Of a stretch of DNA of 35,374 bases, positions 1 through 35,374 are shown piece by piece; positions within the stretch are counted from its first letter, which is position 1, and each line of letters starts with the position of its first letter. Under the pieces are notes generated by a model, which was not told where the DNA came from, did no database searches, and worked only from the letters and a program-made list of their open reading frames with translations. The stretch is from the NCBI RefSeq assembly GCF_022763525.1, contig NZ_JALEGG010000154.1:1-35374 (forward strand), written 5' to 3'. This DNA is from Acidovorax sp. Lineage in GTDB: Bacteria > Pseudomonadota > Gammaproteobacteria > Burkholderiales > Burkholderiaceae_C. The translations under genes and the position numbers were made by a program.

Positions 1-294
1 AGGCGCAGTGGCGTGCACGAGCTGGTCAAGGACGTCTTCCGCGCGACCGCAGCGCGCCTGCGCGCTCTGGGCCCAGATCACGAGGCCGCCGCAGCTCACG
101 TGGAGCAAGCGTCTGCACACTGGATGCGCCACACGGCCGGCACCCACCAAAGCAACAGCATGGACCTGAAGGCCGTGCGCGACAACCTCGGACACTCCAA
201 CATTGCCACGACCAGCATCTATGTGCACACGGAAGACGATGCCCGTCATGATCAGACGTCCAGCGCTCATCGGCTTGGGTGGTCGAGTCTTTGA
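1..294 (+). CDS. Tyrosine recombinase/integrase, C-terminal part (5' end outside window)
   Basis: The reading frame is open from the first base, so the gene starts upstream of the window. The visible 97 residues carry the C-terminal catalytic signature of tyrosine recombinases: an HxxR box (HWMRHTAGTH), then DLKAVRDNLGHSNIATTSIY, which holds the conserved LGH motif and ends in the nucleophilic tyrosine. The nearby text VHTEDDARHD is typical of integrases on proteobacterial integrative elements and transposons. Such enzymes cut and rejoin DNA at specific sites. Its place at the edge of an accessory region fits an element integrase or a cointegrate-resolving recombinase, but the N-terminal half is missing, so the subfamily cannot be decided. 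Family call firm; role inferred. Confidence 0.88.
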   Translation, partial: RRSGVHELVKDVFRATAARLRALGPDHEAAAAHVEQASAHWMRHTAGTHQSNSMDLKAVRDNLGHSNIATTSIYVHTEDDARHDQTSSAHRLGWSSL

Positions 295-383
295 GGGTGA
301 TCACGCCTGATTGACATTCAATATTTGGGCATAAGCGCCTCGTGCCGGAAAATGGCTGCGACGATTTCAAAGGGAGGGAAAAA

Positions 384-1247
384 ATGGCTCAATCTGGGCA
401 GATGCTGCTGCGAGTGTGGGATGTGCAGCATGGCGCATGCGCGATGCTGCATCACCAAATCAATGGCTCAGCAGGGCGCCTTGCCATGATCGATTCAGGG
501 TGCACTGCGACCTGGCGCCCGAGCACTTTCATCAAGTACGGGCTTGGGAGACAGAGGCTCGACTACTTGTTCATTACCAATGCCGACCAGGATCACATGA
601 AGGACCTCCAGGGTCTTTGGGATGAAGGCATTGATGTTCCGGTGTGGTTTCACAATCCAAGCCCAAGTACAGATAACTGGCGGGACATGAAACTCTCGGG
701 CGGCCCACTCACCGATGACGCAAGGCGCTTTATCGCCAATTGCGAAGATTTCCAGGGGACGCCTGCGGAGCCTTTCAATCTGAACATGGGCGGCATTACC
801 TGCACCACGTTCTACAACCCTTATCCGCAGTTCACCAACACCAACGATCTCAGTCTTGTGATTTTTGTCGAATTCGATGGGTTCAAGATCGTCTTTCCTG
901 GTGACATGGAGAAACCGGGTTGGCGGGCATTGCTGCAGCGCCCGGATTTCTGCGCCGAGCTGCGCGACACCAACATCCTTGTGGCGTCTCATCACGGGCG
1001 CGAGAGCGGCTTTTGCCCTGAGATCTTCAACTACTTCACCCCGGATGCAGTTGTGATCTCGGACAAGCCCATCGAACACGAGACACAAAAAATGGTGCCG
1101 GACTACAGCCGGGTCGTGCGTGACAGCGGCGTGCGCGTGCGCAGCACCGGCAAAGACAGGCATGTCCTCACAACGCGACGTGACGGATGGATCCAATTCA
1201 CCGTTTCTGACGGTCGCTACTTCATCGACACGGAGTACGCTGGATGA
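384..1247 (+). CDS. ComEC/Rec2-like metallo-beta-lactamase-fold protein
   Basis: A 287-aa protein starting at the ATG at 384, which has a strong ribosome-binding site (AGGGAGGG) just upstream; a GTG 42 bases earlier is open but less likely. The N-terminal part (LRVWDVQHGACAMLHH) resembles the start of ComEC-type MBL domains. The metal-binding box is TNADQDHMKDL, so the canonical HxHxDH has Asn for the first His and Asp for the second. Later ligands look kept: FPGD near residue 172 and ASHHGRESG near residue 200. There is no membrane domain, so this is a soluble stand-alone hydrolase-like protein, possibly acting on a phosphodiester. Its stop overlaps the start of the following membrane-protein gene by 4 bases, implying coupled translation and a shared function. 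Substrate unknown. Confidence 0.85.
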   Translation: MAQSGQMLLRVWDVQHGACAMLHHQINGSAGRLAMIDSGCTATWRPSTFIKYGLGRQRLDYLFITNADQDHMKDLQGLWDEGIDVPVWFHNPSPSTDNWRDMKLSGGPLTDDARRFIANCEDFQGTPAEPFNLNMGGITCTTFYNPYPQFTNTNDLSLVIFVEFDGFKIVFPGDMEKPGWRALLQRPDFCAELRDTNILVASHHGRESGFCPEIFNYFTPDAVVISDKPIEHETQKMVPDYSRVVRDSGVRVRSTGKDRHVLTTRRDGWIQFTVSDGRYFIDTEYAG

Positions 1248-1909
1248 AGGCTGCTACGACCCGGAGCCTCAAATCGCTCAACATGGTCTGGCTGGTTTCC
1301 GTTGCGCTCGTTGACCTGTTCATCGTGGTTGCTCTGGTGGCTCCCGAGTGGCTTCAAGCCGAATCACTGACACGAGCAGGCATAGGGCGCGTTGCGGCTT
1401 CGATCGCGATGCCGACACTGGTCCTTTTGATGGTCAATCTGCTCCCGCATGATGTCAAAGCAATGCTGGTGTACTGGAAACCGTTGGGCAACCTGCCGGG
1501 CTCTCAGGCGTTCACCAAGCACGGTCCGAGCGATCGCCGGATCGACATGGGCGCGCTCAAAAGGAACGTGGGCGTCCTGCCCAAGGATCCCAATGAGCAA
1601 AACGCCAAGTGGTACAAGCTATACCGACAGGTGTCCAGCGAGACCGAGGTCGCAGAGGCACACCGGCTGTTCCTGTTGTACCGCGACATGGCGGCGGTGT
1701 CGCTGCTTCTTGGTATGACCGTGCCTTTGGGGCTTCTGTATGCCGGCACATCGATTCCCGCTGTGGCGGGGACTGCTGCGCTGTTCCTCGTCCAATACCT
1801 TGCCACGGCAGTTGGTGCGCGCTGGAGCGGCGTCCGCTTTGTGTGCAGCGTACTAGCCGTGCACTCGGCGAAGAAGGTTACGGCGTCAAAGGCCGCCACC
1901 ACGTCATGA
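1244..1909 (+). CDS. Four-helix membrane protein coupled to the MBL-fold gene
   Basis: A 221-aa protein whose ATG overlaps the stop of the upstream MBL gene (ATGA). It has two hydrophobic hairpins: helices near residues 13-35 and 47-68, and near 148-168 and 171-192. The polar loop between them (about 70-145) carries the segments YWKPLGNLPGSQAF, DRRIDMGALKR and PNEQNAKWYKLYRQ. The loop is long and charged and is probably cytoplasmic. I do not recognise a named domain. The 2+2 helix layout with a conserved-looking internal loop is what one sees in membrane effectors of bacterial conflict systems, but that is only an analogy. The tight pairing with the hydrolase says the two proteins act together. 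Confidence 0.8.
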   Translation: MKAATTRSLKSLNMVWLVSVALVDLFIVVALVAPEWLQAESLTRAGIGRVAASIAMPTLVLLMVNLLPHDVKAMLVYWKPLGNLPGSQAFTKHGPSDRRIDMGALKRNVGVLPKDPNEQNAKWYKLYRQVSSETEVAEAHRLFLLYRDMAAVSLLLGMTVPLGLLYAGTSIPAVAGTAALFLVQYLATAVGARWSGVRFVCSVLAVHSAKKVTASKAATTS

Positions 1910-2462
1910 GTCAATACCTTGGTGCTCCATAGCCGACTTCCCGTGCTGCTGGATATAGCCTAACCACCTCACGTGCGGAGGTCTGGGCTCATCATGGCAA
2001 GCATCAGCAGAAAAACGTCGCCCCCGGGGGCATTTGGGGCGCAAAGGCATCGGAGCTCACGCGGGATGCAATTCACGCCTTCAATCTTGAAAGAAAAATT
2101 GCTGGGTATCGCCCCTTCATTCAGTGAATACCAGTCCCGTCAGCACCGAGATCGCTTCGGCATGTTCATACCCAAAGTAAAGACTGTCGCGTAGCCACTC
2201 ACGCGTTGTTCGGCGCAGCCTACGATTTACTGTCGCGCCGTTACTCTGAAGCTCACAGGCCTTCTGTCTCTCGTGGCTTCCAAGACCGCAGCCTTTGCGC
2301 GTTGGTCACTACGCTCACGCTGCTGAGCGCCATCGCTGCTCCGGCACCATGGGATTCAACAGGCCAAATGCCGACAACGGAACTCCGACCACGTTGCATG
2401 CGAATGCCCAGGACAGATTCTGGCGGATCTGGGGTTGTATCGGGAGGAGAACCAGCGCTGAC
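1910..2462. other. Gene-poor stretch, probably decayed DNA
   Basis: No convincing gene is seen in these 553 bases. Short open stretches exist on both strands. One plus-strand frame ending at the TGA at 2125-2127 reads with protein-like composition (including GGIWGAKASELTRDAIHAFN) but lacks a clear start. A minus-strand frame across roughly 2130-2320 likewise reads like a remnant and also has no start. The Fic-domain partner expected downstream of the mobile mystery protein A gene (minus strand, below 2463) is not present in any frame I could follow. The stretch is best read as a scar of past insertions or deletions. Confidence 0.4.
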
Positions 2463-2921
2463 TCACCAAAGGCCACGCTTGCTCACTTTTACCAGCGCAC
2501 TGGTAAGGGCCATCAGCGTCTCTGCATCTGTCAGCACCTCCGTCCCCTTCAACGTGGGCGGCAACGAAATTCCAGCGATCTCTTGAGTACGGTTGAGCAC
2601 CTGCTCCACCAAACTGGTTCGGGGAACAAACATGTAATGCACTTCACAGTCCAGGCCATTGGCCAAACGTGCAAGCGTGTTCAGCGTGATAGTGCCGTTG
2701 GCCTCGGCCTGCTCCAGTTTGCGGACTCCCTGTGCTGTCATGCCCAAACGCTCACCTAGCGCTTTGGAACTCATGCCCAAGGCCAATCTCACCGTCTTTG
2801 CCCAACCACACCTGGGCGTGGCATTCCGCTGCAGCTTCGCGAAATCGCAAAACTGCCGATCAAGTTCGGCCAAGCGGGTGAGATCAAGGGGGTTTTTCAA
2901 GGGGGCAAACGCATGAGGCAA
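2463..2921 (-). CDS. Mobile mystery protein A-type HTH regulator (orphan)
   Basis: A 152-aa protein with one HTH_3/XRE domain: LGMSSKALGERLGMTAQGVRKLEQAEANGTITLNTLARLANGL spans residues of about 48-90. The preceding block (LAELDRQFCDFAKLQ...GWAKTVRLALGMS) and the following block (CEVHYMFVPRTSLVEQVLNRT) match the layout of the family named mobile mystery protein A. That family is normally encoded next to mobile mystery protein B, a Fic-domain protein, with A as probable repressor or antitoxin-like partner. No ATG fits; the best start is the TTG at 2921-2919, so the start is uncertain. A perfect 10-bp inverted repeat overlaps that start, fitting autorepression. The B partner is absent downstream, so this copy looks like a remnant of the pair. 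Confidence 0.8.
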   Translation of the reverse strand: MPHAFAPLKNPLDLTRLAELDRQFCDFAKLQRNATPRCGWAKTVRLALGMSSKALGERLGMTAQGVRKLEQAEANGTITLNTLARLANGLDCEVHYMFVPRTSLVEQVLNRTQEIAGISLPPTLKGTEVLTDAETLMALTSALVKVSKRGLW

Positions 2922-2938
2922 CAGACTGGTTGCCTCAT
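2913..2938. promoter_or_regulatory. Perfect inverted repeat over the start of the HTH gene
   Basis: ATGAGGCAAC at 2913-2922 is repeated in inverted form (GTTGCCTCAT) at 2929-2938 with a 6-bp spacer. The repeat covers the probable TTG start of the HTH regulator on the minus strand and lies between it and the divergent gene at 3079. A further GGCAACC lies close by near 2950. The position and dyad symmetry are those of an operator bound by a dimeric HTH repressor. That the regulator at 2463-2921 binds it is inference. Confidence 0.6.
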
Positions 2939-3078
2939 TAAGCAGATCTGGGCAACCGGTTTATTTCCATTGGGAGACGAGCGCACTTTGAACACAAAAA
3001 CAGCATTCCCGCTGGGATATCTTCGCACGCCACGGTCTCGGACAGGACCAATTGGTCTCATATTAACTTGAATGGCGA

Positions 3079-3519
3079 ATGATGCTGCGTTTGGAAAAAG
3101 CGACTCTTGGAAAATTTGGTGCACAGGACATGATGAGTCTGATCACATCTGGGGGATGGGAATCCATCTTGCCGGATGCGCTGGATGACAACCACCTATT
3201 GTTGGTGTCCGACCAGTTCCGAGACCTTCTGTCTGGTGTTGGCTGCAATGGGGACCATGACCCTGCACGTGCAGCCTTACCGATCACCCTGTTGCTTCTG
3301 TCTAAGGCGGGAGCCAAACGTTCAGGCGATAGCTTGGAAATCTGTCTCGAAACTCTGCAGGAAGCATTGTGCTTACTCAGCACCGCCGTTGATCGGGAGA
3401 TTGTCAATCGGATGCTGCAACGCAAAGATGCCACACCGATTGGTACCGGACTGATACAAGGACTTCAAATGCTGGTTCAGCACGCAGAGGCGCACGCCGA
3501 TTCGGAATGCCACGCCTAA
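3079..3519 (+). CDS. Hypothetical protein
   Basis: A 146-aa protein that I do not recognise. It begins ATG ATG at 3079; a sequence resembling a ribosome-binding site is not obvious. It is mostly helical in appearance, soluble, with no signal peptide or membrane segment, and has leucine-rich stretches (ALPITLLLLSKAG, SLEICLETLQEALCLLSTAVD). It is divergent from the HTH gene at 2921 and convergent with the XRE gene at 3818, overlapping the end of the latter by three bases. The intergenic region toward 2921 holds the inverted repeat at 2913-2938, so it could be under the same regulator. Composition and codon use look coding, but no function can be given. Confidence 0.6.
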   Translation: MMLRLEKATLGKFGAQDMMSLITSGGWESILPDALDDNHLLLVSDQFRDLLSGVGCNGDHDPARAALPITLLLLSKAGAKRSGDSLEICLETLQEALCLLSTAVDREIVNRMLQRKDATPIGTGLIQGLQMLVQHAEAHADSECHA

Positions 3520-3818
3520 TCTGAGGCCATGCCCTTAAAGTCAGCTTTGACGATCTTAAGGAGTTCGCCGACTGAGGTCGCGTCCAACTCCGGGCAGTAA
3601 GCTGCGGCAACGAGCGTCAAAGGGTGGATCTGCATCTGCTCGGCCAACACCTCGATGGTGCGAACACTCGGAACCTGGTGACCTTGCTCGATACGACTGA
3701 TGTGTCGGCGACTGGTGGCCAAAAGCATGTCTTCCTGCACCAAGCCGCGAGCTGCGCGCAATTGCCGCAGCGCCCGACCAAAGTCGGCTTGGGGTGGGAC
3801 ACGCTTTCGGGAAGACAT
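3516..3818 (-). CDS. XRE-family transcriptional regulator
   Basis: A 100-aa DNA-binding protein. The helix-turn-helix domain covers residues of about 12-68: FGRALRQLRAARGLVQED, then ATSRRHISRIEQGHQVPSVRTIEVLAEQM, the classic Cro/CI-type arrangement. A short tail follows (LKIVKADFKGMASD). It starts at the ATG at 3818-3816. Directly upstream is a perfect 11-bp inverted repeat (3835-3873), which also lies upstream of the divergent HAD gene at 3932. The regulator may therefore repress itself and control the HAD gene. Family call is firm; the regulatory link is inferred from position. Confidence 0.85.
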   Translation of the reverse strand: MSSRKRVPPQADFGRALRQLRAARGLVQEDMLLATSRRHISRIEQGHQVPSVRTIEVLAEQMQIHPLTLVAAAYCPELDATSVGELLKIVKADFKGMASD

Positions 3819-3834
3819 CCACCCGATTTCCGCT

Positions 3835-3873
3835 CAATGAGACTAAAAAGACCACGACCAACTAGTCTCATTG
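3835..3873. promoter_or_regulatory. Perfect 11-bp inverted repeat between XRE and HAD genes
   Basis: CAATGAGACTA at 3835-3845 is matched by TAGTCTCATTG at 3863-3873 around a 17-bp spacer, with no mismatch. It sits in the 113-bp divergent region between the XRE regulator (minus) and the HAD-fold gene (plus). This is the expected position for an operator of the XRE protein. Alternatively it could form a hairpin, but there is no following T-run on either strand, which argues against a terminator. Confidence 0.6.
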
Positions 3874-3931
3874 GCTCACTAATTCAGAAGAAATTCATCC
3901 CCTATTGGCAATCTGTTTCTGAAGTAGCACT

Positions 3932-4384
3932 GTGCCCATACTATTTTTGGATTTTGATGGGGTCCTGCACCCAGAGCATTGCCACGAGTCGAAGCACTTC
4001 TGTTGCCTACCCATCTTGGAAGATGCGTTGCGACAGGTGCCAGAGTGCCAAGTCGTGATCACCAGCACCTGGCGCCTGCAGCAATCCTATGAGGATCTAT
4101 TGCAAAGATTCTCTCCGGATGTTGCCGACATGATCGAGGGCGTCACCCCCAGATACTGCGATCTCACGAATGTCCCAAATACGCTGGTGGGGTACGCGCG
4201 GGAGGCGGAGTGCCATGCCTGGCTTTGGGCCAACGAGGTCCCAGATCGCAGCTGGGTGGCGGTGGATGATCGATCGTGGCTCTATCGGCCGTTCTGCAAG
4301 TCGTTGTTTTTGGTCGATGGCCGGGATGGGCTTACGCAGGCCACCGGTTCACGACTGACAGCGCGTCTTCAAAACCTCCTTTGA
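3932..4384 (+). CDS. Small HAD-fold protein (HAD domain of the Swiss Army Knife RNA-repair type)
   Basis: A 150-aa protein starting with GTG at 3932. HAD motif I is right at the N-terminus (LFLDFDGVLHP), motif II is probably ITSTW near residue 44, and an acidic motif lies in AVDDRSW near residue 112. This layout matches the small HAD domains described in Swiss Army Knife RNA-repair proteins and found as stand-alone genes in many proteobacteria. HAD enzymes usually remove phosphate from a substrate; here the substrate is unknown. The gene is divergent from an XRE regulator with a perfect inverted repeat between them. A decayed copy of its 3' part occurs at 20443-20637, next to the transposase gene, so the gene travels with this mobile region. 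Confidence 0.78.
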   Translation: MPILFLDFDGVLHPEHCHESKHFCCLPILEDALRQVPECQVVITSTWRLQQSYEDLLQRFSPDVADMIEGVTPRYCDLTNVPNTLVGYAREAECHAWLWANEVPDRSWVAVDDRSWLYRPFCKSLFLVDGRDGLTQATGSRLTARLQNLL

Positions 4385-4404
4385 CAACTCCTTCATTGCT
4401 TTGA

Positions 4405-4590
4405 CCTGCGGCAATTGAGAGCTTCTTCGGTCCCTTGAAGGCCGAGTATTTCCGTCTTGCAGCTCCTAACAACATTGATTCGCTCGAAGCGGGCGTGCAT
4501 GATTACGTCCGCCACTACGACCATGAGCGCATCAAGCTCAGACTGAACGGCCTCTGCCCGAGGGCATACAGGTTGACAAACACCGCCTAG
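4405..4590 (+). pseudogene. IS3-family transposase (OrfB) C-terminal remnant
   Basis: After a TGA at 4402 the plus frame reads about 60 codons to TAG at 4588. The translation (AIESFFGPLKAEYFRLA, then HDYVRHYDHERIKLRLNGLCPRAYRL) is the end of an IS3-type rve integrase: the SFFGxLKxE block with its catalytic Glu and the YNxxRxxxxLxGLxPxxYR tail. Nothing of the upstream catalytic domain or of OrfA precedes it; the HAD gene ends only 20 bases before. It is therefore a truncated insertion sequence. It shows that the HAD gene and the lipoprotein gene were brought together or trimmed by IS activity. Confidence 0.85.
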
Positions 4591-4685
4591 TTGGCGGGAT
4601 GGCAACCTTCCAACTTCTATGGGCAGTTCAATCCCGGTCCGATTCACCTGCGCCAGCGGTAGCAAGACTACTTAAAGGAACTTTG

Positions 4686-5060
4686 ATGATAAGAAAAATG
4701 GTTTTCTCGTTGGCTGCAGCTTTGGGATTCTTGATGATTTCCGGCTGTAGCACCCCTGTCTACGAAAACCGATACGCTGTGTCCGAAGGCTGGAGAATCG
4801 GCAAAGTAACCAGATTAGTCACCGCAGATGAATTCTTTAAGGGGGGCGGCTCTCGATGCCGGGGACTGGAGATTCGCCCCACCGACCATTTTGTATTCAT
4901 CCAAACGCAACCGACCCGAGCGCGTGGGCACTTCGCCAAAGTCGATCCTGGCTCCGGCTTATCAGTGGGTGATGAGGTGTACTTTAACGCGTGGAAGTGT
5001 GACGAGCCTCAAGTAGTGCCCAAGGTCCCCCATGGGGACAAGACGGGGCGTACGGAGTAA
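4686..5060 (+). CDS. Small lipoprotein of unknown function
   Basis: A 124-aa protein. The ATG at 4686 follows a ribosome-binding site (AAAGGAA) and gives a clean lipoprotein signal: MIRKMVFSLAAALGFLMISGC, with the lipidated Cys at residue 21. The mature part is short and mostly beta-like (WRIGKVTRLVTADEF, DHFVFIQTQP, SVGDEVYFNAWKCDEPQVVP), with two further Cys residues. I do not recognise the family. The start is placed here rather than 87 bases upstream because only this start gives the signal peptide. It stands alone downstream of an IS3 remnant. Confidence 0.65.
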   Translation: MIRKMVFSLAAALGFLMISGCSTPVYENRYAVSEGWRIGKVTRLVTADEFFKGGGSRCRGLEIRPTDHFVFIQTQPTRARGHFAKVDPGSGLSVGDEVYFNAWKCDEPQVVPKVPHGDKTGRTE

Positions 5061-5468
5061 CGTGGTGCCTGACTCCTTCTCACGGTGCACCTGAATGCTC
5101 TACGCTGACAGCATCGCATCACGATAGTTTGTCCCCGCCCGCACAACATCAAAGCAGACAGGAGACTACTTGTTGACTTAGGGCGGCAACAGGCATAGTT
5201 GATTGCTCTGCGCGCCGCAATATCCGGTAAAGGTTCGGCTGCTCTCCGAGCGTTCGAGACGCACATCGGTGACATGGTGCCCATCACCATGGAGGAGTTT
5301 GCGCTGTGGTCAGTTTCACTTCGTTGGCATAGCTCATGTTAGGGGCAAGCGGCAGGGCCACCAAGCAGCGTTCAGTCTCAAAATGTCGGTATCCCGCACG
5401 ATCACGGTCCGTTGCTGCAAATCAGGCTCTGTGAGCTCTTCCTTCTTAATTGGGCTCCTCCTCCAACA
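5061..5468. other. Region without a recognisable gene
   Basis: No supported gene is seen in this stretch between the lipoprotein gene and the 17-bp transposon-end-like sequence. One plus frame (TTG at 5199 to TAG at 5340-5342, 47 codons) reads with protein-like composition, including ALRAFETHIGDMVPITMEEF, but has no ribosome-binding site and no recognised relative. It may be a fragment of a lost gene. The longer plus frame from 5203 has an unlikely residue composition. Confidence 0.35.
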
Positions 5469-5485
5469 GAAACCGAGATCACCCC
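5469..5485. repeat. 17-bp Tn3-type end sequence, left copy
   Basis: GAAACCGAGATCACCCC at 5469-5485 is identical to 23933-23949, the outer end of the Tn3-family transposon, and is in the same orientation (read inward from the right: GGGGTGATCTCGGTTTC). Tn3-family ends begin with GGGG. The match stops after 17 bp. This copy therefore looks like the right end of another, related element lying to its left, or a product of rearrangement. The stop codon of cadA (5479-5481) lies inside it. Confidence 0.6.
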
Positions 5486-7806
5486 GAGACGCCTGATGTC
5501 GGTACCGGCGATTCGCGGTTTTCCCGAAGCAGTCGCAGGCCATTGCCCACCACCAAGAGGCTAGCTCCCATATCGGCAAACACCGCCATCCACATAGATG
5601 CATTTCCGAGGACCGCGAGAACCAGGAACACGGCCTTGATTCCCAACGCCAAAGCAATGTTCTGAAAAAGAATACTACGGGTGCGTTTTGAGAGCCTTAT
5701 GACCTCAGGAATGCGGCGCAAGTCATCATTCATGATGACAATGTCTGCTGCCTCCATGGCAGTGTCCGTCCCCGCAGCACCCATTGCAATGCCAATGTTG
5801 GCGCGAGCCAATGCCGGGGCATCGTTGATACCGTCACCAGTCATAGCGGTAGGACCGTACTGCGCTTGCATCTTCTCGATGGCCGCCAGTTTGTCCTCCG
5901 GCAGTAGGTTCCCTTGCGCCTCGTCGATGCCAGCTTGGCTGGCGATGGTCTCGGCAGTGGACTTGTTGTCCCCCGTCAGCATGACCGAAGCGACGCCCAG
6001 CGCGTGCATCTGGGCGATGGCTTCGCGGGAGCTGTCCTTGATGGTGTCGGCGACGGCAAAAATGGCAAGCACTTCGCTGGTACTGGCCAGCAGCGTAACG
6101 GTGCGGCCCTGAGCTTCCTGCGCCTTCAACTGGACCTCAATGGCCGGAGTGCAGAGTCCCCGCTCTTCAATGAGCCGGTGGTTTCCCAGGATGAGGCGTT
6201 GACCCTCCAATTGGGCTTCCACCCCTCGGCCCGCGAGCGCCTTGAAGTCGCTCACGTTGCCTCGACCAGCCCCCAATCCTTGCGCGATGGCTTTGGACAC
6301 TGGGTGATCAGACTGTCCAGCCAGATCTGCAGCCCAGCCCAGTATCTGGCCCTCAGGAAGTGATGTGGACAGAACTTGTTGGGCCACCAGCTTGGGCTTA
6401 CCCTCCGTGATCGTTCCAGTCTTGTCGAGTGCGATGGCCTTGAGCTTGTGTGCATCTTCCAGGTACACACCGCCTTTAATCAGAATGCCGCGCCGAGCTG
6501 CAGACGCCAAGCCGCTGACCACCGTGACAGGTGTTGCGATCACGAGCGCGCATGGGCATGCTATGACCAGCAACACCAGAGCCTTGTAGAGAGCTTCGAT
6601 CCAGGTAAGGCCCATGAACAAAGGGGCCAGCACCGCCACCAGCAAAGCCATTGCAAACACCGCTGGGGTGTAGATGGCGGCAAACCGATCCACAAACTGC
6701 TGCGTGGGGGCGCGTGAGCCCTGCGCCTGTTCCACTGAGTGGATGATCCGCGCCAGCGTGGTGTTGCTGGCCTCGGCCGTGACCTTCACCTCCAACATGC
6801 CGGTTTCATTGATCGTTCCGGCGAATACAGGGTCACCCTGCGCCTTGTCCACGGGAATGCTTTCACCCGTGACTGGCGCCTGGTTCACCGCGCTGTTCCC
6901 ACTCGCCACCGTGCCATCCAGCGGAATGCGTTCGCCAGGCTTGACCCGAACGACAGCGTTGAGGGGAACCTCTGCAGCCCCAACGCTGAGCCAGGTTCCA
7001 TCATCCTGGCGGACATCTGCCGTATCCGGCGTGAGATCCAAAAGGCTCTTGATGGCGTTCCGCGCGCGATCCACTGCGCGAGCCTCAATGAGTTCGGCAA
7101 TCGCGTACAAGGCCATGACCATAGCCGCCTCGGGCCATTGACCTATGAGGAAGGCGCCTGTCACGGCCACAGTCATCAGCGCATTGATGTTCAGGCGCCC
7201 CTTGAGCAGTGCGGAAAAGCCTTTGCGGTAGGTTGAGAAGCCCGCAAGCCAGATAGCGGCAGCGGCAATGGCCATGCCGATTCCCTTAAAGACCAGCGTG
7301 TCAGGCGAGAAAAATGCCACCGCTTCTGCGGCGATGGCCAAGCCCAGCGCCAATCCCATGCGGCCCAGGCCTTCGGGCTCTGGCTCGTGCCCGTGTGGAT
7401 CACCGCCGGGGACCGCTGCAGCCAGTGGCTGCGGGTCAAATCCAGCCTTACGTATCGCCTCCACGGCCCGAGGAATCACGTCTTCGGGGGCGTCGATGGT
7501 CAACGTGCGCGCCCCCAACTGAAACCCGAGTCCTCGCACCCCCGCCACCAGTTCAAGGGCCCGGCGGATTTCACTCTCCTCAGCGGCGCAGTCCATGGCA
7601 GCGATGCGGAATGTCGTGCCCTTCGACATGCGCGCCGGAGCTGCAGTGGCAGGAGTTGCAGAGTCCAGGCTCGGCGCGCAGCAAGCATTCGAGGCAGGTG
7701 CCGCAGTGCCGGAGCAGCAGCCAGCATCCTGTGCGGTAGGCATCGCAGAGGCGTTGCAAGGTGTCTTCGGATTGGGTTTTGTTTCTTCGTTGCAGCAGGA
7801 CGTCAT
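5479..7806 (-). CDS. cadA: P1B-type heavy-metal ATPase (Zn/Cd/Pb exporter)
   Basis: A 775-aa inner-membrane pump that uses ATP to export divalent soft metals. The start is the ATG at 7806, after AAGAAAGAC. The N-terminus has Cys pairs (CC at residues 4-5, 30-31 and 42-43), then a heavy-metal-associated domain with MDCAAEE at about 71-77, the Zn/Cd-type variant. Later come the TGES box, the membrane CPC motif in VIACPCALVIATP, the phosphorylated Asp in DKTGT, the P1B mark SDHP and the hinge GDGINDAPAL, followed by two more helices. All key motifs are intact. The last 13 or so residues (after NGLRLLR) look unrelated to the family and end at a stop inside the 17-bp transposon-end sequence. It has its own MerR-type promoter at 7832-7862. 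Confidence 0.95.
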   Translation of the reverse strand: MTSCCNEETKPNPKTPCNASAMPTAQDAGCCSGTAAPASNACCAPSLDSATPATAAPARMSKGTTFRIAAMDCAAEESEIRRALELVAGVRGLGFQLGARTLTIDAPEDVIPRAVEAIRKAGFDPQPLAAAVPGGDPHGHEPEPEGLGRMGLALGLAIAAEAVAFFSPDTLVFKGIGMAIAAAAIWLAGFSTYRKGFSALLKGRLNINALMTVAVTGAFLIGQWPEAAMVMALYAIAELIEARAVDRARNAIKSLLDLTPDTADVRQDDGTWLSVGAAEVPLNAVVRVKPGERIPLDGTVASGNSAVNQAPVTGESIPVDKAQGDPVFAGTINETGMLEVKVTAEASNTTLARIIHSVEQAQGSRAPTQQFVDRFAAIYTPAVFAMALLVAVLAPLFMGLTWIEALYKALVLLVIACPCALVIATPVTVVSGLASAARRGILIKGGVYLEDAHKLKAIALDKTGTITEGKPKLVAQQVLSTSLPEGQILGWAADLAGQSDHPVSKAIAQGLGAGRGNVSDFKALAGRGVEAQLEGQRLILGNHRLIEERGLCTPAIEVQLKAQEAQGRTVTLLASTSEVLAIFAVADTIKDSSREAIAQMHALGVASVMLTGDNKSTAETIASQAGIDEAQGNLLPEDKLAAIEKMQAQYGPTAMTGDGINDAPALARANIGIAMGAAGTDTAMEAADIVIMNDDLRRIPEVIRLSKRTRSILFQNIALALGIKAVFLVLAVLGNASMWMAVFADMGASLLVVGNGLRLLRENRESPVPTSGVSG

Positions 7807-7831
7807 GTTGGTCTTTCTTCTTGATGACTTG

Positions 7832-7862
7832 ATTGGAAACCTTAAAGCTACTCCAAAGTCAA
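7832..7862 (-). promoter_or_regulatory. MerR-type promoter of cadA
   Basis: Read on the minus strand, TTGACT (-35, 7857-7862) and TCCAAT (-10, 7832-7837) are separated by 19 bp, the long spacer typical of MerR-regulated promoters. Between them lies an imperfect dyad with half-sites ACTTTGGAG and CTTTAAGGT. It sits 26 bp upstream of the cadA start. The MerR regulator encoded at 8537-8989 is the obvious activator. The promoter at 8481-8511 has the same -10 and a matching half-site. Confidence 0.75.
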
Positions 7863-8015
7863 GCCCTTCTTTGCTCCCGCGCGCAGCCTCTGCGGTGGAA
7901 TCGCGGTCATCCGTCCATGCACCGGATAGCAAAGCGAGTTTCGAAACAATCATCGAAGTTGCCCAGGATCGCGTGTCGGCATTGCCGTACGAGGCCGACT
8001 TTTTGGGGGGATTCG

Positions 8016-8456
8016 CTAGCTCTTGTCTTGGGCCCGGGCAATGACCTGCGCAATGTCGCTCCTTACGGGCATCGGCGCAAAAGCGCTGACGTTGGCTCGG
8101 CCAGGGTTGCCCAGGGGCAGGCGGTGAACTGCGTGGCCAACGGGTACCAGTGCCAAACGCATAGCTTGTCCCAAGATCTCTTTGCGGTCAGCGGTCCTCC
8201 AGGCCAGTAGGAGCATTGCCACATGGACTCTCCAGTGGGGGCCAAAGTGGGTTTGGCCCACTACGTGGGCGGCCTCCAGAACCAGCCACCGCTGATTGAT
8301 GTCGTGCGGTGGCAGAGCACGATACTGGCTCATCAGACGCGAGAACGTCAACATATCTAAACCGCTTGCTAGGCGCGGATCAGTCAATTTCTTCACAGAG
8401 TGTCTCCAAGGTCTGTTTTCATCGTGTGCCCACCCAGTTGCGTCACGCACTGACAT
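8016..8456 (-). CDS. DUF3703-family protein
   Basis: A protein of about 146 aa if it starts at the ATG at 8456; an ATG at 8354 (112 aa) is a good alternative and gives a length closer to the family. The core has the DUF3703 pattern: VLEAAHVVGQTHFGPHWRVHVAML near the middle and GNPGRANVSAFAPMPV near the C-terminus. The family is often found beside heavy-metal resistance genes, but its role is unknown. The gene lies between cadA and the MerR gene, on the same strand as cadA, with its own MerR-type promoter just upstream. It should thus be induced together with cadA. Soluble, no signal peptide. Confidence 0.75.
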   Translation of the reverse strand: MSVRDATGWAHDENRPWRHSVKKLTDPRLASGLDMLTFSRLMSQYRALPPHDINQRWLVLEAAHVVGQTHFGPHWRVHVAMLLLAWRTADRKEILGQAMRLALVPVGHAVHRLPLGNPGRANVSAFAPMPVRSDIAQVIARAQDKS

Positions 8457-8480
8457 GCTGAACTGATGGCCCAATGGCTC

Positions 8481-8511
8481 ATTGGAAACCTTGGAGTCGC
8501 TACAGTGTCAA
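8481..8511 (-). promoter_or_regulatory. MerR-type promoter of the DUF3703 gene
   Basis: On the minus strand TTGACA (-35, 8506-8511) and TCCAAT (-10, 8481-8486) are 19 bp apart. The spacer carries a dyad whose right half CTCCAAGGT is the reverse complement of the half-site form ACCTTGGAG, close to the cadA operator. It lies 25 bp upstream of the MerR gene start on the other strand, so the bound regulator could also repress its own gene. Confidence 0.75.
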
Positions 8512-8536
8512 CACTCACAACCACCAGGTGATTCTC

Positions 8537-8989
8537 ATGCAGATAAAGGAGCTAGCGGCCGCGACAGGCGTTGATACGGAAACGATCCGTTTCTACGAGA
8601 AAGAAGGCCTGTTTCCTCAACCCGCCAGGCTTGCCAACGGCTATCGCAGTTACGAACCTGTACACCTTGAGCGCTTGTCTTTCGTGCGGCACTGCAGAGC
8701 GCTGGATATTCCCCTGGCAGACGTCAAGAGCCTGTTGGGCGCGTTGGATGCACCCCAAGAGGCGTGTGGAGATGTCAACCATCTGATCGATGGGCAACTG
8801 GGAAAATTGCGAGCCCGGCTCAAAAGCATGAAGGCATTGGAGAAGCAGCTTTTGCAGCTGCGCTCAGCCTGCAACGGAGAGCACCCCCATCAGAGCTGCG
8901 GCATCCTGAAAGAGTTAGTGGCTGCGGCTCACGGTGAGGCGTGTGTGTGCCATCAGGAAAAGCCTGCGCAAGGCGATTCGTCACACTGA
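8537..8989 (+). CDS. cadR: MerR-family metal regulator, CadR-like
   Basis: A 150-aa activator starting at the ATG at 8537. The N-terminal winged helix reads IKELAAATGVDTETIRFYEKEGLF, the MerR signature, followed by YRSYEPVHLERLSFVRHCRAL. A long dimerisation helix runs from about residue 80 to 118. Metal-binding Cys are placed as in CadR/PbrR-type proteins: one before the helix (EACGD, near 77) and several after it (RSACNGEHPHQSCG, GEACVCHQE). The gene is divergent from the DUF3703-cadA side, and two 19-bp-spaced promoters there fit this class. Members sense Cd, Zn or Pb; which one applies here cannot be told from sequence alone. Confidence 0.9.
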   Translation: MQIKELAAATGVDTETIRFYEKEGLFPQPARLANGYRSYEPVHLERLSFVRHCRALDIPLADVKSLLGALDAPQEACGDVNHLIDGQLGKLRARLKSMKALEKQLLQLRSACNGEHPHQSCGILKELVAAAHGEACVCHQEKPAQGDSSH

Positions 8990-8990
8990 C

Positions 8991-9008
8991 ATGACGAACT
9001 TGTAATCC
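8991..9008 (+). promoter_or_regulatory. CzcR/CopR-like operator box upstream of a DUF4148 gene
   Basis: ATGACGAACTTGTAATCC at 8991-9008 differs by one base from the box at 11567-11584 upstream of the response-regulator gene, and lies in the same orientation relative to its gene. The arms (ATGACGAA and TTGTAAT) form an imperfect dyad like those bound by CopR/CusR/CzcR-type regulators. It is 110 bp upstream of the start at 9119. Confidence 0.6.
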
Positions 9009-9118
9009 GGCCGTGTGCGAGAAGTTGGCATCAGTTCAGCATACTGACTTGCGTGACCTGTTGGCTGGCCAAGCGTGAGTGGCGCCACTAGGCACGTCCA
9101 CTACTCAAGGAGATACTC

Positions 9119-9457
9119 ATGACAGTTCGCACTCTTTTTTCTGCTGTTGCTCTCACGCTGATCGCAGGTCCAGTTCTCGCCAGCGGAGTGATCCATTCGG
9201 CAAATACGGAGATGGGCTATACCTCGCATCCGGAACATGCAGCCGCCAGCAAGTCGCGAGATCAGGTCAATGCAGAAATGGAGCAGTCAAAAAAAGACGG
9301 GCTTTGGCAGTACCACCGTTTTGGCTCTCCTGTTCCCGTCAAAGGTGCGGTGCTGACGCGCGCTGAGGTAGTTGCGGATTTGGAGCGTGCGCAAAGGCAT
9401 TCAAGCTGGGCCCAGCTTCGGGTCGGCGCTCCAGTGTCTGCAGTGTCCGCCCCCTGA
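9119..9457 (+). CDS. Secreted DUF4148-type small protein
   Basis: A 112-aa exported protein. The ATG at 9119 follows AAGGAG. A signal peptide (MTVRTLFSAVALTLIAGPVLAS) ends at about residue 22. The mature part has two DUF4148-like units built on the pattern SRDQVNAEMEQSKKDGLWQY and TRAEVVADLERAQRHSSWAQL, i.e. a (S/T)R-xx-V-xx-(E/D)-xxxA helix followed by a short loop. The family is common and expanded in Burkholderiales; its function is not known. Two relatives lie at 19234-19746 and 19842-20210, so three copies flank the czc cluster. An 18-bp box shared with the czcR promoter lies upstream, suggesting metal-responsive expression. Confidence 0.8.
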   Translation: MTVRTLFSAVALTLIAGPVLASGVIHSANTEMGYTSHPEHAAASKSRDQVNAEMEQSKKDGLWQYHRFGSPVPVKGAVLTRAEVVADLERAQRHSSWAQLRVGAPVSAVSAP

Positions 9458-9507
9458 GTCTGCGCATACCTGATGCCAAGCTTGGGATGGAGCAGTCATG
9501 CCCCGCC

Positions 9508-10851
9508 TCAAGCTTTCTGGAGAGCAGGGTCGAAAGTCAGCTCCAGCCCGATAGTCGTTATGCCTTGGCTACTTCTTGCTGTGGGGCGACCACCGTGCAT
9601 CCGTGCGATGGCAGCGGTGATTGCAAGGCCCAATCCATGGTTTTTCTCGCTGTGCGACCGCGAAGCGGAAGCACGGAAAAAGCGATCAAAGATGCGCTCC
9701 AAGATATCGGGTGGAACAGTTTGCCCAACGTTTGTGACAGCAATATGCACGCGATCAGCCGCCATGGGAACGATATCCACCGTTACGCGAGTGTCCCTTT
9801 GCGCGTGCTGCGTTGCATTGCCTATCAGATTGGATAGCGCGCGCTGAAGCAACGGAAGATCAAAGCTGCCCGCTACATCTCCGGATATTCTCAACTCCAA
9901 TCCGACTTCAGACAGGGCTGCGTCGTGATAGTCGGCAACCTGTTGCACAACGGTGGCGAGACTGGGAGTAAAAGTGCGTCGAACTGTGGTGCCTCGATCA
10001 GCCTGCGACAGGAACAACATGTCGTTCACAATCCCTGTAAGCCGGTGAAGCTCCTCCAGATTGGAAGAAAGCACCTCGGGCAAATCAACGCTGGCCGGAC
10101 GGCAAAGTGCCAGCTCATTGCTGGCCAACAGCGTTGCCAGCGGCGTACACAGCTCATGGGCCACATCCGCGTTAAATCCTTCCAACTGGCTATAGGCTTG
10201 ATCAAGCCTGCCCAGCAACCCGTTGAACTGCTCTACCAAAGGCACCAACTCCGTGGGCTGCCCTGACCCATCCAACCTTTGGTGGAGGTTGCCCGCCGAA
10301 AGTGACCGCACTTGGGATGCAAGCCTTCGCACGGGAGCTAAGCCAAAGTGAACGATGGACAACCCGCCCAGAGAGATGACTAGGGCTCCCACTACGGCGG
10401 CCACAGCCAGGGTCAATGCCAGCCGCCTAAGATGAAGCATGTCGTCTGCCACATCCATTGACAGGGTGACTTTCAAGACCCGGTCGCCGTCGGCCTTGGG
10501 TGTGATTTCGAATGTCCTTGAAGCAAGTCTGGTCGCGTCATTGGCAGGCTCCGCTAGAGGGAACACCAATGCTCCATCTTTGGTGCGTACGACCAAACGG
10601 AAATTCTCGTGACCGATCAGGAAGTCACTCAGAGAGTGCTCCGGGGATGTGCCCTGAACATGCTCTGCAGTGTTCAGCAGGTGTCGGACGATGGTCTCCT
10701 TCTGCGCGAGGGTCTCCCGCTGCCGCTCAGTCAGATTCATGGCCGTCACAAGATAGACCACCAGACAAACGGCGCCTAGACCGACGAGGCTTTGTGCTGC
10801 CAACCACCACGAAAGACGCTGGCGCAATGACCATGGCCGCAGCGTTTTCAT
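9508..10851 (-). CDS. czcS: Heavy-metal sensor histidine kinase
   Basis: A 447-aa inner-membrane kinase. It has one helix at about 14-38, a periplasmic sensor loop, a second helix near 149-172, then a HAMP linker (LAPVRRLASQVRSLSAGNLHQRL). The dimerisation box is at about 230-238 with the phosphorylated His in HELCTPL. The ATP-binding domain has the N box NLIGNATQHA and the G box HGLGLAI. In the kinase class the usual H-box is HELRTPL, so Cys replaces Arg here; the codon is TGT against CGT, a single transition. Its start overlaps the response-regulator stop by one base. The pair belongs to the CzcRS/CusRS/CopRS group; the metal sensed cannot be told. It should control the czc genes downstream. 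Confidence 0.9.
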   Translation of the reverse strand: MKTLRPWSLRQRLSWWLAAQSLVGLGAVCLVVYLVTAMNLTERQRETLAQKETIVRHLLNTAEHVQGTSPEHSLSDFLIGHENFRLVVRTKDGALVFPLAEPANDATRLASRTFEITPKADGDRVLKVTLSMDVADDMLHLRRLALTLAVAAVVGALVISLGGLSIVHFGLAPVRRLASQVRSLSAGNLHQRLDGSGQPTELVPLVEQFNGLLGRLDQAYSQLEGFNADVAHELCTPLATLLASNELALCRPASVDLPEVLSSNLEELHRLTGIVNDMLFLSQADRGTTVRRTFTPSLATVVQQVADYHDAALSEVGLELRISGDVAGSFDLPLLQRALSNLIGNATQHAQRDTRVTVDIVPMAADRVHIAVTNVGQTVPPDILERIFDRFFRASASRSHSEKNHGLGLAITAAIARMHGGRPTARSSQGITTIGLELTFDPALQKA

Positions 10852-11534
10852 CAGCTACGCTCCTCCAGGATGTAGCCCATACCCCTCACGGTGTGCAGCA
10901 GCGTTTTCTCGAAGGGGGAGTCCATCTTGCTGCGCAAGCGCCGAATTGCGACCTCCACCACGTTGGTATCGCTATCGAAGTCCATGTCCCATACCTGCTC
11001 GGCGATCTCAGTGCGTGATAGCACTGCGCCCTTCCTTCGCAAAAAAAGCGTCAGTAGGAGAAATTCTTTGGCTGTGAGGTCAATCCTTTGACCGGCCCGT
11101 GTTGCCTTGCGCCTCACTAGGTCCAGTTCGAGATCTGCAATTCCAAGCAGGGTCGGCTCTCCTGCATCTCTGGCCCCATGCGTACGCCGAAGCAGAACTT
11201 GGATGCGGGCAATCAGTTCGGAGAACGCGAACGGTTTGACCAGGTAGTCATCGGCTCCTGTCTGTAGCCCGCGCACGCGGTCCTCCACGCTGACCCTGGC
11301 CGTTAGCATCAGCACTGGCGTTTGCTTTGTATTACGCAATGCCGCCAGCATAGAAAATCCATCGATCCCCGGAAGCATGGCGTCTAGGATCAGCAGATCG
11401 TGGGCACCTTCAAGCGCCATGTGCAAACCATCAACACCGTTGTGAACAACATCGACGTTGTAGCCCGCTTCACTCAACCCTTTGCGGAGGTATGCCGACA
11501 GCTTGATTTCGTCCTCAATGAGCAAGATTTTCAT
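10851..11534 (-). CDS. czcR: OmpR-type heavy-metal response regulator
   Basis: A 227-aa regulator starting at the ATG at 11534 ([16 protein letters not shown]); the open frame continues upstream but only this start fits the family. The receiver domain has the acidic pair EDE at 7-9, the phosphorylated Asp in ILDAMLPG at residue 51 and the Lys in LVKPF near 100. A winged-helix DNA-binding domain of the OmpR/PhoB type fills the C-terminus ([41 protein letters not shown]). It is the partner of the overlapping kinase gene. The box at 11567-11584 directly upstream suggests autoregulation, and a near-identical box lies before the DUF4148 gene at 9119. Confidence 0.92.
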
Positions 11535-11566
11535 GGTGATATTGTCTGGTTCACGGGCCGTCCGGT

Positions 11567-11584
11567 GGATTACAAATTCGTCAT
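11567..11584 (-). promoter_or_regulatory. CzcR/CopR-like operator box upstream of czcR
   Basis: On the minus strand the sequence is ATGACGAATTTGTAATCC, an imperfect palindrome (extended arms GATGACGAA and TTTGTAATC). It ends about 32 bp before the czcR start. A copy with one mismatch occurs at 8991-9008. The form TGAC-A-ATTTGT-A resembles the cop box bound by CopR-type regulators. Confidence 0.6.
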
Positions 11585-11670
11585 CTCCTTGTCCATGGGA
11601 TGTCGGTGTAGAGTGGTCTGCGAGTAACTTCGGGTTCGCATTCGCGGGCTGCGATCCAGTAGCTACAGCT

Positions 11671-11907
11671 TCAGCGACGGCCACGCGCTCGCGAACTGCG
11701 CAATCGCTTGGAGCTGCGTTGCGATGCGCGCCGCTCCTGCAACCGTTTGGTCAGACGCCGCGTGTACTTGGTGTCCTGACTCGGCGGTCGGTAGCGCTTG
11801 AGCCAAGCTTGCCGGAGCTTCCAGAAAACAAAGACGCACAGAAGCAAGCCCACCCATATCCAGGTCAGCTTGGCAGATAGATCCCCTGCGGGGACGCGCT
11901 GAAACAC
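11671..11907 (-). CDS. Possible small membrane protein
   Basis: A possible 78-aa protein with a GTG start at 11907. It has one strong membrane segment ([18 protein letters not shown], about residues 14-31) followed by a very basic tail rich in Arg and Lys. A single helix with a positive tail fits an inner-membrane protein with its C-terminus in the cytoplasm. It lies between the periplasmic-protein gene and czcR on the same strand, so it could be part of that transcription unit. There is no clear ribosome-binding site and the Arg-rich tail could be chance, so this is a weak call. No family recognised. Confidence 0.35.
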
Positions 11908-12016
11908 GGGGCGCTCTTATTGGTACGATCCCCAATCGCGGCGGGGAATCTAGCTGGCTCCCAGCTATCACCGTCAGACGGAGATAGGCGATGGCTTGGG
12001 GTACCAGCGTTTGGCC

Positions 12017-12403
12017 TTACTTCAGTACAAAACGAACAGAAGCTACGGCTTTGCCTGCCTTGGTCACCGCCACAACGGCCTTGGTACCTGTGCCAACCTT
12101 GAAGCTACCTGTGGCCTCCAACTTTCCATCCACAGGCTGAAGTTGCACCTCTTGCTTGTCGGCCCCCGACAGCAGCGTCACCTTGGCGGACATGCCGGTG
12201 GGGTCCACCGGCTTGCCGTGATCACGCATGTACAACTGCAGCTTGTCGGCCTTGGTCACCAGTTCATAGTCAACGTCCTTGGCTTCAGCAACGGCACCAC
12301 CGTGCATGGGCTTGAGTTCGTGGCCATCAGCATGCTTGTCAGCTGCGAAGGCGGTGCCAGAAACGGCCAGTGCGAGGGCTGCGAAGAGATGAGAGACTTT
12401 CAT
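12017..12403 (-). CDS. Small periplasmic protein at the end of the czc operon
   Basis: A 128-aa exported protein starting at the ATG at 12403 after AAGGAG. The signal peptide (MKVSHLFAALALAVSGTAFA) is clear. The mature N-terminus is His-rich (DKHADGHELKPMHGG), followed by a beta-strand-rich domain (DYELVTKADKLQLYMRDHGK, then PVDPTGMSAKVTLL) that ends in SVRFVLK. I know no name for it. The same pattern, an acidic aromatic strand, then LxLY, then PV plus a row of strands, also appears in the N-terminal part of the adaptor at 15673-17265 and in the protein at 30355-30981. It is probably a periplasmic metal-handling accessory of the RND pump. It follows czcA by 68 bases on the same strand. Confidence 0.8.
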   Translation of the reverse strand: MKVSHLFAALALAVSGTAFAADKHADGHELKPMHGGAVAEAKDVDYELVTKADKLQLYMRDHGKPVDPTGMSAKVTLLSGADKQEVQLQPVDGKLEATGSFKVGTGTKAVVAVTKAGKAVASVRFVLK

Positions 12404-12471
12404 GGAGAACTCCTTGTTGTTGATCAGGATAAATTTGCCGACCCAGGCTTGAACGCCTGGGCCAGCGGTGG

Positions 12472-15400
12472 TCACACCGAGGAGGGTGCGTTCGGGTGAG
12501 AGGGTTCGGCGGAGACATCCTCGTCTTGCTCGTCAGGCTTGTGGGCTAGGCGATAGAGAATGGGCAGCACCAACAGCGTAAGCAGTGTGGAGGAGAGAAT
12601 CCCGCCGATTACCACGGTTGCCAGCGGTCTCTGCACTTCAGCGCCCGTGCCTGTGGCAATTGCCATCGGGATGAAGCCCAAAGACGCGACCAGTGCAGTC
12701 ATCAGCACCGGTCTCAGACGCGTCAAGGCGCCATCCCGGATGGCCGTATCCAAGGGCACACCTTCCTCCCGCAGGCTGCGGATGTAAGAGATCATTACCA
12801 GGCCATTGAGCACGGCGACCCCAGACAAAGCAATGAAGCCTACGGCGGCGGAGATCGACATGGGAATGTCGCGCAGCCACAGCGCCAGAATGCCTCCTGT
12901 CAATGCGAACGGAATGCCAGTGAAGACCAGCAGACCATCCTTGGCGTTGCCAAACATGGCGAACAGCAGGACAAACACCAGCAACAAGGAGGCGGGAACG
13001 ACGATCTGAAGACGCTGGGTGGCGGATTGCAGGTTCTCGAACGTCCCGCCCCAACTGGTCCAGTATCCCGTGGGAATCTTGATCTGTGCCAGACCTTGTT
13101 CGGCGTCGGAGACGAAAGAACCTACATCCCGGCCCCGTACGTTGGCGCTGACCACGATACGGCGCTTCCCGTTCTCCCGGCTCACCTGGTTCGGGCCCGG
13201 AGCGAGCTCAAAGCTGGCCACTTCCCCCAAAGGAATGAAGTTCGTCCTGGCCTCGGCTCCACCGGCAGACCTTGGGAGGGGGATGGGCAAACGTTTCATG
13301 CCTTCCAGGTCATTGCGCAGAGACTCGGGCAACCGCACCAGGATGTCGAAGCGGCGATCTCCTTCAAACAATGTGCCAGCTTCCTTCCCGCCGATGGCCG
13401 TGGCCACAGTTTCTTGGATGTCCGCCACATTCAGTCCATACCGAGCCGCCTTTTGCCGATCAATGTTCACCGTGAGCATAGGTAAGCCCGTCGTCTGCTC
13501 AACCTTGACTTCAGAGGCACCTTGGATCTTCTGAAGCATGGCCGAAATCTCCTCAGCCGTTTTGTTCAGAACGTCCATGTCATCGCCGAAGATCTTGACT
13601 GCAACATCACTTCGCACGCCCGAGATCAGTTCGTTGAAGCGAAGCTGAATGGGTTGGGAGAACTCATAGTTGTTACCAGGAATCTTCCCGATCACACCTT
13701 GAATAGCTGTCAGCAACTCGTCTCTGGTCTTGCGAGGCTCGGGCCATTCGCTCATGGGTTTGAGCATGATGTAGCCGTCAGAGATGTTCGGTGGCATGGG
13801 GTCCGAAGCGATCTCTGCGGTCCCCGTTCTCGCAAAAATTCGCTCGATCTCGGGGAAGTTGGCCTTGAGTGTGGTTTCGATCTGCTGCTGCATCGCCACG
13901 GATTGCGACAAGCTGGTGCCCGGAATCCGAAGCGCCTGGATCGCAAAGTCTCCCTCGTTCAGATTGGGGACGAACTCGCTGCCCATGCGCGTGGCGATCA
14001 AGCCGCACAAAATGACCGCAACCGCGGCTGCGCTCAGCACCACGGCCTTGGCGTTCATCACCCGATCAAGCAGCGGGGCATACAGTCGCTTTGCTTGGCC
14101 CAACAGGAAGTTTTCTTTCTCACTGACCTTGTTTCCAATGAACAAGGCTACGGCTGCCGGTATGAAGGTCACCGACAAAATCATCGCCCCCACCAGGGCG
14201 GCCACTACCGTGAACGCCATGGGGTGGAACATCTTGCCTTCGACCCCCGTGAGCGCAAAGATAGGCAAGTACACGACCATGATGATGAGCTGGCCGAAGA
14301 GCAAAGCACGGCGAGACTCCTTGGACGCCAGAAACACTTCATGGAAGCGTTCGGCACGTGTCAAAGGACGTCCATAGTGGGCCTGAGCGTGTGCCAAGCG
14401 GCGTACGCAGTTTTCGACAATGACCACCGCCCCATCAATGATGATCCCGAAGTCCAGGGCTCCGAGGCTCATCAGGTTGGCGCTGACCTTGTAGGAAACC
14501 ATGCCCGTGAAGGTGAACAGCATCGAGAGGGGGATGACCGTTGCCGTGATCACTGCAGCTCGGATATTGCCCAAGAAGAGGAACAGGATCACGATCACCA
14601 GGATCGCACCTTCCAGTAGATTCTTCTTGACCGTGCTGATGGCCTTGTCCACCAGGACGGTTCGGTCATAGACGGTGATCGCATGCACGCCTTCAGGCAG
14701 GCTGCGGTTGATCTCTACCATCTTCTTGTCAACCGCCTGCGACACGGTGCGGCTGTTCTCGCCAATCAACATGAATACCGTGCCCAGCACGACCTCCCGA
14801 CCGTTTTCAGTGGCAGCTCCGGTGCGTAGTTCACGGCCGAGGCCCACTTCGGCGACATCGCGGACGCGCACCGGGACGCCGTTGGCGCTGCTCAGGATGA
14901 CGTTGCCAATATCCTCCTGCGTCTTGACCTGGCCTGGCGCCCGGATCAGGTACTGCTCTCCGCGCTTTTCGATGTAGCCCGCACCAACGTTGCCGTTGTT
15001 GCGATCAATGGCTGTGACGATGTCCTGCAGCGTCACCCCAAGTGAGGCCAAACGCTCAGGGCTCGGAGCGATCTGATACTCCTTGGAAAACCCACCGATC
15101 GAGTTGATTTCGGTGACACCAGGCACGTTACGCAATTGCGGCTTGATGATCCAGTCCTGGATCTCCCGCAGATCGGTGGAGGTGTACGGCGCGCCATCAG
15201 GCTTCTTGGCTCCATCCTTGGTTTCCACCGTCCAGAGATAAATCTCTCCCAACCCAGTCGAGATGGGCCCCATAGCTGGCGTGATGCCTGCAGGAAGCTT
15301 GTCCCGGGCTTCCTGAATGCGCTCATTGACGAGTTGACGGGCAAAGTAGATGTCGGTGCCATCCTTGAAAATCACCGTCACCTGGGACAAGCCGTAGCGA

Positions 15401-15657
15401 GACAAGGAGCGCGTTTGCTCCAGGTTGGGCAAGCCCGCCATGACCGTCTCGATGGGATAGGTCACCCGCTGCTCTGTCTCCAGCGGAGAGTAGCCCGGCG
15501 CCTGCGTGTTGATCTGGACCTGGACATTCGTGATGTCGGGCACCGCATCAATGGGGAGCTTCTGGTAGTTGAAAACTCCCAGCGCGGCCATGGCCAACAC
15601 AGCGAGAAGCACCAGCCATCGTTGCTCGATCGAAAATCGAATCAGTTTTTCAAACAT
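12472..15657 (-). CDS. czcA: CzcA-type heavy-metal RND pump (Zn/Co/Cd class)
   Basis: A full-length 1061-aa inner-membrane proton/metal antiporter of the RND superfamily, which exports metal from the periplasm or cytoplasm through the adaptor and outer-membrane channel. Twelve membrane helices are expected, with two large periplasmic loops; the start MFEKLIRFSIEQRWLVLLAVLAM is the first helix. The signature near residue 400 is DFGIIIDGAVVIVEN, matching the DFG-x3-DGA-x3-EN pattern of the Zn/Co/Cd group. The start lies 15 bases after the adaptor gene. The C-terminus is a short acidic tail (DEQDEDVSAEP). The unit order I-C-B-A with two-component genes nearby matches czc operons of beta-proteobacteria. 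Confidence 0.95.
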   Translation of the reverse strand: MFEKLIRFSIEQRWLVLLAVLAMAALGVFNYQKLPIDAVPDITNVQVQINTQAPGYSPLETEQRVTYPIETVMAGLPNLEQTRSLSRYGLSQVTVIFKDGTDIYFARQLVNERIQEARDKLPAGITPAMGPISTGLGEIYLWTVETKDGAKKPDGAPYTSTDLREIQDWIIKPQLRNVPGVTEINSIGGFSKEYQIAPSPERLASLGVTLQDIVTAIDRNNGNVGAGYIEKRGEQYLIRAPGQVKTQEDIGNVILSSANGVPVRVRDVAEVGLGRELRTGAATENGREVVLGTVFMLIGENSRTVSQAVDKKMVEINRSLPEGVHAITVYDRTVLVDKAISTVKKNLLEGAILVIVILFLFLGNIRAAVITATVIPLSMLFTFTGMVSYKVSANLMSLGALDFGIIIDGAVVIVENCVRRLAHAQAHYGRPLTRAERFHEVFLASKESRRALLFGQLIIMVVYLPIFALTGVEGKMFHPMAFTVVAALVGAMILSVTFIPAAVALFIGNKVSEKENFLLGQAKRLYAPLLDRVMNAKAVVLSAAAVAVILCGLIATRMGSEFVPNLNEGDFAIQALRIPGTSLSQSVAMQQQIETTLKANFPEIERIFARTGTAEIASDPMPPNISDGYIMLKPMSEWPEPRKTRDELLTAIQGVIGKIPGNNYEFSQPIQLRFNELISGVRSDVAVKIFGDDMDVLNKTAEEISAMLQKIQGASEVKVEQTTGLPMLTVNIDRQKAARYGLNVADIQETVATAIGGKEAGTLFEGDRRFDILVRLPESLRNDLEGMKRLPIPLPRSAGGAEARTNFIPLGEVASFELAPGPNQVSRENGKRRIVVSANVRGRDVGSFVSDAEQGLAQIKIPTGYWTSWGGTFENLQSATQRLQIVVPASLLLVFVLLFAMFGNAKDGLLVFTGIPFALTGGILALWLRDIPMSISAAVGFIALSGVAVLNGLVMISYIRSLREEGVPLDTAIRDGALTRLRPVLMTALVASLGFIPMAIATGTGAEVQRPLATVVIGGILSSTLLTLLVLPILYRLAHKPDEQDEDVSAEPSHPNAPSSV

Positions 15658-15672
15658 GTAGGAACTCCGGCA

Positions 15673-17265
15673 TCAGTGCGTGTGTTCGGCGGAGCCCTTG
15701 CCGAGTTCGGACTTCACGACAAAGCTGCCGGAGGCTGCGTAGGGCATGCCAGCTTTGAGGCCTTGGACAATCTCAATGCGCTTGCCATCGCTTCGACCCA
15801 GTTGCACTGGCTGTGCTATGAACCCGCCGTTGACCTTGAGGAAGACCACCGGCTTTTCTCCAATGCTCTGCACCGCATCCGCCGAAATAGTCACTGGTAT
15901 TGAGGCCTCTTCGGACACAACTTCCACGTTCACAAACAGGCCTGGGCGCCATGCACCCCTGGGGTTGTCCAAGACCACTCGGGCTTTGGCAGTGCGAGTC
16001 TGTTCGCCGATAAGCGCCCCGACGAAGGCCACGGTGCCTGTGGCGGAAGCGTCAAATGCGGTGGCCTTGATGGTGACTTTTTCACCCACGCGCACAAGTG
16101 GCAGGTCTTTGGCAGGAACATTGATCTCAGCCCATACCGTAGAGAGGTCCGAGATTGTGAAGACCGCAGCGTCTTCTTTGACCGCCTCGCCCAGACTGAT
16201 GTGTTTTTCGATGATCACCCCATCGAATGGCGCACGCAGATCCAGCCTATTCAGCCCGGACGTGGACGATGCCGACAAACCGAGCGCACCCAGTTTCTGG
16301 TTGGCGTTGGCGACAGCGACTTCCGCTTCGCTCAATGCCTGCTTTGCCTGAAGATAGTCCTGCTCTGCAGTTACCTTTTGCTCCCAAAGCTTCTTTTCTC
16401 GTTCGTAGGTGGTCTTGGCCAGTGCCAGGCGTTTTTGTGCGGTGTGCAGATCGCTGCGTTGCTCGGAAGCCGTCGGACTGGCAATCGAGGCCAGAATTTG
16501 CCCCTTTTTGACGATCTGGCCAAGATTTGCGCTGACACTTTCCACTACCCCGCTCAAGCGTGGCACCACGTGGGAGGTGCGATCTTCATTGAGTCTGATT
16601 TCGCCGGGCAGCAGGAGTGCCGTCTTGATGTTGGCAGGAGATGCGGTGTCCAGGCTGATTGAAGCAGCTTTGATCTGGGCATCCGTCAACTCTACTTTGC
16701 CTTCCTCTTTGCTCATGACGAACATGAAGGGCTCGGTAGCCGTCTGCGCGATGATCTCTATCTCGAAAGAGTGGGGTTCTGCAACGATTTCGCGGCTCAC
16801 CCAACCTTCCTTTTCTGGGGTGAAGGTCAGTTTCTGCTTTTCGTCTGTCAGCCTTGTGATGGTCGCAGTGACAGTAGCTGCACTCGTGGGCAGTGGCTTG
16901 TCTTTGTCTGCCAGCCATATACGCAGTCGAGGCTCACCCCCATCCTCTACGAGCAGGGCTTCCAGGCTGAAATCTCCCTCCTTGAAGAGACTCCCACCAT
17001 GAGCGCCCTTGGCCTCGCCTTGCTCATGGTGCTCGCCATCTGCGTGGCCTTTGTCATGGTCGTGCCCGTCTCCGCCACCTTTCCCATGGTGCTCGCCGTC
17101 ACCGTGGGCCTTGGCTTCGGTATGGCCATGACCGTGGCCATCGCCAGAGGCGCTTTTGGACTTCCCGCCCTGAAGGATGAAGGCTCCCGCGCCGACACCC
17201 ATTGCGATGATCACCGCAATGGCGATCAGATGCTTTTTGCTGATAGTGGATTTGCTGGTATTCAT
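15673..17265 (-). CDS. czcB: CzcB-type periplasmic adaptor (membrane fusion protein)
   Basis: A 530-aa adaptor that links the inner-membrane pump to the outer-membrane channel. The ATG at 17265 is 8 bases after the czcC stop; an in-frame TTG at 17277 is less likely. One N-terminal helix (about 12-31) anchors it, followed by a His-rich segment at roughly 40-90 (many HGH, EHH and HDHD groups), as in CzcB. Then comes a strand-rich block (EGDFSLEALLVEDGG, LRIWLADKDKPLP) that is not part of the common adaptor core. The core follows: lipoyl-like halves, an alpha-helical hairpin (about 265-340) and a beta-barrel domain. A C-terminal His pair ends the protein (AEHTH). The His-rich stretch probably binds metal ions. 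Confidence 0.93.
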   Translation of the reverse strand: MNTSKSTISKKHLIAIAVIIAMGVGAGAFILQGGKSKSASGDGHGHGHTEAKAHGDGEHHGKGGGDGHDHDKGHADGEHHEQGEAKGAHGGSLFKEGDFSLEALLVEDGGEPRLRIWLADKDKPLPTSAATVTATITRLTDEKQKLTFTPEKEGWVSREIVAEPHSFEIEIIAQTATEPFMFVMSKEEGKVELTDAQIKAASISLDTASPANIKTALLLPGEIRLNEDRTSHVVPRLSGVVESVSANLGQIVKKGQILASIASPTASEQRSDLHTAQKRLALAKTTYEREKKLWEQKVTAEQDYLQAKQALSEAEVAVANANQKLGALGLSASSTSGLNRLDLRAPFDGVIIEKHISLGEAVKEDAAVFTISDLSTVWAEINVPAKDLPLVRVGEKVTIKATAFDASATGTVAFVGALIGEQTRTAKARVVLDNPRGAWRPGLFVNVEVVSEEASIPVTISADAVQSIGEKPVVFLKVNGGFIAQPVQLGRSDGKRIEIVQGLKAGMPYAASGSFVVKSELGKGSAEHTH

Positions 17266-17273
17266 GATGTTTC

Positions 17274-18632
17274 TCAATTGAGAGTCGAGGCTTGTCCGGC
17301 GGGGGTCACACCACCCAGAAGGCGGTCTACGTCAGATGCAGCGCGGTGTGCCTCTGCGAGCGCCTTGAGATACTGTGATTTCGCTGAAAGGTAGGTGCGT
17401 TGGGCATCCAGCACCTCCAGGAAGTTGAACTTCCCGTTCTCGAAGCCGACGGTTGCCGCGTCATAGGCGGACTTGGCTCCGGGAAGGACCTCCCGCTCAA
17501 GCGACTGGACCTCGACCGCAATGGAGGCAGACCGCTCCCGAGCTTGGGTTACCTCGCTGTGAAGGCGCACGATGGCGGCCTGCAAGTCTTCCCTGGCCTT
17601 GTCCTCAAGCTTCAAGGCCTCCAACAAGTTACCCTGGTTGCGGTCAAACATCGGAAGTGGGACTGACAGCCCGATGAGAGCCACATTGCGCTGTGTTTCG
17701 TTGCTGCGCTGAACACCGACGCTTACCGTAACGTCCGGCACTTTTTTGCTTTGTTCCAGTTCCGTCAAAGCATGTCGCCGCTCAACCTCCAGTCGCGCAC
17801 GCGCGATGGCAGGGGACGCAGAAACAAGCGACTGCAGGTCTGCAAGACTTGGGAGTACAGGCAAAACATCGGCCTTGCCATCCAGTGCAGGCAATGGCAT
17901 TCCCGTGTTTCCGAGCAACGCTGATAAGCGAGTAAGCGCATTGCGCTCCTCGCTCACCGCCTGTGCCAGCTCGACCCGCACACCAGCCTCTGCCACCTTG
18001 GCTTTGGTTTCCTCCACCGGTGAAACTTTGCCTGCAGAGACTCTCTTACTGACCGTGTCCGTGGATGATTTGGCCAGGTCAATACTGTCCTTTGCCAAGG
18101 ACAGTCGCTCCTTCGCGGTCAGCGCGTCAAAGTAGGCCGCAACGACATTGGCTCGGACCGTGGCTTTCAACTCGGTGAGCTCTGCTTGGGCTTGTTCGCG
18201 CGCTTTTTCGGCAGCCTTTGTCCGCGCAGCGCGTTTCCCCCCTAATTCGATGGGCAGGTTCAGTTGCCAAGTTTGTGTCCGCGTTTGGGAACGCGTGTCC
18301 TCCAACGAGTAAGCCAACTCGGGGTTGGGGCGGGTCCGGCCTTGAATGACCTGGCCCTCTGTCGCTTCATACTGACGCGTCGCTGCGGCCACCTCGGGAT
18401 TGCTCTCCATGGCGATCGCAATGGCCTTGGAGAGGGACAAGACCCCAGTAACCGATGTGGAGGAACTCAGGGATGCTGTGCTTGAAATGGCGTGCGCTGG
18501 GCGCACAGCCTCCTGCGCAAGTGCTGCACCTGGAAGTGCCAGCAGTGCAAGCACAACGCTCACAGTCTCTGAAACTCTTCCGTGACCGCCCCAGCTGTCC
18601 GGCTTTGTTTGATCAAAAATACCCTTGAACAT
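17274..18632 (-). CDS. czcC: CzcC-type outer-membrane channel protein
   Basis: A 452-aa outer-membrane factor of the TolC family, the exit channel of the CzcCBA complex. The signal region includes VSVVLALLALPGAALAQ, with cleavage near residue 40. Two repeated helical-barrel units are visible: one starting SKAIAIAMESNPEVAAATRQYEA and another in the C-terminal half (QSLVSASPAIARARLEVERR and the EVLDAQRTYLSAKSQYLKAL helix typical of this family). It lies between czcI and czcB on the same strand. The start is the ATG at 18632. Nothing is missing. Confidence 0.93.
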   Translation of the reverse strand: MFKGIFDQTKPDSWGGHGRVSETVSVVLALLALPGAALAQEAVRPAHAISSTASLSSSTSVTGVLSLSKAIAIAMESNPEVAAATRQYEATEGQVIQGRTRPNPELAYSLEDTRSQTRTQTWQLNLPIELGGKRAARTKAAEKAREQAQAELTELKATVRANVVAAYFDALTAKERLSLAKDSIDLAKSSTDTVSKRVSAGKVSPVEETKAKVAEAGVRVELAQAVSEERNALTRLSALLGNTGMPLPALDGKADVLPVLPSLADLQSLVSASPAIARARLEVERRHALTELEQSKKVPDVTVSVGVQRSNETQRNVALIGLSVPLPMFDRNQGNLLEALKLEDKAREDLQAAIVRLHSEVTQARERSASIAVEVQSLEREVLPGAKSAYDAATVGFENGKFNFLEVLDAQRTYLSAKSQYLKALAEAHRAASDVDRLLGGVTPAGQASTLN

Positions 18633-18784
18633 CCGATTCTCCAGTGATTTCTAAACACGAAGGAATCGGCGAGGCTGTGTCTGGACTGCAACCAGACGCG
18701 CGGTCAATCAAGGCTGCAAACGCAGCCGGGCTTGCTCCTTACGAGCAGATCGAATGATTGAAGCGTGATATTTGCCCCCGCCGA

Positions 18785-19144
18785 TCAGGCGAGGGAGGGC
18801 CACTGAGGGCGTTCGGGAGGAGTCGGCGCCACCCCCGAAAACGGTAAAACGGCCTGAATGACAGCGTTGCCGTGCATTGAGGAGGTCACCTTGATCGGAG
18901 AAAAATGGGTCGCTCCGATACCCAGGCCATGGCAAAGACAGCAGTCCACGTCAAAGGTATCTGCCGCTTGGAGCCCTGGCTCAGCTTTGTCCAGCGAGCC
19001 AGCGTTCTCATGCACATGTTCATGGTGCCCAACATGCTGAGCCTGCGCAGATGCTCGCTCATGCATGCAATAGCTCGCCACCGCAGCCCAGCTAAACTGG
19101 AACGGCAACAATGCAAGCATAAAAACAGCTACAAAGCGACTCAT
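18785..19144 (-). CDS. czcI: CzcI-like small His/Cys-rich exported protein
   Basis: A 119-aa protein at the head of the czc operon. The first 20 residues (MSRFVAVFMLALLPFQFSWA) form a signal peptide. The mature part has His clusters (HVGHHEHVHE) and the Cys group DVDCCLCHGLG, and it ends in a Pro-rich tail. This matches CzcI-type proteins, which are found in front of czcC and influence induction of the operon; their mechanism is not settled. A relative with the same pattern (DVDCNVCHAGG) starts the second RND operon at 28512. The region between this gene and czcC (18633-18784) holds a hairpin at 18711-18726 but no T-run. Confidence 0.85.
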   Translation of the reverse strand: MSRFVAVFMLALLPFQFSWAAVASYCMHERASAQAQHVGHHEHVHENAGSLDKAEPGLQAADTFDVDCCLCHGLGIGATHFSPIKVTSSMHGNAVIQAVLPFSGVAPTPPERPQWPSLA

Positions 19145-19233
19145 TATTTTAAGTCTAGCACGTGCTCAAGTCTGGTGAGTTACGCGCATCGTGGCACGGT
19201 GCTAGACGCGGGAATTCGCCTTTAGAGTCGAAT

Positions 19234-19746
19234 TCAGTATTGGGGCGTAGCCCCTACTGAGGAAGCCGAGGCGTGGCTATGGTCTGCCTTGTAGAGATCA
19301 GGAAACACCTCGTTGAGGGTGCGACCGTCCTCTCCATTGGCCACCATCTCGCCGTCATGGATGGCCTGAGCCAGCTCTCGCTTGACTTGCTCGCGACTCT
19401 TTGACGCGGCAGTGACCTGGACGGGGTAGCGCCGAGGCGCCAGTTGGTTGAGCGTTGCCCCAGATTCGCCACCCGCCAACACGTCGCCCGTGCGAAGTGC
19501 CTCCATCAACTCTGCCTTCACCTGCGCCCGGGTTTTGCTTGCGTGAATCGGAGCAGCTGGATATTGGCCTGGGCGTTGCTCCCTCAGAGTCAAGCTTGAC
19601 TCACCAGTAGCAATGTCGCCATTGCGTTGTGCCTGCACTAGCTCAGCTCGGACTTGCTCGCGAGTCTTGGAGAAGGGGTGTGGATCTGCCGCAAACGCGG
19701 GAGCAGAGGCCAGCGAGAGCACGATCAGGGCTGTGTTCAGTTTCAT
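19234..19746 (-). CDS. Secreted protein with three DUF4148 repeats
   Basis: A 170-aa exported protein. The signal peptide is MKLNTALIVLSLASAPAFA. The mature part is three similar units of about 45 residues. Each begins with a helix (SKTREQVRAELVQAQRNGD; SKTRAQVKAELMEALRTGD; SKSREQVKRELAQAIHDGE) followed by a loop with GES or GED and a Pro/Tyr turn. This is DUF4148 in tandem, while the other two copies in the window hold one or two units. The function of the family is unknown. Upstream of czcI on the same strand, 89 bases away, so it could be co-transcribed with czc. Confidence 0.85.
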   Translation of the reverse strand: MKLNTALIVLSLASAPAFAADPHPFSKTREQVRAELVQAQRNGDIATGESSLTLREQRPGQYPAAPIHASKTRAQVKAELMEALRTGDVLAGGESGATLNQLAPRRYPVQVTAASKSREQVKRELAQAIHDGEMVANGEDGRTLNEVFPDLYKADHSHASASSVGATPQY

Positions 19747-19841
19747 ATTGAGAATTCTTTCGAAAGAGTGGTTGATTCGGGTCTGACATGCGGGGGGTAT
19801 GGGCTTTCAAGAACGCGACATCCCGGAAGCCCCGCCGCCTT

Positions 19842-20210
19842 TCAAGGCAGCTGCGTGGCACTGACCCAGCCAGCTTCGCCGCCCATGTCCCGCATCCCGT
19901 CAGCGGTCACGGGCGCGCGTTTGACGGCTTGAAGCTCTTGCAGAACCTGGTCACGAGTCTTTGTCGATGTTGGAGCTTTGACCAGCGGGTAGGTGGCTGG
20001 ATAGCCACGGCTGATCCATTGCAGCGAGCCATCCGTCTGGGCGGCCAGCACGGCGTTCTGTACAGTTTCGCGGCTCACCGTGTTGCCTATGTGATTCGGT
20101 GTGAAGACCACACCTTCTTCCTGCACCGTGCTTTGGTGGTACACGGACGAAGCGAAGGATGAGGTGGTAGCAGCCAGACTGGCGATGATGAGTGCAGTAC
20201 GAATTTCCAT
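19842..20210 (-). CDS. Secreted DUF4148-type small protein
   Basis: A 122-aa exported protein with signal peptide MEIRTALIIASLAATTSSFA. Two units can be seen: VSRETVQNAVLAAQTDGSLQWISRGYP and TKTRDQVLQELQAVKRAP, the second closest to the DUF4148 pattern. It shares the sequence style of the proteins at 9119 and 19234 but is clearly diverged from both. It lies 95 bases upstream of the triple-repeat gene on the same strand. Function unknown; the repeated occurrence next to czc genes suggests an envelope role during metal stress, which is inference. Confidence 0.78.
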   Translation of the reverse strand: MEIRTALIIASLAATTSSFASSVYHQSTVQEEGVVFTPNHIGNTVSRETVQNAVLAAQTDGSLQWISRGYPATYPLVKAPTSTKTRDQVLQELQAVKRAPVTADGMRDMGGEAGWVSATQLP

Positions 20211-20442
20211 TTCAAATCTCCTGTAGCGCGAACGCCCGTTCTGGGCGGTCTAGATAGCGCATTGGTCGCGCTATGGAGAGAAGTGTAGAAATCGGGTACC
20301 TATTGATGCGTGGCCGCAAGATTACTTTTTTGACGGATTAACTCTGGCGGTGTGGTGCTGGTTGAGGACCACGTACGCTCCAACCTGGAGGAAGTGTCAG
20401 GTATGAGGCACTCACGGATCAGGTCACGCACAGCTTCGGAGC
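20211..20442. other. Upstream region of DUF4148 gene, no gene seen
   Basis: This stretch before the HAD pseudogene has no supported gene. An AT-rich part near 20316-20340 contains GATTAC and TTGACGGATTAAC, which look vaguely like arms of the czcR-type box but do not match it well. It may hold the promoter of the minus-strand gene at 20210. Confidence 0.3.
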
Positions 20443-20637
20443 GGGTACCACCGGCAAGCAGAGTGCAATGCTTGGCTATCAGACCAGGGAATGCACCATA
20501 GACTGTGGCTGACCATTGATGATCGATCGTGGCTATATCGACCGTTCACGACATCCCTATTTCTGGTGGACGGAAGGACCGGTCTCACCGAGTTCCAGGC
20601 CGCCCAGCTGGATGTGAGCCTGCGACACCTTGTGTGA
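20443..20637 (+). pseudogene. Decayed second copy of the small HAD-fold gene (3' part)
   Basis: The plus frame from 20443 to TGA at 20635-20637 reads GYHRQAECNAWL, then WLTIDDRSWLYRPF, then SLFLVDGRTGLTEFQ. This aligns with the C-terminal 60 residues of the intact HAD protein at 3932-4384 (GYAREAECHAWL, WVAVDDRSWLYRPF, SLFLVDGRDGLTQ). The DNA is also alike over the DDRSWLYRPF block. The N-terminal half with the catalytic DFDG motif is missing and a TGA lies in the same frame at 20404. So this is a truncated, diverged copy rather than a working gene. It lies between the DUF4148 genes and the transposase gene. Confidence 0.85.
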
Positions 20638-20758
20638 CCCTGGTGAAATCTCTATGCCATACGCTGTCCCAACCCGGCGGCGCTGGTGCCAGCCAACGCC
20701 AGGACAGTCGGCGGGAAACTATCAGGCCGGACGTGCTCTACGGACGCTCACCAAATAG
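20638..20758. other. Short region between HAD remnant and direct repeats
   Basis: No gene is recognised. A plus frame runs through the region but continues the HAD-remnant DNA in another frame and has no independent support. Confidence 0.3.
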
Positions 20759-20782
20759 GCAACTTTCCGATTTCGAAATGAA
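20759..20782 (+). repeat. 24-bp direct repeat, copy 1
   Basis: A 24-bp sequence beginning GCAACTTTCCG and ending AATGAA is repeated exactly at 20834-20857, 75 bp away. Its core ATTTCGAAAT is a 10-bp palindrome, and an A-rich run follows each copy. The pair lies about 35-135 bp beyond the 3' end of tnpA, in the gap where Tn3-family elements may carry a resolution or regulatory site. Confidence 0.75.
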
Positions 20783-20833
20783 AAAAAAGAAATGAGCCTT
20801 GGGCAAAAACGCTAAGTCGTTGATTTGTATAGA

Positions 20834-20857
20834 GCAACTTTCCGATTTCGAAATGAA
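20834..20857 (+). repeat. 24-bp direct repeat, copy 2
   Basis: Exact second copy of the repeat at 20759-20782, with the same palindromic core ATTTCGAAAT and a following AT-rich run. It ends 36 bp before the stop codon of the transposase gene on the minus strand. GAAATCG, part of the core, occurs once more at 20874-20880. Confidence 0.75.
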
Positions 20858-20892
20858 TAAAAATGGAAAGCCTGAAATCGACGTTTTTGGAT

Positions 20893-23841
20893 CTAACCTG
20901 CGCGGACTCGTTTTTCAGGGGTTTGGGACCGCAAAAGCACACCGGCATACCGGTGAACACTGAAGCTCATGACCCCCCGGAAATTGATGTGCCCGAAGTG
21001 CACTGGGCCGATGCGACGCAGCAGGTTGTCCTCAACGCGTTGGCCGCCTGACTTCAGCCGTTCTACCGTCTCCTGCAACTTCATGGTGTTCCAGGCAATC
21101 ACCATGTTCGTCAAGAGCGCGTGCGCGCCAGAAATCGACTTGAGTTCATCACGGCGTCGGCCGCGCTCGGCCGTGACGCGTCCGTAGTAGATGGCACGCT
21201 GCAATTGATGAACTGATTCGCCTCGATTGAGGAGGGTGTGGATTTCCCGCCTGAAAACGTCATTGGTGAAGTAGTCACACAAGAAGACGGAGCGCAGCAG
21301 GCGGCCAAACTGGTCCAGGCAACGGCGCACGTCGTCTCCAGCAGCTGCGCTGCCGTGCCGAGCCAGGGCCCAGGCCACACTGACACGCCCCGATTTGATG
21401 GAGGCGATCAGGCGCATGGTTTGATCCCAGCCTTCTCGGATGGCTTTTTCCGTGATAGCGGGAATCACCACTTTCTCCAGGGCCTCTGGGATCTTGATCG
21501 AGCGGGGCACCCAGAGTTTGCAGTCAGGCAGGCCCGCCAGTTGCGGACACAAATCGAATTTCAGTAGCTTGGCCACGCTCATGCCGGAATAGGTGTAGCC
21601 GTGCGTATCAACGGCCAGCAGATCGACCTTTATACGATCCTCACTGTTGGAGTTATAGGCGTCGATTCCATGAACGGCTGGCGCATCCTGGCGCGTCATC
21701 AGCACAATAGGCTGGTCGAATATGACGGGGTAACTTCCCAGGATATGGGTGTAGATGCCAGCGGCTGCAGTCTTTCGGCGAGGATCGGTTCGCGCAATGG
21801 ACAGATGGCGCGTCGCCTCCAGCGCCATCATGTCTGAAGAGGCTTTAGTGCCATCACTCCAGAGCTTTACGATGGGAAACCTCTGCTGAAACTCGACCAC
21901 GCTGTCGTTGGCCGACCGCAGGCGGCCAGGCGCTTCCAGCATGCGCATGGCTGCGGAAACGTGGCTCACCGGAACCCCTGGAATCATCGAAGCTGCCGCC
22001 TTTGCGTCGATTTCAGTGCCATGGGCGAGCAAACCAGCATACAAGGCAACAAGCTCCTCAGCCGTCTCGGGCTGGCGCCCCAGCAATGACATGCTGATCT
22101 GGGTGCGGCTGTCGATCTCCAGGATGATGTCCGGCAACTGCGTCGTGCCGATGGTTTCGCTCAAAAACCGGTTCGTGCGTTGCAGTTCTGGTTCCTCCTC
22201 CAGAGCCCTAATGGCCGGAATTCGCACCGAACCATCTTCATCGATCTCAAGCAGGCCTTTCTCCAGACCGATCTCAACATCGGCCAACCCGGCCCGCAGC
22301 AATTCATACTGAAGATCCAGAGCTCTTCTTGGATCCAGTTCCAAACCATAGGCTTCGCACAGGGCCTGTTTGTTCCGGTCCCATTCCTCCTGAGGGATAA
22401 GCAGGCTCTCTTTGCTCTTGTATGTCGCGCTGTGGTTCACATAGAGGCTGCCCCCGATCAGACCCTTGCGAATACGCCACAAGGTACACCCTTCAAACGC
22501 ACGCAGAGCTGCTGCTCGGTCGGGAACCTCCAGCAAGGGACGCCACTTTGGTTCCACCAGCGAGGTATCAAAATCCGCCGGCAACTCTTTGGCCCCGGCT
22601 GCCTGTAACGCTTGGAGTGCACCGAGCAGTTTGCTGTCTTCGTGCGCCGGGTCAGCTTGCAAGTCCAGGCTGCTCATTCCATTCAGGATAGTTCGAACCC
22701 GCGTTGTCTGCTCAGTCAGTGTCTCCCTTACAACCTCGGCGCGGCTGACTGGAGGGAGACTCAAAACGCCTTCTGCCAGGACAAGGATTGCCGCTAGGCG
22801 TTCCTCGGCATCCATGTCCGTATTTTGCGCAAGGGCTCTCATCGATTCAATGGAATCGCGGTAGTGGCTGGCACGCTGCGCTTGTTTGGCTTGAACGCGT
22901 TTTGTCCCGGAACCAATGATGTCGCTGGTATGCCGGTTATTGCGGAAGATCGCCTCATCAGTCAGTTCTCCCAGGAGGTGCTTGAGGAAGCAGACGATTT
23001 CCACGGAGCGGGTGTCTTCCACTCTGCGAGCTGTCTCCGACGGCGGGCGGTTCACCACGGCTTGGGCGAACGCGTGAATGCGCCCGATAGAAAGTTCTTG
23101 GAGGTTCCACAAATGGACACCGAGTGCCTTTAAGGCATCGATTCGTGAGTTGACCTCCTTCAAAGCTTTCAAGCTGTGTTTCCCCGCCGATTGTTTGAGC
23201 CATTCGAGGACTGTTACCCCGGGTGTCACACTCTCCTCATGCATGACTACGAGCACAGCTCGCAGCCGCACTGGGGTCACTGCAGTGCGAATGGTGGCAA
23301 GGGCCAATTCTTCGACAGCTTTGAACGCGGACCGCGCAAGATCCTGAACGACCCGTTTGCCAGGCATGATGATCTTGTTGTCGAAAAGCCATTGTTCGGC
23401 AGAAACGCAAATTTCATCCACTGACGCCGCATCGAGGGCTTGCTGGGAAAGAGCAGCTTGCAAACGAGCTTGGGCGCTGGCATCGAAATCAGAAAGCTCC
23501 AGCGTTTGTTGAACCCAGGCGCGATGGTTGGCTAGCGTGCGATCAGCGTTCTGGTACAGCGCTTTAAGAGACGCGATGGCTGTGGTGCTGATGTTGAGCT
23601 GTCCGCACAACATACGCAGCATTTCGGGAGGCATCCTGAGCTTGCCATCTGGGTTCCTGCCGGTGAGCGCAACGAAGGCCAGTTGGACAGCCAGCCCAAG
23701 GTAGTAGCGCTTACCGTAGTTGCTACCCTGGATTGCTCCGATCAAATGTGCGGGGAGACGGCAGTGCAACTGAACGTCGTCAGCATTTAGCCCCGAGGGG
23801 AGTTTTTCGTAACCAACGAACCTGTAACGGTAGCTCGACAT
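20893..23841 (-). CDS. tnpA: Tn3-family transposase
   Basis: A full-length transposase of 982 aa starting at the ATG at 23841, preceded by GAGGAGG; an upstream in-frame start would add nine residues without a ribosome-binding site. The N-terminal domain (YRYRFVGYEKLP, then YGKRYYLGLAVQLAFVALTGR) is the DUF4158 type. The C-terminal DDE domain shows the first Asp in LWSDGTKASSD, the second in VDTHGYTYSGM and a Glu-containing block LLNRGESVHQLQRAI. It ends at TAG (20893). It catalyses replicative transposition of the element ending at 23949. The gene starts close to that end. No tnpR, tnpI or tnpS-like resolvase gene lies beside it. It appears intact and probably active. Confidence 0.95.
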   Translation of the reverse strand: MSSYRYRFVGYEKLPSGLNADDVQLHCRLPAHLIGAIQGSNYGKRYYLGLAVQLAFVALTGRNPDGKLRMPPEMLRMLCGQLNISTTAIASLKALYQNADRTLANHRAWVQQTLELSDFDASAQARLQAALSQQALDAASVDEICVSAEQWLFDNKIIMPGKRVVQDLARSAFKAVEELALATIRTAVTPVRLRAVLVVMHEESVTPGVTVLEWLKQSAGKHSLKALKEVNSRIDALKALGVHLWNLQELSIGRIHAFAQAVVNRPPSETARRVEDTRSVEIVCFLKHLLGELTDEAIFRNNRHTSDIIGSGTKRVQAKQAQRASHYRDSIESMRALAQNTDMDAEERLAAILVLAEGVLSLPPVSRAEVVRETLTEQTTRVRTILNGMSSLDLQADPAHEDSKLLGALQALQAAGAKELPADFDTSLVEPKWRPLLEVPDRAAALRAFEGCTLWRIRKGLIGGSLYVNHSATYKSKESLLIPQEEWDRNKQALCEAYGLELDPRRALDLQYELLRAGLADVEIGLEKGLLEIDEDGSVRIPAIRALEEEPELQRTNRFLSETIGTTQLPDIILEIDSRTQISMSLLGRQPETAEELVALYAGLLAHGTEIDAKAAASMIPGVPVSHVSAAMRMLEAPGRLRSANDSVVEFQQRFPIVKLWSDGTKASSDMMALEATRHLSIARTDPRRKTAAAGIYTHILGSYPVIFDQPIVLMTRQDAPAVHGIDAYNSNSEDRIKVDLLAVDTHGYTYSGMSVAKLLKFDLCPQLAGLPDCKLWVPRSIKIPEALEKVVIPAITEKAIREGWDQTMRLIASIKSGRVSVAWALARHGSAAAGDDVRRCLDQFGRLLRSVFLCDYFTNDVFRREIHTLLNRGESVHQLQRAIYYGRVTAERGRRRDELKSISGAHALLTNMVIAWNTMKLQETVERLKSGGQRVEDNLLRRIGPVHFGHINFRGVMSFSVHRYAGVLLRSQTPEKRVRAG

Positions 23842-23911
23842 CAGCGTCCTCCTCAGTCCGGAAGGCACTATAAATCGAAGCTAAGTTGTTGTCGCTAGAC
23901 AGTTTTTTGCC

Positions 23912-23949
23912 TCAGGATTCCGGTTTTGCATCGAAACCGAGATCACCCC
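23912..23949 (-). repeat. Tn3-family transposon end (right inverted repeat)
   Basis: Read inward on the minus strand from 23949 the sequence starts GGGGTGATCTCGGTTTC, the GGGG start expected of Tn3-family 38-bp ends. The length of 38 bp is assumed from the family. The outer 17 bp recur at 5469-5485. Immediately outside (23950-23952) is the stop codon of the OmpA-like gene, so the element inserted one base from the end of that gene. The inverted partner on the left was not found in the window. Confidence 0.7.
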
Positions 23950-24477
23950 TTATTGGGCGCCCAACACCACTTCCACGCGGCGCGCTTCCGCGTTGCTGCC
24001 GGATGCCGTGGTTTCTTCGGGCTTCTTCAGCTCGATCTTGTCTTCGGCCACGCCCAGGGCCTTCAGGGCGTCGCGCACTGCAAAGGCGCGCTGCTTGGCC
24101 AGTTCGGCGTTCAGTGCCGCGTCGCCCGTGGCGTCATGGAAGCCGGAGACGATGGCTTTCTTGCCCTCGGCCACACCCTTGACTACGTCGGCCAGGGCCT
24201 CATTGGCGCCTGCGGCCAGTTCGGCCTTGGCGGTGGCAAAGTAGAACTTCACCACGCCGTTTTCGACCAGCACGCTCGCGGCATCGTCAGCAAGGGTTGC
24301 TGGCGCCGCTGCGGCAGCAGGCGCAGCGCCCGCAGTCACGGCAGGCTTGGCCGCGGCCGAAGCGCCCACGCGCTTGACCACCACGGTGCCCACCACCACC
24401 GAAATCACCAGCGCGATCAGTGCAAACAGAAAACCCAGGGCAAAGCGTTGTTGGCTATCGTCGTCAGAACTGGACAT
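23950..24477 (-). CDS. OmpA-domain membrane-anchored protein
   Basis: A 175-aa protein. One N-terminal helix (FALGFLFALIALVISVVVGTVVV, about 12-34) is followed by an Ala-rich linker. From about residue 73 an OmpA-like peptidoglycan-binding domain starts (VVKFYFATAKAELAAGANEAL, then AIVSGFHDATGDAALNAELAKQRAFAVRDAL, then ARRVEVVLGA). The conserved Asp and Arg of the NxxLSxxRA motif correspond to NAELAKQRAFAV. It would tether the inner membrane to peptidoglycan. The stop lies right at the transposon edge, so the coding sequence appears complete, but the 3' non-coding region was replaced by the insertion. Divergent from chaC. Confidence 0.88.
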   Translation of the reverse strand: MSSSDDDSQQRFALGFLFALIALVISVVVGTVVVKRVGASAAAKPAVTAGAAPAAAAAPATLADDAASVLVENGVVKFYFATAKAELAAGANEALADVVKGVAEGKKAIVSGFHDATGDAALNAELAKQRAFAVRDALKALGVAEDKIELKKPEETTASGSNAEARRVEVVLGAQ

Positions 24478-24601
24478 TGGAAATTCCTGCAGTGATCAAG
24501 AATGAATGATGGCGCGGCTGCCAGGCTTGCAAGCGCAAGTTATGCAAGTACTTCAAGCCCCCAGGGCACCCGAGCAAAGCTTTCAATTGTAGAGTGAACG
24601 C

Positions 24602-25195
24602 ATGACGAATCTTCCCGCGCCGCTTCGTGATCCGGCCCCCATGTTGGAGCGTGCGCTCCACGAATGGGGCGGCCACGAAGACCTGTGGATCTTTGGCTAC
24701 GGCTCGCTCATCTGGCGGCCCGACTTTGACTACACGGAGCGCCGCCCCGCCAAGGTGCACGGCTGGCACCGGGCCCTGAAGATGTGGAGCCGCATCAATC
24801 GGGGCACGCCCGAATGCCCGGGGCTGGTGTTCGGCATGCTCTCGGGCGGCAGTTGCCGGGGCATGGTGTTCCGGGTGGACCAGGCACATGCCCGCCAAGT
24901 CCTGATCAACCTGTGGCAACGCGAGATGCCGACTGGCGTTTACGACCCACGCTGGCTGACCTGCCACACGGCCCAGGGCCCTGTGCGTGCGCTGGCCTTC
25001 ACTCTGTCGCGCAAAAGCCCCAACCACACGGGCGAGCTGCCCGACCACGAGTACTGCCGTATTTTTGAGCAGGCGTGCGGCCGCTATGGCACTACGCGGG
25101 ACTACGCCCAAGCCACCTACGACGAGTTGCGCCGGCACGGCATTCATGACCGCGCCCTCGCCCGTTTGATTGCACTGGCCCAAAAAGAGGCATAG
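24602..25195 (+). CDS. chaC: ChaC-type gamma-glutamylcyclotransferase
   Basis: A 197-aa enzyme that degrades glutathione to 5-oxoproline and Cys-Gly in the cytosol. The fold motif FGYGSLIWRPDF at about residue 31-42 is the diagnostic YGSL loop, followed by RRPAKVHGWHRALKMWS. The region YDPRWLTCHT and the block NHTGELPDHEYCRIFEQACGRYGTT match the family, with the catalytic Glu probably in the GELP segment. Length is as usual for bacterial ChaC. It starts at the ATG at 24602 and is divergent from the OmpA-like gene. Confidence 0.93.
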   Translation: MTNLPAPLRDPAPMLERALHEWGGHEDLWIFGYGSLIWRPDFDYTERRPAKVHGWHRALKMWSRINRGTPECPGLVFGMLSGGSCRGMVFRVDQAHARQVLINLWQREMPTGVYDPRWLTCHTAQGPVRALAFTLSRKSPNHTGELPDHEYCRIFEQACGRYGTTRDYAQATYDELRRHGIHDRALARLIALAQKEA

Positions 25196-25292
25196 TGCAC
25201 ACTTTCCGCTGCCCGGCAGGGCCGTCGCCGCAGGCCACTGCGCGCAGGCCCGCACAATGCCGCGTCTTTTAACGTGCAAAGGAGTTTGAGTC

Positions 25293-25820
25293 ATGAAGAA
25301 TGTTCGTCTTGCTGCGGCCCTCTCGATGGTTGCCGCCGCCACGCTGGCGGGCTGCGCGGCCTATTCCGCCGGCCCCACGGCCACAGCCAAGCTGGATCCC
25401 ACACGCGGCAACGCCACGGCCGGCACGGTCACGTTCGCGCAGTCGGGCGACGTGGTGAAGGTGTCCGGCTCCATCACTGGCCTCAAGCCCAACGCCGAAC
25501 ACGGTTTTCACATCCATGAAAAGGGCGACTGCAGCAGCGGCGACGGCATGAGTGCCGGCGGCCACTTCAACCCGGGCGGCAAGCCCCACGGCCACCATGG
25601 CCAAGGCGAACACCACACCGGCGACCTGCCCAGCCTGAAGGCCGACGCCAACGGTGTCGCCAAATTCAGCTTCGAATCGCGCACGATCCGCGTGGGCAGC
25701 ACGGACAACAACATCGTGGGCCGCGGCCTGATCGTGCACCGCGATCCAGACGACTACACCACCCAGCCCACGGGCAACGCCGGGCCTCGCCTCGCTTGCG
25801 CAGTGATCGCGGCCAAGTAA
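25293..25820 (+). CDS. sodC: Periplasmic Cu/Zn superoxide dismutase (lipoprotein)
   Basis: A 175-aa protein. The signal peptide ends in a lipobox (ATLAGC, Cys at about 20), so it is probably lipid-anchored. Copper and zinc ligands are in GFHIHEKGDC and GGHFNPGGKPHGHHG, and the later block VGRGLIVHRDPDDYTTQPTGNAG holds the remaining His/Asp residues; the Cys pair for the disulfide is in KGDC and RLACA. It converts superoxide to peroxide in the cell envelope. It follows chaC by about 100 bases on the same strand and ends before a strong terminator. Confidence 0.95.
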   Translation: MKNVRLAAALSMVAAATLAGCAAYSAGPTATAKLDPTRGNATAGTVTFAQSGDVVKVSGSITGLKPNAEHGFHIHEKGDCSSGDGMSAGGHFNPGGKPHGHHGQGEHHTGDLPSLKADANGVAKFSFESRTIRVGSTDNNIVGRGLIVHRDPDDYTTQPTGNAGPRLACAVIAAK

Positions 25821-25845
25821 GTCAGCCCAAGACCGCGCCACTGGT

Positions 25846-25881
25846 AAAAATGCCGCTGCAGCTTTCTGCAGCGGCATTTTT
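25846..25881 (+). terminator. Bidirectional-type hairpin terminator after sodC
   Basis: A perfect 16-bp stem (AAAAATGCCGCTGCAG at 25846-25861 with its complement at 25866-25881) around a CTTT loop, with A-run before and T-run after. It lies between sodC and the convergent nucleotidyltransferase gene and could end transcription from both sides. Confidence 0.88.
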
Positions 25882-25907
25882 ACTTCGTTTCACCCAAGAC
25901 GCGGCAT

Positions 25908-26519
25908 TCAATGCGTTCCTGCGCGCTGGCGCTGCAGCCACCGCGCCTCAGCCTGGGCCAGCGCATCCACGGTGTCGATGTCCGTCACCACGCCTTCGTC
26001 CTCTACCGGCACGGCCAGCCCCTTCCCCTGCCCGGCCCATTTGCGCACCACGGGCGCTGCCCCCTTCTCGCCCGAAAGGGCCAGCAAATCAGGCAGGCAC
26101 ACAGGCCCAAACGCCACCGGGTGCCCACGCCCCCCCCGAAATTCCGGCCACGCCACCGCCGCCTGCTGCCGCAACAGCACCTGTGCCATGGTCTGCAGCG
26201 TGGCGGGCAGCACCAGTGGCAAGTCCCCCGGCAGCACCAGCCAGCCCGCCGCATCAGCCGTGTGGTGCACGGCGGCGGCAATCGAGTCGCCCATGCCCGG
26301 GTGGCCGGCTTCTTCCACATGCCAGGGCAGGCCGCTGGCGCGCACGGCATCCAGCGTGCGCTGCAGCACCGGCTTACCCGCCAGCGGGGCCTGCAGCTTG
26401 TGCACGGCACCGCCGGAGGCGGCAAAACGTTCACCCCGGCCGGATGCCAGCACCAGCACCACCGGCAGGCCGGGCTGGGCGGGGCGGGGGCCTGAGGGGC
26501 TGGAGGTCTGCAGGTGCAT
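25908..26519 (-). CDS. MobA/MocA-like nucleotidyltransferase
   Basis: A 203-aa protein of the MobA-like NTP transferase group, which attaches a nucleotide to a phosphorylated partner such as molybdenum cofactor. Near the N-terminus LVLASGRGERFAASG is the nucleotide-binding loop; HKLQAPLAGKPVLQRTLDAV follows. Later LVLPGDLPLV holds the metal-binding Asp, and GRGHPVAFG and VVTDIDTVDAL are the usual C-terminal marks. The layout is closest to the MocA/MobA-like proteins that act in molybdenum cofactor maturation, but no partner gene is in view, so the substrate is uncertain. Convergent with sodC, sharing the terminator. Confidence 0.82.
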   Translation of the reverse strand: MHLQTSSPSGPRPAQPGLPVVLVLASGRGERFAASGGAVHKLQAPLAGKPVLQRTLDAVRASGLPWHVEEAGHPGMGDSIAAAVHHTADAAGWLVLPGDLPLVLPATLQTMAQVLLRQQAAVAWPEFRGGRGHPVAFGPVCLPDLLALSGEKGAAPVVRKWAGQGKGLAVPVEDEGVVTDIDTVDALAQAEARWLQRQRAGTH

Positions 26520-26600
26520 GGCGCGCCATGTTAGAACGTGTTTACATTCTTAGAACCGTTGACGCCCTCTCTGGGGCTGAGACCTCTCAGGCCCATCCGC

Positions 26601-27368
26601 TCAGGCCAGCGTGTAGCCCCCATCCACCACCAGGTTGTGCCCGCTCAGGTAACTGGCGGCCTCTGACAGCAGGAACAGCACCGGCCCGGCCATTTCCTCG
26701 GGCCGCGCAGGGCGACCTGCGGGCGACGCCTGCAGGGCGGCGCGCATGTTGTCTTCGCTGCCAAACCCCGCCAGCGCCATGGGGGTGATGGTGGGCCCCG
26801 GGCTCACCGCGTTTACGCGAATGCCCTGCTGAAAATACTCGAGCGCGGCATTGCGCGTCAGCCCCAGGGCCGCGTGCTTGCTGGCGGTGTAGGCAGAAAT
26901 GCCCGCAAACGCCACGCCGGACGAGATCGACAGGTTGTTCACGATGGCGCCGCCCCCGCTGGCCAGCATGGCCGCTATCTGGTGCTTCATGGCATGGAAG
27001 ATGCCCATCACATTGGCCTGCAGCACGGCCTGCACATCGGCCGCTGGCAGCGTGTGCAGCGGCGCGCCCGTGCCAAGCGCACCCGCGTTGTTGAAAGCGC
27101 CATCCAGCCGCCCAAAGCGTTGCACGGCCGCTTCGACACAGCGCTGCACGCTGGCCTCGTCGGTCACATCCACCGGCGTGACCCAGGCCTCGCCGCCGGC
27201 ATCCCGCACCTGCTCGGCCACGGTTTCGCAGTCGGCCACGCGCCGTGCGGCCAGCACAACGCGCGCGCGCTGGCGGCCCAAGGCTACAGCGGTTGCCGCG
27301 CCAATGCCGGATGAAGCGCCGGTCACCAGGATGGCCTTGCCGGCCAGATTCCATTCGCTGTTTTGCAT
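26601..27368 (-). CDS. SDR-family oxidoreductase
   Basis: A 255-aa short-chain dehydrogenase. The ATG at 27368 follows GAGGAG; an upstream in-frame ATG at 27392 lacks one. The NAD(P)-binding loop is TGASSGIG at about residue 17-24, then the NNAG motif near 90, the catalytic Ser in NLSISSG, and YTASK (Tyr and Lys) near 157-161, followed by VSPGPTITPM. All catalytic residues are present. It is divergent from a LysR gene with a T-N11-A type site between them, so it is the likely target of that regulator. Substrate unknown. Confidence 0.92.
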   Translation of the reverse strand: MQNSEWNLAGKAILVTGASSGIGAATAVALGRQRARVVLAARRVADCETVAEQVRDAGGEAWVTPVDVTDEASVQRCVEAAVQRFGRLDGAFNNAGALGTGAPLHTLPAADVQAVLQANVMGIFHAMKHQIAAMLASGGGAIVNNLSISSGVAFAGISAYTASKHAALGLTRNAALEYFQQGIRVNAVSPGPTITPMALAGFGSEDNMRAALQASPAGRPARPEEMAGPVLFLLSEAASYLSGHNLVVDGGYTLA

Positions 27369-27451
27369 GCAATTTCTCCTCAGGTTGTGCAATCAGCCGT
27401 CAGCTTATTCACGCACCCTGCACACATAAATAGCCCGATAACGCATTGGTT

Positions 27452-27471
27452 ATTGAATATCATTCATCAAT
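27452..27471. promoter_or_regulatory. Probable LysR-type binding site
   Basis: ATTGAATATCATTCATCAAT contains the perfect palindrome TGAAT-ATC-ATTCA, i.e. a T-N11-A motif, the usual core of LysR-type sites. It overlaps the start of the LysR gene (27470) and lies about 84 bp upstream of the divergent SDR gene. This position fits autorepression and activation of the SDR gene. Confidence 0.6.
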
Positions 27472-28366
27472 GAACCTTGATCTGGCCGATCTCAAGCTGC
27501 TCAGCACCGTGGCACGGCATTTGAGCTTTCGCATGGCTGCGCAGGAACTTGGGCTGTCGGCGTCTGCGGTAAGCCATGCCGTGCGTTCCATCGAAGAACG
27601 GCTGGGCGTGCGCATGTTCAGCCGCACCACCCGCAGCGTGGCGCTCACGCCCGCCGGGCGTCAGTTGCTGGACCGCGTGGGCCCCGCGCTGCAAGACATC
27701 GCCGCCGCCATCGACGGCATCAACGAGTTCCGCGATACGCCGCAGGGCCTGCTGCGCATCAACGCGCCCCGCCCGGCGGGCGAACTGGTGCTGGGCCCCC
27801 TGGTGGCGCAGTTTCTGGCCCGCCATCCCAAGGCCGAGGTGGAACTGGTGCTTGACGATGGCTTCGTGGACATCGTGGAAGGCGGCTTCGACGCAGGCGT
27901 GCGTTATGGCGAGAGCCTGCAGCAGGACATGGTGGCCTTGCCCCTGGGGCCGCCACAGCGCCTGATGGTGGTGGGGGCGCCCTCCCTGCTGGCAAGGGCG
28001 GGTACCCCTCGCACACCCCACGACCTGCTCGCCCTGCCCTGCGTGCGCATCCGTTTCCCCAGCGGCGCACGGTATGCCTGGGAGTTTGAAAAAGCGGGGG
28101 AGAAGCTGGCTGTGAACGTGGAAGGCCGCCTGACGGTGGGCGAAATGCCACTCATGCTCCAGGCTGCGCTGGCCGGCGTGGGCTTTGCCTACGTGTACGA
28201 ACCCTATGCCCGCGCGGACCTTGCCAGTGGTGCGCTGGTCAGCGTACTGGACGACTGGTGTCCTCCCATCCCCGGCTTTTACCTGTACTACCCCAGCCGC
28301 AAGCTGCCCACGGCCACGCTGGCGGCGTTTCTGGAGATGGTCAAAGCCGCGCAGTGGGCCGATTGA
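27470..28366 (+). CDS. LysR-family transcriptional regulator
   Basis: A 298-aa regulator starting at the ATG at 27470. The winged helix (DLADLKLLSTVARHLSFRMAAQELGLSASAVSHAVRSIEERLGVRMFSRTTRSVALT) fills the first 60 residues, followed by the linker helix and a periplasmic-binding-like effector domain (LGPLVAQFLARHPKAEVELVLDDGFVDIVEGGFDAGVRYGESL). It matches the subgroup with the GxDAGVR effector block. Divergent from the SDR gene. The effector molecule is unknown. Confidence 0.93.
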   Translation: MNLDLADLKLLSTVARHLSFRMAAQELGLSASAVSHAVRSIEERLGVRMFSRTTRSVALTPAGRQLLDRVGPALQDIAAAIDGINEFRDTPQGLLRINAPRPAGELVLGPLVAQFLARHPKAEVELVLDDGFVDIVEGGFDAGVRYGESLQQDMVALPLGPPQRLMVVGAPSLLARAGTPRTPHDLLALPCVRIRFPSGARYAWEFEKAGEKLAVNVEGRLTVGEMPLMLQAALAGVGFAYVYEPYARADLASGALVSVLDDWCPPIPGFYLYYPSRKLPTATLAAFLEMVKAAQWAD

Positions 28367-28511
28367 TGCGGTCCCGGCGCAAATCCAGCCGCTAAGAGCG
28401 CTTCCATCTCCTTTCCTGCCGGGCATTCAGCCGGCGTCGACGCCGCCATGCCCATGCGAGGAGGCAGTGATCTCCCCGGCGCCACCCGGCATTCCCTACA
28501 ATCCGCCCCGC

Positions 28512-28907
28512 ATGCGCCGTTGGCTTCTCATCCTTTTGCTGGTCCTGTTGCCGATTCAATCCGTCTGGGCTGAAGCGGCCGCCTATTGCCAACATGAAGG
28601 CCGGCACGAAAACCCGCGCCAAATCCAAAGCGCCGATGGCGGCGCCAGCAGCCATTGGGGCCATCACGAGCACGCGCACCAGCACAGTGATGCCGCGCAG
28701 GCGCTCGCGGACGACCCGTCCAGCCCGCTGGCCAGCGTGGATGTGGACTGCAACGTCTGCCACGCCGGTGGGGCCGTGCCTTTCCCCGCATGGCAACGCG
28801 CTCCTTCCGTGAGCTGGGTTTCAGCCCTGCAGCCGCACCGCACACCTGCGCTGCCCACGCGCACCCTGGCTCCGCCTGACAAGCCCAACTGGGCTGCCGC
28901 TGCCTGA
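28512..28907 (+). CDS. CzcI-like small His/Cys-rich exported protein
   Basis: A 131-aa protein starting at the ATG at 28512. The signal peptide is MRRWLLILLLVLLPIQSVWA. The mature part has a His-rich stretch (SHWGHHEHAHQHSD) and the Cys pair DVDCNVCHAGG, then a Pro-rich tail (ALPTRTLAPPDKPNW). The order and motifs are those of CzcI at 18785-19144, but the two sequences have diverged. As there, it is the first gene of a heavy-metal RND operon. The longer frame reading in from 28185 overlaps the LysR gene and has no start of its own, so the later ATG is preferred. Confidence 0.82.
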   Translation: MRRWLLILLLVLLPIQSVWAEAAAYCQHEGRHENPRQIQSADGGASSHWGHHEHAHQHSDAAQALADDPSSPLASVDVDCNVCHAGGAVPFPAWQRAPSVSWVSALQPHRTPALPTRTLAPPDKPNWAAAA

Positions 28908-29052
28908 TCGGCGGACGGCAACGGCTCCCACTCCTTCCTCCCCTTAGCCCTGTCGCCATGGCGGGCCGTTGAACGCGGCCCGGCGATGGCTGCGCGTGTC
29001 CTCACGCCGATCTCCCTGCGCCTTGTTGTTTCTCGACTTTCAGGAGATCCGG

Positions 29053-30345
29053 ATGAATTGCTTATCCCGAAGCCGGGCCGCCGCTGCATGCACGGCCGCG
29101 CTTCTGTGGGCTGCCGCAGGTGCCAACACCGCCGCCCAAGCCCAAACCCTGGCCGAATGGGCGAGCGCCGCGTGGCGCCGCCAGCCCGAGGCGGCCTCCA
29201 CCACGCTGCGCCAGCGGGCGCTGCACGCACAGACCCAGGCCGCACAGAGCTGGACGCCCGAGCCGCCGGCGTTGCAGCTCAGCACCCAGACCGACCGGCT
29301 CCACCGCAACGCGGGCAGCCGCGAACATGAGGTGGGCATTGCCGTGCCCCTGTGGCTGCCCGGCGAGCGCGCACGCACGGCAGAACTGGCCCGTGCAGAG
29401 ACCACGGCACTCGACGCCCGCCTGCAAGCAGCCCAATGGCGCAGCGCCGGCCAGGTGCGCGAGGCCTTCTGGGCCTGGCAACGTGCGCAGGTGGATGTGC
29501 AGGCCGCAGCCGAGCGCCTGGCCACCGCCCGCCAGTTGGCCGCCGACGTGGCCCGCCGCGTGCAGCGCGGCGACCTGGCCCGCGCCGACCAGCACCAAGC
29601 CGACGGCGCCGCGGCCACCGCCCAGGCTGAGCAGGCCAGCGCACAAGCCCAGCTGGCTGAAGCCGCCCAGCGCCTGCGCGCCCTGGCCGGGATGGTGCCC
29701 AACCCGCAGACCACCGATGCTGACGCTGAACCCGCGCCAACCCTTGCGCAGGGTAGCGCTGACTGGGCCGAGCACCCCGCCGTGGCCGAAGCCTGGCAGC
29801 GCTGGCAAACCGCCCGTGCCCAGGTGGCGCTGCTGGAGCGCCAACAGCGCGCCAACCCGGAACTGACCGTTTCCACCACCCGCACCCGCGATGGCCGGGG
29901 CGAGCCCAGCGCGCAAAGCCTCACGCTGGCCCTGCGCGTGCCCTTTGGCGGGGGCGACCGCCACCGTGCCAAGCTGGCCCAGGCCCAGGCCGATGCGCTG
30001 GAGGCCGAGCTGCAGTGGCAGGCCGAGCAGCAGCGCGTGGCCGCCGACTGGGCCAGCGCCCAGGCTAAGGCCGATGCCGCGCAGGCGCAACTGGTCGCGG
30101 CCCAGGAGCGGCACCGCCTGGCTGCGGAGACCCGCGGCTTCTTTGCCAAGTCGTTCAGCCTGGGCGAGACCGATCTGCCCACCCGCCTGCGCACAGAGGC
30201 CGAGGCGGCCGATGCCGCCCGCCAGTTGCAGCGCGCCCGCGTGGAGGTGGCCGCGGCCCAGTCCGCGCTGCGCCAGGCAGCCGGGCTGTTGCCAGCGCCT
30301 GCACCGACGTCACTGGCCGAGCACCACAGCGGCGCACCGCAGTAA
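29053..30345 (+). CDS. TolC-family outer-membrane channel of a heavy-metal RND system
   Basis: A 430-aa outer-membrane factor. The ATG at 29053 follows CAGGAG. An Ala-rich signal peptide (to about residue 30) precedes TLAEWASAAWRRQPEAASTTLRQRA. Helical-barrel units rich in Ala and Gln follow, with the second unit near WAEHPAVAEAWQRWQTARAQVALLERQQ. Strand-like stretches ELTVSTTRTRDGRGEPSAQSLTLALRVPFGGGDRHRAKLAQAQ are the family mark before the last helices. It belongs to the CzcC/CusC group, more diverged than the czcC at 17274. Translated with the downstream adaptor and pump. Confidence 0.9.
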   Translation: MNCLSRSRAAAACTAALLWAAAGANTAAQAQTLAEWASAAWRRQPEAASTTLRQRALHAQTQAAQSWTPEPPALQLSTQTDRLHRNAGSREHEVGIAVPLWLPGERARTAELARAETTALDARLQAAQWRSAGQVREAFWAWQRAQVDVQAAAERLATARQLAADVARRVQRGDLARADQHQADGAAATAQAEQASAQAQLAEAAQRLRALAGMVPNPQTTDADAEPAPTLAQGSADWAEHPAVAEAWQRWQTARAQVALLERQQRANPELTVSTTRTRDGRGEPSAQSLTLALRVPFGGGDRHRAKLAQAQADALEAELQWQAEQQRVAADWASAQAKADAAQAQLVAAQERHRLAAETRGFFAKSFSLGETDLPTRLRTEAEAADAARQLQRARVEVAAAQSALRQAAGLLPAPAPTSLAEHHSGAPQ

Positions 30346-30354
30346 GGCCCGCCC

Positions 30355-30981
30355 ATGACCACTTCGCACAACCCCAATCTCCCTCTTTCGACCATGTTGC
30401 CCTTAATGCTTTCGTTCACGCACCGCCTGTTCGGCGCCAGCCTCGCACTGCTGGCCGCGCTGGCCCTGGGGTGGACTGCCACCACCGCCCATGCCGACGC
30501 TGGTCACGACCACGGCGAGGCGCCTGCTGCGTCCGCCACTGCCCTGCCCCGCTTTGCCGCCACATCCGGCGACTTTGAACTGGTCGGCGTGCTGCAAGGC
30601 CAGCACCTGAGCCTGTACCTGGACCGCGCCCCCGACAACAGCCCGGTGGATGGCGCGCAGATCACGCTGGAAGTGAACGGCACCGCCGTGCCCGTGCAAG
30701 CCCATGGCGCTGGCGAATACGACGCCACCCTGCCCCAGCCGCTGCCCGAAGGCGAGCACGCCATTGCCGCCACCGTGGTGGCAGGCGCGCAGAGCGACCT
30801 GCTGGCCGCGACGCTGGACCTGCATGGAAACGAAGCCGCCCACGCTGAAGCCGCAGCACCCGTGTGGCGCAAGGCCCTGCCCTGGGCGGCGGGCTTGGCT
30901 GCCTTGATGGCCGCCATCGCCATCGCGCTGGTTGCAACACAGCGCGCCCGCCGCACTACCGCCGCCGGAGGTGCCGCATGA
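30355..30981 (+). CDS. His-rich, membrane-anchored periplasmic protein of the RND operon
   Basis: A 208-aa protein; the ATG at 30355 is used, though ATG at 30394 is also open. An N-terminal hydrophobic segment (SLALLAALALGWTATTAHA) looks like a signal peptide, followed by HDHGE. The middle (DFELVGVLQGQHLSLYLDR, then PVDGAQITLEVNG) is strand-rich. The C-terminus has a helix (LPWAAGLAALMAAIAIALVATQRARR) that anchors it in the inner membrane. It lies between the channel and adaptor genes and overlaps the adaptor start by 4 bases. The middle domain matches in pattern the periplasmic protein at 12017-12403 and the N-terminal block of the adaptor at 15673. It is probably a metal-handling helper of the pump. 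Confidence 0.75.
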   Translation: MTTSHNPNLPLSTMLPLMLSFTHRLFGASLALLAALALGWTATTAHADAGHDHGEAPAASATALPRFAATSGDFELVGVLQGQHLSLYLDRAPDNSPVDGAQITLEVNGTAVPVQAHGAGEYDATLPQPLPEGEHAIAATVVAGAQSDLLAATLDLHGNEAAHAEAAAPVWRKALPWAAGLAALMAAIAIALVATQRARRTTAAGGAA

Positions 30982-32174
30982 CCGCCCGCACCGCCCCAGC
31001 CACCCCCCAAACCCGTTCCGCCAAGGCCATGCCCACCCTTCGCTCGCCCCTGCTTGCTATCACCCTGGCCCTGTGCGCCGCCTTTGCTCCCGCCGCCTGG
31101 GCGGGCCCCGGCCATGACCATGGCGATGCCCCGCCCGCCGCCACCGGCAACGGCCCGCGCCGCCTGCCCGACGGCAGCGTGTTTTTGCCCAAGCCTTCGC
31201 AGCGGCAGATGGGCGTGCGCACCTTGCCCGTGGAACTGGCCCCGCTGGCCCGCACCACCACCCTGCCCGGCCGCGTGGTGATGGACCCTGCGGCCGGTGG
31301 CAAAGTGCAGGCCCTGCTCGCGGGCCGCCTGCAGCCTGGCCCCAAGGGCCTGCCCCAGTTGGGCCAAGCGGTGCAGCGCGGCGAAGTGCTGGCCTATGTG
31401 GAGCCCGCCACCGGCACGCTGGAGCGCGCAGGCCAGCAGGCCCAGCTGGCCGAGCTGCGCGCCAGCCACGCTCTGGCCGCCAAACGCCTGGCCCGCCTGC
31501 ACGAGCTGGCCGACACCGTGCCGCGCAAAGACATTGAGGCCGCCGAGAGCGAAGTCGCCAGCCTGCAGGCCCGCATCGGCGCCGTGGGTGGCGGCCTGCA
31601 GGCGCGCGATGCGCTGGTGGCCCCCGTCTCGGGCGTCATTGCCTCGGCCAACGCCGTGGCGGGCCAGGTGGTGGATGCGCGCGAGCTGGTGTTTGAAGTG
31701 GTCAACCCCCAGCGACTGCAGGTGGAAGCCCTGGCCTACGACCCCGCCCTGGCCGCCGAGGTGGCCGGTGCGGCGATTGCGGTGGGCGGGCCCAGCGTGC
31801 CGCTGCGCTTTCTGGGCGCGGCTCGCAGTCTGCGGGAGCAGGCCCTGCCCCTGCTGTTCGCACCCGCCGCGCCGGACCCGGCCAAAGCTGGCACCGCCCC
31901 CGCCAGCCTGGCCGGTGTGGCCGTGGGCCAGACGCTGGAAGTACACGTGCAGCACCGCACCCAGCTGCAAGGCTTGCGCGTGCCCAGCACTGCGCTCGCC
32001 AAGAACCCCGCCAACGAAACCATCGTGTGGGTCAAGACCGCCGCCGAGCAGTTTGCGCCGCGCGTGGTCACGGCCGCGCCGCTCGATGGCAGCTCAGTCG
32101 CCATCACCGCCGGGCTGGCCGCGGGCGACCGCGTGGCCGTGCAGGGCGCCAACCTCATCAACCAGGTGCGCTGA
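30978..32174 (+). CDS. Periplasmic adaptor (membrane fusion protein) of a heavy-metal RND system
   Basis: A 398-aa adaptor beginning at the ATG at 30978, which overlaps the stop of the previous gene (ATGA). The N-terminus has a signal-type segment (LAITLALCAAFAPAAWA) and then GPGHDHGD. The core starts near PKPSQRQMGVRTLPVEL, then lipoyl-like halves flanking a helical hairpin (QQAQLAELRASHALAAKRLARLHEL...IEAAESEVASLQARIGAV), with DALVAPVSGVIASANAVAGQVVDAREL after it, and a beta-barrel end. Shorter than the CzcB at 15673 and without its His-rich segment. It joins the pump to the channel. Confidence 0.9.
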   Translation: MTARTAPATPQTRSAKAMPTLRSPLLAITLALCAAFAPAAWAGPGHDHGDAPPAATGNGPRRLPDGSVFLPKPSQRQMGVRTLPVELAPLARTTTLPGRVVMDPAAGGKVQALLAGRLQPGPKGLPQLGQAVQRGEVLAYVEPATGTLERAGQQAQLAELRASHALAAKRLARLHELADTVPRKDIEAAESEVASLQARIGAVGGGLQARDALVAPVSGVIASANAVAGQVVDARELVFEVVNPQRLQVEALAYDPALAAEVAGAAIAVGGPSVPLRFLGAARSLREQALPLLFAPAAPDPAKAGTAPASLAGVAVGQTLEVHVQHRTQLQGLRVPSTALAKNPANETIVWVKTAAEQFAPRVVTAAPLDGSSVAITAGLAAGDRVAVQGANLINQVR

Positions 32175-32197
32175 GCACACGCGAAAGGCCCCGCACC

Positions 32198-35364
<3,167 letters not shown>

Positions 35365-35365
<1 letters not shown>

Positions 35366-35374
35366 TGCAGGCGG
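35365..35374 (+). CDS. Possible start of the next gene (cut by window end)
   Basis: The ATG at 35365-35367 overlaps the stop of the RND pump by one base (TGATG), a common coupling arrangement. Only three codons (Met-Gln-Ala) are visible, so nothing more can be said. Confidence 0.3.

Follow-up and report, generated by a model that had tools for sequence, protein, structure and literature searches.

Do the two overlapping genes near the start of this Acidovorax contig form a unit and, if so, what would it do? The window, by which we mean the whole stretch of DNA that was analysed (35374 bases), is one whole contig with its edge at base 1. A first-pass annotation had read the locus as a module of an MBL-fold hydrolase and a four-helix membrane protein that overlap by four bases and directly follow a tyrosine recombinase, and this layout holds. 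All features given here lie on the + strand. The recombinase (1..294; Pfam PF00589, Phage_integrase, E=1.7e-9) is context outside the module, and it is a C-terminal piece only because the contig starts at window base 1. Among the relatives listed, we noticed by eye no recombinase directly 5' of the pair. A Shine-Dalgarno-like AGGGAGGG (371..378) precedes the gene for the MBL-fold, ComEC-like protein of 287 aa (384..1247; start ATG at 384, stop at 1245-1247), so described from its PADLOC PDC-M48B match, AlphaFold2 and Foldseek, and a GGA codon (1242..1244) gives this protein a C-terminal Gly. The stop/start overlap is the ATGA at 1244..1247, and the gene for the four-TM membrane protein of 221 aa, as modelled by AlphaFold2, runs from 1244 to 1909 (ATG at 1244, stop at 1907-1909). 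Downstream of the pair the window encodes XRE regulators and a HAD_SAK_2 protein; metal-resistance genes and a Tn3-like transposase were recognised there by eye. No further defence gene was recognised in the window, either by eye in the list of open reading frames or with 15 query families, which matched the pair only, plus the recombinase weakly.

Adjacency across genomes had been named beforehand as the finding on which the pairing should stand or fall, and it bears the pairing out. An alignment of the TM protein only, searched against one genome per species, gave 39 loci, and an MBL gene was the immediate neighbour in 37 of these and lay within two genes in all 39. The next-gene partner of the TM gene was of the window type (MBL1) at 27 loci, MBL2 at six (L070-L074, L076), MBL4 at three (L050, L064, L075) and MBL5 at one (L048); at L055 and L057 an E2-E1-JAB gene adjoins the TM gene and an MBL3-like gene comes next after it. 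In 300 genomes of the order, the TM protein was found in six besides the window's own, each with an adjacent MBL gene, and a close MBL1 (E<=7.2e-50) was found in five, always clustered with a TM gene; three of these order genomes overlap with the 39-locus set. Across 398 genomes of the phylum the distribution is patchy, with the TM protein in four, its own genome included. The three others carry it with MBL4 (G704), with MBL3 and E2-E1-JAB (G835), or, in G728, with no MBL found within 12 kb. Strong MBL1 was detected in one other phylum genome, G627, beside a different membrane protein, and six more weak MBL1 matches lie in reading frames some 800-900 aa long. Among viral-classed contigs, an MBL gene adjoins the TM gene at 4/4 loci, one of which is the same sequence as L070. 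Plasmid records were examined for six of the 21 with a TM match and eight of the 12 with an MBL match: the MBL gene lies next to the TM gene in two of the six (L081 and, weakly, L077), and in three (L078, L079, L080) MBL3 and an intact or broken-up E2-E1-JAB lie no more than about 4 kb away. On a Rahnella plasmid, a stretch of ~4.7 kb that includes IS4 transposases separates the MBL1 gene from the TM gene. Since both frames are kept in tens of homologues and the pairing is regained from single-protein searches, the pair goes beyond chance.

The pairwise distances of MBL1 and the TM protein also co-vary, with r=0.866 for 27 adjacent pairs and r=0.748 for 14 stand-alone pairs (Mantel test, p=1e-4, the floor of 9999 permutations). 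The 27-pair test leaves out L038 (partial MBL), L046 (truncated), G120 (not in both alignments) and L070-L072, where MBL1 is not the neighbour of the TM gene. This co-variation may also stem from joint transfer without interaction. Either a recent transfer or mixing of MAGs is indicated by TM proteins that are identical between Nevskiaceae, Allochromatium and a Thermoflexus MAG. In the TM tree the E2-E1-JAB-linked members make up one side of a 97/97 branch; in the MBL1 tree three changes are needed for the E2-E1-JAB linkage, and one is not excluded.

For the enzyme, Pfam stayed below its cut-off (Lactamase_B, E=0.0011) and the PADLOC model for PDC-M48B, PDLC04674, matched over aa 7-274 with E=3.6e-48. 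Profiles of 8 and of 32 sequences matched ComEC chains and Pce/CbpE among solved structures, with the ComEC chains in the lead. The AlphaFold2 model (pLDDT 89.8, pTM 0.90; mean pLDDT 67 and 66 in blocks 201-210 and 231-240) found as its top Foldseek match the MBL domain of Moorella ComEC (9ic4; E=2.8e-14, TM-score 0.65/0.70), and Pce/CbpE came second (E=3e-10). Both the profiles and the predicted fold place the window enzyme nearest to ComEC's Mn-dependent nuclease domain. Membership of named families was rejected for ComEC itself (13.2 bits vs a cut-off of 190), for Avs1a (15.1 bits vs 420) and for LmuA (a weak match at 5.1e-06).

The metal-binding motifs listed at the outset are all in place: motif II, TNADQDH (aa 65-71, 576..596; N66, D68, D70, H71), the Gly-Asp motif (aa 173-174, 900..905; D174) and the Ser-His-His-Gly motif (aa 202-205, 987..998; H203, H204), with each of the named residues present in 32/32 aligned MBL1 homologues. 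N154 is also invariant and aligns with an Asn in ComEC. The classical metal box of the MBL fold is HxHxDH, and compared with it two positions are changed in this protein, not the one that the first-pass annotation had counted. In ComEC-type domains, however, Asp is normal at the second box position (PMC8579336, available in part), so that the sole departure from ComEC motif II is the first His, here Asn. The accessible text of the same paper describes the ComEC MBL domain as a Mn2+-dependent phosphodiesterase and nuclease whose motif II has Asp for one His and whose motif III has Asn for His, and reports that nearly all activity is gone when the two motif II Asp are replaced (PMC8579336). D68 and D70 are the counterparts of these two Asp and are invariant. 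Caution over the metal site had been apt, and it can now be sharpened: judged by the alignment, the Asn is a trait of the MBL1 family (32/32) and not decay. An inactive, degenerate MBL was rejected on this constancy of the Asn with the remaining ligands intact; it is also disfavoured by the His kept at the N66-equivalent place in MBL4 (L050, L064, L075) and MBL5 (L048), which partner the same TM family. We infer that the metal site is oxygen-rich and probably active.

The partner, in contrast to the enzyme, has no family model, as Pfam, NCBIfam and PADLOC gave no match above chance for it; 46 TM homologues run against PADLOC at E<=0.01 gave four matches to three families, weak or odd. The description of a four-helix membrane protein is borne out by four hydrophobic peaks (about aa 24, 59, 158 and 182) and by the AlphaFold2 helices at 9-32, 44-64, 134-166 and 171-209, with short helices between them (mean pLDDT 83.1, pTM 0.78). 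A helical middle domain sits amid the four TM segments, and from positive charge the N-terminus, the middle and the C-terminus are all predicted to lie inside. This central domain (1442..1672), probably cytosolic as judged by its invariant columns and net positive charge, contains the conserved residues K72, W78, P85, D97, R99, N120 and W123, and an invariant R147-D148 follows just after it, before TM3. In full, the residues invariant in a 41-sequence alignment are L9, P57, K72, W78, P85, F90, D97, R99, L105, N120, W123, L126, L144, R147, D148, R198, V200, V203 and L204; L074 was left out of the TM alignments because its start lies inside a mis-joined ORF. A solved fold for this protein was rejected, as none of 264 Foldseek matches reached E<=0.001, and a likeness to MotA/PomA was dropped at TM-scores under 0.3.

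Relatives of the pair are found in ubiquitin-like E2-E1-JAB operons, beside restriction systems, AbiE and integrases, on plasmids and on contigs classed as viral, so the expectation that the pair would not sit mainly in housekeeping loci holds overall. E2-E1-JAB lies directly upstream in 15/39 TM loci: 13 of the 15 have the order E2-E1-JAB, MBL1, TM, with MBL3 detected ahead in 11 of these 13, and two have the order MBL3-like, E2-E1-JAB, TM. The 15 query families were all missing at 1e-8 from 20 control stretches (18 kb each, at places of our choice), a lenient control given that the queries were drawn from the pair loci themselves. PADLOC matches near pairs include restriction and modification proteins (type I in L076, a type IV enzyme in L049, a type II methyltransferase in L073) as well as AbiEi/AbiEii in L041 and L072, HmaC in L070 and a TIR/SEFIR-like protein in L071, and WYL regulators occur in L050, L071, L074, L078, L080, L113 and L134. 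At the looser threshold of 1e-5, 302 PADLOC families were matched in 133 neighbour proteins (of 136 selected; three ORFs antisense to TM were dropped) vs 56 in 139 control proteins, an excess that gives a hint only, as families and not proteins are counted, alternative MBL partners are included and the control matches too.

For the 16 stand-alone loci the same expectation is less well served. Defence neighbours of pairs of the window type are few, and defence genes occur at some of these loci only, with AbiE in L041, the type IV enzyme in L049, a methyltransferase-like gene, a WYL regulator and an E2-E1-JAB gene in L113, and matches to AbiD, MzaA and MzaC also present. A PADLOC scan at 1e-20 of 150 of the 159 neighbour proteins (nine were dropped on size limits) gave 48 families, and each of the 25 listed was represented by one protein; the commonest Pfam family near stand-alone pairs was Phage_integrase (5/150 proteins). 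Prok-E2_A was not found in the window's genome (G000), nor in 14/17 genomes with a stand-alone pair, G000 counted and drafts and MAGs among them; on this count a requirement for E2-E1-JAB in trans was rejected.

We tentatively favour, with a little less than even confidence, a two-gene conflict module, anti-phage or anti-plasmid, in which a ComEC-like DNase is held at the membrane by a dedicated four-TM partner. Pairing, co-variation, fold kinship, a conserved metal site, predicted topology and the mobile context of relatives were computed here. The features that we infer, namely nuclease activity, a physical complex, gating, a trigger and an anti-phage outcome, would fit together as follows. 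The ComEC-like enzyme, probably a Mn2+-dependent phosphodiesterase/DNase, would be held at the inner membrane by the four-TM partner, whose conserved cytosolic middle domain would bind and restrain it. An infection cue might be perceived at the membrane, or through a linked system of the kind that E2-E1-JAB represents in relatives, and would release the enzyme to cut either the incoming phage DNA or, in an abortive response, DNA at large. Defence nuclease activity has been demonstrated for related MBLs that have a protease as partner (PMC12799240, seen in excerpt). If the proposal is true, membrane proteins would be a third kind of partner for ComEC-like defence nucleases, beside trypsin-like and caspase-like proteases, and a membrane-protein family without a model would gain a functional context.

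The division of labour could also be the reverse, with the membrane protein as the killer, a pore or membrane disruptor like the 2TM/SLATT-type effectors of CBASS, and the MBL protein as its regulator or activator. Small multi-TM effectors are common in defence, and two of the 46 TM homologues weakly match the PADLOC '2TM' effector; the best of these (E=0.0072) is at chance level, however, many of the invariant residues are polar and predicted to be cytosolic, as in a binding or sensing domain, and the invariant metal site of the MBL protein is what one would expect of a catalyst, so that we consider this reading unlikely. A toxin-antitoxin or addiction pair serving to stabilise mobile elements is still less probable. 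The coupling of the two genes would suit such a pair, as would the plasmids, viral-classed contigs and integrase-bearing stretches on which relatives lie, but the TM protein partners several MBL families, the MBL-TM pair is built into E2-E1-JAB operons, and classical toxin-antitoxin proteins are smaller than both proteins here.

Two further readings keep the hydrolase and change its substrate, and we give little weight to either. Apyc1, a phage nuclease, has the MBL fold, and the window enzyme might likewise hydrolyse a nucleotide signal or another small phosphodiester instead of DNA, as a signalling brake or in counter-defence. Phage anti-CBASS and anti-Pycsar nucleases are known (PMC9117128, in the part available) and some pairs lie on contigs classed as viral; however, the best structural relative is ComEC, no cyclase or CD-NTase was noticed by eye beside the pair, and two TM queries found no match in 50,697 phage records, which makes this highly improbable. 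A non-defence role in the envelope, for example that of a membrane-anchored phosphodiesterase acting on lipid or teichoic acid in the manner of Pce/CbpE, is equally improbable: Pce/CbpE is second by fold (E=3e-10) and also a profile match, yet inspection by eye reveals no signal peptide, the conserved domain of the partner is predicted to be cytosolic, and the patchy spread (4/398 phylum genomes) and the E2-E1-JAB or restriction neighbours fit envelope housekeeping poorly.

The membrane-held DNase that we favour is not the sole case of an MBL enzyme beside a small membrane protein. PDC-M48A occurs once in 274 genomes of the class, in G337 (L111), where it is a small membrane protein of 170 aa with three hydrophobic peaks that overlaps an MBL4-type (PDC-M48B-type) gene. 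Five distant MBL1-like plasmid genes, from Agrobacterium, Sphingobium, Halobacterium, Adhaeribacter and Polymorphobacter, all adjoin a membrane protein with three to four hydrophobic peaks (next but one in Halobacterium), and G627 resembles these in having MBL1 beside another membrane protein. At L110 the neighbour has no clear TM peak (none over 1.6) and fails the membrane threshold. Homology of the TM family to the other membrane partners is unsupported at the sequence level (hhalign probability 2.2% or less). This would make several MBL families and at least three groups of membrane partners without detectable sequence similarity. The pairing outlasts the exchange of both halves, which suggests to us that being linked to the membrane is important to the enzyme.

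The C-terminus of the MBL proteins bears on the E2-E1-JAB operons. MBL3 proteins beside E2-E1-JAB end in Gly in 15/18 rows, several of which are near-copies, and the other three end in AG or HG plus one to three residues; of two further MBL3 loci, one has a GHG end and one has HG plus three residues. MBL1 has a terminal Gly in 32/39 rows, duplicates included, with a variable penultimate residue, and MBL2, MBL4 and MBL5 rows have none (rows of 190 aa or less are left out of the list). In type II CBASS, the cGAS protein has a conserved terminal Gly/Ala and a variable penultimate residue and is conjugated through this end by E1-E2, according to excerpts of PMC10097602. By analogy, the glycine suggests that MBL3 may be the conjugated protein of the E2-E1-JAB operons, which would give a handle on what these operons, reported in 2006, conjugate. 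For MBL1 the glycine reading is weaker, since the distant MBL1-like proteins (L134, L137-L141) have no terminal Gly, and some of them sit with E2-E1-JAB (L134, L138 and probably L137, by eye). For stand-alone MBL1 it is weakened too by the 14/17 genomes in which Prok-E2_A was not found. A simple by-product of the ATGA overlap was rejected as the source of the MBL1 glycine. Under a crude rule, 23 overlaps fell in the pair class, and its 20 MBL1-TM junctions have Gly in 20/20; the rest are L048, an MBL5-TM junction (Lys), and two unrelated pairs (Arg, Pro). The 43 non-pair overlaps include three with Gly, leaving 1/41 after removal of L103 (MBL1-TM) and L065 (MBL3-E2-E1-JAB) from that class; in all these counts the sequences are related and not independent events. 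L072 and L081 keep the MBL1 glycine without the overlap. A bolder claim, which we regard as rather doubtful in its entirety, is that defence modules in bacteria and on a haloarchaeal plasmid include a separate class, widespread and so far undescribed, in which ComEC-like MBL nucleases are joined to small membrane proteins with, for the most part, a 2+2 helix layout, and that MBL3 in E2-E1-JAB operons is a ubiquitin-like modifier conjugated via its C-terminal Gly, like cGAS in type II CBASS.

How new is the pair? The view that it is undescribed survives for the partner, which has no family model, and for the pair as such, which is unnamed in the open-access literature searched; it does not survive for the enzyme, which is covered by the PADLOC candidate PDC-M48B, or for its setting, as E2-E1-JAB operons with an MBL gene were already noted in 2006 by Iyer et al. 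as type 6a (PMC1779556, consulted in part). Type 6a is met in the 15/39 relatives that carry E2-E1-JAB, whereas the window has no E2-E1-JAB triple-module gene, and the type 6a description, as far as the accessible text of PMC1779556 goes, mentions no membrane gene. The Polaromonas and Xanthomonas plasmids of our TM set appear to be Pnap and Xaxo of that paper. ComEC/Rec2 has a similar MBL fold and metal residues, with one substitution (N66) in the window protein, whose MBL domain would, like that of ComEC, work with a membrane part. In the window, however, the MBL protein is a separate gene product, the multi-TM competence channel is not in the same protein, and the four-TM partner has no Pfam match.

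PDC-M48, a PADLOC candidate that would, if the present reading is right, be a membrane protein plus an MBL, is a closer comparison. The window MBL fits PDC-M48B, and the MBL partners in L064, L048 and L050 fit other PDC-M48B models (1.9e-113, 4.3e-148 and 4.6e-148). The partner differs: PDC-M48A was matched at E<=0.01 by 0/46 TM homologues, the window protein gave no match to it, hhalign of the TM family vs the G337 PDC-M48A gave a probability of 0.2%, and the PDC-M48A model PDLC04672 was found in 0/7 genomes including G000, in a search where control genomes gave no match either; any other PDC-M48A models were searched via PADLOC scans of TM proteins only. The meaning of PADLOC's PDC label is given in PMC11514479 (in the part available), and the term PDC-M48 was not found in the open-access literature searched. 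In the gated MBL nuclease-protease pairs (HamM, Avs1a, canu), a ComEC-like MBL is likewise coupled to a partner gene, and MBL and partner have been taken up by unrelated defence systems (PMC12799240, in excerpt). The window partner is instead a four-TM protein with no protease match, and next to HamM at 42 kDa the window enzyme of 287 aa would leave little room for two disordered gating insertions over the active site, such as those described in the available part of PMC12799240; with respect to such insertions, its model shows the two blocks of mean pLDDT 67 and 66 given above. The module is filed under neither PDC-M48 nor the nuclease-protease pairs because its partner does not match theirs. 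Nevertheless these two are its closest analogues, and beside them the pair looks like an unstudied anti-virus module that has been kept together across many bacteria.

In the MBL-fold proteins of the MBL3 family that adjoin the ubiquitin-like E2-E1-JAB triple-module gene, we find C-terminal ends of the form ..RAG, ..SHG or ..GHG, or AG or HG followed by one to three residues. Such an end is carried by the MBL3 protein at L054:5712-6866 and also by those of L055, L056, L078, L080, L081, L113 and L131, among others, and it is possible that these ends are substrate tails of the E1 and JAB modules.

Relatives of the pair also occur on plasmids and a phage-like element. The inovirus-like element IMGVR_UViG_2737471629_000002 (L109:4190-7452) contains a Zot-family gene, matched by 39 phage records, and the window-type MBL gene (MBL1) and the four-TM gene lie slightly downstream. 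On the Rahnella plasmid CP042360.1 (L135, L136), four genes, two of which encode IS4 transposases, separate MBL1 from the four-TM gene, which is shortened. On a Pseudomonas syringae plasmid (L079:4429-8603) the four-TM gene is kept, and MBL3 and E2-E1-JAB appear as many short frames. The four-TM proteins of L059, L060 and L063 are identical among Nevskiaceae, a Chloroflexota MAG and Chromatiaceae, which reflects either recent transfer or MAG contamination.

Membrane proteins with three to four hydrophobic peaks lie near other, distant MBL1-like genes (L137-L141, L134), one of them on a Halobacterium plasmid; comparison of these membrane proteins with the partner in the window detects no similarity. 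At L133:1-7410, MBL4, a further MBL family, occurs with the four-TM gene, and nearby genes resemble, by eye, kinase, PP2C phosphatase and VWA proteins. At L111:1367-2954, a gene for a small membrane protein, PADLOC PDC-M48A, overlaps a PDC-M48B-type MBL gene, an arrangement that suggests that the PDC-M48 defence candidate is composed of a membrane protein and an MBL protein.

Within the window, a large ORF at 20893-23868, among metal-resistance-like genes, looks by eye like a transposase of the Tn3 family. A HAD_SAK_2 protein (PF18143) is encoded close to the pair both here (3932-4384) and in genome G120 (L113:12192-12776). In Acidovorax sp. NB1 (L038:519-3512), whose four-TM protein is 89% identical, a P-type metal ATPase directly follows the pair, whereas at 1244-7953 in the window the two are approximately 3.5 kb apart, with XRE regulators and HAD_SAK_2 encoded between them.
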